64,000 nt of DNA from positions 42,432,208 through 42,496,207 of the forward strand of contig OX463806.1 of NCBI GenBank assembly GCA_949825045.1, in the 5' to 3' direction. Positions 1-64,000 of the stretch are shown in pieces. The stretch's first letter is position 1; each line of letters begins with the position of its first letter. Source of the DNA: Argyresthia goedartella (lineage: Eukaryota; Arthropoda; Insecta; Lepidoptera; Argyresthiidae). The notes beneath the pieces are model-generated. The model searched no databases and was not told the origin of the DNA. It saw only the letters and a list, made by a program, of their open reading frames with translations. The position numbers were made by a program, and so were the translations under genes.

Positions 1-665
1 GAACGAGCTCGGTCTCGTCATGTAGCTAACGCGCCGACGTCTTGTGCTCTAGCACTTTTAAATGGCATCCATCACAATGTCCATGATACTGATATTTTTA
101 CATGTTCTATTAGTAAGTTTGCAATGTCTTTCTATCTATATTTATGTAACAGTTGTGAATGAACCTTCTTATTACCAATGCCAGCATTTTGGTGTATACT
201 GTGAACTGTAGGTTAGGCTTGTGGTTCCGTGTAGAAAAAAATAATTGAGGACTTTTCATGTATTCAGAATTCAAACGCATCCCAACCGGGTAGGAAAAAA
301 GAGGTCTTGAAGTTGAAGTCGGCTTTTTTAAGTTTTTAGCTTGGTGAATTATCTTATTATTATTATATTACATTTTATATTGTTGTGGTAAGTCCCTAAA
401 TGATTACTAAAGTTTTGTATGTAGTTGATAAGTGACGAAATTCACTATTTGGTAAAAACAATTAAGCACGTTGGTAATTATTGGTAAGCATAAAGTATTC
501 TTATTTGTAAGCACAGTATTTAATTGCAGCAACTACGCTAGTTAGACTACGTTCATTCAGTTATCAGTAACAAAAACTTGGGTTAATACATACCAAATAT
601 AATTTTACCTACACATCTAGTTCTGGATTCGTTACAAACTTACTTGCTTGAATAAAATAAAAATA
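1..665. other. AT-rich stretch, nothing identified
   Basis: No reading frame of note, no SINE head and no recognisable element is seen here. Confidence 0.5.
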
Positions 666-1101
666 AAAACGGCCAAGTGCGACTCGGACTCTCGTAGGAA
701 GGGTTCCGTACCATTATCTATAAAAACGGCAAAAAAATCACGTTTATTGTATGACCTCCCCTTTAATATTAATATAAATTTTATTTTAATTTAATTATTT
801 ATTTTAAAAGTGAATAATATAACTCAATATTCTGTGAATATTTCAAGCTGTTATCAATATCGACCAAAAACGAGCAAAACAATCACGTTTGTTGTACGGG
901 AGCCCCCTTAAATATTTATTGTTTTTCTGTTTTTTAGTGTTTGTTGTCATAGCGGCTACAGTAATACATCATCTGTGAAAATTTAAACTGTCTTACTATC
1001 ACGGTTCATGAGATACAGCCTGGTGACAGACGGACGGACGGACAGCGGAGGCTTAGTGATAGGGTCCCGTTTGGCACCCTTCGGGTACGGAACCCTAAAA
1101 A
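666..1101 (-). repeat. GGTTCCGTA-type interspersed repeat, copy 1
   Basis: One end reads GGCCAAGTGCGACTCGGAC and the other GGGTACGGAACCCTAAAAA. Between them lie a GACGGACGGACGGACAG tract and a second internal GGTTCCGTACC. The same arrangement recurs at about 16.0, 19.9, 23.0, 29.9, 31.2 and 37.1 kb. It encodes nothing convincing and is probably a non-autonomous element widespread in Lepidoptera. Its class is not determinable from this window. Strand is given relative to the TTTTTAGGGTTCCGTA end as the start. Confidence 0.8.
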
Positions 1102-1555
1102 TGACTCCTAGCAACGAAAATTTTTCAATGTTGCCCAGCAGTGAGACATCGTATAGCTAAATAAAAAATAAAGAGGGCCAGCCCATCGCTACAGCTGAAG
1201 GTGAATGCAGATATGAACTTAAAGGAAACCTCATAATGTTTATCTTATCACCGTTAGAACAGCTTGTTAGAACAGATCTTGTTGGAGTCACCGCTTAGCG
1301 ATTGGTGGGTGGTCGGTCGTCAAGCGAACTCTGACTTTGTCTCTACAAATTAGCGTCACATTAAGTGTTACGTATTTAAAAAAAAAGGCTCTGCGCGCCA
1401 ATAGTAATAAGAATGTGTTAGCTGTCATTTCTTAATGAGAATAAGCAAAATTATTATAGAACTTGAATAACTAGGTAAAGATGAGGCACAATTGGGCTTC
1501 TTCCACCCCGATAGTGAATGTCGTTTGTTATATTTGTTTGTTTGTTTTCATACAG
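1102..1555. other. Intergenic, nothing identified
   Basis: Mixed-composition sequence between two repeats. No gene or repeat family was recognised. Confidence 0.5.
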
Positions 1556-1799
1556 AAATAATAATAATAATAATAATAATACCTTGGACACCATTTACAC
1601 ACATTGATCTAGCCCCAAACTAGGATTCCCTGTATCTTGGGTACTAGACAACGGTACACATACTTATATAGATAAATATTATACTTAGATAGATAAACAA
1701 CCATGACTAGGGTACAAACATCCGTTCTCATCAAACAAATATTTGCCCCCACCGGGACTCGAACCCGGGACCCTTGGTTTCGTAGGCAGCGACACTGCC
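1556..1799 (-). mobile_element. tRNA-derived SINE, family A, copy 1
   Basis: Read on the minus strand this has a tRNA-like head with a B-box (GGTTCGAGTCC), then GTGGGGGCAAATATTTGTTTG, a constant body ending CAATGTGTGTAAAT, and a (TTA)n tail. The extreme 5' end of the head is missing or diverged. Transcription by RNA polymerase III from A and B boxes and mobilisation by a LINE are known for such SINEs. Seven further copies lie in the window. Confidence 0.85.
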
Positions 1800-1802
1800 C
1801 AG

Positions 1803-3112
1803 AAATGCTGACTTTACCAGAACAAAGCTGTAGATATGCATAAAACAAATAAAAATATTTTATTTTACAAGCTATTCCAAGTATATTGGTGGAATCTCCT
1901 GTTTACCAAGCCGCAATATTCATAGCTTTAAGCATCTACTGTATTGCATGTTAATTTAAATTTTTTAAACATTTTAAACATTTAAAATATGGTTGAATAA
2001 ATACAACATAAAATATGGGTAACCTACGCGTATCCCATAAATAGTAAAACCGCCAGTAACATATTGCATTGTGCGGAGTATTTGTAACCCGAGATGATCT
2101 GCACTTCAGCATAATACAATCATACGTCGAAGGCATGACAGTCAAAACACAATGCCTATATTCTGCACTGTTGAATTGCAGAATATAGGCATTGTAAGTA
2201 TTTATATATACTTCCACTTCAATGCCCTACCAGACTGACCCTGTACCGAAATGTCTGTATCATACCTTTGAAATTTACTTTTTAAGGATCTTCGTCAACT
2301 TAAGAGGGCAATAAAATTCTTGAGACAATTTCCATATAAAATTGTAGTCGAATAACTACACAATCGCAGTAACTTCAAACGGTATCGTGATGGATGTCAA
2401 GAGAGCTAAAATCTATTTCTTGGTCTTCTGCTGCTTCGACATTTGGCTGACACATGGCGCGTCTACACTGGACGAGCGGTGAATAGGAGGCCTTACAACA
2501 CAGTGTTGCCAATAAGTAAAAACCAATTAATTCCATTTATGTTTCGAGGAAAAAATGTTTGAATAAGTTATAAAACATTATTATCTTTGGATGGTTATTA
2601 GTGATACGAGTGTTTTATTTACGGTTAAAAATATTCTACTGAGTCCAAATATATATTTTACAATGGTATCACTGCCGCATTTTTTTTCGGCAGTGAATGA
2701 ACGCCGACGTTAGAGTACCTACAATGATTTTACACAATTCCTAACCATATAAAATTGCAGTCACAATCACAATCGCGATAGCTTTTAAAGAATCGAGCTG
2801 CAGCCTATGCACTTATAACCAGTTTGCAATAAACTGCACAATAATTTATTTATTGGAGGTTAGTGACCCACACACACACCACAAGAGTACTAATAGTTGT
2901 GTCGACTCAAGACTGTCGCACGTCCTAATGGAGTTACAATAACAATGCTGAATATATATTATGCATGCGAAATATGGAAAAAGAGCTAATTTGTACAGCA
3001 CGAATGTATTTTGATGTGTTTATGTAATATGTGCGATACAAAACCAGGTGTTGGAAGAGAATAATCTGTATCCGTTTGAAGCGGACAGACCTTTTAGTAC
3101 GATTGATTCAAT
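1803..3112. other. AT-rich intergenic with one hairpin
   Basis: No coding signal is seen. The only notable structure is the perfect inverted repeat at 2149-2195, listed separately. Confidence 0.5.
2149..2195. repeat. Perfect 19-bp inverted repeat, 9-nt loop
   Basis: 2149-2167 is the exact reverse complement of 2177-2195, with a 9-nt loop (CTGTTGAAT). It could form a stable hairpin. No gene or terminator context explains it. Confidence 0.9.
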
Positions 3113-3114
3113 AG

Positions 3115-3363
3115 AAATAATAATAATACCTTGGAAACTATTTATACACATTGATCTAGCCCCAAACTAGGTTTCCCTGTATCTTCGGTACCAGACAACG
3201 ACACACATAAGTATTTAGAAAAATATTATACTTAGATACCCCAACAACCATGACTAGGGTACAAAACAAACATAATTTCTCATCAAACAAACATTTGCCC
3301 CCACCGGGACTCGAACCCGGCTTCGTAGGCAGGGTCACTGCCGACTCGGTCATTCGGGTCATC
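3115..3363 (-). mobile_element. tRNA-derived SINE, family A, copy 2
   Basis: Same body as the copy at 1.56-1.80 kb, with B-box complement GGACTCGAACCC and TAATAATA at the tail end. Part of the head after the B-box is deleted. Confidence 0.85.
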
Positions 3364-3436
3364 TTAAAGAGAGCTCTATATCCCTGTGAAACGTTAAAAT
3401 TACCTTATTTCGTTCAGGACTATTGGTACAACTGGT

Positions 3437-3668
3437 ACTACTTGGTCTAGTGGTACCACGCTCGCTCCGAATGTGGGAGATGCAGTTTCCATTCCGGCGA
3501 TGACCATGACACAATGAGGCAGGTAAGCAAATTATATACGGACGTTCTAACGGTGATGGAAACGCGAGGAAATCTCCAATATCCATAGCCGCGGCGATGG
3601 GCTAAACCCCTTGCCTTGTGAGGACAATTGTTCCTCTGCGGCCCCGTATGGGAAAAAAGAGTGGCGTT
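3437..3668 (+). mobile_element. tRNA-derived SINE, family B, copy 1
   Basis: Begins with an A-box-like TGGTCTAGTGGT, has a degenerate B-box region, and then the family B core: a GACGTTCTAACGGTGATGGAAA-like block followed by GGCGATGGGCTA. The same core recurs at 19.3, 23.8, 24.9 and 28.2 kb. Confidence 0.75.
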
Positions 3669-4141
3669 ATGATTAACAATGAAATGGAAGACTAAGACCA
3701 TGTCAACACGAAAACAGTCGTTAGGGCTTACCAGAGTGAGATCAGATTTCTGTTTGCAGACAAACAGATTAAAGGCGCGTTCTGCAGCTCAGGTGTTACC
3801 GTCTCGGCCGACCTGGCCTATAAGCGTTTGTTTTGGTTGTTTAAATGAGCGTGCACAGAGCCGGCGCTTACTAACTCACTAAAATTAAATTTGCTGCCAA
3901 ATAAATGTGTGTGAGCTTCAGAATGAGGCGCCTATCAAATCCTTAGTCAAAATGTGCCAGTTTGTCAAAACGTTTGTGGTGAGTGGGAAAAATCATGGAT
4001 TTAGGGCGACTTGCACCAGAGTTTTGACAGCCACTAAATATAGTTCAAATACAACTTCAGTACAATACGGTCAAGATCATTGCCTTTCATCCAGATTCCC
4101 ACTTTGTTAAGTGTACCCCAAGAACGTGTATCTGTATAGTA
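3669..4141. other. Intergenic, nothing identified
   Basis: Two short overlapping frames exist but neither resembles a known protein, and no repeat family was recognised. Confidence 0.45.
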
Positions 4142-4386
4142 TATAATAATAATAATACCTTGGACACTATTTACACACATTGATCTAGCCCCAAACTAGG
4201 ATTCCCTGTATCTTGGGTACTAGACAACGATACCATACTTATATGGATAAATATTATACTTAGATAGATAAACAACCATGACTAGGGTACAAACATCCGT
4301 TCTCGTCAAATAAATATTTTCCCCCACCGGGACTCGAACCCGGGACCCTCGGCTTCGTAGGCAGGGTCACTGCCATTCGGGTCGTC
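4142..4386 (-). mobile_element. tRNA-derived SINE, family A, copy 3
   Basis: Near-consensus copy with TAATAATAATAATACC at the tail, the conserved body, and the head with B-box complement GGACTCGAACCC. It ends at the GGGTCGTC head terminus and abuts the decayed LINE that follows. Confidence 0.88.
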
Positions 4387-4833
4387 TCATATAGGTAGAG
4401 TACTTCAATGAAAATGCCAAACAAATGACCCGCATTTTCGCTCTACAGACTACATCGATTCTACAAGGCAGTGAGCTGGATTTGCCTAAAACAATCGAAA
4501 ACACATGCGTCCTCTTTGCTGATGAAGTTTCCATGGCAACGACGTGCGAAAACCAAACACAACTAGAATAAAAAATAACCAATGCTCTAACATGGCTCTA
4601 ACCAACGTGAATGCCTGGCTCGAAGACCGCCATCTGGAAATTGATCTGACAAAAACAAAATTAATAGGTGTCTACCCGTGTCACAAGGTCCTACTAGGTA
4701 TAAATATCAGTTATCAAGTGGAATTACAATAGACAAGAACTAGAATTGGAAATATCATGTCGACAAAATCATAGCCAAATTATTCTCATTCTGTTACGCG
4801 CTCTATAAAACGAAAAAATCAATCACAACGCCT

Positions 4834-5074
4834 ATACAAGGTGACATTTAATGAGCTGACCATGTTTAAGGGAATGATAGTACCCTTTTTATGAACAACA
4901 TTTCCCAAGAAACATATGGTCGCAAACGAAATAAAATTTTGGTTTTCCCATAGTAACTTGTAATCAGCTGATCGGGTCAATGTACTGAGGGACTTTTTTT
5001 TTTTCCTTTTGCGACCATATGTTTCTTGTATCATTCCTCAAAATATGGCCAGCTAATTAAATGTCACCTTGTAT
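4834..5074. mobile_element. MITE with long TIRs and TA target duplication
   Basis: The ends are inverted repeats beginning TACAAGGTGACATTTAATG. A second inverted block (AGAAACATATGGTCGCAAA) continues the homology, giving near-continuous arms of roughly 100 bp around a short AT-rich centre. TA is duplicated at the edges, as for Tc1/mariner-type insertions. It encodes nothing, so it would depend on another element's transposase. Confidence 0.8.
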
Positions 5075-5160
5075 ATGGTCAAGCATGGTTAAGCTATAAG
5101 GTTTTTATTTGGGGAGAAAGCACACTGATGTACCGAAACTATTCATTTTGCAGAAGAAAC

Positions 5161-5258
5161 TGTGTCTCATCAAAGATTTGCTAATATTAGCAAATCTTTG
5201 ATGAGACACACATCACATCACACATCAAAGATTTGCTAATATTAGCAAATCTTTGATG
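5161..5258. repeat. Two tandem perfect palindromes
   Basis: 5161-5210 is a perfect 50-bp palindrome with no spacer (arms 5161-5185 and 5186-5210). After a 12-bp CATCAC-type linker, the same palindrome core occurs again at 5223-5258 (36 bp, perfect). Both lie in the decayed LINE, where the normal gene has no palindrome. Confidence 0.92.
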
Positions 5259-5560
5259 AGACACACCGCTGCCGGCCTTACTTCCAAAAGTATAAGATCC
5301 TAACATTACGTTCAAGCCATTTTCTGGAAGCATGTAGGTTCGTCTACTATACAATACACACGAAGAGGAGAAATCAATATTCTTTCACTAAGACATCATA
5401 ATAAATGGGTGTGCCCACAATCTAGATTACTGCTAGAAACAAAAAATGCCTATGTCATGCCATGCCAATAAAAATATACAGAAAATTACCTAAAAATATG
5501 AAAATCGTAGACGATGAACACAAAAAAAATAAAAAAAATAAAACACTTCTTGGGGGCCTA

Positions 5561-6225
5561 GTTATTCAGTGAAAGAATATCTAGATTATAAACTGTATTA
5601 CTATATTTTAATTTTATTTTAGGAACTATTCACATTAAACCTCACATGGTATATAATTAATGTAACTTCTTATTCTAATTTCAATTGTTTAAGTTAGTAA
5701 TGTGTAAATTTCATTAAGTTGAATTTCTATATAAAAAGTTGAATTATTTATTTAAGTAATAAGTCAAAAGTAAAGAATATTATTAAATAAATTAAGAATA
5801 CATCTGATATAATATTGCTTGTGCCCAACAGGGTCCATAATGACCTACCACAAAATATTATGATATAATTGTTATTATGGAGTGCAATAAATCAATATGA
5901 AATGTTCACGTTGTGTTCAAACTGTATTGAGCCACCCGCACTGAGCCAGCTCAATCTTACTTGTACATGGTTAAGGCCTGTGCTCCTCGGTTGGAACAAT
6001 AATGGATGACATTTATTTATTTTAACTACTCAAGAGTGTGCGACAATTCGGCCTCAGCATCACTCAAAAAACTCCTTCGTCGTTGACATTGGGAAAATAA
6101 CACATCCACTTTTTGGTAGATTGTAATTAAAGTTCTTGGAAGTCGCATTTGGCTTCTGTCAACCAACAGTAGGGTCGGAGCAGTGCGTCAGTCTTTGTCT
6201 CATTTTTTCTCTCTAATGTTGACAG
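5561..6225. other. AT-rich tail region, nothing identified
   Basis: Very AT-rich sequence after the LINE C-terminal piece; part may be its 3' untranslated region. Nothing else is recognised. Confidence 0.4.
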
Positions 6226-6474
6226 ATAAATAATAATAATAATGAATAAATATAAGAGGACGATCTTACACAAATCGAACTAGGTCCAAAGGGCCATAGT
6301 TAGCTCAATAAGGTTTGTGTTATGGATGCTAGACGACGATATATTTAATAGAGATAAATACTTATGTAAATACGTAGAAAACATCCAAGACTAAGTGACA
6401 AATATTCATGCACATCACACAAATATTTGCCCTTACCGGGATTCGAACCCAGGAAAGTCAGCTTTGTACCGTAG
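6226..6474 (-). mobile_element. tRNA-derived SINE, family C, copy 1
   Basis: The plus strand shows an AATAATAATAATG tail, ATAAGAGGACGATCTTACAC, CAATAAGGTTTGTGTTATGGATG, and the tRNA-like head with B-box complement GGATTCGAACCC. A second copy is at 22.3-22.6 kb and a tail fragment at 36.34 kb. The body differs from family A although both contain AAATATTTGCCC next to the head. Confidence 0.8.
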
Positions 6475-6795
6475 TGATTAATATGCCGTCGATATTGTGA
6501 CCCAACATCTATCGCAATCTCTTTGAAATTTACATTTTGTAGGATATTCGCCAACCTCAGGGCACAATTGTTTGATTTTAAAATTCCAGTCATATTCATA
6601 TTTGCAATAACTTTCAAAGGTTAGGTTCAAAGCTACTGGAGCTCTGTTCTGTATCTTTTTAATATCCCGTAACCCTATCACGTAATTCTGACACCTAGGA
6701 AACTGGATCTGGATCTGAACTTTTGAAAAATTCATCAATCATCGCATCAGAACATCGCATCAACAAGCAAACAAGCGATTCATGTAAATGGTTTT

Positions 6796-7788
6796 GTGCT
6801 TCCTCTTTGCTTATCGGATCATAATACAGCTCAATTTTTACGCATGAAGATTAAACATTCACTGAATATACCGGAAACCTTTTATATGTTCAAGAGTATG
6901 TATACAGAAGAGAACATTGCAACATTTCAGAGTTATTTGAAAAGCTTATCTTTCCATAAAGTATACAATCAAAATGATCTAAATCAAGCTTTCAACGAGT
7001 TTCATGATATTTTTTGTTTACTTTATAAGTTATGTTTCCCAAATATAAGGATTAAAATTAACACCAAATGCAAAATAAATTGGATTTCTAAAGGGATAAG
7101 AAAGTGTTGTATTGCCAAGCGGAAGTTACGTTATTTATATTATACTCATAATACTACATATAATAAGGAGAAATACCAAAACTACAGCAAACTTTTAAAG
7201 AAATGTGTTAATACAGCTAAACGAAATATAAATAGAAAATACATATTGAATCAAAAACATAAAAGTAGCGCTACTTGGAAAATAATCAATCAGGAAATAA
7301 ACAATTCTTACACTTCTAGAAATATAGATCAATTAATTTATAATAATGAAACAATAAAAGATCCTAAATTAATATCAAATATATTTAATAATTACTTTAT
7401 TGATCTGACAAATGTGGAAAACAATAATTGTAAAAATACCAACCAAACTTTTATAAATAATTCGATTTACTTAACGCCAATAGACAAAATAGAGATTGAA
7501 AAACATATAATGACCCTCAACAATACAAACGCAGAAGGGTATGATAAAATATGTACAAAAATAATTAAAGCCTGCAAGAAAGAGATTAGTGAAGTATTAG
7601 CTTACTTGATTAATTTGTCCATACAAAGTGGTATTTTTCCAGACAGATTAAAGATAAGCATTGTAAAACCTCTATTCAAAAAAGGTGATAAGAATCTTAT
7701 AGAAAATTATAGACCTGTTACCCTAATACCAATATTTTCGAAACTCTTTGAAAAAGTAATGCATAATAAACTTTCATCTTTTTTGTAA
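6796..7788 (+). pseudogene. LINE reverse transcriptase, N-terminal part
   Basis: 330 codons: the end of the endonuclease domain, a lysine-rich linker, then the first reverse transcriptase blocks. LNNTNAEGYDKI is near residue 235, and KKGDKNLIENYRPVTLIPIF is near residue 295. The frame stops at TAA (7786), but the same frame continues beyond with recognisable reverse transcriptase sequence. This is therefore a nonsense mutation and not a gene end. The ATG at 6796 is not the native start; the original polyprotein began upstream of the truncation. Confidence 0.88.
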
Positions 7789-7860
7789 AAGTATAATATT
7801 ATAACCGAAAATCAATACGGGTTTCAAAGAGAAAAATCTACAACTCTAGCAACATTTAAT

Positions 7861-8766
7861 TTGGTAAACGACATACTTCACACACTAAACGATGATAACT
7901 ATGTGACAATTCTATTCTTTGACATGTCAAAGGCATTCGATTTCGTGTCCCACAAGCTGCATAAGCATAAGACAAAACTTTATACATACGGTGTAAGAGG
8001 ACCGACATATAACTGGGTTCAAACTTACCTAAAAAATAGGTCTCAAACTGTAGAGATTACCGGATTTGATGCCGCAAGGAATTTAAAAACTTACAAATCC
8101 GAACCTAAATTTAATAAATTCGGCGTGCCTCAAGGCAGTGTACTCGGACCGCTCCTATTTCTGCTCTACATTAACGATATTTCTGAAATTACTAAGTATA
8201 GAAATATATTATTCGCTGATGACATAACAGTAATTATAACAACACCAAAACTACATTCATTATCAATACATGAAAAGGAAATAAATGACGTAATATTAAA
8301 TACTATTAATTGGCTAAATAAAAATAATTTAAATATAAATATTAATAAAACCTGTTATATCAATTTCAATAATATAAATAATCTTAATGTATCACATAAT
8401 AATATAATTGTTAAAAATGCTGAATGTGTTAGATTTTTGGGTATTGACATTGATAATAAATTACATTGGAAATTTCAAATAGATCGCGTTTGCAATAAAT
8501 TAAATAGGTTTTCGTATGCTCTTGGTAAGCTGAGTAGAGTGGCTAGCAGAGACACAGCATTAACAGCATACTTTGCATACGTAGAGTCAGTACTGAGATA
8601 CGGGTTGCTTGTTTGGGGAAACAGCACAGACGTTAACAAGGCATTTGTGGCTCAAAAGAAATGTATTAGATCAATCGTAGGAGTTGCCCCAGACGTATCA
8701 TGTAAACAATTATTTAAAGCTCTATATATATTGCCTCTACCCTGCCTTTATATTCTACATTTGTGA
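7861..8766 (+). pseudogene. LINE reverse transcriptase, catalytic part
   Basis: Continues in the same frame after the stop at 7786. Blocks in order: FFDMSKAFDFVSHKL (first catalytic aspartate), FGVPQGSVLGPLLFLLYIND, FADDITVI (catalytic aspartate pair intact), FLGIDIDNKLHW, and YGLLVWGNST. The listed start is only where the open frame resumes. The frame ends at TGA 8764-8766, where homology shifts to another frame. It copied element RNA into DNA at the insertion site when intact. Confidence 0.9.
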
Positions 8767-8969
8767 TGCAAAATAAAAAAATGTTTACAGAAGCGAAAAA
8801 CCTAACATCTAGGAGTCTAAGGAAACCTAACAAACTTACCCTTGATGTGATCCCAAAAAGTGCAAGATTTACAAAAAACTGCTACGCTATGTGCACAACA
8901 ATTTGGAACAAATTACCAAGTCACCACCAAATTATAAGTAACAAACAGAAATTTAAAAAAGTTATATGA
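8763..8969 (+). pseudogene. LINE C-terminal fragment after frameshift
   Basis: A 68-codon frame shifted relative to the catalytic part. It contains the conserved C-terminal pattern CTTIWNKLPSHHQ, seen in Jockey/CR1-type polyproteins near their end. It is followed by a 3' untranslated region. Confidence 0.8.
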
Positions 8970-9224
8970 TATTGGTTAATGCAACATGTTTTCTACTCGA
9001 TTAAGGAATTCCTAGCACATAATGTTAAAATTTGTGTCAATTGTAAACTTTGACTAATTTGTTACCTACTATTTAAAATTATGTGGCTCTATGTCATAAT
9101 TGTTTTGCATGCTATAATTTAATTAGCTGGATGTGTGTATCTGACTGAAACTATATAGTACCACCTTTGTATAACCATATCTATCGCAAATAAAAGTCTT
9201 TATCTTTATCTTTATCTTTAATTC

Positions 9225-9665
9225 CGACCTTTATGACGTACTGCATCAGCTCATGGGTCGGTGCATCAACCTACTTTTGAAACTGGAACGAGCTCTAAGA
9301 GCATTCTTAAAAGTTTGTACTTTCAAACCCTACCTATTTTCTACTGAACAACTTTATCATCTCTGTGATGTCCTCAAAGTACGACAACTATTTATTTATC
9401 AAGGAATTCGTAATCAACATTCCTTTTTAAAATTTAATCCCGACTTCCATATAAAACGCCGCGATGACAGAGTTTTCTTACAGTCACATACTTTAAAACA
9501 TCCTTTTCTCATAAGTTTTTCTGTTTCCTAGGTCCTTTCATTTATAATAGAATTAATAGAAACGTTCATTTATACTCTCTCAACATTCATTATCTTAAAG
9601 CTGCAATTTCCAAATTTCTAAAAAGTTAAAGGTTATCATATGATCAAATCGAAGATCTCCTACAA
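9225..9665 (+). pseudogene. Fragment of another LINE, C-terminal region
   Basis: A 92-codon frame (9253-9531) has the LLKLERALRAFLKVCTF and VLKVRQLFIYQGI pattern of the region downstream of a reverse transcriptase. A further short piece ends near 9660. It abuts the (TCTTTA)n tail of the preceding element, suggesting an older element that was used as the target. Confidence 0.6.
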
Positions 9666-9873
9666 TCGTAAAATAATATATCATACATGAACATGAATTA
9701 TAACTAATATATGTATGTTATATTTATTAACTTATCACTTATGTATAGTTTTTGTCATTGATGCATATATGTACATATGATGTTTCCTGTTCAACACAGT
9801 TGCAATTATCTACACACCCTCTCACACACACTCACACACGCTCATACAACTCAAATAGGCCACTCACATATTA

Positions 9874-9946
9874 ATTTTAGGGTTCCGTTGCCGAAAGGTG
9901 CCAAACAGGGCCCTATCCAGGGGGAACCGTGATAGTAAGACAGATG
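9874..9946 (+). repeat. GGTTCCGTA-type repeat fragment
   Basis: Begins TTTTAGGGTTCCGTTGCC and runs into GACAGATGA, where it is cut by the LINE 3' end at 9947. Short CA-rich sequence precedes it. Confidence 0.65.
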
Positions 9947-10208
9947 ATTTAAAAAAGTTATAAGATATTGGTTAATGCAACATGTTTTCTACTCGATTAA
10001 GGAATTCCTAGCACATAATGTTAAAATTTGTGTCAATTGTAAACTTTGACTAATTTGTTACCTACTATTTAAAATTATGTGGCTCTATGTCATAATTGTT
10101 TTGCATGCTATAATTTAATTAGCTGGATGTGTGTATCTGACTGAAACTATATAGTACCACCTTTGTATAACCATATCTATCGCAAATAAAAGTCTTTATC
10201 TTTATCTT
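9947..10208 (+). mobile_element. Second LINE 3' end, same family as 6.77-9.22 kb
   Basis: About 262 bp, almost identical by eye to 8955-9212 (one substitution noticed, plus tail length). It ends in TTTATCTTTATCTT. It is a severely 5'-truncated insertion, or a copy made by local duplication. Its near identity to the neighbouring element indicates youth. Confidence 0.9.
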
Positions 10209-12347
10209 CAAATTCCTAGCTGTCAGAATTAGATGGAAATACTACCGTTCCTGTCAAATAAAATTACAGTCGCTATAAATGACAGCTCCAGTAAAATAAT
10301 CGCGCTCTGATTGATCAAACCTAAATTTGCCGCCTAAATCCTTAATTTTTTATTCTTCGGGGTCGATTCATTTCGAACGCTACTGATGTCCCTCTGCAAC
10401 AAAGCCGGGTAAAAAGGACGAACGAGGAACGGTGTAACGTTACAAAACAGGTTTCGGAACGATCTGCAAACATTCTCGTCGGGACTAGAAAGACGCTGGG
10501 ATCTAAATGCCGAAGCCTACTTATGCTTAGAACGTTAATTAAAAAAAAGTGGCGCTTTAATGTTTTAATGACGCTGTCATTTCCTGAGCGAGAGAGAATG
10601 ACCGCATGACGTTAACTGACCGTCAAAAGTAAAAGTTGAGTTGACAGCATCCGGGCCGCAACGATGTATTGATATCATAAAACTTTGACACTTACGTAAT
10701 TTAGGTATCTTAAAAATTTAGTGACATACCTACTTAGATGAATAAAATGGATGACGTCATGATGAAGGGTCATCGTCAGATCAGGCCGTCAATGTCATGT
10801 CGATTTTATTTATTGGCACCTGGACCTCGTTATGGGGCCTCGCAATTTTGAACCTTATGCCATAGTAATAAAATTCAAAACCAGGGGGTTAAAGCGCTGG
10901 GTATTGTCAAATGCCAAATCCAGAAAAATAGGTATATGTTATGAAAACATCTCTTGCCTTTAATCGTATTAAGTGAAAACATCATAATGACAATGGATAC
11001 TATATAGATGGATATAACTAATAGATGAGTTTCACCTAAAACGTATTATTCCATGATATCTATAAGGTGATAACTAGGTCTATAATATATGGTTCTTGCG
11101 GCAAAAATTATTCAATTAATATTAAATTCAATATATCGTAAAACTTATGTTGTTGAAATGATTAAAATAATAAAAGTTTAGGAAAATAAATAAAAAATCA
11201 CACAATTTTCTCATTTTTCTGCCGCAGCGGCCGACGTGACAGCTATCTTGCATTTGTTTATGGTTTTGACCCAAATCTCAACCAACCCGAATCGAGTTGC
11301 TTATCTTTCCGATACAAGAGCCTTAACGGCATAATGCTCAAACTGCTGCTCAATTTAAGTGCGCCATCAATGTCATATTTTCCAGAGCTGTCTGCTCCTT
11401 TCCTAACGAAAGCATTTCGTCCTCCAATTTCTGAATTGAGAATTTCACTATCAAATACTTAAGAATCACTCTGTCTCTGCAGAAGTCAAAAAAAAAAGAA
11501 CGGGACAAACCGACACTTAAGTATTAAATTAGTGAATTTCCAATTCAGAAACCGGTAGCTATCAATCTAAACTTGACAATTATGCTAGCCATGTATTTCA
11601 TTAGGAAAATTACAGCAGAAGCACATAAACCTACCCAAAAATGTAGTTTCGTTTGGTTGTCCCGAATGTCACTGTCTGAGAAAGACAAATTTCCAACCAA
11701 ATATTATCAGAGATTTGTTCGGGTAATTTATTTATAGGTCGCAACTCAGTCTCTTATTTACCTAATTCGTTGCAAATGGGTACCTTATCTGCATTTTTTA
11801 TTTAGTGTTGTGCAAGTATTGGAATCAGACGGGTCAAGCACGATAACCAAGCAGATAACCGACGAAAAAAAGAACATTTTCGGTACTTTATCGTCTCGAC
11901 TTGACAAAAATTCGCTGGTCGTGATTTTATTAAACTTGTTGACAAAATGTTACGCTAAATGATACTTACCTACAAAGTGATTACCTGCAGGTAGAATTGC
12001 TCTCTTCACGGATTATCATTCAGAAAGTGGTTAAAACTGTATTACGTAGGTAATAAATGAACAGCCCAGAATAGGTTGGGAAATTAATTAACCCGACTAA
12101 AATTTTACTAAACATTTATAATTCTTACATCCTGTTTATACGGATTAATAAACTACTTGTATGACTAGTTTTGAAGTGCTACAAAACAAATGACAGATTA
12201 GCGGACCAAAGTTTGCTTAAGCAATGATATCATAATGGTACGAGCTATTTCTACTTGTAGTGTAAGAAACGGTTAAATGAACCGTCCTACTTACCTATAA
12301 AACAAGAATTCATAATAGTGATCATTACGTACATGAACGTAGCCTAT
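10209..12347. other. 2.1 kb without genes
   Basis: No reading frame of note. The sequence is mostly unique-looking, apart from short phrases common in lepidopteran repeats. Possibly intron or intergenic spacer. Confidence 0.45.
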
Positions 12348-12563
12348 TAATGACCCCACAAAGGGGCACAGGCCTTTACCCAAATTTGAGTAAGATTAAG
12401 CCTTACTCCATTAAGTAGCGATAGTAGCCGGGACCTACTACATAACGTGCCATCCGATTCATTGAACGTCCGATAAAGTAATTATCTCATTGGTACATGG
12501 TCAGGATTCGAACCTGCATCTCCTGAGTGAGAAGCCAGCGTGAAACCCATTAGACCACGGTAT
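12348..12563 (-). mobile_element. tRNA-headed SINE, probably family B
   Basis: On the minus strand: A-box-like GTGGTCTAATGGGTT, B-box GGTTCGAATCC 36 bases on, then a degenerate family B-like core and GGTAAAGGCCTGTGCCCC. The tRNA-like part is too diverged to be a tRNA gene. Confidence 0.65.
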
Positions 12564-12589
12564 TTTAATTTTTAATAATAATAACAATA

Positions 12590-12692
12590 AACATTGTTTA
12601 TTGATAAAAGCTTACAACTTTTTTATGGTGTGTCTAGACCTCCACACAAGGATTCCTTGTGTCGTGGGGACCAGTCTGTTTCGCTTGTTGTT
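12590..12692 (-). mobile_element. SINE family D tail fragment
   Basis: Contains CACACAAGGATTCCTTGTGTCGTGGGGACCAG, whose final part resembles GTCGTGGGAACCAG in the tRNA-headed element at 18.2 kb. Confidence 0.4.
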
Positions 12693-12786
12693 ATCTTATA
12701 AATGTATACATTTTAATTAAATAGAAAACATTTAATTCTAACATGCACACCGACAGCTGATCAATTATTGGTTTTCATTCTGCGAC

Positions 12787-13016
12787 GACCCGAATGGCTG
12801 AGTCGTCAGTGACCCTGCCTGCGAAGCCAAGGGTCCCGGGTCCGAGTCCCGGTGGGGGCAAATATTTGTTTGATGAGAATGGATGTTTGTCTAGTCATGG
12901 TTGTTTATCTATTTAATATAACATGTATCTATATGAGTATGTGTGTCGTTGTCTAGTACCCAAGATACAGAGAATCCTAGTTTGGGGCTAGATCAATGTG
13001 TGTAAATAGTGTCCAA
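12787..13016 (+). mobile_element. tRNA-derived SINE, family A, copy 4
   Basis: A complete head starting GACCCGAATGGCTGAGTCG, B-box GGTCCGAGTCC, and the conserved body to GTGTCCAAAG. The TTA tail is replaced by an A-rich run at 13015-13040. Confidence 0.87.
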
Positions 13017-13074
13017 AGAAAAAAAAAAAAGAAAAAAAACTTATTACTATTATTTCCAGTATGTAAGTAATGAA

Positions 13075-13632
13075 CAAGAAAAATCACGGGGTCTTCTGAC
13101 ATTAGACTTTTCGGGCATTACCACAAAAAATACTACTGTTCAACACTTGTTCAAAAATAAAAATGTATGGGATTTGACGTTTGTTTTGAGGTAAACGATG
13201 TTTTTTGTGGTAACACGGTTAGACTCGCGAAAGTTAGCAATTATTTCAAGGGTCAGTGCATTTTCTACTACAACGAGATACCTCTGGAGATTTTGAAATT
13301 GATTTTGAAATTGCTCAAATCATTTTCAAAATCATGTAAAAGCGACTTGGGGAATAACAATGTACAATTACTAAAAAGACGGGTCTGTATGTATCTAACT
13401 CAACCCTAATATTTTTGTAAATATTTATTCATGCTTATTATTTAGTTATATATTATATATTTATATATTATATTATTACTGTAATAATTATATTAATTAA
13501 ACACAACCAACTTTTAAACGAGACCTAACATTTTGCTCCCACAGTAGCCAAATGTCGAGAAGAGGCAAAAAATTACGTTTGCTAAGCATAAGTAAATATT
13601 TGCAGTAATAAAGAAATTTTTGATTTTGATTT
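13075..13632 (+). pseudogene. Jockey-like LINE (family J3), 3' end only
   Basis: A 5'-truncated copy. The conserved C-terminal pattern RLAKVSNYFKGQCIFYYNEI is at 13221-13280, then the 3' untranslated region and a (TTTTGA)n tail near 13615-13632. Better preserved members of the family are at 37.5-38.3 kb and 47.2-48.8 kb. Confidence 0.8.
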
Positions 13633-13833
13633 ACCGAATAACCGATTACAGTAGGTAATTTAACATAACATCACAAAGAGTCACGTCTATTCCCATATGA
13701 TTATTTACAATGGCACAGCTGTGGCCACGTTTAGATCTTGCATAATTTATGTTAGTTCAATGCCGATTAAATTATTTTTTATAATATTTATCATAAAATG
13801 AATATTTGATTATGAACTTTTGTAAAATAATAC

Positions 13834-13936
13834 ATGAAACAAGTGATCAAGCTTACTACTTACTACGTAGATACTGTAGTAGATACAGATGCTGCTCAGC
13901 AATATCCTGTGGAGTTCCTAAATGCGCTCAACACAC
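13834..13936 (+). pseudogene. Helitron helicase fragment 1
   Basis: Encodes DAAQQYPVEFLNALNTP, matching the well-known YPxEFLNSL block of Helitron helicases that precedes the GLPPHxLxLKxGxPV block. It is broken after the P codon by a foldback insertion; the gene resumes at 14184. Confidence 0.8.
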
Positions 13937-14183
13937 CAGTAGCCTTATGGCGTAACTCTCTGAAGTTCATAGCGTGTGTCTATGGTTCATCTCATACTCA
14001 TACAATTTCATCGATTGCGGGGTATCACCGAAGGCTTCTAGGCTTCATTCAATGAGCTTGGGTTTGGCCTCCATTATGATGCTACTTGCGTGACAATTTG
14101 ACAGATGAAGCAGGTGCAAGGTGTCAAACGTAAAAGTCTATATGAAGTTCATAGCTCAGACGACTTACGCCATAAGGCTGCTG
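13937..14183. mobile_element. Foldback/MITE inserted in Helitron helicase
   Basis: Ends are inverted repeats: CAGTAGCCTTATGGCGTAA at 13937 and the complement of CAGCAGCCTTATGGCGTAA ending at 14183. The CAG...CTG termini recall hAT-type elements, but no 8-bp target duplication was found. It lies exactly between two adjacent helicase blocks. GAAGTTCATAGC also occurs twice inside, as direct copies. Confidence 0.65.
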
Positions 14184-14434
14184 GTCTACAGTCTCACACA
14201 CTTATCCTCAAAATGGGTGCTCCAGTCATACAATCTATACACACTAGTCTAGTACACCTAAGTTATGTAAAGGGACCAGGTTACGCGTGAAATCTTACAT
14301 AAATATACCGTCATATAATAAAATATACAGTCGGAAGTACCCGTTTGAGTTTAAAAGACTATTCCCTCTTAAGGTCTGTTTCGCAATGACGATTATTGAC
14401 TCTCATGGTCAGTCACTGAAAACAGCAGGAATTT
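14184..14434 (+). pseudogene. Helitron helicase fragment 2
   Basis: Starts with GLQSHTLILKMGAPVI, the helicase block expected right after YPVEFLN. After a gap it resumes at 14287 with YPFEFKRL, LKVCFAMTI and HGQSLKTAGI, which belong to the last helicase motifs. It leads in frame into the SHGQFYVACSR motif that is the first unit of the minisatellite. Stops and missing segments make it non-functional. Confidence 0.85.
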
Positions 14435-15461
14435 ATCTCAGCCTTTCGCACGGCCAGTTTTACGTGGCCTGCTCGAGGACGAGATTGAGCTCACCTAGGT
14501 GCCTGGTCGTATTATCTCAGCCTTTCGCACGGCCAGTTTTACGTGGCCTGCTCGAGGACGAGATTGAGCTCACCTAGGTGCCTGGTCGTATTATCTCAGC
14601 CTTTCGCACGGCCAGTTTTACGTGGCCTGCTCGAGGACGAGATTGAGCTCACCTAGGTGCCTGGTCGTATTATCTCAGCCTTTCGCACGGCCAGTTTTAC
14701 GTGGCCTGCTCGAGGACGAGATTGAGCTCACCTAGGTGCCTGGTCGTATTATCTCAGCCTTTCGCACGGCCAGTTTTACGTGGCCTGCTCGAGGACGAGA
14801 TTGAGCTCACCTAGGTGCCTGGTCGTATTATCTCAGCCTTTCGCACGGCCAGTTTTACGTGGCCTGCTCGAGGACGAGATTGAGCTCACCTAGGTGCCTG
14901 GTCGTATTATCTCAGCCTTTCGCACGGCCAGTTTTACGTGGCCTGCTCGAGGACGAGATTGAGCTCACCTAGGTGCCTGGTCGTATTATCTCAGCCTTTC
15001 GCACGGCCAGTTTTACGTGGCCTGCTCGAGGACGAGATTGAGCTCACCTAGGTGCCTGGTCGTATTATCTCAGCCTTTCGCACGGCCAGTTTTACGTGGC
15101 CTGCTCGAGGACGAGATTGAGCTCACCTAGGTGCCTGGTCGTATTATCTCAGCCTTTCGCACGGCCAGTTTTACGTGGCCTGCTCGAGGACGAGATTGAG
15201 CTCACCTAGGTGCCTGGTCGTATTATCTCAGCCTTTCGCACGGCCAGTTATACGTGGCCTGCTCGAGGACGAGATTGAGCTCACCTAGGTGCCTGGTCGT
15301 ATTATCTCAGCCTTTCGCACGGCCAGTTATACGTGGCCTGCTCGAGGACGAGATTGAGCTCACCTAGGTGCCTGGTCGTATTATCTCAGCCTTTCGCACG
15401 GCCAGTTATACGTGGCCTGCTCGAGGACGAGATTGAGCTCACCTAGGTGACTGGTCGTATT
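14435..15461 (+). repeat. Minisatellite, 13 units of 79 bp, from helicase motif
   Basis: Units start at 14435, 14514, 14593 and every 79 bp to 15383. They are almost identical. The first ten have AGTTTTACG; the last three have AGTTATACG, and the final unit has GTGACTGG for GTGCCTGG. Unit 1 read in the helicase frame gives LSHGQFYVACSR, a conserved final motif of Helitron helicase. Because 79 is not a multiple of 3 the frame shifts each unit, and the open frame ends at 14577. Each unit also holds CACCTAGGTG, CTCGAG and GAGCTC palindromes. Confidence 0.95.
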
Positions 15462-15626
15462 ACCATCTCAGGGCAGAACCTCTGATATAGGTAAAAGAGG
15501 TACTTTAAGTATAAATCAAAAAATAAAAGTCTTTACAACTGTGAAAAGCAACGTAAAAAATGTATCCTCAGTTTTCAAAATTTAGAATTGGTTCGAAATA
15601 TTGTCTACAAAAAAAATTAAAGTAAT

Positions 15627-15653
15627 GCGGGCGAAGCCGCGGGCATAAGCTAG
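15627..15653 (+). other. Helitron 3' terminus: hairpin + CTAG
   Basis: GCGGGCGAAGCCGC can fold with a short loop and is followed by GGGCATAAG and CTAG|T. This matches the 3' end rule of Helitrons (hairpin about 10 bases before CTRR). Confidence 0.85.
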
Positions 15654-15929
15654 TATAATTTATATGATGCACAAGTATTTATGTGATAAGAATTAAATTC
15701 AAATCAAACTTATCGTCATTCAACTTTGATATTCAATTCATTAAATGCCCCTGGCGTAGCTTCGCATAAAATTCAAATTTCGAACACAATGCGCGACAAT
15801 GTCCGCTGCCGCAGTCTTGAATGAAATACTTAATGTTTTTATTTATTATAATAATTATATATATAATAATATATTATTATTCTGTCCATAAAACCTGCCC
15901 AATAGTTCAATGAATAGTTTAACACCGAT

Positions 15930-16258
15930 GATGTATTTCTGTTGCCGCTATAAGAACAAATACTAAAAAACAGAATAAAATAAATATTTCGAATACAACT
16001 AACGTGATTTTTTTGCTCATTTTAGCTCGATATTGATAACGGCAACAGATAGACGCTTAAAATATTCACAGAATATTGAATTATATTATTTACTTCAAAA
16101 ATAAATAATTAAATTAAAATAAAATTTATATTTAAGGGGGGCTCCAAATATACAATATACGCCAATCCAAATATACTCCAATACAACAAACGTATTTTTT
16201 GCTGATTTTATAGATCATTCGTGCGTGAGTCCTACTCGAACTTGGCCGTTTTTTTTAA
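15930..16258 (+). repeat. GGTTCCGTA-type repeat, 3' half
   Basis: Shares GTTGCCGCTATAA-AACAAATACTAAAAAACAG and the ending ACTTGGCCGTTTTTT with the copies at 23.0 and 29.9 kb, with internal rearrangement (two AATATTTAAG-like blocks). The 5' GGTTCCGTA half is missing. Confidence 0.7.
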
Positions 16259-16620
16259 TAACGGTATCACTTTCTATCTGAGATTTAAACTTCTGTTTGA
16301 CCAAGTAATAGTTAACATACTTACCTGTATCGTTGCTCCAAATTCAGTGATATTGTGTTATCAACTCGTGTCTCGAAGTGATGAACACTATTTTAAGCGT
16401 TCAAGTAGTTCATTACAAGGTCGGTACTACTAGTTTTTGTATCAGGCGACTTAGTATGGTCAAACATAGCAACACAATAATTATAAATACTTGCAAATAT
16501 AAATACCGTTTTATGTGCTTTAACTGAAATAACTTGAAGTGATCTATAAGATCGTTTGGTTTCCTGTAGATACTTTACATCATATCATCATCATAAGGCC
16601 TTTTACATCTTAACTTAACA
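16259..16620. other. Intergenic, nothing identified
   Basis: No recognised repeat or coding signal. Confidence 0.4.
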
Positions 16621-16626
16621 GATGCT

Positions 16627-16899
16627 TCAAGCTGCGCCAGTGTGAGATCGGCACCGCTGCTTGTGGGTAAACCACAGGGGTAAACAAACCGAACCGTCAA
16701 CGACACCTTCGCGCTTCGCCCGCACTTCCGGGTCCGGTGCGGCAGGAGAAGCGGTCTCGCGCATATGCCTTATCGCTCGTGGTTGGCTAGCGTGCGAAAC
16801 CAGGCGTCGACGTGGGTGTTGCATCCCTCCGAGATGGTTCCTCCAACCATCGCGGTCAGCGAGACTCACTGAGTTGCGCTCCATGCCGAAAGCAAGCAT
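16627..16899 (-). pseudogene. Possible LINE C-terminal fragment (uncertain)
   Basis: A GC-rich island in AT-rich surroundings with open frames on both strands. The minus frame contains LADRDGWRNHL, which recalls the DRxxWR pattern near the end of RTE/R1-type polyproteins. Nothing else supports it. It could instead be an unrelated GC-rich unique sequence. Confidence 0.3.
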
Positions 16900-16979
16900 G
16901 TTGAGCTACACGCAATCCTTGGAGCGAAGGATGGGCCGCTCTACCTTACGCTTCGCAAACGTCCCTTAGCTCAACTGAC

Positions 16980-17218
16980 GACCCGAATGGCCATGTCGGC
17001 AGTGACCTTGCCTGCGAGGCAATGGGTACCGGGTTCGAGTCCCGGTGGGGGCAAATATTTGTTTGATGAGAACGGATGTTTGTACCTTAGTCAAGGTTGT
17101 TTATCTATCTAAGTATATTTATCTATATAAGTATGTGTATCGTTGTCTAGTACCCAATATACGGGGAATCCTAGTTTGTGTGTAATTTAGTGCCCAAGGT
17201 ATTACTATTATATTATTA
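16980..17218 (+). mobile_element. tRNA-derived SINE, family A, copy 5
   Basis: Head GACCCGAATGGCCATGTCG, B-box GGTTCGAGTCC, then the body. The GGGGCTAGATCAATG segment near the tail is deleted. It ends in ATTACTATTATATTATTAT. Confidence 0.85.
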
Positions 17219-18224
17219 TAGTATAAGAGAGTATGTCTGGTCAAACGAGTGCTGTCCATCCGTTGCACATGCGCCGGCCATCACAAGCGTCTCTATTTGA
17301 GGAGGCCGGTGATGATAAGCGGCTGTGCACTCTTTCGTTTGTCACTTTGCTCTTCCATGTTATGTTAGGAATGGTCCGAGAACAGCACATGTGAATTTTG
17401 TTGAGACGACGTTATTGTTTGGCATACGACGTCAGATCTGGGCTCCTTACGACAGTATGTTGTAGTACATTCATATCATATACACATAGGTAAATGAGAT
17501 ACTCGGTATGGGTTATGGCTACTGTTAGAAGAACGGCTAATCCTTGGTTCAGCCGGTAGCTTATTTGACAGTCAGTATTCATAATAAGATTTTTTCTAAT
17601 CATAAATGGGGCGTGGCGAGTCTGGGTATGCGAAGGATAAAGAGGAACAACTAAGCGAAGCCCCCTCTATTCTTCGTGTTATGTTGACATGTATGACTGG
17701 AAATAGCATAGGTTTTTGATGGCTTTGAGTTAGCGAATGAGCGGGGTATGTTAGGCTGCAGTTAAAAAAAGAGATAGGCCTTTATTTTTGGTATACCAAC
17801 TGAGTTTAGGTATTAAGTTAAATATGTGAACTGGTTAGCTGGTCTAGAGAGCTTCCCATTACGTTGATAAATCTGCAGACGTCTACGTGGCGGCGGTGGC
17901 GCCGCAGCGAACGTTGCACTTATGTCATCTTGTCATCACAAACAAACAAGATTGGTACACTGGTACTACATACCCACAGCCACGCACACCATCGTATTCA
18001 GGAAGTGGGGTAGTCAGACAGACACTATGGACCCGCTTCTAAGACAATGCCCCGCGTCGTCTCCCTCTGTACATTCACCTGACTTCGCGTATATGGAGAA
18101 AAAGGCTCTTTCGCTTAGGGTACTGTTATTTTATGTCAGGATACGTCTCGTTACTTACTAGTTACTAAGGAATTTATAAACATAAAAAATCTTTAGCGCA
18201 ATATTTAAACATAAAACAAACATT
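17219..18224. other. 1 kb, nothing identified
   Basis: Mixed sequence with short frames on both strands. The longest, 17922-18161, shows no recognisable domain. No repeat family was identified. Confidence 0.4.
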
Positions 18225-18385
18225 TATATATAGGCGCATAAATTGCTTCTGGCCCCTCATTAATATACAGTCTGTCGTGGGAACCAGAAACAGCGACGTC
18301 AGCGTTCTTCCTCCCCAGATAGATTCGAACCCGAGACCTCTCGATTAGGAGGCAGGGCCTCGAACCGCAAGGCCACACAGTCACA
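18225..18385 (-). mobile_element. tRNA-headed SINE, family D
   Basis: Plus-strand end GATTCGAACCCGAGACCTC is a B-box complement, followed by GGCCTCGAACCGCAAGGCCACAC, a possible A-box region. The body contains CAGTCTGTCGTGGGAACCAG. The fold is not a functional tRNA. Confidence 0.55.
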
Positions 18386-19301
18386 CATCTTATACGTATA
18401 TACTCGTATAAGCTGCCTATTAATTTATCTTTGACCTTGAATTTGAAATCTCTTTGATATAGTGCTGAGACGCTATGACGTTTCAGACAATAGTTTAACC
18501 TAAAAGTAAAATTTAATAAAAAATGGCTTCAATCGAATCCTATTTGATTAACAACCACTTAAGCAATCGTCTCTCGACCCGTTTATTACCTGAAATTAAG
18601 TAGTTTCGGTGGCCATCTGTAGTTCATCATCAATTCCACTTCACCATGTCATTCATCCCGCGTGCGTGTACGAATTAAGATAAATAAAAAACCAAATCGC
18701 TACAGGTGTGCCTTTATTATTTAAAGAGTTCCCTAGATTTCTCCATTACCCCATTATCAGATCCTGACCTAATACCGTTGGGACCAATCTAAAGATAAAC
18801 CCTTTCATACAAAAGATATATTGTCAAATTCGGACCACCCGTCCTGGAGTAAACGCAGAACATACATAAAAGACATAGATCCTGACGAACCTCCTCCTGT
18901 TTTGAAGTCGGTAAAAAACCTATAAGAGGTGGGAGAGGCACAGATGCACAGATGCACACCGTTAAGGAATATCTTTATTTGTCCACTTTTCCATGGCTGC
19001 CAAAATTTCAAAGCGTTCACCTGACTCACTATTCATCACCTTATCAGCCGCTTATATAAAATAGCGTTTCCTGACACATCTTTCACTGTTATCTTAGATA
19101 TCACACTTATATTAAGACCTCATTTCTACAACAGTTTCAGACATAGATCACAGCAAAGAGGTTCGTTTATCTGAGACATAGATCGAGCAAAACTCAATAA
19201 ACTCCTTCGTGTTTTACATCGCTGTTCAAACTGAGTTCAGTTTGCAGGCTCTAGAAATCAGATCCTAGGCAATTTAGGTACACCTGTGAACCTACACAAA
19301 T
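18386..19301. other. 0.9 kb, nothing firm
   Basis: Only a short repeat phrase, CTCCTCCTGTTTTGAAGTCGGT near 18890, is reminiscent of common lepidopteran repeats. Confidence 0.4.
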
Positions 19302-19545
19302 AAGACGTCCGTGGTATAGTGGTTCACGCCCGTTTCTCTCGCAGGAGTTCCGGGTGATAGAATTTGTGCTAACCATTGTAACAATGAGATAACATAACTC
19401 TGCATGGTCCAACGGTGACCGTAAACTTCCTAAGAAAAATTCAATACTGTGGTGATGGACTAGCCCCCGTCAAGTAAAATATGGGTAAACGTGAGTGCTG
19501 CCTCTGCCATGCCGTATGTGAAAACGCGTAACGCTATGGTATGTT
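19302..19545 (+). mobile_element. tRNA-derived SINE, family B, copy 2
   Basis: A-box GTGGTATAGTGGTTC near 19310, a degenerate B-box, then CCAACGGTGACCGTAAA, GTGATGGACTAGCCCCCGTC and a CCGTATGTGAAAACGCGTAACGCTATG end. This follows the family B layout. Confidence 0.7.
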
Positions 19546-19846
19546 ATTAACAACATAATCTGCGCGGTACGAACATAATTGCAGTTGATTACAAAGTGAT
19601 ATCCAAGCAACAGTGTTCAAAGTTCCTAAGTTTTGAGCGTTAATTACTACCACATAAGAAATAATTCACCAAGTTAATAACTTAATACAAAACTGACTGC
19701 AAGTTCTTTTATTTCCTCACCGCTCGGGATGTGAATGCCGTCTATACACACGAAAACGATACTACGAAACCTGTCTACTTAATACAATACGAATATACGG
19801 CACATAAGTGAAAATGTCAGATTGCATCTTATTTAATGATTAAAAA

Positions 19847-20369
19847 AAAACGTTCAAGTGCGAGTCGGACTCGGGCACCAAGGGTTCCGTACACTGACAG
19901 TACCCTATTATTTTAATTTCAAATTTATACCTCCATGCGTTTCTGAGAAAAAGTCTTAACAGACGGTGAGACAGACAGACAGACAGAGAGACAGAAATTT
20001 ACAGTTTTCGGATTTTTCCCTTTACTTGTGCTATAAGACCTTCCTTCATTCCAAATTTCATGACCCTAGGCCAACAGGAAGTACCCTATAGGTTTTGATT
20101 CTCTTGCGAGTTCCACGCGAGTCCATACAAATTCAGCAAAATCATGAAATAATATCGCGGTATCTTTTGATTGCGTCGACCTAGAAGTTTAATTCTTTTT
20201 ACAGCTCCAAGGGACCATAGACCTGAGTAATCGATATTAATTTCAACATGATACCTCCACGCGTTCCTGAGAAAAGGGGTCGTGACAGACGGACAGACAG
20301 ACAGACGGACAACAAAGTGACCCTATAAGGGTTCCTTTTTTCCTTTTAAGGTACGGAACCCTAAAAACG
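19847..20369 (-). repeat. GGTTCCGTA-type repeat, longer subfamily
   Basis: Starts AAGTGCGAGTCGGACTCGGGCACCAAGGGTTCCGTAC and ends GGTACGGAACCCTAAAAA. It contains two GACAGACAGACAG-type tracts, near 19970 and 20285. The interior differs from the 23-kb subfamily, so several subfamilies share the termini. Confidence 0.78.
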
Positions 20370-21726
20370 ACTAATAATTCACCAAACCAAGCCCTATTTC
20401 TTCCTCCCGGTCGGGATGCGAATGTCGTCCAAATACGCGAAAACAAGGCTACGAAATATGTATGGCTGACACTCAAGTCCACACCGTATTACACGACATA
20501 ATAGTAGTTTATGTGACTGCTGCATAATGGAGGGCATCAAAGCTCGAGAGTGGGTTTATGAAACGAGCCGAAGGCGAGTTTCATAATAATATCACTCGAG
20601 AGTTTTAATGCCTAATTATGTACAGTTACATACACTAGTTTATCTAAACACATATCATAAGCTCTCTTTGATGTGTTCAGGAACCGCATGTTTGAACGGC
20701 ATTGTGGTTCTGCAATTGTTTAGCTTGTTCTTTAGTACCAACTTCACGCAGACGGGCGTCGGCGTTCGAAATTTGAATGTCAGTACCAACTTCACAGACA
20801 AACTAGGGACGGCACGCGGGTAGGCGTCGGCGTTCGAAATTTGAATGTCATTATATGTAGAAAAACTACACATAATGACCATTATGTGTAGTTTTACAAA
20901 TACGAAACGAGTTTTTACCAAGTAGTTTAACATAATGCTGATCGTAACGTGCGGTTTTTGAACGCAGTAAAGAGGGTTTATGATACGTGTGTAGATAAAC
21001 GAATATACGGTACTTGTAGACAGAAATCATCTTATTACAATGACCTTAAACACCACTGATAAGTCACAGTAAAGCGCAATTTTGTTTACTGGAATGATAT
21101 CATAATGCCAATCTTTTTGCTTTAGAACCAACCTTCTGGACCGATGTCCATTTTTTTTAAATGAGACCAAACTACGGAATGCCACCCTATCAAATAAAAA
21201 AGGATTTTTGAAATCGCTTCATAAATAGTACCAGTTTTGAGGTAACAAACATAAAAAAATAATAAAAAATACAAGAATTAAAAACCCCTGCTTTTTTGTA
21301 GACGGTTAAAAAAGAGTCCGCAAACAATTGTTTTTAAACAAAAATTGTTTAAAAATTAACTACGTTTTGTTGTCAAAAATATTCTCAAAAACACTTTTCG
21401 AATAAATAATATCCACATTTTGAATGCAATTTCGCAATTGAATTAGTTAGGATTTCAGAAATACATGGAAACATTTTTAGAGGCATTTTCTTAATTAAAT
21501 TTTATCGAGAAAATTTCATCCAATCGCGTTTTCCTTCAGCGAGAGCCTGGATAAGATACTCAATAAAAATTTACTCAAAAAATTAAATCTGTAGATGTCT
21601 TCATGGAGTAAATGTATTAAAAAAAATTTTTTTTTTCTTCATCTTAATATGCATGTCTGTCATCAATCTCCACACGTCAAATTTAAAAATCAAACTATCG
21701 GAACAAATTATTTACATGAGCTGTCT
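20370..21726. other. 1.36 kb with a partial tandem duplication and hairpin
   Basis: GGCGTCGGCGTTCGAAATTTGAATGTCA occurs at 20755-20782 and 20823-20850, with ACCAACTTCAC also repeated. A 15-bp hairpin is at 20862-20895. The rest is AT-rich with no gene seen. Confidence 0.6.
20862..20895. repeat. Perfect 15-bp inverted repeat, 4-nt loop
   Basis: AAAACTACACATAAT and its complement flank GACC. It immediately follows the local 28-bp direct duplication. Confidence 0.85.
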
Positions 21727-22275
21727 ATTTTTTTTTTTTTTTTTTTATTTATTTATTCAGGGGTTACAAACAGGACAAGTTACATTACAAAAACAAACAA
21801 AGGATAAATATACAGTTAATTAAAATCTAACTTATCCCTTAGGGTATCCCACTTATGGCTTAAATGATTTGGGAAGAATTAGCTCCGAATGAGCAACAAC
21901 TAAAGTACTTAGGTGCTAAGAATATACATTCTTACTAAAATTAAAAACCAAAATATGAGAGAAAAATGTGCATTGTTTACAATCAGGGTACATCTATTGC
22001 ACAAACGTGCATGAAATTACCACACCACAGTCAAGGATGATTATCCTCGAGTTTTTTGAACAACAGCTTGCGTATGGAGTGCTTAAACCGATTGACAGAT
22101 GAATCAAACAAGTCGACCTCTGCAAAGTTTTTGTCGTGGTATGCACAGAGTCGACCTATTGGCGCCCTTTTACCAGCATTGGTGCGAGCGGCTTTCACGT
22201 GGAAGAGCCGCTTGTGCCGCGGAGCTCTGAGCGGGACATGGTACCTTGCGATGTGATTGGTCAATTTAGATTTTG
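21727..22275 (-). pseudogene. LINE 3' end with C-terminal coding fragment
   Basis: On the minus strand a 77-codon frame (22031-22264) contains YHVPLRAPRHKRLFHVKAAR and FDSSVNRFKHSIRKLL. This is the arrangement at the end of several insect LINE polyproteins. It is followed by about 300 bp of untranslated sequence and an AAATAAATAAATAAAAAA tail (plus-strand T-run 21727-21746). The 5' part is missing. Confidence 0.65.
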
Positions 22276-22324
22276 AATGGTATTGTGACTAATATCAGAA
22301 ATATATACTACTCGTAAATTAATA

Positions 22325-22585
22325 AAATAAAAATAATAATACTAAATATTGAGGACAATCTTACACAAAATTTAACTAGGCCCAAAGAAAGCTCAATAAG
22401 GCTTGTGTTATAGACGAAGTTTATTTTAATAATGGCAAATATTTATGTAAATACATAGAAAACATCCAAGACTAAGAAAAAAATATTTGTCATCACACAA
22501 ACATTTTCCCCTCGCCAGGATTCGAACCCAGGACCGTCAGCTTCTAGGCAGGCTCACTACGCGCTAGGCTAAACCGGTCGTCAAA
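22325..22585 (-). mobile_element. tRNA-derived SINE, family C, copy 2
   Basis: Same landmarks as the 6.2-kb copy: GAGGACAATCTTACACAAAAT, CAATAAGGCTTGTGTTATAGACG, AACATCCAAGACTAAG, then the tRNA-like head with GGATTCGAACCC. This copy keeps the full head to GGTCGTC. Confidence 0.82.
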
Positions 22586-23032
22586 TTAGTCTGGTAATGG
22601 ACCCATGCCTTTTGCAGATGTAAATCTTGAAACTCTATTAAATCCCTGATATTTGCCGCGCTTTACATTTTATCTATTCTGCAGAATTATCTTGTCAATG
22701 CTTAGGTTCTATAAATGTTCCATTTGTTTGTGTAAAACCGTGGGTGTATTATAAACGATTCTCAGGGCCGGTGTTCTTCGAATTGCCTTTGTAGATAGTT
22801 GGCGATTTACTATCGATAGAAAGATATTCATGGAAGCCGTATTGAATAACTGGCTATAAGTGTACAACGCTGTACTCCTACCGCCTCGTGTGGTCAAAGG
22901 GATATGGTAAAATCAGGGACTTGGCCAAATCCCTAAGGGATTTTTTACATTTCTCTAAAGAGATCTACGACAAAACAAAGTTTGTATGTATTTGCTGGTC
23001 TAAAATGAGTGCCAAATAAGCATCCGATACGG
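22586..23032. other. Intergenic, nothing identified
   Basis: No firm gene or repeat signal. Confidence 0.4.
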
Positions 23033-23439
23033 TTTTTAGGGTTCCGTACCCGAAGGGTTCCAAACGGGACCCTATTACTAAGACTTCGCTGTCCGTCCGT
23101 CCGTCCGTCCGTCTGTCACCAGGCTGTATCTCAAGAACCTGGCTAGCTAGAGAGTTGAAATTTTCACAGATTATGTATTTATGTTGCCGCTATAACAACA
23201 AATACTAAAAAACAGGATAAAATAAATATTTAAGGGGGCTCCCATACAACAATACCACATACAAACTTATGGATGCACCTGGTTACGTACATGGAGTGTG
23301 AAAGTAACCGCACCAATAACTTTGTAAACAATATTTTGCTGTGTAAAATCCAAACTATTCACTCCACACCATCGCTTCCATTGAACGGTGGTACGGAACC
23401 CTTCGTGCGCGATTTAGACTCGCACTTGACCGGTTTTTT
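23033..23439 (+). repeat. GGTTCCGTA-type repeat, full copy
   Basis: A full 407-bp copy from TTTTTAGGGTTCCGTACCCG to CGCACTTGACCGGTTTTTT, with (GTCC)n near 23092-23110 and TCTGTCACCAGGCTGTATCTC. It is very close to the copy at 29912-30330, including the short frame at 23273-23482 that both share. That frame is a by-product of the repeat and no gene. Confidence 0.88.
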
Positions 23440-23639
23440 GAAATTAGCATCGCCTCGCTCGGCTCCAGGTAGTAGTTCATAAAGAGAGTGACTTATAGCA
23501 AACCATTTGGCTCTAAATTCTAGAATGAACTAGGCGTGATGAAGAAGGGGGCAGAGCAAGCAACACACGAGAACTGACAGTATTGATTACATTTCACTGA
23601 AATCGTATATGGATTTGGTCCGTCCCAATCCCAAGATCC

Positions 23640-23785
23640 GTTTAGGGGTATGTATATTAAAAGCATGGCAAGCTAATAAGACTGTCAACATTGCCCGATA
23701 TCATTTAATTTTGCAGAAATATCTTGTTAGAGATAAGCTTGCCTTTGTACATATATTTTATATAAGCCTGTAATGTGATTTTTCA
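23640..23785 (+). mobile_element. CR1-like LINE 3' untranslated fragment
   Basis: TTGTTAGAGATAAGCTTGCCTTTGTACATATA resembles the 3' untranslated sequence of the CR1-like element at 38.35-38.48 kb (minus) and 38.94-39.06 kb (plus). Confidence 0.5.
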
Positions 23786-23802
23786 TGTGCTATATACGAA
23801 AT

Positions 23803-24068
23803 CATAGTGGGTTCCAACATTGCTTCTCCTGCAGGAGGTGCGGGTTCGAATCCCGTTTCTGACCATGAGATGAATTTATCTTAAGTATATTATTATACAG
23901 ACGTTCTAACGATGATGGAAGACATCGTGAGGAAAAAAATCATTACACCATAACTGCGGCGACGGGCAAGCCCCCTTTCACGCAAAATAGAGTATTCAAT
24001 AACTGGCTAAAAGTGGGCACAATTGTGACGCTGCCACCCCATTTTGGAAAAGCTCATGATATGGAAGT
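23803..24068 (+). mobile_element. tRNA-derived SINE, family B, copy 3
   Basis: B-box GGTTCGAATCC near 23842, GACCATGAGATGAA, CAGACGTTCTAACGATGATGG, GGCGACGGGCAAGCCCCC, then TATTCAATAACTGGCTAAAAGTGGGCACAATTG. The 3' part is close to that of the 24.95-kb copy. Confidence 0.8.
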
Positions 24069-24127
24069 ATCCATTAGTGAACACGGTATTGTGCGTCAAA
24101 TCTTAACCGTAACCAGGGCATATTATT

Positions 24128-24225
24128 TAAACTCGTTTTTGGGTTCCGAAAGGAAAAATGGAACACATATTCTTATAGGATCACTTTGTTGTTCGTCTGT
24201 ACGTTTGTCCGTCATTGTCTGAAAA
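24128..24225 (+). repeat. GGTTCCGTA-type repeat, degenerate fragment
   Basis: GGGTTCCGAAAGGAAAAATGGAACAC followed by TATAGGATCACTTTGTTGTTCGTCTG resembles the AACAAAGTGACCCTATAAGGG end at 20310-20350 in opposite orientation. Confidence 0.55.
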
Positions 24226-24529
24226 TTTGTTTTATTAATAATGACATTTACTAAGTAGGTATATGTACCTGAATATCGACAGTAATATATTTTTTTCTCT
24301 GAAATTCACTTGATCCAATACAACAGGAACGCGTGGACGTACAAAAGTTAAATTAATATCTGGTATATTTATAGGTCAAAGCAATCAAATGATAGGGCCG
24401 GTTATGCCACAAAGGAGAATGGGCAATATTTGCCCCAATTTCTGCCACTAACAAATCCTAACCTGAATAGAAATTTTCACGGTCACTAAAAAGTGTTGAA
24501 AAAGTCCTTATGAATATTACTAATAGCGC
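24226..24529. other. Intergenic, nothing identified
   Basis: No recognisable feature. Confidence 0.4.
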
Positions 24530-24705
24530 AATTAGAGGCGATGCTGATGGAGTGCCTAATGGCTCTAAACTTTTAATCCTGTAGTCTGAGACAAGGAAGA
24601 GCCTGAAACCAATTCCACATAGAAACGGTCACCCATCCAGCTACCATCTCGGGCAGATGTTGCTAAGCACGCATGATCAATTCCAATGAGCGAGTACCAC
24701 TAGGC
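24530..24705 (-). mobile_element. 5S-rRNA-like SINE or 5S pseudogene
   Basis: The minus strand from about 24705 to 24616 resembles the second half of 5S rRNA: TTAGCAACATCTGCCCGAG, then GGTAGCTGGATGGGTGACCG. The 5S form is roughly TTAAGCAACATCGGGC ... TACTTGGATGGGTGACCG. It continues into a non-5S body to about 24530. A 5S-derived head on an unrelated body is the SINE3 layout. It is too diverged and incomplete for a functional 5S gene. Confidence 0.65.
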
Positions 24706-24947
24706 AACTAATGCTATTATACACAATATCACTATAATCTAATTGTCCGAACCACGAAATTTCAGTGCAACGACGGACCACATCACATCAAATTAAAGTA
24801 TCTATCTTCTAAAAAAAAAGTCATTCATAGGTACATTGTAAAATTATTTTAATTGAAGATTGATAACCTTTCATCTGTCCTGCCTGTTGTCCGACGATCA
24901 CTTCATAACAATATGATTTATTAAAAAAAAAAGTTATGACTATTGAG

Positions 24948-25205
24948 GACCTCCGTGGTCCAGAGGTTTCATACTCGCTTCTCATGCACGAGACACAGGG
25001 TCGCTCCAAGTGCTGACCATGTCCCAATGACATAAGTATGAATTTTATCTCAAATATATATGGACGCTCTAACGGTGATGGAAAACTCCTTAGCTTCGGC
25101 GATGGGCTAGCCCCCTGTCGCGCAAAATGAGCTATTGAATAACTGGCTATACGTGGGCACAATTGCGCCTCTGTCACCCCTTATGGGAAATCGCATGACG
25201 CTATA
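24948..25205 (+). mobile_element. tRNA-derived SINE, family B, copy 4
   Basis: Head with CCGTGGTCCAGAGGTTTC (A-box region) and a decayed B-box, then GGACGCTCTAACGGTGATGG, GGCGATGGGCTAGCCCCC, TTGAATAACTGGCTATACGTGG and CACCCCTTATGGGAAATCGCATGACGC. Confidence 0.8.
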
Positions 25206-27100
25206 TTTGTGTGTAAAAATATTGACTAGCTATTATATATCACAGCTATAATTATTATTATAGATTTATGAAAATATCCATAGTAAGAGAATGCCATCGC
25301 AATGAAGTGAAGACCTTTACTGAAGAGTGGGGTGCAGGATGCTGGATAGAAAGATTTTTTTCGTACAATGGACCCTGCAAAGATTTTTCATGTGTTCAAA
25401 ATCTCCATATCAAATCAATACCAATATCTAATGTTTGCTGGTTCGAGGTTCCACGAAACTATTCTATCGTAGTGTGGGGTACGAGGTAATATTTAATGTG
25501 CTTCAATAAATGTTACATGTTGTGTTGCAGTATCTAAACTTTTGCTGTAATCATCCACTTGTAAATCAAAACTAGATTCATTTAAGTGGTCTTGTCATTT
25601 CATGGAATTTTGTAAGGACAAAGAGGCCCTTACATATTGTCGCTCTAGTAAGGGTTTAGGTATTGTGTCCACCAGCAAACTGCAACTAACTCGTATCTAT
25701 TAAAATACATAAAATACCTTCCTACCTACTAAAATTATTTTCAGAGTTTATGAAACTTACGTTGCAATAACGACAATTAATATAATAACTAATAGAAAGT
25801 GCAGTTTTGCAAGGGCGAGCGAAAAGAGGTGTCTCAAATCGGTATGTTTGCATTACGAAGATTCGCAGGCACTATAGTAGCTACAATGATTTACAGTCAC
25901 ACACAGTTCATACAATTTGTTACATATTTTATTTTTTATTTTATTTAGAAGATAAGATTTCAATGATATAACTTGGAGTGGAAACTAGACATCAACTTAA
26001 ATAGCTATGTCAAAGCTCAAACCTATTGTTGAAATAAATAGTTTCTTCATAAAGATGGGTGGTTTCGCTTCGCTCGCCCTAATAAACTGGTTTTGATAAA
26101 ACAAAACTCACGTATAGGTAAATCAGGTTGAACTATATCAATAACTACAACATAATAGTTGGTTGCCTACAATTTTTGGCCACTTATTTTGGCCCGAGTA
26201 TTCCCACTATACACATGTGTTATTTGTGTACCTTCTTATATCATCACATCAATCAGCAAATACCATAGATAGATAACTTATACCTACACACACATGGTTA
26301 TTTATTTCGTTTTAACTTACCTACCTTTGTAGGTATTTTTGGTGGAGTAATTACCTATTCGTATCTTCAACCTACTTGACACCAAATGATGACTCTGTGG
26401 TGTTTAAAGTATTATCTACTCCTAGACCAAAACTTTTTGAACAACATTTTGAACTGTTTTTGTGTGTTTGTACCTATTAATATTTAAATCACCTAAATAG
26501 GTACAACTTAAAATTATAATTTTACATTATTCTTTACATAGGTATGGTCTACACACAAAACATCAAATTCTTCGGATTTCCTGATTTTACTATCATCTTC
26601 ATCACTATGTTTAACGTACACCTATGATATCATTTGAATTTTAATGGCGAAAAATTCATCACTTTTATTATTGTTTAGGTGTAAACCTATGTCGTAATAG
26701 ATGTTTAATATGGCCTCAGTATAACTAAAGATTATTTTTGTTAGCACCTATGCTAACTTATTATTAAAAAAGTTTTCGTATTCTAAGGTCCATCAAATAA
26801 ATCTTTGCTCAGCGGTCACATAATTGCTTTACCATTCGCAAACTTATAATAATGTCTGCGTTAAACAACGCACTGCCCTAAATTGACATTAACTTCCGCC
26901 GCGATACGCCGCCGGTCGGTCACGATATAAAATGATTGTATTTTTAAAATTTCGCTATCGTTTCCAATGTAGGTAAGCTATTCAAACTTAGACACATGTT
27001 TTAAGATCCAAAATTTGCATAACCACAACACTACGAGAGCAAGTTCGAACTTCAAAAAAAGTTATTTTGAAGGCTGCGCCTTAACCTGTCCGCTAAAGTA
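25206..27100. other. 1.9 kb AT-rich, no gene supported
   Basis: A 73-codon frame at 25268-25489 has no recognisable domain or flanking support. The rest is AT-rich unique-looking sequence. If the exon at 27.15 kb is real, this is the start of its first intron. Confidence 0.45.
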
Positions 27101-27147
27101 TGCAATGCGACGCCGGCTCATGGTGAATTCGCTAGATGTGTGAGCGT

Positions 27148-27153
27148 ACTAAC
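27148..27153 (-). other. Splice donor GTTAGT
   Basis: The minus strand reads CAG|GTTAGT directly after the signal-peptide codons. It agrees with the insect donor consensus except at one intron position. Confidence 0.5.
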
Positions 27154-27207
27154 CTGGAGGTGCAGACAGGCGACGACGAGGAGCGGCAGGGCTCGCAGGG
27201 CCCTCAT
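27154..27207 (-). CDS. Candidate first coding exon: signal peptide
   Basis: On the minus strand an ATG at 27207 opens MRALRALPLLVVACLHLQ: two arginines, then a hydrophobic core, as in a secretory signal peptide. Exactly 18 codons later comes CAG|GTTAGT, a good splice donor, giving a phase-0 junction. The ATG has G at -3. The flanks are clearly richer in GC and CpG than the surroundings, as for a promoter-exon 1 island. An in-frame upstream ATG (27336) exists, but its leader would bury the signal peptide, so 27207 is preferred. The protein's remainder would lie on later exons beyond a long intron at lower coordinates; none was recognised. Secreted or membrane-protein identity is inferred from the leader alone. 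Confidence 0.5.
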
Positions 27208-27360
27208 GTCGGTTGAAGAGAGTTGTATGAAGTGCAGTGTAAAGTTCGCTGGAGCTGCTAAGCGGCGGCGACCGCGCGGCTCGACTGACGGCACGCGTGT
27301 GCCTTTGCTTGCAGGCGATGCGAGCGGACGACACACTAACTTTTTTAAACTTCAGCAAAC
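27208..27360 (-). promoter_or_regulatory. Candidate 5' UTR and core promoter, CpG-rich
   Basis: A GC/CpG-rich leader upstream of the candidate exon. TCAGTC at 27288-27283 (minus strand) fits the arthropod initiator consensus and would put the cap site about 80 nt before the ATG. No TATA box was found upstream. The start site is only a proposal. Confidence 0.35.
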
Positions 27361-28189
27361 TGCAAGAGGACGCATCGCCAGACCTTTTTTTGTTTCACGC
27401 TTAAACAAGTTACTTCATCACTTCGAGCTAAGAGTCCTTAGCTGAGTAGCCTTCATGTGTATGAAGTAAGAATTCGATAGCTTTTTGAAGTGTGAAGTCG
27501 CAATCCGAATTGCATCTCTCAACATTCCAGCCGGCTACCCAGCTCACAGATAAAGGAGTCATCAAAAGTAAAAAGGACGCGGCAGCTTTGTGTGGTTTTC
27601 GTCACTGCTCCACTTCGTACGGGAAACGCAGCCGCAACCTTAATTCCTGAAAGATAAAACCGAGTGTTTCATAAAAGACGATAAAATGTTTTCCTGTAGG
27701 TGGGTGTGTGTGTGTGTGAGTAGGCTGCAGTTGTGTTATGAGAGCAGGGAGCCTGTTCCTATCATATATGAACGACCGCGCAAAATGTAGAGCTGGTAGA
27801 CAATTCAGTTTCGCTTAGTGATAGGGGGGTCGCTGTCAAATTCAAAATCTTGGGTTCACCAAAAATGGAAAACAATTGCTAATCGTAAAAGAAAATTGGA
27901 GATTGATCCAATCAAAGGTTTTACTCGTGCAACCAATGATTGAAACCTTTGATGTACTACTACTACTATACTAACGATAAATTAGCATTTAGCAAATAGA
28001 AGCATTAGATAATAAATTAGCAGCTGGTTCGGCCTCACATGGGGTGCCCAATGTAGCGACTAGTTCACACAATCATTATAATGGTTAGCCAATTTAAGTC
28101 TACACTGCTTGGTTGCTGGATTTAATCCAACTAGCAAACCTGTTGCATGTTAGACAAAGAGAGATAATTTTGCTAACATAGCATAACAT
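27361..28189. other. Upstream flank of candidate exon
   Basis: Moderately GC-rich to about 27.65 kb, then AT-rich. A (GT)n run is near 27703-27718. No gene on the plus strand is supported. Confidence 0.4.
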
Positions 28190-28416
28190 AGCGTCAAGCC
28201 ATTTCTCGTACGGGGTGGCAGGAGCACATTTGTGCCTCACGTATATATATGGATATGTGGAGATTTCCACGCGTTTCCATCACGGTTAGAATATCCATAT
28301 TATGTATTTGTTGCCTGTGCCCAAGATAAATTGCTTAAATCATAATTACTGGTTCGACGCCGGATTCGAACTCGCAACTCCAGCGTGAGAAGCGAGCGTG
28401 AAACCACACGATGGGT
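28190..28416 (-). mobile_element. tRNA-derived SINE, family B, copy 5
   Basis: The minus strand has a tRNA-like head (GTGGTTTCACGCTCGCTTCTC), B-box GAGTTCGAATCCGGCG, then CTAACCGTGATGGAAACGCGTGG, and near the end GTACGAGAAATGGCTTGACGC. It represents the same family read from the other strand. Confidence 0.75.
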
Positions 28417-28814
28417 TTGATTTGAAGGTTAGAATTTTACAAAACTCGCGGTCCACCATATGTGCAAATGTTGTTTATGGGAACTCTATTGATTTTTCAT
28501 GGCATCGCAGCAGAGACACGTGATGCTGTCCTGTCAACATCGTAGAGTTACCGACCTACTAGCTTACAATCGTAGTGTCTATAACAAATTGAATAAGCAA
28601 GCACTTATCGTACAGTGATAAACGAAGTTAACTGCGCTGTTATGCAAACTATTTTAGTATGTAGCCCAACTAATAACATTTCTTACTTGTACCCTATAGG
28701 TATATTCATTTAGGTTGGTGTTCAGATGACAGCGCAATTTTGAAATCTTGTTACTGTCCATGTCAAATTTAAAGGCCATTTTTATTGAGGTAGTCTATGT
28801 TGTAGTCAGACTGG

Positions 28815-28987
28815 CTCCCAGAAAATGCAAAGAGAAAGCGTGGCCGACCCAGGAAGAGTTGGAGTGATGAGTTGGGTCTATGGGACAAGGAGTGGAGGGA
28901 GACCGCTCAGGATCGGATAGAGTGGAAGAGGGGGAGAGAGGCCTTTGCCCAGCAGTGGGACATGGTGGGCTCGTAATAATAATAATG
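28815..28987 (+). pseudogene. RTE-type LINE, C-terminal end and tail
   Basis: One frame reads KRGRPRKSWSDELGL, then KEWRETAQDRIEWK and EAFAQQWDMVG. This is the characteristic end of RTE-clade polyproteins, followed by GCTCG and a (TAA)n tail at 28974-28987. Only the last 50 or so codons remain; the 5' truncation is typical. Confidence 0.82.
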
Positions 28988-29529
28988 TTGATAGTTACAG
29001 GTACACTGAAAAATGAAGGTTGAAGACCTTTTTCTTTAAACTATTATTTCATTTATCACAATCAAATCAAATGCATTTATACCATCATCACAAAAATCCC
29101 TTAAGGGATCTTCGTTCATCGCAGGTTACTACGACTTCTACGATAAAATCTTCAATATCTTTTTTATTCCTATATCATTTGATATAGGATAAGAATGAGA
29201 CAGCCTCAAAATAAATTTACATCAATATGTATTGAAATGGATAATATATTTTTGCTGTTCAATGTCATAATTTTCTAGTAATTTTGTAGCTAGTTCTAGT
29301 GCTTGAAAATTAATTATCGGATTGGAATATTTCATAGGGACGAAGAGGCAGCTAATCCCATTATAAATACACTAGTACAGATCGAAAGATCGAAATCGAT
29401 AAACAGGGTCGATCCGGAACTGCGCAGCACTATGACAGGGCCTTTGCGGGTGTGCGGGAGGTGTGCGGGATGTCACACCCTCCGCGATTTCCCCTTTCTC
29501 CTCTGGCCATCAATCCTGACATGGGCATA
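28988..29529. other. Intergenic, nothing firm
   Basis: A local direct repeat GTGTGCGGGA near 29450 is the only structure. A 75-codon frame at 29303-29530 has no recognisable domain. Confidence 0.4.
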
Positions 29530-29911
29530 GGTATGGTATATTTTGTAGCGACAGCAAATAACAAAAAAACTGCTACAAGTAATAAAATTAAAATAATTCT
29601 TGGCGTTGACTAACTATTTGAAGTAAAGTTTCTTCTTTAGCATGTGATTCGAAAACCGAAAATATGGGGCAGAATGAGGTATGACACACCAAGGGCTAAA
29701 GTTGGCTTATTTTTTGCCGGTCATCAACCAAATCGAGAAATATCGATCCTAGACTATGTAACAAACCAAATTTTGTATGAATGTGAAACACAGTGCGAAT
29801 ATTTAATAAACTTGAAGTCCACATTTTCTTTCGACTCCTGAACCTATGGGGATAAGGGTGACATACTTTAAACCAAAGATATTGGTTTCATGCGTAGGTT
29901 CATCAATCACC
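29530..29911 (+). repeat. Diverged direct duplicate, unit 1
   Basis: Shares an ordered series of phrases with 30735-31182: TAGCGACAG-AAA, CTGC-A, a TTTTTTCGGCC/TTTTTGCCGG block, ATCGATCCTAGACTA-GTAACAAA, GGGTGAC-TACT, and TTCATCAATCA-CTTTTTAG. Each unit runs directly into a GGTTCCGTA-type repeat. Confidence 0.7.
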
Positions 29912-30330
29912 TTTTTAGGGTTCCGTACCCGAAGGGTTCCAAACGGGACCCTATTACTAAGACTCCGACGTCCGTCCGTCCGTCCTTCCGTCCGTCTGTC
30001 ACCAGGCTGTATCTCAAGAACCTAGCTAGCTAGAGAGTTGAAATTTTCACAGATTATGTATTTCTGTTGCCGCTATAACAACAAATACTAAAAAACAGGA
30101 TAAAAGAAATATTTAAGGGGGCTCCCATACAACAATTCTTTCAATACCACATACAAACTTATGGATGCACCTGGTTACGTACATGGAGTGTGAAAGTAAC
30201 CGCACCAATAACTTTGTAAACAATATTTTGCTGTGTAAAATCCAAACTATTCACACCACACCATCGCTTCCATTGAACGGTGGTACGGAACCCTTCGTGC
30301 GCGATTTAGACTCGCACTTGACCGGTTTTT
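29912..30330 (+). repeat. GGTTCCGTA-type repeat, full copy
   Basis: A close relative of 23033-23439, with a few substitutions, one changed GTCC unit, and a 9-bp TTCTTTCAA block absent from the other copy. Confidence 0.88.
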
Positions 30331-30734
30331 ATTTGATAACCGTACAGAGCTCCTAAAGAGTAAATGGACGAAATCGCAACTTTATCTAGGACTTTGGTAA
30401 ACCTGCAGCTCTTTTATCTATACTTTGCCAATAATCCGGATCGCAATAAAATTGTCATTTTGAAGAATAGTAGACGCCTTCAGAGCACATTTTGATTGCG
30501 AATGCAGTATTTGTAGGATTTGAATGAACAAAATAGCTAATTTGACAGTTGTCATTTCAAAATGTCAATCAAATTCCGAATTACAATACCTGTCAGAAAC
30601 GGAGAATCGAGGTACTGTTTCCCAGATCTGTACGCCAATAATGCAAATTTGGTAGGTGTAGCTGTATTTTTTTAGGTTGATGTGAAGTTTACAGCTACCG
30701 CTACTTGTCTTGAATTTTGAAATCGATTTTCTAT

Positions 30735-31182
30735 TTAGTAGCGACAGAAAACACAATATAAAACTGCAATAAGACAAAAAAAAAACATCGATATCGACAA
30801 ACTTTTGAAGTAGATTTGATCGATCTAGATCGATCGATCGATCGATCCAGAAACGATCATTTGTCGTGATTTGTAAATCGAAAATAGAACGTTACTAGCA
30901 AATCAATGGCTAAAAATTATGCCTTTATTTTTTCGGCCATCAACCACAATTAATTAACATCGATCCTAGACTACGTAACAAACAAAACAAACAAAAACAA
31001 TATGACAAACATGTATAACCCGAAACTCAGTGCAACTTATACATTAAGTTCTAAATTATTTCGACTTATTTTCAGCATGGGGTTAGGGGTGACTTACTCT
31101 AAAATTAAAGATACACTGGTCTCATGTGTGGATATTTTTGTTGCAAACTAGTGTAATTCATTTATACGTTCATCAATCAACT
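30735..31182 (+). repeat. Diverged direct duplicate, unit 2
   Basis: Partner of 29530-29911; see the shared phrases there. It contains a simple (GATC)n-like run at 30822-30847. Confidence 0.7.
30822..30847. repeat. (GATC/ATCG)n simple repeat
   Basis: GATCTAGATCGATCGATCGATCGATCC. A short self-complementary run, with GATC sites close together. Confidence 0.85.
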
Positions 31183-31300
31183 TTTTAGAGTTCCGTACCT
31201 CAAAAGGAGGAACCCTTGTAGGATTACCCGCGCGTCCGTCCGTCCGTCCGTCCGTTCGTTTGCCTCATGTACTTTTCTCAGGAACTTTAACTTTAGTCTT
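31183..31300 (+). repeat. GGTTCCGTA-type repeat, 5' part of another subfamily
   Basis: TTTTTAGAGTTCCGTACCTC, GGAGGAACCC, and a (GTCC)n run at about 31233-31254. The 3' half does not follow. Confidence 0.7.
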
Positions 31301-32687
31301 GATTTTTTTTTGCAAAAATAGTTGTCCTGATAATCGCAACATCATTCGAGTCCAATATAAAAAAATACTGCCTATAAAGAAGTGGAGGGAGTAAATGACA
31401 AAAAATAACACCGTAATAAGTCATGTAGGGTTTCGTTGAACATTGTGCGAATCCTTTCACATCAATATAGGCTAATATAGCTTTACATGTTAATAAATGA
31501 TGACAAAATTTGCAGACTACTACGTGTGTTTTTAAATGATTTTTTTGTTTGTCTTATAGAACATGCAGTCCACAAATAATATGTCACTGTCGATATAATT
31601 TGTTTTCTAAAGCATTTTCTGTCAAGGTCTACGAGTAGTCTAGTACATATGTAGTCCCTGAATCAAGGATTCTAAAAACTTGCTAGATCTCAGGTACGGA
31701 ATAATCTAGCTAGGCCGACCTATATACAAAATTGGTAAAACTGCCCGGCCGAGCCATTTCCGTTTATTCCTTACCTACATAGAATTTGGCAGGAAATGCT
31801 AGAAAATAAATAATGGCAACATAAGAAACATATTAGCGGACTACTGCATGTTCCAATAGACGAACCAAAGTATTCTAGCATTTCCCGCCTAGTGTAGCAT
31901 AAAAAACGCGAATGGAAAAAAAATACATGAAAATATTATTTCGGAAAACTTATCTATACACTCTACCCAAGGCCGTTTTGAATATCCTTAGTAGGACTTT
32001 GGAACCAGTTTTATTTCCCTCTCAGTCCGCGAACCCTGTGGTAACAGTCATGTCGGCGGCACTCTGAACCAAGTTCCATGACCTCCTCTCCTGCGCTTAT
32101 CAAAACCAACAACCACTAACACAAAAAGGTCTTAAGTCACACTAATATGAAAGTAACTTTGGTATTTATAGTGCACCGCTCAAAGACTGCGGTGTACGTA
32201 GCTAACTACAGAACTTGGCGCGATGTATTGCCAATATTTGCTTAGCTCACACCGATTAATATTATTATTTTAAGTATTTTTATTACATACTGATATATCT
32301 GTGTTCTTTGTAGGGGTGCTTGGCGAACATAATTTCATCAATAATTCATATTGGAATATGGCCTATTAGTAAAAGATTAGGGAGATCCGCTTCCTACTCG
32401 TGGACCCGTTGATAGACCCACTGGTGGGTTCACGGCGACTTTATAATATTACCAGTAGAGCCCACTGACTGCAAAAACTTTGCCAGTGGTGCCATGGGGA
32501 AAAATAAATTCACCGTGGACCAACTATGGAGTAGTCGGATCAAACGCCACCTGTGATTCTGCTTTCATTGTCTAAAAGCGAATTTAAAGTGAAAAAAACG
32601 GTCCAGTACAATATTAGTACCCGCACAGGAAGGGTTCCGCCTATGATACCGTCTAGCTGGCAGTAGACCCTAATGGCCGAGATTCAG
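31301..32687. other. 1.4 kb, nothing identified
   Basis: No coding or repeat signal was recognised on either strand. Confidence 0.4.
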
Positions 32688-32870
32688 ATTTTTTTATTTA
32701 ATATAAATAAATAAATTACCTATCTTATTCAACGTCATAATCATACTTACTTATAACTACAAGTAAATTTTTTTATGTAAAAAAAGACTACACCGTTTCG
32801 GAAGGTGGCCCTCGGGGATAAGAAGAAACGGCAAGAAACTCCCCCATACCTTTGTTTTTAAAAACTGACT

Positions 32871-33074
32871 TTACAACAGGTACTGGTTACGGTCTGAAGA
32901 AATTCGCCGGCGAGTGATAGTCTTGATCCATCGCCCCTCGTCGAATTTAGATCCCTTAATACTATAATAGGACTTTCTTATCAGCTCATTTTTAACATTG
33001 TTTTTGAACCTCTTTTCAGGAAGTGTCAATGATTCTTGTGGTATTTTATTGTAGAAGCGAATAAAGTGCCCCAT
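32871..33074 (-). pseudogene. J2 LINE C-terminal fragment
   Basis: 68 codons with GHFIRFYNKIPQESLTLP, the usual C-terminal YNKIP pattern of Jockey-type polyproteins, followed by the 3' untranslated region. It is separated from the preceding piece by stops. Confidence 0.75.
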
Positions 33075-33179
33075 GAATGGTGCCTACTTACTTAGTCTAA
33101 ATAATGATAGTGCTAACCAATTTAATTTCTAGTATTAATTGTATGGCTATCACCTACAGTTTTAAATAAATCTATGTTT

Positions 33180-33593
33180 TTACATGATATTCTCGCATAT
33201 ATATTGACAGGTAACCGTAAGTATATTAATTGCTATGAATTTTTCTCTTAATGATTCTCCAATATATGATTGATATATCGCCCTGATCGCCCTTTTTTGT
33301 AAAAAAAATATCGTATTTATATCTTCTGCTCTCCCCCAGCGCAGTATTCCATAAGACATAATACTGTGAAAATAACTAAAGTAAACCAATCTGGCAGTTT
33401 CAACATCTGTAAGATATCTGATTTGTCTGACCACAAAAGCGGCTGAGCTAAGTCTACGTGCGAGATTAGTTATGTGAGGACCGCATTGAAGTTTCGAATC
33501 TATAGTGATTCCAAGAAAGATTATGTCCTCAACGAGGTCTAATCTTTCAGATTCTATTCTTACACTGCTTTCAACCTGTCGTACATTAGGCAA
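33180..33593 (-). pseudogene. J2 LINE, post-catalytic reverse transcriptase part
   Basis: FLGITIDSKLQCGPHI, then RLVYFSYFHSIMSYGILRWG and FFLQKRAIRAI: the thumb and following region of a LINE reverse transcriptase. It lies directly downstream (minus strand) of the catalytic piece. Confidence 0.88.
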
Positions 33594-33640
33594 ACAAAAT
33601 TTGATACATTTAGTCTTCTTTGAGTTTAATAACAGGTTGT

Positions 33641-33919
33641 TTACATTGAACTTGAACTTAACACATGAGACAGTGTACTATTTGCGTCGTCTAGAATTTC
33701 TTCTTGTCTTTTCACCTTGAAAATAATAGATGTGTCATCAGCAAATATATCAATCTGAGTATTTTTTTCCACCATATACGGCAGGTCATTCACGTACACT
33801 AAGAAAAGGAACGGACCTAAGATAGAACCCTGGGGTACACCAATATTCATATGGGTTCCAGTGGACTTACATCTGTTTATATCTACTTTTAGTACTCTTT
33901 CCATAAGATAAGATTCCAT
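33641..33919 (-). pseudogene. J2 LINE, catalytic reverse transcriptase part
   Basis: Contains IGVPQGSILGPFLFLVYVND and IDIFADDTSIIF, the catalytic aspartate pair intact. A stop separates it from the fingers piece. Confidence 0.9.
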
Positions 33920-34006
33920 TAATTTTAACGCATTATCTTTGATACCATAGTGTTATAGTTTGAGCAAAGAGTTTCATGTTCCACACAGTCAAAGGCCTTG
34001 GAAAGA

Positions 34007-34375
34007 TCACAGAAAATACAAACCGCATCCTGTGATCCTTCCTACTAATATGTGTTCTACTAGCGCTACTCCTGCGTCTGTGGTTGATCTGCCTTTAGTG
34101 AATCCGAACTGTTTTTTGTGGAGTAGCCCAGATGCATTGAAGTGAGAGAGTAGTTGACTCAATATGACCTTTTCAAACACCTTGCTCAATACTGGCAATA
34201 CAGATACAGGTCTGAAGTTGGCAGGGTCTTCTTTACTACCAGATTTGAAAAATGGTATTAATCTGCTCATTTTCATGAGGTCAGGAAAAACTCGGTTTGC
34301 TATACAACTAGTGAATGTGATTGCCATGTATAGTGCAATCTCATCGATGACTGATTTAACCACGTTAACCGTCAT
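34007..34375 (-). pseudogene. J2 LINE, reverse transcriptase fingers part
   Basis: Contains IANRVFPDLMKMSRLIPFFK, NFRPVSVLPVLSKVFEKVIL and KKQFGFTKGRSTTDA. The next block (a DLSKAFDCVEH form) is present immediately downstream in another frame, showing a frameshift near 34010. Confidence 0.88.
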
Positions 34376-34526
34376 GCCCTATAAATCTTCAGTCTTTTTC
34401 ATGTTAAGAAGTAAAAATGTTTTAACTATAGTTGTAGAGCCTATCGGTTTGAAGTTAAAGACATCCTTGTTTTGGGGCACATTTTCAACCAAGTATTCTA
34501 AGGTTGTATATATTTTTTTTCTCGCC

Positions 34527-34796
34527 ATCCCTTAATTGCTTAATTGACGACATCGTCCGGAGGGCGCTAGCCTCTGCCAATATTACGATGGTTCTAGAAC
34601 CTCCGGGTTTGAGCCGCAGCGACGGGAAACGACCGGACGGTAATGCTGCCAGTGTAATGGGCACGTTTGGTGCGGGCGTTTCTTGGGGCGGTTTATTTTT
34701 ATAGATATGTATTTTGTTTCTTATGTTTAGTTATGACGAAGCGTTTGGCGGATTTATGTCATTGTATTTTATTGTAGTTATAGGTACTAGACCTTA
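34527..34796 (+). pseudogene. Zinc-finger/RPD LINE remnant, internally deleted
   Basis: Plus-strand frame with IDDIVRRALASANITMVLEP and SDGKRPDG, matching the C-terminal domain also seen at 61.25-61.67 kb. It jumps directly to NAASVMGT, the motif normally about 130 residues later. This is a C-terminal domain with a large internal deletion plus 3' untranslated sequence. It is inserted in the J2 LINE in opposite orientation. Confidence 0.75.
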
Positions 34797-35024
34797 GACT
34801 GTCTCCTTCAATTTATGTATAGTTAATTTAATAAAATTATTTGGTGTTGAATAGTAATCTAAAGACTTTTCAGAAGAGGTTGGTAGTGCTTCTGTTGTTA
34901 TTATGGGTTTGGTACTGAAGAACTTTTCAAATGCGTTAGCAACGTCCTCGTTTGATGAGAGTAATTTGTCGTTAACTTTTAAATTAAAACTAGATTCACT
35001 AGAACTAACTTTGCCTGTCTCTTT
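34797..35024 (-). pseudogene. J2 LINE, region before reverse transcriptase
   Basis: Encodes FNLKVNDKLLSSNEDVANAF followed by EKFFSTK, typical of the linker just before LINE reverse transcriptases. The open frame runs into the adjacent SINE, which is a fusion by insertion and no real protein. Confidence 0.7.
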
Positions 35025-35243
35025 GCCGAGTCGGCAGTGACCCTGCCTACGAAGCCAAGGGTCGCGGGTTAGAGACCCGGTGGGGGCAAATATTTGTTTG
35101 ATGAAAACGGATGTTTGTGCCCTAGTCATGGTTGTTTATCTATCTAAGTATAATATTTATCTACATAAGTATGTGTATCCTAGTTTGGGGCTAGATTAAT
35201 GGGTGTAAATAGTGTCAAAGGTATTATTATTATTATTATAACT
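35025..35243 (+). mobile_element. tRNA-derived SINE, family A, copy 6
   Basis: The head lacks its first bases (begins GCCGAGTCGGCAGTGACC). B-box GGTTAGAGACC is mutated. The body is deleted around GTCTAGTACCCAAGATACAGG. (ATT)n tail. Confidence 0.85.
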
Positions 35244-35635
35244 ATCGTATAAACACGGCTCCTTTATCATTTTTTTTTGTTTAATTATTTATAATCACAG
35301 CAGTGGCCAAATATAAACTGTGAAAATTTTGACTCTCTTTATCATAACCTTTTTTACTATGCGCCCCCTACACGCTACGATTAAATACTACAAATTTTGT
35401 TTTAATGAACTATCCAAATATCAGATTCCGTGCTTATATGTACAATCTGCACCGATTTACTAATCACGATCAAGCATTTCGAGGTACCGGAACGCCACAT
35501 TGTTTCCATGCAGATTTACTCTGGATGACATTTTTTTATAAATATTGTAAAGAGCTATAAAATGTCAACTAAGAAAACGAGGTTATATTCAAAGTTACAT
35601 AGAAATATGTTTCAATGATAGAATTGTCATTAGTA
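35244..35635. other. Intergenic, nothing identified
   Basis: AT-rich sequence with no recognised feature. Confidence 0.4.
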
Positions 35636-35765
35636 GTGTATTTCATTGATGTGGTACACCATTTAAAGCGGTACCGCAATGTTTTGAAGGTGGCTTATAC
35701 TGGCGGTGAAACAAAACCCTTTGTAACCAATTTCAACTCGCACTTGGCTTGTTTTTATTTTGGTT
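35636..35765 (+). repeat. GGTTCCGTA-type repeat, 3' end only
   Basis: GTGAAACAAAACCCTTTGTAACC then CAACTCGCACTTGGCTTGTTTTT resembles the family's 3' end GGAACCCTTCGTGCGC ... CTCGCACTTGACCGGTTTTT. Confidence 0.5.
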
Positions 35766-37093
35766 TATACAAGTAAATTTTATACAATTTTATATTTTTT
35801 TTATTCCTAATTCATATAAATATATTATATTTTGCTTTTAGTAAAAAATAAGTGAAAAGGAAACTTTTAACTAAAGAACTTGACGTTGAGGATAAAATTA
35901 TTAAAGGCTTGTATTTAAACGATTACCAAAAAATTCGAAAATTTACTACCAATAAATTCGAAATGACTCCCAGAATTAGTAAATGATCACCAAATTGTGT
36001 TTGGATAAATGATCACCAAACTTCTTTTTAATTTTTGTGTGGTTAAGTTTATGTTTTAAGTATTTTTTGTTGTTCTTACATGTTCAACCTAACACGAAGG
36101 ATAAAGGGGGTTTCGCTTCGCACACCCCCTTTATCCTTCATCTAAGCTACGGCAGTATTTTGCTCTGATATTTTCTGCAACTTTTGGTGATCATTTATCC
36201 ATTTTGGGGATTATTGTATTTGTTGCCATTATTAAACTTGAAAAAAAAGTGAACGTTAAATTTAAAGGAATAAACAGGTACGTTCTCCAGGCGGTTAAAC
36301 AAAATGAATCAGTCCAAAGTTAAATAAATTTGTATGACAATAAATAAATAATTAAATGTAAGAGGACGCTCTTACAAAAATTGAACTAAAGTACTATTTT
36401 TAATTTGAGACCAGAAATGTAAACAAACAACTGTCATTTTCTAGAACAAAACCGTTGACGTTGACATTCAAATTATATTTTTTGGTACTGGAAAATGACA
36501 GAATTCAGACACAATTACACAATTTTGGGACCTTTTTCTAGATTTTGTGTTAACAGAGTCGAATTCATACATTCTTGGGCCAAAAAGTGAAAGTGCGGCC
36601 AGAAAAAAACATTGTAATATTCGGATAGAACACACAATTCATATTATTTTTTACTATGAAACCAAACCTGTGCGCACCATGGTTACGAGTCTACAGGCTA
36701 TTAAAATACAATAAAATGTTATTATGATAGTGTTGTTTTGAAGCATTTGTTCGTGAATATTTAATTGTTTTGTATTATAATACCGCAGGCGCTAGTATTT
36801 ATTTGTTTTTACAGGTCAAAACCTGTATGTATGTATTTCTGTTCCTATGTCCGGTCGTAACTACTTAACGGCTCAACCGATTTTGATAAATAATACGACA
36901 TAAGATTTGTCTTAATCGCACGAGTGTCACTTTAATAAAAAACTGACGGATTATATGCGCTCTAATGTGCCAACTTTAAAAATACAATTAAGGATGCGAT
37001 TTTTATAGCACGAGTCCAGCCAGAGTATTAAACAACAAAAAGACCGACTGTATTGAGATTTTTTTGGGGAACCGCCAGTACTGGAAAAACTCT
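35766..37093. other. 1.3 kb with repeat fragments
   Basis: Contains a hairpin (36096-36139), a family C SINE tail (GTAAGAGGACGCTCTTACAAAAATTG near 36357), and a phrase at 36785-36905 (TCCGGTCGTAACTAC, GGCTCAACCGATTTTGAT). That phrase also occurs inverted at 42.48-42.60 kb and is a common lepidopteran repeat end. No gene. Confidence 0.55.
36096..36139. repeat. Perfect 16-bp hairpin
   Basis: GAAGGATAAAGGGGGT and its exact complement flank TTCGCTTCGCAC. GC-rich loop sequence in an AT-rich setting. Confidence 0.85.
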
Positions 37094-37250
37094 TTTTAGG
37101 GTTCCGTAGAGAAACAAGGAACCCTTATAGTTTCATCAAGTCTGTCTGTCCGTCTGTCCGTCCTTATGTCACAGCAACTTTATTCCGAAACTATTAGAAC
37201 TACACACAGTTGAAACTTGGTATGTGAATGTATTCTGTGAACTGCTTTAA
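37094..37250 (+). repeat. GGTTCCGTA-type repeat, 5' part
   Basis: TTTTTAGGGTTCCGTAGAG, GGAACCCTTATAGTTTC, then GTCTGTCTGTCCGTCTGTCCG. A third subfamily by its interior. Confidence 0.65.
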
Positions 37251-37469
37251 GAATTTTATACAACAATTGAAAAAAACATTAAAGGGGGTCATTCATGGCT
37301 TGGGGAAGATGTGCTGTGCTTGTAAATTTCCTTACTCACCTTTTAAAGCACTTTATTTTGATACACTACTCGAGGGGCTTGAAAATATATTTTTTGCTGC
37401 CAATTTGCTTGTAGGGTCGATCGACTTTGTATAAAAAAATCCTTATTTTTTGTTGCATGGATTAAAAAA

Positions 37470-38348
37470 AAATATGTATCGAATAGTTTTGTGAGGGAAA
37501 CCAAGTGTATCAAATTCTCACTTCCAAATGTCTGGCAAGTTGAGACCAGTTTAGTGTTAGATAGCAACACGTTAGCAGTAGTAAATGATATGAAATTTCT
37601 TGGAATAATTTTGATAGCAAATTGCATTGGGGACCCCACAAAGATAAATTACCTAGTAAGTTAAGTTCTGCGGCTTACGCTGTTAGGAATATCAGACAAA
37701 ACACGGATATAGCTACGACTAGGCTAGTATATTTTAGTTACTTTCATAGTGTCATGTCCTATGGTATCTTGTTGTGGGGCTAAAAGCTATTCGAGCAATT
37801 TATAATTTGAACCGAGAGATTAGTATCCTTAAGAGAGATTTTTAAAGAAATTTACATACTAACTGTGGCTAGTCAATTTATTTTCGACAATATAATAGAA
37901 TCTTACAACATTTTCCAAACTTAGCGATAGCTGTTACGTTTACCTAAGAAATAATCAGACTAGTTGCTCCCCGGCTTAGACTCGCGAAGGTTAGTAATTT
38001 TTTCAAGGGTCAGTGCATTCTCTACTACAATAAGATTAAGATTTTAAAATTGCCATTTGAGCAATTTTAAAAAACATGTTAAAGCGACTTCGTCGAAAAA
38101 GGGTTATTACAATGTTCAAGATTACTTAAATGACGGGACTGAATGGGATTAATCTAGCTACACACAGACCTTGCTGTTATTATTTTTTTACTTATTTATT
38201 CCCGCTTATGAATCATAATACTAATATAATACTAATATTTGTATTTAGCACAACCAATTTTTAAAGGAGATCTAAAAATCAATCTGTGGGAATTTCTACG
38301 CCCTTCTCCCACGGTTGTCCAATGTAAAGTCAGGCAAAAATAACGTTT
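37470..38348 (+). pseudogene. Jockey-like LINE (family J3), 3' half
   Basis: A plus-strand post-catalytic region (FLGI, then SSAAYAVRNIRQNTDIAT, YFSYFHSVMSYGILLWG, and RLAKVSNFFKGQCILYYNKI), broken by stops. The 3' untranslated region follows. It is interrupted at TAACGTTT (38341-38348) by the CR1-like element; the tail resumes at 40524-40603. Confidence 0.88.
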
Positions 38349-38734
38349 TCGTAATTCGTAATTTCTTTATTGTACTAAACAAAACAGACATACAGATAAC
38401 TTATGATAGAAAAAACATGTACAAAGGCGAGCTTATCTCTAAAAAGAGATTTCTACCAGCAAACCATGTTGGATAGGAGACGGAGATGATAGGTAAGGGA
38501 AACAATTGCGCGTACAATTAAGACTATATTCTAATATAATACATATTACACATACATAAAACCCTATTGCTAAGAAATATAGACTACATACACAGTTACA
38601 TAAATACAGCATATCAATAAATATCTTACAAATATACTAATACTAATACATTATATAGCTAAATAGAAAGTGAAAGATAGTGCTTCTTTAGTCGGTCTTA
38701 ACGTTTTTAAGATTCGCTTGAAAGATCATTACCT

Positions 38735-39058
38735 CTCTCTTCCATAGTATGTATATATAATTTGTATATGTATTTTATGTATGTATATAACTTGTATGTG
38801 TATGATATGTATGTATGTATATAATATTATATAAATTAGGTGTAGTAGTAGTATTAGGTATATGTACCTACTTATATTATTATTGTGTATGAATAATTTT
38901 GTTGTGCAAATAGGTTTTACTCTCACAATCCACTTTCCTTTCCTATCTGGGTTTGCTGGTAGAAATCTCTTTTATAGAGATAAGCGCGCCTCTTGTACAT
39001 ATATCTTTCTTTGTATATCTCTGTATGTTTGTTTTGTGCAATAAAGTATTCATTCATT
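38735..39058 (+). mobile_element. CR1-like 3' end inserted head-on in the same family
   Basis: TTGCTGGTAGAAATCTCTTTTATAGAGATAAGCGCGCC, TTTTGTGCAATAAAG and a (CATT)n-type tail at 39049-39058 form a plus-strand 3' untranslated end. The minus element carries the same sequence at 38390-38475 in opposite orientation. A (TATG)n-rich stretch fills 38745-38830. Its left edge is approximate. Confidence 0.75.
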
Positions 39059-40494
39059 CGGTTCTTAAAGATATTCAGTGATGGACTGTCCCTGATGGTG
39101 CAGGGAAGTTCATTCCACAGCCGTATAGCGCGGATTCTAAACCCGTGCTCGTAGGTTGCAGTGGAGCGTTGTGGGGCTTTAAGCATAGTAGCCATGTGAG
39201 TTCTCCGAGGCCTGCATGAAGAAAGAAATTCGAAGCGATCACGCAGGAAGTTAGGGTACCGAGGGTTCCACAAAATATTGTAGAGCAGGCATAGGATATG
39301 AGAGTCCCGTCGAAGACGAATCGGAAGCCAATTCAACTCCCTGCGATGTTGAGAAACGTGATCATATTTTCGCAGTCCGAAGATGAACCGAATCCCGAGG
39401 TTTTGAAGTCGTTCGAGTTTGTTCAGTTGCTCTTCATTTGAGCTTACCCAGCAAACATCAGCATAGTCAATGAGGGGAAGTAAAAGAGACTGGGCGAGAA
39501 TAATTTTGGTCTGACGAGGAAGAAAGTTCTGAAGTCTCCTGAGAGAGTGAAAGGTAGCGTAAACTCGCCTGCTGACCTCGCTGATATGCGTTGACCAGGT
39601 TAACTGGTTATCGAAAACAACACCCAGGTTTTTCGCTGTGACGCTATACATGATTACGGTACCGTTATAAGATACAGGAGGGACAGACTGTTGCTTCAAC
39701 AAACATAGTGAGTGTCTGGTACCTATAATCATGGCCTGGGACTTGTTTGGGTTAACCAGTAGCCCAAATGACGAGCCCCATCCTCTAATACCCTCTAAGT
39801 CAGCGTTTAATGCCTCCACAGCGGAGTTTACATTATCGGGAGAGAAGTGGCGATAGATTTGTAAGTCATCCGCGTAAAGATGATAAGAAGATGAGAGGGC
39901 ATCGGAGATGGAGTTAATAAATATAGAAAATAGAAGAGGAGAGAGAATGCCATCTTGGGGGACACCGGAGGTGAGGTCACACCAATCCGTGCAAGTCGTC
40001 TCCGATTTGATACGCTGTTTACGGTCACGAAGGTATGAGTCGAACCAGCTGATAGAATGGGAAGAGAGATTAAGAGATTTGAGAAGTTCAACGAGAATGT
40101 CAAAGTCAACACAGTTAAAGGCACTGCTGAAGTCGAGCAGGGTAAGCACCGAAAGCTGCTTCTGATCCATGGCAACCTGAATATCATCCGTCACTTTAAG
40201 TAGAGCCGTAACTGTGCTGTGACCCGGTCTGAAGCCTGATTGAAAAGGATTTAATAGGTTGTTAGAGGATAGATATTGGGAGAGCTGGGTATGGACAATG
40301 GATTCGAGGACTTTTGATAGGATCGGCAAGATGGAAATCGGGCGATATTCTTTGAAGCAGGTGGGATTGGATGATTTAGGGAGAGGGATAACTAGTGCAT
40401 GTTTCCAAGCAGTAGGGAAGGAGCAGTTTGAAAGGGAAAAATTTAAAATGTGCGTTATGGGCGGAAGCAGGTCATCTAGGATAGTGAAGATCAT
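38923..40494 (-). CDS. CR1-like LINE reverse transcriptase, long open frame
   Basis: The longest open frame in the window (523 codons). Blocks in order: YRPISILPILSKVLESIV (about 50), FRPGHSTVTALL (about 94), LTLLDFSSAFNCVDFDIL (about 118), GVPQDGILSPLLFSIFINSI (about 180), LYADDLQIY (about 209, catalytic pair intact), VTAKNLGVVFDNQL, RRELNWLPI (about 387), and IRAIRLWNELPCTIR (about 464). The last native codons are near 39060. Beyond that the frame reads into an inserted plus-strand 3' end, giving a spurious basic tail; the true C-terminal codons lie near 38700 (minus). The endonuclease and ORF1 are missing through 5' truncation. The ATG is internal. GVPQD replaces the usual GVPQG. Confidence 0.88.
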   Translation of the reverse strand: MIFTILDDLLPPITHILNFSLSNCSFPTAWKHALVIPLPKSSNPTCFKEYRPISILPILSKVLESIVHTQLSQYLSSNNLLNPFQSGFRPGHSTVTALLKVTDDIQVAMDQKQLSVLTLLDFSSAFNCVDFDILVELLKSLNLSSHSISWFDSYLRDRKQRIKSETTCTDWCDLTSGVPQDGILSPLLFSIFINSISDALSSSYHLYADDLQIYRHFSPDNVNSAVEALNADLEGIRGWGSSFGLLVNPNKSQAMIIGTRHSLCLLKQQSVPPVSYNGTVIMYSVTAKNLGVVFDNQLTWSTHISEVSRRVYATFHSLRRLQNFLPRQTKIILAQSLLLPLIDYADVCWVSSNEEQLNKLERLQNLGIRFIFGLRKYDHVSQHRRELNWLPIRLRRDSHILCLLYNILWNPRYPNFLRDRFEFLSSCRPRRTHMATMLKAPQRSTATYEHGFRIRAIRLWNELPCTIRDSPSLNIFKNRMNEYFIAQNKHTEIYKERYMYKRRAYLYKRDFYQQTQIGKESGL

Positions 40495-40523
40495 TTTTAG
40501 GCAGATGTTGTCATGTCCGACGT

Positions 40524-40603
40524 TAACGTTTGTTAAGGATATGTAAATATCTACAGTAATAAAGAACTTTGATTTTGACTTTGACTTTAACTTTCACTTT
40601 GAA
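40524..40603 (+). mobile_element. J3 LINE 3' tail, right of the CR1-like insertion
   Basis: TAACGTTTGTTAAGGATATG, AAATATCTACAGTAATAAAG, then (TTTGAC)n. It continues the J3 copy cut at 38348. Confidence 0.88.
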
Positions 40604-40976
40604 GGCGGTGCTGTAAAAGTTATAATAATAATTATATGCATGTGGACATATTTGCAAATTCGTTGACGGGTTTCAGGAAGGGATTGGCCGGGGTGGCAAT
40701 TAGTGTGGCATAAATTGGGCTAATGTTAGTTATGATTAAAATCTTATGTTTTTTATCTAAACTTATCTTTTAAGCTCTTTTTTTGGGTACCTAAAGGAGT
40801 GCTATCAAAGTACACGGAGAGAAGGCACTTTCAAAATACTTACCGTATTATTCACAACTAAATTAGGAAGTTTGGTGCACTTCCTAATTTAGTTGTGAAT
40901 CCAGCGGCATGGAGAGCGGGTTTTAATATTTGGATAGTACCTACCTACTACCTAGATATGAAAACTTGCTGACATA
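40604..40976. other. Intergenic with one hairpin
   Basis: Nothing but the inverted repeat at 40850-40900 is recognised. Confidence 0.45.
40850..40900. repeat. Perfect 21-bp inverted repeat, 9-nt loop
   Basis: 40850-40870 is the exact complement of 40880-40900 around TTTGGTGCA. Same geometry as 2149-2195 (9-nt loop) but unrelated in sequence. Confidence 0.92.
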
Positions 40977-40982
40977 CCTATG

Positions 40983-42209
40983 TCGTGGACGTATAAAAAA
41001 ATTCGGACGTAGTCTCGCTAAGACAAAATTGAGGAACCGTCACAGATATCTCAACCAACATAGAACCGTAATGGCGGCGGATATCTATGATTGAGTGAAT
41101 TTAGGGTTGCCAAGTTAGCCAAATTTTTACCCTAATAAAACACAGAAAATAAATAAAAATATTTTAATGAGAGATAGAATAAAATAACACTGTTCCACAA
41201 AGTCCAATGGACGGTGCTGTGAATCGCTCTTGAGATCTTGCGCTTCTTTTCGCAAACGGTTCTATAAATCGAAAAATCTTTCATATTGATATTATTTTTA
41301 AAACATCTATCAAATAACGATTCACAGCACCATCTGTTGGATTTTCTGCAAAGTTTTATAAAATACCTAATGTAGATGATAAATGAATGGTTGACAAAAA
41401 ATACTAATTCGAAACTGTTTAAATTGATTGAATTGCTAAGAAACAAGATTAACAATTAACAAGAAAAAAAATATGAAATTTAAAAAAGCGCCACTTTTTC
41501 AAAATCCGACTTCAGAATCATAATTAAACTCCAACCAGTTCCCCAGATATTGATTTTGAAGAAAATCGGACCAGTCAATACGAAGTTCAAAATGACGGTC
41601 ACTTTTTCAAAATCTGACTTCAGAATAATGATTGGATTCCCACCAGAGCCCCAGATATCGATTGTGAAGAAAATGGGACCAGTAACTTCGACGTTCAAAT
41701 TTTGATCTGATGAAAAATTTAAGAACTGCAAATTTTCTTATTCGACTGAACGTATAAAAACATCTCGACCAATTAAAGAGCTGCCAAAAATAACTTCGCT
41801 CAAATAAATAATCGAATTATAATTTGAACTTAATAATACCGTATTTTCCCATATTTTTGGTAATTTTGCTTACGTGAATATTGACAACACTGGACTTGTG
41901 ATGAATTATTTTGGTATTGTGAATGAAGATTGATTTTAAATTTTTACTGGAAATAAGTGATTATTTATTCATTCACCTATAAAACGTGATTCCTGGTTTT
42001 TTTTTCCTCCGGTCAATTCGGTTTTCACACCACTTTACCACGCAAGACTTGCTGTTTGGTTTATGTATTTGTTGACGACGGCGCGCATAAGGCCGACTAA
42101 TATGTGAATGTGTGCTTGTCGGCGTGTACGTACAGCGAGCTGGCCGACTCTGAGCGACACACTTGTGTTGTAAGCGAGAATATGTCCGACTTTTTTCATA
42201 CGTCCATGA
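40983..42209. mobile_element. Non-autonomous TIR DNA transposon, 1.23 kb
   Basis: Ends are imperfect inverted repeats of about 37 bp (TCGTGGACGTATAAAAAAAT / TCATGGACGTATGAAAAAAG, each followed by TCGGACxTAxTCTCGCT). CCTATG is present on both sides (40977-40982, 42210-42215). A 108-bp internal tandem duplication starts near 41492. No transposase frame is seen. Partial relatives form the inner parts of 43.07-44.12 and 61.91-62.94 kb. Confidence 0.72.
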
Positions 42210-42215
42210 CCTATG

Positions 42216-42695
42216 TTCGCATTATTTTAGGTACCGATCTTAACAAATTATTTAAAAGATCATTTACCTAGTATGTAATATTACACTTAGTGTGAATATT
42301 ACTTTTTGTTATTTAGGGTACTATAGGTTTACAAATACTATGCATAACATTTGCAATTTGTACTTAAATTTCTATTAAGAAACTGTTTCTTCCTAAATAA
42401 ATAAATAAATAAAATAAATATGTAAACCCATCGAATCCGCCATTTTGATTTATTTTTTAAGAATTTGACGTACATAGCGACAATTGGGCCATGAAAACGA
42501 ATCTAATGGTGTATCATTTATCACATCGGTTTAGCCGTTGAGTATTTATGACCGGACAAAGGAACCGAAATACATACATACATGGAAACATAAATACATG
42601 CATACCGGTCAAACACATAACCCTCCAATTAGGCTTCGCCGCAGTCGCGTGAAGAAATAAACTCATAACTTCATTCTTCAATCTATCTTACAATG
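42216..42695. other. Spacer with a common repeat end
   Basis: 42535-42600 contains the complement of the phrase at 36.79-36.90 kb (TATTTATGACCGGACAAAGGAACCGAAATACATACATA), followed by GGCTTCGCCGCAGTCGCG. No gene. Confidence 0.5.
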
Positions 42696-43041
42696 TTACT
42701 CCACATATACTCCTCAAAGACCTCATTTCTACAGCGTTTATTCGGCTTTCATGCTTCTTCTGCCATACCCAACATTCGCTCCCATACATCAATGTCGGAC
42801 TCAACACTCCATTATGAATCGCCAAACGTGCCTTTTGGGACACTGTTTGGCTACTCATCAAGGAGTGCAGCGCCCCATTGATTTTATTGCCCGCACTCAC
42901 TCTCCTTTCAATATCACCCTCACATTTCCCATCTATTGTAAACATACTACGCAAGTATATAAACTCATTCACTTGTTCCACTTGTTCATCATCAATCATA
43001 ATCACGCATTCAATTACTTCTTCATCCTTTTCTAAAACCAT
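42696..43041 (-). pseudogene. RTE-type LINE fragment, C-terminal half
   Basis: A minus-strand frame with YLRSMFTIDGKCEGDIERRV, SAGNKINGALHSL, LMYGSECWVWQKKHESRINA and VEMRSLRSICGV, the diagnostic post-catalytic region of RTE elements. It continues past the point where the partner copy (63.0-63.28 kb) is cut, so this is the more complete one. Confidence 0.88.
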
Positions 43042-43069
43042 TACTATACATACATGACTATGCAGTACA

Positions 43070-44122
43070 ATAAAAATACGTATAAAAAAGTCGGACGTAG
43101 TCTCGCTTACAACACAAGTGTGTCTCTCAGAGTCGGCCAGCTCGCTGAACGTACACGCCTACAAGGACACATTCACACATTAGACGGCCAATCGGCCATT
43201 AGGCGCACAGGCGTCAACAAAGACGGTACGTTATGCGGAGAAATAAAAAGCATGTCTTGCGTGGTAAAGTGGTGTGAAAACTGAAGTGACCGGAGGAATA
43301 AAAACATCCAGGAATCACGTTCCATAGGTAAATGAATAAATAATTACTTATTTCCAAAAAATATTTAAAAAAAAATCACAAGAACAAAATAATTCATCAC
43401 AAGTCCAGTATTGTCAATATTCACGTAAGCAAAATTACCCAAAATATGGGAAAATCCAGTATTATTAAGTTCAAATTAATTATAAATCAATTATTTATTT
43501 AAGCGATGTTATTTTTGGTAGCTCTTTAATTGGTCGGGATGTTGTTGAAGGGTCAGTTGAATAAATAAAAAGGCAGTTCTTAAATTTTTCGTCAGATGAC
43601 AATTTGAACTTCGAAGTTAATGGTCCGATTTTCTTCACAATCGATATCTAGGGTTCTGGTTGGAATCCAATCATGATCCTATAATAATAATAATAATAAT
43701 ACCTTGGACACAATTTACACACATTGATCTAGCCCCAAACTAGGATTCCCTGTATCTTGGGTACTAGACAACGATACACATAGTTATATAGATAAATATT
43801 ATACTTAGATAGATAAACAACCATGACTACGGTACAAACATAAGTTCTCATCAAAAAAATATTTGCCCCCACCGGGACTCGAACCCGGGACCCTTGTTTT
43901 CGTAGGCAGGGTTACTGCCGACTCGGCCATTCGGGTCGTTAAGATCCTGAAGTCAGATTTTGAAAAAGTGGCCGCCATTTTGAACTTTGTAGTTACTGGT
44001 TCGATAGAAGACAAAATAAATCTTATTAACTATATAACGGAAAAATATTTAACGATTCGGCTTCACCACATTTCAAAATTAGAAGATATATCAAGAACCT
44101 CTAAAAGTAAAAGACACTATTT
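43070..44122 (-). mobile_element. TIR transposon portion carrying a SINE
   Basis: Starts with the TIR (ACGTATAAAAAAGTCGGACG), reads inward through sequence complementary to the 41.5-42.2 kb copy, and is split by a SINE at 43680-43938. The opposite TIR is absent. Confidence 0.7.
43680..43938 (-). mobile_element. tRNA-derived SINE, family A, copy 7
   Basis: A full copy with (ATA)n tail and head ending CATTCGGGTCGT. Flanked by GATCCT on both sides, the likely target duplication. The same insertion is present in the inverted partner at 62.09-62.34 kb. Confidence 0.9.
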
Positions 44123-44990
44123 TAGGAACAATAGGTTAGCGGCCTCCTTAATGTCGCCATCGCTTAGTTTAATTTCGATGGATTTTATAATGTTGCCGGG
44201 TCTAAATGGGCCTAAAGGGTTGGGATTGATTATGCAGGTGGTGTTTTTACAATTGTTTTTTATTTTTTGGGTAAGGGAACCGCCTGCGTCTTTTCCTTTT
44301 TCCGCGTGTAGCACCCGGTAAGAAAAAGTCAGTAGGTGTTCCCAGCTCCCTTGGACATTCTGTAACAATACTTGTCTGATCGTTTTGGACAGAGAGTTGG
44401 CCACAGATGTTCTTGCACCTCGGGGAATTCGTTTTACTACGGAGCTGTTCTTTTTAAATTTCGCTAGGTCTTTCCAAAGGTCTGAGTTGTAGTTGGTAGG
44501 TAAATTTGGGGAAAGTGTAGGGCTGAAAGTGGGAGTTGTTTGCTGTATATAGTTAAGCTTGTGTGCTTTCCCAACGTGAATTTTTAAACCTCTCTGTCCT
44601 TTAAAATAACGGGGCTGGGAATACTCCGGGCACTGCACGTTGTTCTCCAGGGACGAGATGATGTGCTGGCTGCAGACGGCACTGACAGACGGGCCAGCTG
44701 ACTGCGACACAGGGTTAGGTATGGGTTTAACAGAAACCAAAAAAAGGACATTATATTTACAAATACATAGTAAATATTATAGTAAAATAGGGGAAAAACT
44801 AATTATATAAAATTTAAATTGTCTCGGTGTAACACTGTTTGTAGTTTAGGCATCCGTCGACCGCCACCTCTACTGTTGCACCGCACCGGGCCGCATCGTG
44901 CGTGGTGGTCTGCGCTCGTTGTTGTTTTGTGCTTTTTACGGAACCGCAGTCGTGTTTTTTAATTTTTAGGATGCCGTACCTTGCTGGCGA
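44117..44990 (-). pseudogene. Zinc-finger LINE, N-terminal part
   Basis: A minus-strand frame (207 codons, 44117-44740) with CPEYSQPRYFKGQRGLKIHV followed by GKAH, a C2H2/C2HC-type finger in which the second cysteine is altered. KRIPRGARTSVANSLSKTIR and SWEHLLTFSYRVLH follow. These belong to the N-terminal region of a LINE family whose C-terminal RPD domain is at 61.0-61.7 kb. GC-rich sequence to about 44990 may be its 5' untranslated region. The coding part is cut at 44117-44122, exactly at the edge of inverted repeat 2. The family link is from recalled protein similarity. Confidence 0.65.
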
Positions 44991-45345
44991 TGGGTAGGTC
45001 GATGGAGAATATCTACCTTGCTGGAAGAGCTAACAGTCCGACGACTTTCTATGGAAATCGTGTCAAGGTTTCACTGCATCTTGTTATTATGATATCATTA
45101 GGAAATGCAACTCTCTATTCACTCTATCTGTGCATTAGGTAAATAATTCGATAGCCAATAATAATCGTATTGTTACTTGTCATGACAGGTGTCACACAAT
45201 TTTTAATAATTTTTTATTCTGATCAATTTCATAGCCCAAACAAGAAAAATTACCGTCAATATCAAAGTCGTTAATAATTTTAAGCAATTAAATGAATTAA
45301 GATAATTTTGTGCCAGAGTGCACTTGATTTCAACGAAATATGACG
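44991..45345. other. Intergenic, nothing firm
   Basis: No recognised element. A minus frame at 45203-45556 has no known domain and overlaps repeat X. Confidence 0.4.
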
Positions 45346-45459
45346 TCATGTTTCGGATTTCAATACATCTCTCATATAAATCGACCGATTCGACAGTTCT
45401 TAAAAAGTATCTAACTTGACTAACGTGCATCATCCCAATTGTTAAAAATTTTACTGTTA
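45346..45459 (+). repeat. Repeat X, left copy
   Basis: 114 bp beginning TCATGTTTCGGATTTCAATA, present again at 61738-61851 in the same orientation with few changes. Both copies are adjacent to pieces of inverted repeat 2. Confidence 0.88.
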
Positions 45460-45549
45460 CCCTGGTAGGTGCACTTGCCGACACATATCCCACATCCCCA
45501 TTTATGACAGGCTGTATATATTTTTTGAAAAACACAAAATATTGGTTGA

Positions 45550-46885
45550 AAGGCAAAAGGGCTTCAGAAAAAAATTATCAACATGGCAATTTATGGCTTC
45601 CTGAGTAAGATCATGCCGAACATTAATAGTGGCAAACCAGTCACATCTCTATTTATGGACTTAACTAAGGCGTTTGACTATGTGGACGACAAAATATTAT
45701 TAGATAAACTATTTGCATATGGTGTACGAGGTACAGATGTAGTGAATAATCCTTTCCTTTCGTATTTTCTCGGAAATGTTCGTTTTTGTCTTACTACTTC
45801 ACCGCACTCAGTACCCATCGAGACAACGTAGGGAACGGTCGCATTGCAAGAGGAAGTATCTATATAGAGTAGTTAATACCACAGAAATATTTTGTTGATA
45901 TTTATGTTAGATTTTGTACCGGCACCATTCGGGTGTTATCGTTGTTCCGAGTTTTGCCGATAGGAAAGGATTATTCACTACATCTGTAACGCATATGACC
46001 TCATCGAATCCTACTTAAATAATAGGAAACAATTGACCCAAATTACTCAAATATGCACTAAATCTCAAATAGAAATGCTTTATTCATCTGACTCTAGGGA
46101 TATAAAATATGCAGTACCACAAGGGAATGTTTTGGACCCACTATTGTTCCTAGTATACATTAATGACATCCCAAAATTTGTGAATCATCCGATAGTTCTT
46201 TTCGCTTATGACAACACCGTAATATTTACAGGACACAATCTAAATACATATTAATCTGACATTAATAAATCCTGGACCAATTTAATATAATATAATAATA
46301 ATCTTTTAATAAACCAAAATTGATGAAATTTAGGAAAGGACGTAAAAAAACATTGACATTAAACATTAACTATTAGGGTAAACAAATATAAGTCAAAGAC
46401 ACCATAAAATTCTTAGGACTGCACATTGACAACAACATGTCATGGAATACACACATTGATGTCCTGAGTAGTAAACTGAGTCAATTTTCATATTCTCTTT
46501 ACGTGCTATCTAAACAGGTAAACCAAGATGCTGTACCAATGGCATATTAGAGCTTTGTCGAGTCCTGATTACGTAATGTAATAATGTTCTGGGGAAATGC
46601 CACAAAAAACATGTTATATTCAAAGCCCAAAAGAAATGTGTACAAGCTATATGTTAACTGATTAGTACAGAGAGCTGCATAGGCCATTTAATTAATCTTG
46701 TGAAACAGCAGTGTTTGTAAAGTGCAATATCCATCTCTTTAATTACATGAAGAGCAAATGCAACCAGGACAAGCTGTGTGCTGACCCACGAAAAACGGCA
46801 TACTACGATAAAAGTATATTCGGCATGACCACCAGGATATATAACAAACTACCGGAGAGATATAGAGCAAATAACAATTCAATTC
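45550..46885 (+). pseudogene. Jockey-like LINE reverse transcriptase, broken
   Basis: Plus-strand blocks in order: VTSLFMDLTKAFDYVDDKIL, YGVRG [MITE], ESYLNNRKQLTQ, YAVPQGNVLDPLLFLVYIND, FAYDNTVIF, FLGLHIDNNMSWNTHID, a MFWGNAT piece, and RIYNKLPERYR near the end (46711-46880). The catalytic FADD is changed to FAYD, removing one catalytic aspartate. Stops and frameshifts are many. The frame across the MITE would be continuous if the MITE and one TA were absent. Confidence 0.88.
45734..45986. mobile_element. MITE with 25-bp perfect TIRs and TA duplication
   Basis: Perfect inverted ends starting CAGATGTAGTGAATAATCC, with imperfect extension inward. TA flanks both sides (45732-45733, 45987-45988). 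It lies in a conserved reverse transcriptase block, between the codons for GVRG and the following residues. No coding capacity; the TA target suggests Tc1/mariner-type mobilisation. Confidence 0.92.
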
Positions 46886-47163
46886 AATTCAATTTGTTTA
46901 TTTTTCAATTGCATCCTTCAGCAAAAAATACCATTTTGATACAAAGGATTAAAGGGTTTAAATATGCGTAATTACATACTCAGAAGTTAAGAATCTTGCA
47001 TACATCTTTCTATCGATCTCTTACACTCTCTCTTCAAGCATGCTATCCCACTCGCAAATATATCACTGTGGAGATGCAGCGAGCAAGGAGTTGATCAGCG
47101 CCTGCGCCGACGCGACGGGTGAGGACGAGTAGAGGTTAGTGCACGACGCGCGACCAGCAGCGG
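46886..47163 (-). mobile_element. LINE 3' end fragment, GC-rich coding end
   Basis: The minus strand has a GC-rich short frame (SSPVASAQALINSLLAASPQ and stop), then AT-rich 3' sequence and an (ATTGA)n tail (plus AATTCAATTCAATTCAATT at 46877-46895). Abuts the J3 tail at 47164. Assignment by layout only. Confidence 0.45.
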
Positions 47164-47425
47164 TCTAAAGTCAAAGTCAAAGTCAAAGTACTTTATTACT
47201 GTATATATTTACATATACTTAGCAAACGTCATTTTTTGCCTCTTCTCTACATTGGACCACTATGGGAGAAGAAGGGCGTAGAAACTCCCACAGATTGATT
47301 TTTGATCTCTTTTAAAAATAGGTTGTGCTTAACTAATACAAGTATGAAATTTTTTATTGTTATGATTAATAAGCAGGAATAAATAATTACAAAATTAATA
47401 ACAGCAAGGTCTGTGTTGAGCCAGA

Positions 47426-48010
47426 TTAACCCCATACAGTCCTGTCATTTAAGGAATCTTGAACATTGTAATATCCCTTTTTCGACAAAGTCGCTATAAC
47501 ATGCTTTTTAAATTGCTCAAATGGCAATTTCAAAATCTCCAGAGGTATCTTATTGTAGAGAATGCACTGACCCTTGAAAGAATTGCTAACCTTCGCGAGT
47601 CTAAATCGGGGCGCACATAGTCTGTGATTATTTCTTAGATTAACATTACAGCTATCGCTAAGTTTGGAAAATGCTGTAAGGTTCTTGCGTACATACATTA
47701 TATTTTCGAAAATAAATTGACCAGCTACTGTTAGTATGCCAATTTCTTTAAAAAGCTCTCTTAAGGAGTATGTTCGTTTTAAATTATAAATTGCTCGAAT
47801 AACTCTTTTCTGTAAAATAAAAATAGTTTGAATATCCGCTGCTTTCCCCCACAACAAGATACCATAGGACATCACACTATGAAAGTAACTAAAATATACT
47901 AGCTTAGATGTAGCCACATCCGTGCTTTGTCTGATGTTCCTAACAGCGTAAGCCGCAGAACTTAATTTACCAGCCAATTTATCTATGTGGGGTCCCCACT
48001 GCATACACAC
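47426..48010 (-). pseudogene. J3 LINE, post-catalytic and C-terminal region
   Basis: 194 open codons: QWGPHIDKLAGKLSSAAYAV, YFSYFHSVMSYGILLWG, FILQKRVIRAIYNLKRTYSL, and RLAKVSNSFKGQCILYNKIP. Intact as a frame, but its catalytic domain is gone. Confidence 0.88.
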
Positions 48011-48104
48011 TGACTGTTGAAGAAGTCTGAGTAGAATTTGTTTGGGTTCTGTTCATTAAAATCCGGTACTGGCAAATTAATATCTAAGTTCTTCGTATAT
48101 GTCT

Positions 48105-48833
48105 CTAGTCTATGGGATGTAATAGGCCTATAAAATGATGGACCATCTTATCCTTAATAGCAATTGGGAATGAAACTGTTTGACCACTGTGATCGGAAGG
48201 TAAGCAGTTGATTACACTTTTACTTGTGAATGCACAGTCACAAAAAACGTTATCTAAGCAATTTTGGCTGGCAAGTGTAAATCTAGTCGGCTCTAAAAAT
48301 ACATGAAATAAATTAAACGATTTGAATAAAGTTATTAATCGTTGTTTCATTGTTGTTCCTACAAACAAATCTACATTAAGATCGCCACAAATAATTAACT
48401 TTTTTCCGTTATTACATAGTTTAGTAAGGGCTTCCTCCATAATTTTCTCAAATATTTCGAAATTTCCATGGCCTTTTTCATCCCTCGGTGGCCTGTAGAC
48501 ACAAACAATAATATGGCTATCTAACTCAACACAGGATACCTCTATTTGTCTTTCAACAGTAAGTGCAAGAATATCTTTCCGTTGTTTCACCTTAATATTA
48601 TTTTTCACTAAGATTAAAGAACCACCTCTATCAGCAGTCTTTCTATTGTAACAACTGGCAATTTTGTAATTATTCATGTTAAAAGTTATCATATTTTCCT
48701 TCAACCAGTGTTCTGTAACACAAATAATATCAATGTCAGAATTTTTTAGAAATAATTCTATTACAAGTTCTTTGCCAGGTAGCCCCTGGATGTTTTGATG
48801 GGAAATATTTAACTGGGGCTTACATTTTGACAT
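48105..48833 (-). pseudogene. J3 LINE, APE-type endonuclease
   Basis: 242 codons forming a nearly complete apurinic-endonuclease-like domain: ISHQNIQGLPGKELVI (N-terminal Asn), ICVTEHWL (catalytic Glu), VCVYRPPR, IICGDLNVDL (GDxN), TRFTLASQNCLDNVF, and SDHSGQT (catalytic Asp-His). It nicks the insertion target to prime reverse transcription. The ATG is a plausible internal or native start. Confidence 0.9.
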
Positions 48834-49118
48834 ATTTAGTGGCTCTTGTATGCTAGAGATTTCCTCTATTGTCTTATGAACTAATTTAAATTACTTGGAA
48901 CAGATTCCAATATTGCATGCAAAGTTTATTTAAGAGGTGAATTCCCAATAGGGGTGCATGCCATATTACTCTTAACATAAGCTGATGTTAAGTTGAACTT
49001 GGTTAAACCAACTATAGCAGCGTCGCATATATTATAAGCTAACAATGTAGCTACTAATTTTCTATACTTATTAGACAGGTACAATGTATCCTGTGTCAGA
49101 GTAAAGTTATGAATAAAA

Positions 49119-49739
49119 TTATTCATGTCGAAATATAAAATAGCATCGCTGTGATGACATGTTAAATGTCATCACACCGAGGTCACGCACCTCGTGCACG
49201 TAAGCTACTTCCACGCCGTCAAGCGTGTACTGATACACCAGCGGAGAGTGCCAAAAAGTAAAGCTAAGATTCTCAAATTTGCTCGGGTTATAGTAGAGAC
49301 GATTTTTGAGGCTCCAGCTATGGACAGAATTTAAATTTCTTTGTAGGACCGCACAATCCTTCACGCTGCTGACGACCCTCAACAGTTTCACAGTATCAGC
49401 GAACAGCAACATGTCGCAATCTCTGACCAAATCTGGGAGATCTTTAATTAAAAGCACAAAAAGAAGGGGGCCCAAATTAGATCCCTGACTTATGCCAGGC
49501 TGGGTATTATACGGGCATGATAGGAACGTCCCAAACTTCACAAACTGTCTCCTATCCATCAGATAGCTAGAAAATAGCTTGAGAAGCACAGATCCAATCT
49601 TGCCCAGCTTTATTAGGAGGATATCGTTATCTACCCGATCGACAGCTTTCTGAAAGTACAGATATATTACGTCGACTAATTTCCCGCATCGATTTCTTGC
49701 GAAAGAATGTCTACCAAAGTGACAAGATTAGTGGTAACT
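49119..49739 (-). pseudogene. LINE 'A', second half of the reverse transcriptase (Gypsy target)
   Basis: A minus frame with QPGISQGSNLGPLLFVLLIK, MLLFADTVKLLRV (FADD reduced to FAD by loss of a codon), and HEVRDLGVM, plus QKAVDRVDNDILL upstream near 49650. The first half lies on the other side of the Gypsy insertion at 55206-56040, so the element was one gene before the insertion. The 3' end is truncated near 49150. Confidence 0.88.
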
Positions 49740-49744
49740 GATCG
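49740..49744. other. Gypsy target site duplication GATCG (left)
   Basis: GATCG precedes the 5' LTR and follows the 3' LTR (55201-55205). The two halves of LINE A join across it. Confidence 0.9.
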
Positions 49745-49895
49745 TGTAGTGTATTGCTTATTTATGTAGTTGTCTTTGTCTCGAGCGCATACGTCAGTAA
49801 TGGCGGAGAGGGACAGTTGTCGTCCGACCGTCGACCTAGTAGGTTACTGGTGGTGCGCTGACGAGTCAAATTGAATATTTTACAGTGACATTACA
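49745..49895 (+). repeat. Gypsy 5' LTR (151 bp)
   Basis: TGTAGTGTATTGC ... GTGACATTACA. It has GAGTC where the 3' LTR has GAGCC near the end. At 151 bp it is short for a Gypsy LTR. No TATA box is obvious. Confidence 0.93.
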
Positions 49896-49915
49896 TGTGG
49901 CGACGAGGAAAACTG
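49896..49915 (+). promoter_or_regulatory. Gypsy primer-binding site
   Basis: TGGCGACGAGGAA, two bases after the LTR, has the TGG start expected of a site paired to a tRNA 3' CCA end. The tRNA was not identified. Confidence 0.65.
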
Positions 49916-50410
49916 TGAGTAAAATGTATATAAATACATATTTTTAAAGAAAGAAAGATAGTGTGCAATAATAAATAAGTCAAATTACATGTCAACTTAG
50001 GAAAAGGTTTCGAAACCTTTTGTTTTTCTCGAAGAATGTTTCTTGTTTGTTTGTGTGAAAGAACAGTTCAAGGCAAGTCTGCAAATAAAATCTTTCTGTA
50101 ATATTTAGGAAAGTCAACATAATCTGACAAAACATTTAGAAATTCGTTTACGTAGGTTACCTTAGTTTCACGATTTGTATTCTTCGAGGGTAATCGCTCA
50201 ACAGCTGCGAAGCGCCTCGCCCGAAAAGCAATATTGGGATTGAAGGCGTGAGAACTGGTTTCATAGAAACCCGCGATAACTCAGTGACCTTTATTACTTT
50301 CACATGCGTTTGTTTGTAACTAGCATTTTATTAGCAAGAATTTTGTTCTTGATATTTTGACAGGCACTCGCCAGTTTTTGATGAAAACTGGCACACAGCA
50401 TTGATACTGC

Positions 50411-50690
50411 AATCATAGCAGTAGGTTACCTACATGTACCTACTGATCATTAGATTGATACTTAGCATGTACAAAACTACTGATTTGTTTTTATTGTTGA
50501 TTTACATGAATCATAGCAGTAGGTTACCTACATGTACCTACTGATCATTAGATTGATACTTAGCATGTACAAAACTACTGATTTGTTTTTATTGTTGATT
50601 TATATGAATTATAGCAGTAGGGTATCTACCTGTACCTACTGATCATTAGATTGGTACCTACCATGTACAAAATGTACATGTTAAGAAGAG
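50411..50690 (+). repeat. 98-bp tandem repeats in Gypsy leader
   Basis: Units start at 50411, 50509 and 50607; the first two are nearly identical, the third is diverged and partial. Shared landmark: AGCAGTAGG-TA-CTAC-TGTACC. Non-coding, between the primer-binding site and gag. Confidence 0.9.
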
Positions 50691-50939
50691 TTTTATAATA
50701 TGTAATAAGCAGTAAACCTGATCATTAAATTGATAACAAAGAATTGGTGCACACCAAAACAGCAACAGCTGTCCATTCGATTGGAAAATGGTTTAAATTA
50801 ACAGCAGTTTCAAACTGGTAATTTTGATATCGAAACAATTGGGTAAAAGCAGCACAAGCTGAAGTCTGTAGACAGCAGATTGCTTATAACAATCTGAATC
50901 ATTAAATTGATTACAGGACGCCCCAAATCAGGTCACACG

Positions 50940-51650
50940 ATGACAACGTCTACGTCACTGACGTTAGAGAAATTTGACTGTGAGGGTGATATAACCTCCG
51001 TGGGTGCAAGATGAGAGCGTTGGAAACGCGCACTTTATATTGTCCTGGAAGCTTCTGGCACAGATAAAAGTGAGAAAAAAAGAGCTAGCCTGTTACATTT
51101 CGGTGGACTAGATCTACAGGAAGTGTTCTATAATATTCCTGGGGCTAATGTTGACTCTGAAGAAGGTATAGATGTGTTCTCGGTGGACTTATCTAAATTG
51201 GATGCTTACTTTGCCCCGAAACAGAGCAGAGTATACGAGCGGCACATATTCCGCTTGATGAAACAAGAGATGGATGAGAAATTTGAAAAGTTTCTTGTTC
51301 GACTTAGACAGCAAGCGGAAAAATGTCAGTTCAAGGATAAAAATGATAATATCATAGACCAGATCGCAGAAAAATGTTCAAACGTCGATTTAAGGAAGAA
51401 AATCTTGAAGATTGGTGATGACGTAATTTTAGATATAAATATTACAGAAGCTAATACTCTGGAAGCAGTGAATAAACAAATGGAGGAGTTCAGTAGCACA
51501 AAGAATACTTTTGCAAACCAGAGTGTCAACAAAATTGATTCTAAAATAAAACTGCGTACTACGGAAACTAAAAGATCAGAAAAAAAATATTGCGGTAGGT
51601 GTGGTAACAAAAATTATGCGTCCTTTGATGTGAATTTGCCCAGCCCGTAG
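50940..51650 (+). pseudogene. Gypsy gag, inactivated
   Basis: The frame starts at ATG 50940 (MTTSTSLTLEKFD) and is stopped by TGA at 51012 where a Trp codon is expected. It continues open to 51650, with LDAYFAPKQSRVYERHIF and FLVRLRQQAEKCQF in the capsid-like region. Near 51630 a frameshift moves the end of the first zinc knuckle out of frame; a second knuckle, CLKCGLKRHFRQFC, is readable in the shifted frame near 51660-51710. Gag forms the particle and binds RNA. The defects are described as seen. Confidence 0.88.
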
Positions 51651-51842
51651 AAAGGATTGTTTGAAATGCGGTTTGAAAAGACATTTTAGGCAATTCTGTA
51701 GAACAAGATATCCTCAGAAAAGAAGATTTGAAAGTGGAAATGAGATGGACAACAACAAAACTAAAAAGATGCGACCTAATACATACAATACCGAGGTAAA
51801 TCAGGTCAGCCATTAAATTCAGGGGAAAATACGGAAGACAGG

Positions 51843-52889
51843 TTGTACGTGTTTCATGTCGATGATGATGTGGAGTTTGGATGCAGCAATGGAGGTGTCG
51901 AAACAAAAGTGTTGATAGATTCCGGATGTAAACAAAACTTATTGACTGAAAGTACTTGGGAGAGTCTAAAAATTTCAAAGGCAACAGTCTACAACCAGAT
52001 TGCAAGTCCAAAAGTGTCATTTGTGGCGTATGGCAGTAACACGCCCTTAATAGTCAAAGGGTCTTTTGAAGCGATTATCAAAGTAGGCAGCAAATCTGAA
52101 AGCGCCACTTTCTACGTCATCAAAAATGGAACCAAAAACCTTCTAGGTAAAAACACAGCGAAGTCTCTGGGAGTCCTCAAGATTGGCTTGGATTTAGATA
52201 TTAATCAAGTTGGGTCAGAAGTATTCCCCAAGTTCAAGGATGTTTTGATTGAATTACCTATTGATGATTCAGTTCAACCAATTTCTCAGCCATACAGGAG
52301 GATATCATTATCCCTTGAAGACAAGGTCACAGCTAGAATTGAGGATTTAATTAAAAGGGATATTGTTCAAGAAGTTAAAGGTACGTCTAGATGGGTGTCA
52401 CCCATTGTCCCAATTTTGAAAGATAACGGTGAAGTGCGTGTTTGTGTAGACATGAGACGAGCTAATGAAGCCATTATTCGTGAAAATCACCCACTACCTA
52501 CAATGGATAAATTATTACCACAGGTGCGAAAAGCAAAATATTTCACAAAACTTGATATTCGAGACGCTTTTCACCAGATCGAAATTCATCCGGATTCGAG
52601 ACACATAACCACCTTTATTACCAGCAAAAGCCTGTTCAGATATAAACGCTTGATGTATGGCATTTCATGCGCACCGGAAATATTCCAAAAAACGTTGGAA
52701 AGGATACTATTGGGATGTGAAGGAGTAGTTAATTTCATAGACGACATTCTAGCCTTTGGAAAGGATTCGGAAGAGCATGATAGGAGAATCAAAATGGTTA
52801 TGCAGACCCTGGAAGAGAATAACGTAGTCCTGAGGAAAGACAAATGTCTTTTTAAAGTAACTAAAGTTAGTTTCTTGGGCATGAATTAA
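51843..52889 (+). pseudogene. Gypsy pol: protease and reverse transcriptase, truncated by frameshift
   Basis: 348 codons. Aspartic protease active site VLIDSGCKQNLL near residue 24. Reverse transcriptase: IVPILKDNGEVRVCVDMR (about 190), FTKLDIRDAFHQIEIHP (about 235), LMYGISCAPEIFQ, and FIDDILAFG (about 300, catalytic pair present). The frame ends at 52887-52889 in the VSFLGMN block, while homology carries on in another frame. The partner copy on the right arm begins within this block. Confidence 0.92.
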
Positions 52890-53087
52890 CTTGCGAAGGT
52901 GTTAAGCCCTTGCCAAAATATGTGGATACCATTAAGGACTTCCGACCACCGATGACAGTCGGAGAACTTCAAAGTTTTCTTGGACTTGTAAACTTTGTAA
53001 GCAAGTGGATCCCTAATTACGCAACCTTGACGGAACCTTTAAAACTCCTCCTGAGGAGAAAACTCTGACGGGTCCGATATCCAGAAG

Positions 53088-53684
53088 ATGTGGGGGATAC
53101 AGCAGCAGCAAGCTTTTAACGATTTAAAGTTTCGCCTTCAGAATATCCCTACTTTAGGCTACTACGATGTAAACGACCGAACGGTAGTAATAGCAGACGC
53201 AAGTCCAGTGGCACTGGGAAGTGTCCTCATACAAATTGATGATAAAGGACCAAGAGTAATCGCGTATGGGCATAAGGCATTGACTGGTTGCGAGCGCCGA
53301 TATTGTCAGACGGAAAAGGAAGCTTTAGCGCTGGTGTGGGCTGTGGAACATTTCCACATGTTTCTCTATGGCAAAGACTTTGAATTAGTGACGGATCATA
53401 AACCCTTAGAGGTTATATTCGGCCCAAAGTCCAAATCCTGCGCTAGGATAGAAAAATGGATTCTCCGCTTGCAAGCCTACAAATATAAGGTCAAATATCA
53501 CATAGGTAAAAGCAACATCGCTGATCCTTTTTCGCGACTTTGCGATTTTCCTGATCAACCGGTACCCGAACTCCAAGACAACTACGTTCATAAAATAGTG
53601 GAATACACAAGACCCAAAGCTGTCTCGATGCAAGAGATTACGCACTGTGCAAAAGACGACCAGGAAATATGTAAGGTAAAATAA
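53088..53684 (+). pseudogene. Gypsy pol: RNase H region
   Basis: VVIADASPVALGSVLIQIDD (first catalytic Asp), CQTEKEALALVWAVEHFH (catalytic Glu), LVTDHKPLEVIFG (catalytic Asp), and YHIGKSNIADPFSRL. Separated from the reverse transcriptase by frame changes and a stop (TGA near 53066), and from integrase by a TAA at 53682. Confidence 0.9.
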
Positions 53685-53744
53685 GGACTTTATAATAATA
53701 ACTGGGACGACGAAGGTAAAACTTATAAAAATTTTCAAAATGAG

Positions 53745-54617
53745 TTGTGCTTTTATGAAGATATTTTGTTGAGAGGCACAAGGATAGTTATTCCAGCTCA
53801 GTTGCGACAACGAGTCTTAGATGCGGCTCACGAAGGTCACCCTGGAATTGTAGCAATGAAGGCGAGGTCAAGGACAAAGGTTTGGTGGCCTAAATGTGAC
53901 AGAGATGCGGAAAAATTAGTGAAAACATGTAAATAATGCACGTTAGTATGTGCTCCAAACCCACCAAATCCCCTTAAGCGATGAAACTTGCCAGAAGAGC
54001 CTTTGGTCGATATCGCAATAGACTTGATGGGCCCTCTTCCAAGTAGCGACTATATCCTGGTAATCGTGGATTATTTCAGTAGATACAAAGAGATCAAGAT
54101 ATGTCGTAAAATTACTAGCACAGACATGATAAATAACCTGAAAGACATATTCAGTAGAGTCGGGTACCCGCGAACAATTACAGCTGATAATGGGAGACAA
54201 TTCGGTAGTGCGGAATTCAAAGATTTCTGTTGCGAATGGAATATTATTTTGCACAACACAATACCCTACTGGCCGCAGCAGAATGGAGAGGTAGAACGCC
54301 AAAACCGGGACATCCTGAAACGATTAAATATAAGTCAGGCGGAATCTAAGGACTGGAAAGAGAGCCTACTAGAATATCTTACAATGTACAATAGTACACC
54401 TCATACTGTGACGGGAAAAACGCCCTCTGAGTTATTTTACAGACGAAAATTCAGTTTTAAAATACCAATGATAACTGATGGCAGCGGCGCATCTGAATTT
54501 TATGCGGAGGTGAAAGAAAGAGATCAGGAATGGAAAGAAAAGGGGAAGAACTATGCTGACAAAAAGAGAAAAGCCAAAGATTGTGATTTAGAACCGGGAG
54601 ACAAAGTTTATGTTTAA
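53745..54617 (+). pseudogene. Gypsy pol: integrase, broken by stops
   Basis: An N-terminal zinc-binding piece with HEGHPGIVAMK and VKTCK (53745-53936) is followed by two stops (near 53934 and 53979), then the catalytic core (53988-54617): IDLMGPLPSSDYILVIVDYF (first Asp), TITADNGRQFGS (second Asp), and NGEVERQNRDILK (catalytic Glu). PEEPL replaces the PEEPW of the right-arm copy. A TAA at 54615 ends the frame within the C-terminal domain. Confidence 0.92.
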
Positions 54618-54620
54618 AAC

Positions 54621-54842
54621 ATGACCAAAGAAAATAAATTGAACCTGAATTACGAGCCGACTACGCATACAGTAGAAAAGAGTTTAGGGGGTGATATACA
54701 AGTTCGTAATGACGAAACAGGCCAGACTTACAGAAGAAATGTGGTACACTTGAAGAAAGTTCAAGGAGAGTGGAGAGTTTATAACAAGTATGCTGAAGAA
54801 GAAAATCATTCCGACAATGATAAAGAAACTGATGATGACTGA
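54621..54842 (+). pseudogene. Gypsy pol: C-terminal tail
   Basis: 73 codons continuing after the 54615 stop: VEKSLGGDIQVRNDETGQTY and RRNVVHLKKVQ, the small beta-barrel-like end of integrase seen in this superfamily. The acidic C-terminus ends in TGA. The same stop and tail are in the right-arm copy. Confidence 0.85.
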
Positions 54843-55040
54843 CACCGACTAATGATTGAATATTTATTGCCGTGAAAGTGAACCGCTGAAGAAGCGAAAG
54901 TTATTATATATACAAAGTATAATAACTACCTAAACATAATTATATTGATATTATTTACAATATGCAAATATTTGATTTAAAGAGTAAATTATTAATTAAC
55001 GTAATCACTAAATAAAACAAATAAATAAATAATTTAAACA

Positions 55041-55049
55041 AAGGAGAGA
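55041..55049 (+). promoter_or_regulatory. Gypsy polypurine tract
   Basis: AAGGAGAGA directly before the 3' LTR, the usual primer for plus-strand DNA synthesis. Confidence 0.85.
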
Positions 55050-55200
55050 TGTAGTGTATTGCTTATTTATGTAGTTGTCTTTGTCTCGAGCGCATACGTC
55101 AGTAATGGCGGAGAGGGACAGTTGTCGTCCGACCGTCGACCTAGTAGGTTACTGGTGGTGCGCTGACGAGCCAAATTGAATATTTTACAGTGACATTACA
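55050..55200 (+). repeat. Gypsy 3' LTR (151 bp)
   Basis: Same as the 5' LTR except GAGCC for GAGTC. Followed by GATCG (55201-55205). The right-arm LTR has the GAGCC state, so it derives from this 3' LTR. Confidence 0.93.
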
Positions 55201-55205
55201 GATCG

Positions 55206-56040
55206 CTTCGGCAGAAATGCATGCTGCGCGCCGATGACGTAAGGTAGGCATTGCGGAAGCAAAGCAGAATGAAGAACCATTTCGAACACTTTGGCAATTG
55301 CACACAGTATTGCCACTGGTCGGTGGTTTTCTATCATGGCTTTGGAACCCTTTTTAGGGATAGGAAAAACCCGCGAAATTTTCCAATCACGAGGATATTC
55401 CCCAGATAATGTTGAAAATAAATGTTATGGGGCCAAGCAGCTCATCTACGCAAACTTTAATTAAATAGGCCGAAAGGGCATCAGGGCCTGGTGACGTACC
55501 AGGTTGTTTTATTGCGGATCGGATATCGCCCGCGGTTATGTGACCAACATCTGTCCTACGGGACCCCGAGTCGGTAGCACTAGCCGGTGCAGGGTCGAGT
55601 TTCGGTTGCTGCGGCAGGAATACCGAGTGGAAGTGTTCAGCGAAAGCGGTAGCCGCCCCTGCCCCCTTGTACTCTTGATCTCCTTTGGTAACTTTAGCCT
55701 CAACACCCCCACGTGTGCGAATTGCCAAAATTTGGATGGATCTTTGTGTAGTCTGACAGAGACATCGTTAACTTATGCTCGATATGCTAACTCTGTATCC
55801 GCTTTTATTTTAGTGTGCATTAGCCAAAATTTTTTTTAACTTTGATTTTAATGTCACGGATAATTGCTCTCGTGTAGAAGACTGGATAAGTTCTACTACA
55901 TGATAGCTTCCGTATTTTCTTTGGAATGCAGCGGTCAAATAAATTGTACATAACTGTGTAAAAATAATTGATTGCACTTTCAGTTGTAGAACAACGGTAT
56001 AATTCATTCCAGTTCGTATCCTTTACCAAGTTGTAAAGAG
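55206..56040 (-). pseudogene. LINE 'A', first half (left arm)
   Basis: Minus-strand blocks: a linker (NWNELYRCSTTESAINYFYT, 55820-56029), then ATAFAEHFHSVFLP, IRSAIKQPGTSPGPDALSAY (55387-55728), and an HRPVAILCAIAKVFEMVLH-type block near 55300. Stops interrupt it. It joins 49739 across the Gypsy insertion. Confidence 0.88.
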
Positions 56041-56072
56041 TCAGTAATATTCTCGAGGCTCACGGCGAAACA

Positions 56073-56433
56073 CAAAGGTTAGGACTATTGGACCACAACA
56101 CCGCACAATTTCTCTCTGTCCCTGTGACAAATAAGCTCAAACAAGTCGGCTACTGGTATACTACAAAAAGAAATTATGGAGAGGAAAACATGGCATTTAG
56201 ATAGACTATCCTGGAGCGAAGTCCTAAATGCTATACATTTCGAAGTAGCGTTCAAGCTATTCCACGACATGATTGATTACCTTGCTGTACAATTTATGCT
56301 TCCCGATAAACAAAGTAAAGATCGAGATAATAATATGAGTCCTAAATGGCTCACTAAAGGTATATATATATAAGGCAGTCATGTCAAACAAAAAGAAAAC
56401 TCAGATATCAATACTACAAACAGAAAATAGAAG
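56073..56433 (+). pseudogene. LINE 'B', endonuclease end (left arm copy)
   Basis: DHNTAQFLSVPVTNKLKQVG, then LSWSEVLNAIHFEVAF and NNMSPKWLTKGI: the end of an endonuclease and the linker of a Jockey-like element. The plus-strand copy stops at 56433, where the spacer begins. Confidence 0.82.
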
Positions 56434-57017
56434 ACACAATGAGTAAATACTCATATCGGTTTTGTCTCCTTTTTTGTGCAATAGCTTTACCACCGAGATT
56501 TTTAATTCTTCAGGGAATATTCCTTCCGTGAGTGACCGATTGGCTAAATGTGTCAAAACCGTTGATAATTCTTTGCAACAATATTTTAAAATATTGGTTG
56601 CGATTTCATCGTAGCCCGTAGCATTTGTATTATTTAGCTGTTTGATGGTTTTTATAGTTTCGTCTATAGTACACGGCTTTAAGAAGATGCTGGAATTTGA
56701 TTGAGGTACTTTATGTACTGCGTTACTGTCAGGTTAGTTGCTTAATTGATTATTAGTCAAGTCGAAAAAATAGTCGTTGAAACCCTGGGCCATCTTCAAA
56801 GCATCCTCTGTTTCTGTATTATTTATATTTAAAGATTTAATTTCAATATCCGTATTTTCAGATTCATTTTCAGTTTTAATTAACTGCCATGGGGGGTTAA
56901 CTACATAACTACATTTATTTTTAGCATTTTTTATATATTTGTTATTTTGTGTTTTTTGTGAATATTCTTTGCATTTTCGTAGTCTTTTACTATATCTTAA
57001 GTAATTACCTTTATTTG
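56434..57017 (-). pseudogene. LINE 'B', linker to reverse transcriptase (spacer between arms)
   Basis: Read on the minus strand, this continues LINE B directly from the right arm (57372 to 57018): a lysine/asparagine-rich linker, QLNNTNATGYDEIATNILKY, and IFPEELKISVVKLLHKKGDK (down to about 56455). This is the same order as in the 6.8-kb element. It is single-copy except 56447-56590, which recurs inverted at 60654-60796. Frame is poorly kept. Confidence 0.82.
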
Positions 57018-57372
57018 CTTCTATTTTCTGTTTGTAGTATTGATATCTGAGTTTTCTTTTTGTTTGACATGACTGCCTTATATATATATATACCTTTAGT
57101 GAGCCATTTAGGACTCATATTATTATCTCGATCTTTACTTTGTTTATCGGGAAGCATAAATTGTACAGCAAGGTAATCAATCATGTCGTGGAATAGCTTG
57201 AACGCTAGTTCAAAATGTGTAGCATTTAGGACTTCGCTCCAGGATAGTCTATCTAAATGCCATGTTTTCCTCTCCATAATTTCTTTTTGTAGTATACCAG
57301 TAGCCGACTTGTTTGAGCTTATTTGTCACAGGGACAGAGATAAATTGTGCGGTGTTGTGGTCCGATAGTCCT
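57018..57372 (-). pseudogene. LINE 'B', endonuclease end (right arm)
   Basis: Begins (minus) at LSDHNTAQF near 57372 and runs to LTKGIYI and on into the spacer without a break. This makes 57372-56455 one contiguous LINE B fragment. Confidence 0.82.
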
Positions 57373-57419
57373 AACCTTTGTGTTTCGCCGTGAGCCTCGA
57401 GAATATTACTGACTCTTTA

Positions 57420-58252
57420 CAACTTGGTAAAGGATACGAACTGGAATGAATTATACCGTTGTTTTACAACTGAAAGTGCAATCAATTATTTTTACACAGT
57501 TATGTACAATTTATTTGACCGCTGCATTCCAAAGAAAATACGGAAGCTATCATGTAGTAGAACTTATCCAGTCTTCTACACGAGAGCAATTATCCGTGAC
57601 ATTAAAATCAAAGTTAAAAAAAATTTTGGCTACTGCACACTAAAATAAAAGCGGATACAGAGTTAGCATATCGAGCATAAGTTAACGATGTCTCTGTCAG
57701 ACTACACAAAGATCCATCCAAATTTTGGCAATTCGCACACGTGGGGGCGTTGAGGCTAAAGTTACCAAAGGAGATCAAGAGTACAAGGGGGCAGGGGCGG
57801 CTACCGCTTTCGCTGAACACTTCCACTCGGTATTCCTGCCGCAGCAACCGAAACTCGACCCTGCACCGGCTAGTGCTACCGACTCGGGGTCCCGTAGGAC
57901 AGATGTTGGTCACATAACCGCGGGCGATATCCGATCCGCAATAAAACAACCTGGTACATCACCAGGCCCTGATGCCCTTTCGGCCTATTTAATTAAAGTT
58001 TGCGTAGATGAGCTGCTTGGCCCCATAACATTTATTTTCAACATTATCTGGGGAATATCCTCGTGATTGGAAAATTTCGCGGGTTTTTCCTATCCCTAAA
58101 AAGGGTTCCAAAGCCATGATAGAAAACCACCGACCAGTGGCAATACTGTGTGCAATTGCCAAAGTGTTCGAAATGGTTCTTCATTCTGCTTTGCTTCCGC
58201 AATGCCTACCTTACGTCATCGGCGCGCAGCATGCATTTCTGCCGAAGCGATC
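57420..58252 (+). pseudogene. LINE 'A', first half (right arm)
   Basis: The plus-strand copy of the region at 55206-56040: linker frame 57424-57648, RGGVEAKVTKGDQEY and DIRSAIKQPGTSPGPDALSAY (57725-58066), then VFPIPKKGSKAMIENHRPVA and an IGAQHAFLPKRS block up to the Gypsy junction at 58252. The second half of LINE A is absent on this side. Confidence 0.88.
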
Positions 58253-60653
58253 TGTAATGTCACTGTAAAATATTCAATTTGGCTCGTCAGCGCACCACCA
58301 GTAACCTACTAGGTCGACGGTCGGACGACAACTGTCCCTCTCCGCCATTACTGACGTATGCGCTCGAGACAAAGACAACTACATAAATAAGCAATACACT
58401 ACATCTCTCCTTTGTTTAAATTATTTATTTATTTGTTTTATTTAGTGATTACGTTAATTAATAATTTACTCTTTAAATCAAATATTTGCATATTGTAAAT
58501 AATATCAATATAATTATGTTTAGGTAGTTATTATACTTTGTATATATAATAACTTTCGCTTCTTCAGCGGTTCACTTTCACGGCAATAAATATTCAATCA
58601 TTAGTCGGTGTCAGTCATCATCAGTTTCTTTATCATTGTCGGAATGATTTTCTTCTTCAGCATACTTGTTATAAACTCTCCACTCTCCTTGAACTTTCTT
58701 CAAGTGTACCACATTTCTTCTGTAAGTCTGGCCTGTTTCGTCATTACGAACTTGTATATCACCCCCTAAACTCTTTTCTACTGTATGCGTAGTCGGCTCG
58801 TAATTCAGGTTCAATTTATTTTCTTTGGTCATGTTTTAAACATAAACTTTGTCTCCCGGTTCTAAATCACAATCTTTGGCTTTTCTCTTTTTGTCAGCAT
58901 AGTTCTTCCCCTTTTCTTTCCATTCCTGATCTCTTTCTTTCACCTCCGCATAAAATTCAGATGCGCCGCTGCCATCAGTTATCATTGGTATTTTAAAACT
59001 GAATTTTCGTCTGTAAAATAACTCAGAGGGCGTTTTTCCCGTCACAGTATGAGGTGTACTATTGTACATTGTAAGATATTCTAGTAGGCTCTCTTTCCAG
59101 TCCTTAGATTCCGCCTGACTTATCTTTAATCGTTTCAGGATGTCCCGGTTTTGGCGTTCTACCTCTCCATTCTGCTGCGGCCAGTAGGGTATTGTGTTGT
59201 GCAAAATAATATTCCATTCGCAACAGAAATCTTTGAATTCCGCACTACCGAATTGTCTCCCATTATCAGCTGTAATTGTTCGCGGGTACCCGACTCTACT
59301 GAATATTTCTTTCAGGTTATTTATTATGTCTGTGCTAGTAATTTTACGACATATCTTGATCTCTTTGTATCTACTGAAATAATCCACGATTACCAGGATA
59401 TAGTCGCTACTTGGAAGAGGGCCCATCAAGTCTATTGCGATATCGACCCAAGGCTCTTCTGGCAAGTTTCATCGCTTAAGGGGATTTGGTGGGTTTGGAG
59501 CACATACTAACGTGCATTATTTACATGTTTTCACTAATTTTTCCGCATCTCTGTCACATTTAGGCCACCAAACCTTTGTTCTTAACCTCGCCTTCATTGC
59601 TACAATTCCAGGGTGACCTTCGTGAGCCGCATCTAAGACTCGTTGTCGCAACTGAGCTGGAATAACTATCCTTGTGCCTCTCAACAAAATATCTTCATAA
59701 AAGCACAACTCATTTTGAAAAATTTTATAAGTTTTACCTTCGTCGTCCCAGTTATTATTATAAAGTCCTTATTTTACCTTACATATTTCCTGGTCGTCTT
59801 TTGCACAGTGCGTAATCTCTTGCATCGAGACAGCTTTGGGTCTTGTGTATTCCACTATTTTATGAACGTAGTTGTCTTGGAGTTCGGGTACCGGTTGATC
59901 AGGAAAATCGCAAAGTCGCGAAAAAGGATCAGCGATGTTGCTTTTACCTATGTGATATTTGACCTTATATTTGTAGGCTTGCAAGCGGAGAATCCATCTT
60001 TCTATCCTAGCGCAGGATTTGGACTTTGGGCCGAATATAACCTCTAAGGGTTTATGATCCGTCACTAATTCAAAGTCTTTGCCATAGAGAAACATGTGGA
60101 AATGTTCCACAGCCCACACCAGCGCTAAAGCTTCCTTTTCCGTCTGACAATATCGGCGCTCGCAACCAGTCAATGCCTTATGCCCATACGCGATTACTCT
60201 TGGTCCTTTATCATCAATTTGTATGAGGACACTTCCCAGTGCCACTGGACTTGCGTCTGCTATTACTACCGTTCGGTCGTTTACATCGTAGTAGCCTAAA
60301 GTAGGGATATTCTGAAGGCGAAACTTTAAATCGTTAAAAGCTTGCTGCTGCTGTATCCCCCACATCTTCTGGATATCGGACCCGTCAGAGTTTTCTCCTC
60401 AGGAGGAGTTTTAAAGGTTCCGTCAAGGTTGCGTAATTAGGGATCCACTTGCTTACAAAGTTTACAAGTCCAAGAAAACTTTGAAGTTCTCCGACTGTCA
60501 TCGGTGGTCGGAAGTCCTTAATGGTATCCACATATTTTGGCAAGGGCTTAACACCTTCGCAAGTTAATTCAAGCCCAAGAAACTAACTTTAGTCACTTTA
60601 AAAAGACATTTGTCTTTCCTCAGGACTACGTTATTCTCTTCCAGGGTCTGCAT
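58253..60653 (-). mobile_element. Gypsy copy 2, 3' part only
   Basis: An inverted duplicate of the Gypsy 3' part: LTR 58253-58403, integrase tail (58611-58832), integrase core (58836-59465), zinc-binding piece (59517-59708), RNase H (59769-60365), and the last 90 bp of the reverse transcriptase block to 60653. No 5' LTR, gag or protease. The cut in the reverse transcriptase is a rearrangement breakpoint; no LTR or target duplication is present there. Confidence 0.93.
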
Positions 60654-60796
60654 AAAATATTGTTGCAAAGAATTATCAACGGTTTTGACACATTTAGCCA
60701 ATCGGTCACTCACGGAAGGAATATTCCCTGAAGAATTAAAAATCTCGGTGGTAAAGCTATTGCACAAAAAAGGAGACAAAACCGATATGAGTATTT
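60654..60796 (+). pseudogene. LINE 'B' piece copied at the outer junction
   Basis: Reverse complement of spacer 56447-56590: YCCKELSTVLTHLANRSLTE then IFPEELKISVVKLLHKKGDK. Joined to the Gypsy fragment at 60653/60654 with T/A-rich overlap (TTAT/ATATT). Confidence 0.88.
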
Positions 60797-60832
60797 ACTC
60801 ATATCGGTTTTGTCTCCTTTTTTGTGCAATAG
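60757..60832. repeat. 76-bp palindrome at the rearrangement edge
   Basis: 37-bp perfect arms (60757-60793, 60796-60832) around TT. Each arm encodes part of the LINE B LLHKKGDKTDMS block, so the sequence folds back on itself exactly there. After it, the minus strand reads a KYRPVTL-like piece, a block that normally follows KKGD at a short distance. Confidence 0.94.
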
Positions 60833-61039
60833 AGTAACTGGCCTGTATTTACAGGCCATTGGGTGGCTGAGGTGTTTTTCGGGTTGTGTGGCTTCAATCC
60901 AGGGGTGCTGCCGGCTCGGCAACCAGGTCTCGGGAATATAAATAAACAAAATGTACCCAGCCCTCTTATACATCGCAACAAAAATCTTAATAGCGCCATT
61001 TAGCATTGGTGTCAGCCGGTACAGCGACATCTAGTGCGA
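60833..61039. other. Short unassigned segment
   Basis: Contains GGCCTGTATTTACAGGCC (palindromic) and GC-rich sequence with GGGGTGCTGCCGGCTCGGC. The part near 61010-61040 may be 3' untranslated sequence of the LINE that follows. Confidence 0.4.
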
Positions 61040-61737
61040 GATTGAGACACTAATAGAACTTATGCTATACAAGTTATACAAACTCAATGAAAATTATCCT
61101 TCAGGTCGCCGCCGTCGAGTGGTAGGGTGCCCAACATGCTGGCACCATTACCTCGCTGTATGGCCAGACTAATCCTCTGGGCGAGGTAAGTGCCAGCTCT
61201 AGGATCACCCGATGCTTCAACTAGCCTCTTGGAAATCTCCTTAAAGACTAGTCGAGCACCGGGCCCCATGGCCCGAGGGTCTCCACGCCCAACGGCACAA
61301 ATATGTAGCTATACCCGAGGGCTGCATATTTGCTCCTCTTGAGACCATCCGCAGACTCCGCTGCAGCGCCAACCCTTAAGGAAGTCGTTGGTGAGTGGGA
61401 TGGCGCTAGCATGTCAACGCATGTCGCGGCCCACACTAGCGACTTCCCATGTTGCCACGGAATGAGTGTCATACCGTCGGGCCTCTTACCGTCGTCGCGG
61501 GCTATACCTAAAGGTTCTAAGATGGACGGCACGCCCGCGCTGGAAAGGGCCCGGCGGATGATATCATTTAGAGCAGCATGTCTGAGAAAACGGCCGGCGC
61601 TATAATGGCAGGACAGGCCGTGGTGTCCTTGTTTGGCAAACCCTGGCACCACAGCGGCAGCGATGTACCTCATTGGTTTTTATCCCACATCGCAGACAGA
61701 CGGCCAGCGTCAGGGTGGTCCTGTCCATCAGCGTACA
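61040..61737 (-). pseudogene. Zinc-finger/RPD LINE, C-terminal domain
   Basis: On the minus strand: [20 protein letters not shown] (cysteine-rich, about 61700), [87 protein letters not shown] and ASMLGTLPL, then 3' sequence. Frameshifts lie near 61255 and 61650. R/K-PD followed 12-16 residues later by an acidic residue is the signature of restriction-like LINE endonucleases; here the later position is A in LVWAAT. Nuclease function is inference. Confidence 0.75.
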
Positions 61738-61851
61738 TCATGTTTCGGATTTCAATACATCTCTCATATAAATCGACCGTTTCGACAGTTCTTAAAAAGT
61801 ATCTAACTTCACTAACGTGCATCATCCCAATTGTTAAAATTTTTACTGTTC
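61738..61851 (+). repeat. Repeat X, right copy
   Basis: Direct copy of 45346-45459. It begins exactly where the zinc-finger/RPD LINE is interrupted. Confidence 0.88.
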
Positions 61852-62088
61852 CTACCGTTTGACTGCGTTAAAAGTGATTAATATCCCAAATGCTGAGTAA
61901 GTTTTTTATAATAGTGTCTTTTACTTTGAGAGGTTCTTGATATATCTTCTAATTTTGAAATGTGGTGAAGCCGAATCGTTAAATATTTTTCCGTTTATAG
62001 TTAATAAGATTTTTTTGTCTTCTATCGAACCAGTAACTACAAAGTTCAAAATGGCGGCCACTTTTTCAAAATCTGACTTCAGGATCTT

Positions 62089-62343
62089 GACGACCAGAAT
62101 GGCCGAGTCGGCAATAATCCTGCCTACGAAGCCAAGGGTCCTGGGTTCGAGTCCCGGTGGGGGCAAATATTTTTTTGATGAGACTTTATGTTTGTACCGT
62201 AGTCATGGTTGTTTATCTATCTAAGTATAATATTTATCTATATAACTATGTGTATCGTGTCTAGTACCCAAGATACAGGGAATCCTAGTTTGGGGCTAGA
62301 TCAATGTGTGTAAATTGTGTCCAAGGTATTATTATTATTATTA
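62089..62343 (+). mobile_element. tRNA-derived SINE, family A, copy 8
   Basis: Complete: head GACCAGAATGGCCGAGTCGG, B-box GGTTCGAGTCC, body, (ATT)n tail, with AGGATC on both sides. Same insertion as 43680-43938. Confidence 0.9.
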
Positions 62344-62945
62344 GGATCATGATTGGATTCCAACCAGGACCCTAGATATCGATTGTGAAGAAAATCGGAC
62401 CAGTAACTTCGAAGTTCAAATTTTCATCTGCCTTATTATTTATTCAACTGACCCTACAACAACATCCCGACCAATTAAAGAGCTACCAAAAATAACATCG
62501 CTTAAATAAATAATTGATTTATAATTAATTTGAACTTAATAATACCGTATTTTCCCATATTTTGGGTAATTTTGGTTACGTGAATATTGACAACACTGGA
62601 CTTGTGATGAATTATTTTGTTCTTGTGAATGAAGATTGATTTTAATTTTTTAAATATTTTTTGGAAATAAGTGATTATTTATTCATTTACCTATGGAACG
62701 TGATTCCTGGATGTTTTTATTCCTCCGGTCACTTCAGTTTTACACCACTTTACCTCGCAAGACATGCTTTTTATTTCTCCGCATAACGTACCGTCTTTGT
62801 TGACGCCTGTGCGCCTAATGGCCGATTGGCCGACTAATGTGTGAATGTGTCCTTGTAGGCATGTACGTACAGCGAGCTGGCCGACTCTGAGCGACACACT
62901 TGTGTTGTAAGCGAGACTACGTCCGACTTTTTTTATAAGTATTTT
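62344..62945 (+). mobile_element. TIR transposon portion (right copy)
   Basis: Continues from the SINE to the TIR at about 62908-62945 (GCGAGACTACGTCCGACTTTTTTTAT). Homologous to 41620-42205 and, inverted, to 43070-43680. Confidence 0.7.
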
Positions 62946-62989
62946 TATTGTAATATATAGTCATGTATGTATAGTAACGGTTTTAGAAA

Positions 62990-63283
62990 AGGATGAAGAA
63001 GTAATTGAATGCGTGATTATGATTGATGATGAACAAGTGCAACAAGTGAATGAGTTTATATACTTGGAAAGTATGTTTACAATAGATGGGAAATGTGAGG
63101 GTGATATTGAAAGGAGAGTGAGTGCGGGCAATAAAATCAATGGGGCGCTGCACTCCTTGATGAGTAGCGAAACAGTGTCCCAAAAGGCACGTTTGGCGAT
63201 TCATAATGGAGTGTTGAGTCCGACATTGATGTATGGGAGCGAATGTTGGGTATGGCAGAAGAAGCATGAAAGCCGAATAAACC
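62990..63283 (+). pseudogene. RTE-type LINE fragment (right copy), truncated
   Basis: YLESMFTIDGKCEGDIERRV, NKINGALHSLMSSETVSQKA and MYGSECWVWQKKHESRIN, then cut at 63283. The open frame reads on into unrelated sequence, a fusion without meaning. Confidence 0.88.
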
Positions 63284-64000
63284 GTCTCGACGAGATGGCG
63301 TGCAGCCAGTGCCCTGACTCTCGTTCCCTGGTTGCGAGTAGACGAGCACGCGCTGCAGGGTCAGTTGCCGCGCTAAGCAGGCTCTCGCATCTTTGAAAGC
63401 AGAGCGGCTCGTCCCACAATATGGGGTTTAAGGTCTGTCAGACTGTCTGCAGTGTCGTCGAATTTTAAAATTTGTACTGTAATGTAGCTGGGGATTCCTT
63501 CATCTAGAATTGTAGACCCAAGGAGGCGTAGTGATTGCTCGTTTAGAATTTTAATGCCAGGTGCAAAGTTGTTAAACTCTTGTTCATGATGTTTTTTTCC
63601 GACGATGTGAGCTTTGCAGATAGATAAAGCTCGAACTTAAGATCCAAACCTATTTTGCCAAATTAATTACTCAAGATTTCTAAATCTTCATAGATGGTTT
63701 TGCATCGCCTCCCAGGGTCCCATCACCGAGGTACCAAACGTTAAATTGAGACTTTAGAGTCGATGATGGGACCCTGTCTAAACTGGTTATGGTCGGATGG
63801 ATTGCCAAACTGAAAATAGCCGGTCCAAGCGGGTCGCCCTGCTGGCAGCCCACTGCTGAGTGTATGAGGTTGTTATTGTATAACAAATTTTAATTTGTGC
63901 AGCAGTGTAGCATTGCCAAAGGAAATTGTTTATGGACGGGGTGTGTAGTTTAACTTGTGTAAGCAGGGCGCCCCTATCTACCGAATTGAATGCGTTTTTG
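63284..64000 (-). pseudogene. Zinc-finger/RPD LINE, reverse transcriptase part, runs off the window
   Basis: On the minus strand from the window edge: GCQQGDPLGPAIFSLAIHPT, then WYLGDGTLGGD, where the catalytic YLDDG is changed to YLGDG (63680-63886). NNFAPGIKILNEQSLRLLGS follows near 63550, and ARARLLATRERESGHWLHAI near 63330. The next block of the family starts at 61737, so this element is one gene split by the 61738-63283 patch. Frameshifts are present. Confidence 0.78.

Follow-up and report, generated by a model that had tools for sequence, protein, structure and literature searches.

The locus holds the C-terminal end of a Helitron helicase gene, which is interrupted by a tandem array of 79-bp units and followed by a Helitron 3′ terminus. 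Coordinates are those of the window, the whole 64-kb stretch of DNA that was analysed. The features are as follows.

13867–13938, forward strand: helicase remnant piece 1 (VDTVVDTDAAQQYPVEFLNALNTP; tblastn with P0009, 70.8% identity, E 1.4e-4; profile 22.6 bits)
13935–14185, no strand assigned: 251-bp insert splitting the helicase, with 24-nt inverted ends that are 92% complementary; helicase on both sides
14183–14230, forward strand: helicase remnant piece 2 (GLQSHTLILKMGAPVI; tblastn; profile 8.2 bits, E 7e-4)
14257–14432, forward strand: helicase remnant piece 3, up to the array (tblastn with P0010, segment 14257–14517, E 2.5e-25)
14433–15459, forward strand: thirteen 79-bp units, of which unit 1 is in the gene frame and encodes motif VI (TRF, unit cutting, profile)
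15460–15488, forward strand: helicase codons downstream of the array (LPSQGRTSD plus part of the following codon; profile with unit 1)
15489–15601, no strand assigned: 113-bp insert with ATAT on both sides (15485–15488 and 15598–15601; sequence)
15602–15620, forward strand: last helicase codons (VYKKN, continuing from 15488) and the TAA stop at 15618–15620 (domain score)
15625–15646, forward strand: imperfect 3′-end palindrome, core 15627–15640 (sequence)
15650–15653, forward strand: CTAG 3′ terminus, with T next at 15654 (sequence)

The Helitron remnant and its tandem array

The helicase is clear only from 13867 on, in pieces that cover approximately the last 167 residues of P0009. This extent comes from tblastn with P0009–P0018, leaving out the rows that start at 14501–15379, in the array repeats, and the rows outside 11000–16000 with E above 1. 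Homology to RepHel proteins is thus confined to the C-terminal part of the helicase, with tblastn E values down to 2.5e-25. Weak Rep-side matches at 5352–5456, on the same strand and 8.5 kb upstream (E 0.12 with P0016 and 0.30 with P0017), were not counted. No target duplication was recognised at the 251-bp insert. Pieces 2 and 3 lie in different frames, and approximately 18 residues are absent before 14335 in piece 3. The second insert, of 113 bp, falls in the last helicase codons; it is AT-rich and has no evident inverted ends. Joining the codons across it gives a domain score of 96.4 against 95.6 for the best of 2908 random joins, a narrow margin, and the VYKKN that precedes the TAA compares with an ending of VYKEVL or similar in the relatives. 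The Helitron copy is broken and non-coding, with the C-terminal helicase end and the 3′ terminus kept.

Helitrons end in CTRR followed by T, and here CTAG is followed by T at 15654. The palindrome begins four bases after the TAA stop. The first-pass annotation had described a hairpin-CTAG end; the CTAG|T terminus and the palindrome are present in the sequence, but the predicted fold of 15625–15646 is no better than that of shuffles (z −0.48, with 58 of 200 shuffles as good), so that the label “hairpin” rests on sequence and position. Just past CTAG, at 15732–15779, there is a weak helicase-like stretch, FNSLNAPGVASHKIQI, matched by 4 of 18 proteins at E 0.10 to 8.7; it is perhaps a second old Helitron copy, or a chance match.

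TRF, run on the 64-kb window, places the array at 14433–15462, with a period of 79, 13.0 copies, 99% matches and a score of 2032. The segment 14433–15459 is free of indels and consists of thirteen exact 79-bp units. TTA, which is common to the array end and the 3′ flank, stretches the TRF row to 15462, but the whole units stop at 15459. The tandem array annotated earlier at 14435–15461 is therefore real, while its exact ends have shifted, since identity runs from 14433 and whole units to 15459. The thirteen near-identical units of that annotation are found both by TRF and by unit cutting. There are three distinct unit types among the 13, with a mean pairwise difference of 0.68%. Units 1–10 are identical, and the last three differ from them at one or two bases, units 11 and 12 by T>A and unit 13 by T>A and C>A. 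Ten identical consecutive units are hard for short reads, and the duplication could be real while the count of thirteen is an assembly artefact; we consider this very improbable, as the three unit types follow one another in order, with two of them restricted to the 3′ edge. Variant units at the 3′ edge are what is expected when the inner units are homogenised. Because homogenisation resets divergence, the low divergence of the units does not date the birth of the array.

Folding of the 79-bp unit was no better than that of shuffles (z −0.61 and −0.88), and unit structure was rejected on this ground as a driver of expansion. Two smaller tandem arrays were reported by TRF in the window, at 50411–50672 (98 bp × 2.7) and 41492–41699 (108 bp × 1.9). 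Elsewhere in the window, an inverted repeat at 52798–56372 and 57081–60655 has arms of 3575 nt that are 99% complementary and 708 nt apart. It carries pol reading frames in both orientations, Gypsy-like by our own reading of the ORFs, and represents either a genuine palindromic insertion or a fold-back in the assembly. A dispersed tRNA-like (SINE-like) repeat occurs at 12785–13016, 16978–17210, 35025–35219 and 62102–62324, with reverse copies at 1561–1799, 4136–4374 and 43771–44019; one copy is called tRNA-Arg by ARAGORN (16980–17053). Rfam, at gathering thresholds, returned nothing in the 64-kb window.

Helicase motif VI and the gene frame around the array

Unit 1, read in the gene frame, gives YLSLSHGQFYVACSRTRLSSPRCLVV, and by profile the 34 preceding codons are also helicase. 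The translation contains SHGQFYVACSR, which is helicase motif VI. A single stop-to-stop frame, 14248–14577, passes from helicase sequence into unit 1. In a protein search, eight of 12 candidates had E values of at most 1e-3 (best 1.3e-16), among them one from Parnassius mnemosyne. A search with the read-through region retained 10 of its 13 candidates, including long RepHel proteins named from Lasioglossum, Temnothorax and Centruroides. PF05970 is present in all 10 of these proteins and PF14214 also in seven. Since Pfam gave just a weak match to Herpes_Helicase (E 0.063, below the cut-off), a profile was built from the relatives found, 18 in number, using only the last 210 residues of the long proteins. 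Unit 1 scores 23.5 bits against this profile, and 2000 shuffles of it reach at most 8.8. The first-pass annotation had read SHGQFYVACSR as the final helicase motif and had named loss of homology in a profile search as the observation that would tell against it; at 23.5 bits, the homology is kept and the identification holds.

The frame 14248–14577 also matches Helraiser (7lcc) at E 6.7e-6, the top of the 12 PDB sequences listed at E ≤ 1. By our count back from the end of the printed alignment, the arginine of ACSR aligns with Helraiser residue 1457. In excerpts of the Helraiser study, this residue is the arginine finger of motif VI, and its mutation abolished transposition (PMC4778049). At the variable residue, units 1–10 encode F and units 11–13 encode L. 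All 10 relatives with printed sequence have F, and L is found in the more distant Helraiser and, by our own reading of the alignment, in L001, the contig stretch described below. The F type of units 1–10 is thus probably ancestral and the L type of units 11–13 derived, with some uncertainty because Helraiser and L001 carry L.

Past the array, the helicase frame resumes and reaches the TAA at 15618–15620, just before the palindrome and CTAG|T. The peptide LPSQGRTSDI (15460–15489) matches LAPEGRT and the like in the relatives. Codons 15460–15488 alone are too short to be significant (profile E 2.6). The left flank, 14332–14433, scores 52.6 bits by itself, and the flanks with one unit score 89.2 bits. 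When the right flank was placed after unit 1, giving these 89.2 bits, none of 4854 random 30-base stretches did as well in its place, the best reaching 88.7. The array had been placed between the helicase and the 3′ hairpin; this is wrong, in that approximately 15 gene codons and the 113-bp insert separate the array from the stop. The array thus sits among helicase codons, with single-copy flanks that are collinear with the unit and a unit that is homologous to the element, as in a transposon-derived minisatellite. The broader claim, that a coding motif has become a tandem array inside a rolling-circle transposon, agrees with these data: the unit is helicase code and the remnant ends in CTAG|T.

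The gene continues in the same register before and after the array, so the array grew in place; this reading draws on the profile scores of the flanks with unit 1 and on the comparison with random stretches. The reverse order of events, an older satellite that gained its helicase match by later capture or gene conversion, is hard to reconcile with unit 1 and both flanks forming one collinear helicase stretch. Moreover, none of the proteins searched, where the candidates were short proteins only, is related to the peptide that spans the unit junction. No observation speaks positively for an older satellite, and we regard it as extremely improbable. Relative to close relatives, a 3-residue loss and a 2-residue gain are located in the unit itself, and since both are part of the unit they predate the expansion; the second row of alignment A1, being in the wrong frame, was left out of the comparison.

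The 12 extra units amount to 948 bp, a multiple of 3, and the frame is consequently the same before and after the array. We take this agreement as chance, given the stops inside the array. A coding role for the array was rejected: because 79 is not a multiple of three, each unit displaces the reading frame, and of any three consecutive units two are read in a wrong frame and run into stops. The array is therefore non-coding.

Proposed birth of the minisatellite

We propose, with a probability of about 0.85, that the array arose where it stands, through duplication of a helicase segment present once, with slippage between short repeats within the gene as the seed and ordinary expansion and homogenisation afterwards. 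The founding step would be as follows. During replication, a strand would slip between two near-repeats approximately 80 bp apart, TTATCTCAG at the unit start and TTACCATCTCAG just after the array. Having copied TTACCATCTCAG, the strand would re-pair with TTATCTCAG approximately 80 bases back, with three bases looped out, giving a 79-bp duplication. Growth to thirteen units would then proceed by slippage or unequal exchange between whole units, with the inner ones kept identical.

The seed at TTATCTCAG and TTACCATCTCAG is a candidate suggested by the sequence at the array edges. The unit junction lies at TTA, which occurs in the gene sequence to the left of the array (AATTTATCTCAGCC) as well as to the right (GTATTACCATCTCAGGG). 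ATCTCAG, a 7-bp match, is present at both array edges, offset by three bases, with both sites within the gene. As an edge repeat this match is weak: one as long was seen in 442 of 20000 random draws 79 bp apart (~2.2%), and an alignment score as high in 1030 of 20000; draws landing in 14300–15600 were skipped yet still counted among the 20000. Minisatellites have flanking repeats of 5–10 bp according to Haber and Louis, as told in excerpts of PMC6947457, and the ATCTCAG match is in line with this. Two further observations tell against a slippage seed. The exact homology at the unit junction is just 3 bp. Further, an incomplete last unit is given as the key sign of one slippage model in the excerpted text of PMC3389668, and in the present array the final unit is full-length, the repeat continuing past it only for TTA.

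The pre-expansion DNA had to be inferred from proteins, because no array-free related copy was present in the viral and prokaryote contigs scanned. Whether these contigs were scanned for the unit, for the 3′ end or for the helicase, no usable Helitron DNA came of it (55, 0, 0, 0 and 3 stretches, none confirmed), and in a phage search all records listed (10 of 255) were below 60% identity. One of 33 stretches lies in VBAU01000223.1 (L001:44-289), a contig labelled as a Bacteroidetes MAG, and codes for the end of a Helitron-like helicase with 54% identity to P0001; the contig is possibly a wrongly binned eukaryotic one.

An alternative source of the repeats is rolling-circle transposition itself: synthesis would have stalled close to the 3′ end and copied the same stretch again, and the array would have arrived with the element. 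The distance of approximately 190 bp from the array end to CTAG would suit such an event, as would the proposal, in excerpts of PMC4778049, that the 3′ hairpin pauses the helicase, and internal repeat blocks are described in non-autonomous Helitrons and Helentrons (PMC4683698 and PMC7492417, in the parts available). However, the array edges are ordinary gene sequence with short repeats, for which transposition is not needed, and the rolling-circle and circle products described in the available parts of the literature repeat whole elements, not a 79-bp internal piece. We therefore consider this origin quite unlikely. Rolling-circle synthesis as the cause, and carriage of the array to new sites by the Helitron, had both been suggested at first pass, and neither finds support at this locus, where there is no clear Rep domain and the 5′ end was not located.

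Comparison with known systems

Excerpts of PMC6947457 and PMC3389668 tell of minisatellites that originated within transposable elements at short direct repeats flanking the unit, as described by Haber and Louis and, for Alu-derived cases, by Jurka and Gentles. As in those minisatellites, the unit here comes from the element itself, candidate short direct repeats stand at the edges, and growth by slippage or unequal exchange is proposed. Unlike them as excerpted, the present array derives from a Helitron helicase frame, three bases interrupt its edge repeat, and its last unit is complete.

Satellites from transposon coding regions include those from Tnp2 of the CACTA-like Jozin and from LINE-1 ORF2 (PMC9659126, Table 1, as excerpted). 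These share with the present array a transposon coding sequence that is now a tandem unit. In contrast to these satellite families, there is here one short array, known from one locus.

Helitrons and Helentrons with internal repeats are described, in the parts of the sources available, from Drosophila (PMC9659126), oyster (PMC7492417) and rice (PMC4683698), and Lepidoptera Helitrons with an internal (CTGT)n run in PMC4344730. The array resembles those of DINE-1, HINE and other repeat-bearing Helitrons in that tandem repeats lie near the 3′ part of a rolling-circle element (excerpts of PMC7492417, PMC4683698 and PMC4344730). However, in the oyster elements, as excerpted in PMC7492417, the repeats separate two modules and are shared by many copies of the element, whereas the present array breaks into a run of helicase codons. 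The HINE and Helentron central-repeat layout has the array between two modules, with subterminal inverted repeats; in the present case helicase codons flank the array on each side. It is conceivable, though unlikely, that members of a mobile non-autonomous Helitron family have the motif VI array in common as an internal component, and that the array seeds tandem arrays genome-wide; if so, the transposon’s own helicase code would be its spreading satellite. In the available parts of the literature on Helitrons with tandem repeats, we met no array of Helitron helicase code, which is a weak negative.

The array itself is probably neutral debris. The case is a clean example of a known process, the turning of transposon sequence into a minisatellite, and not a new kind of element. 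With it, the coding regions of transposons that have become tandem repeats come to include a Helitron helicase reading frame. The birth of the minisatellite is still legible here, and because the donor gene, both flanks, the unit, the junction and the candidate edge repeats can all be read, its founding step can be proposed in detail.
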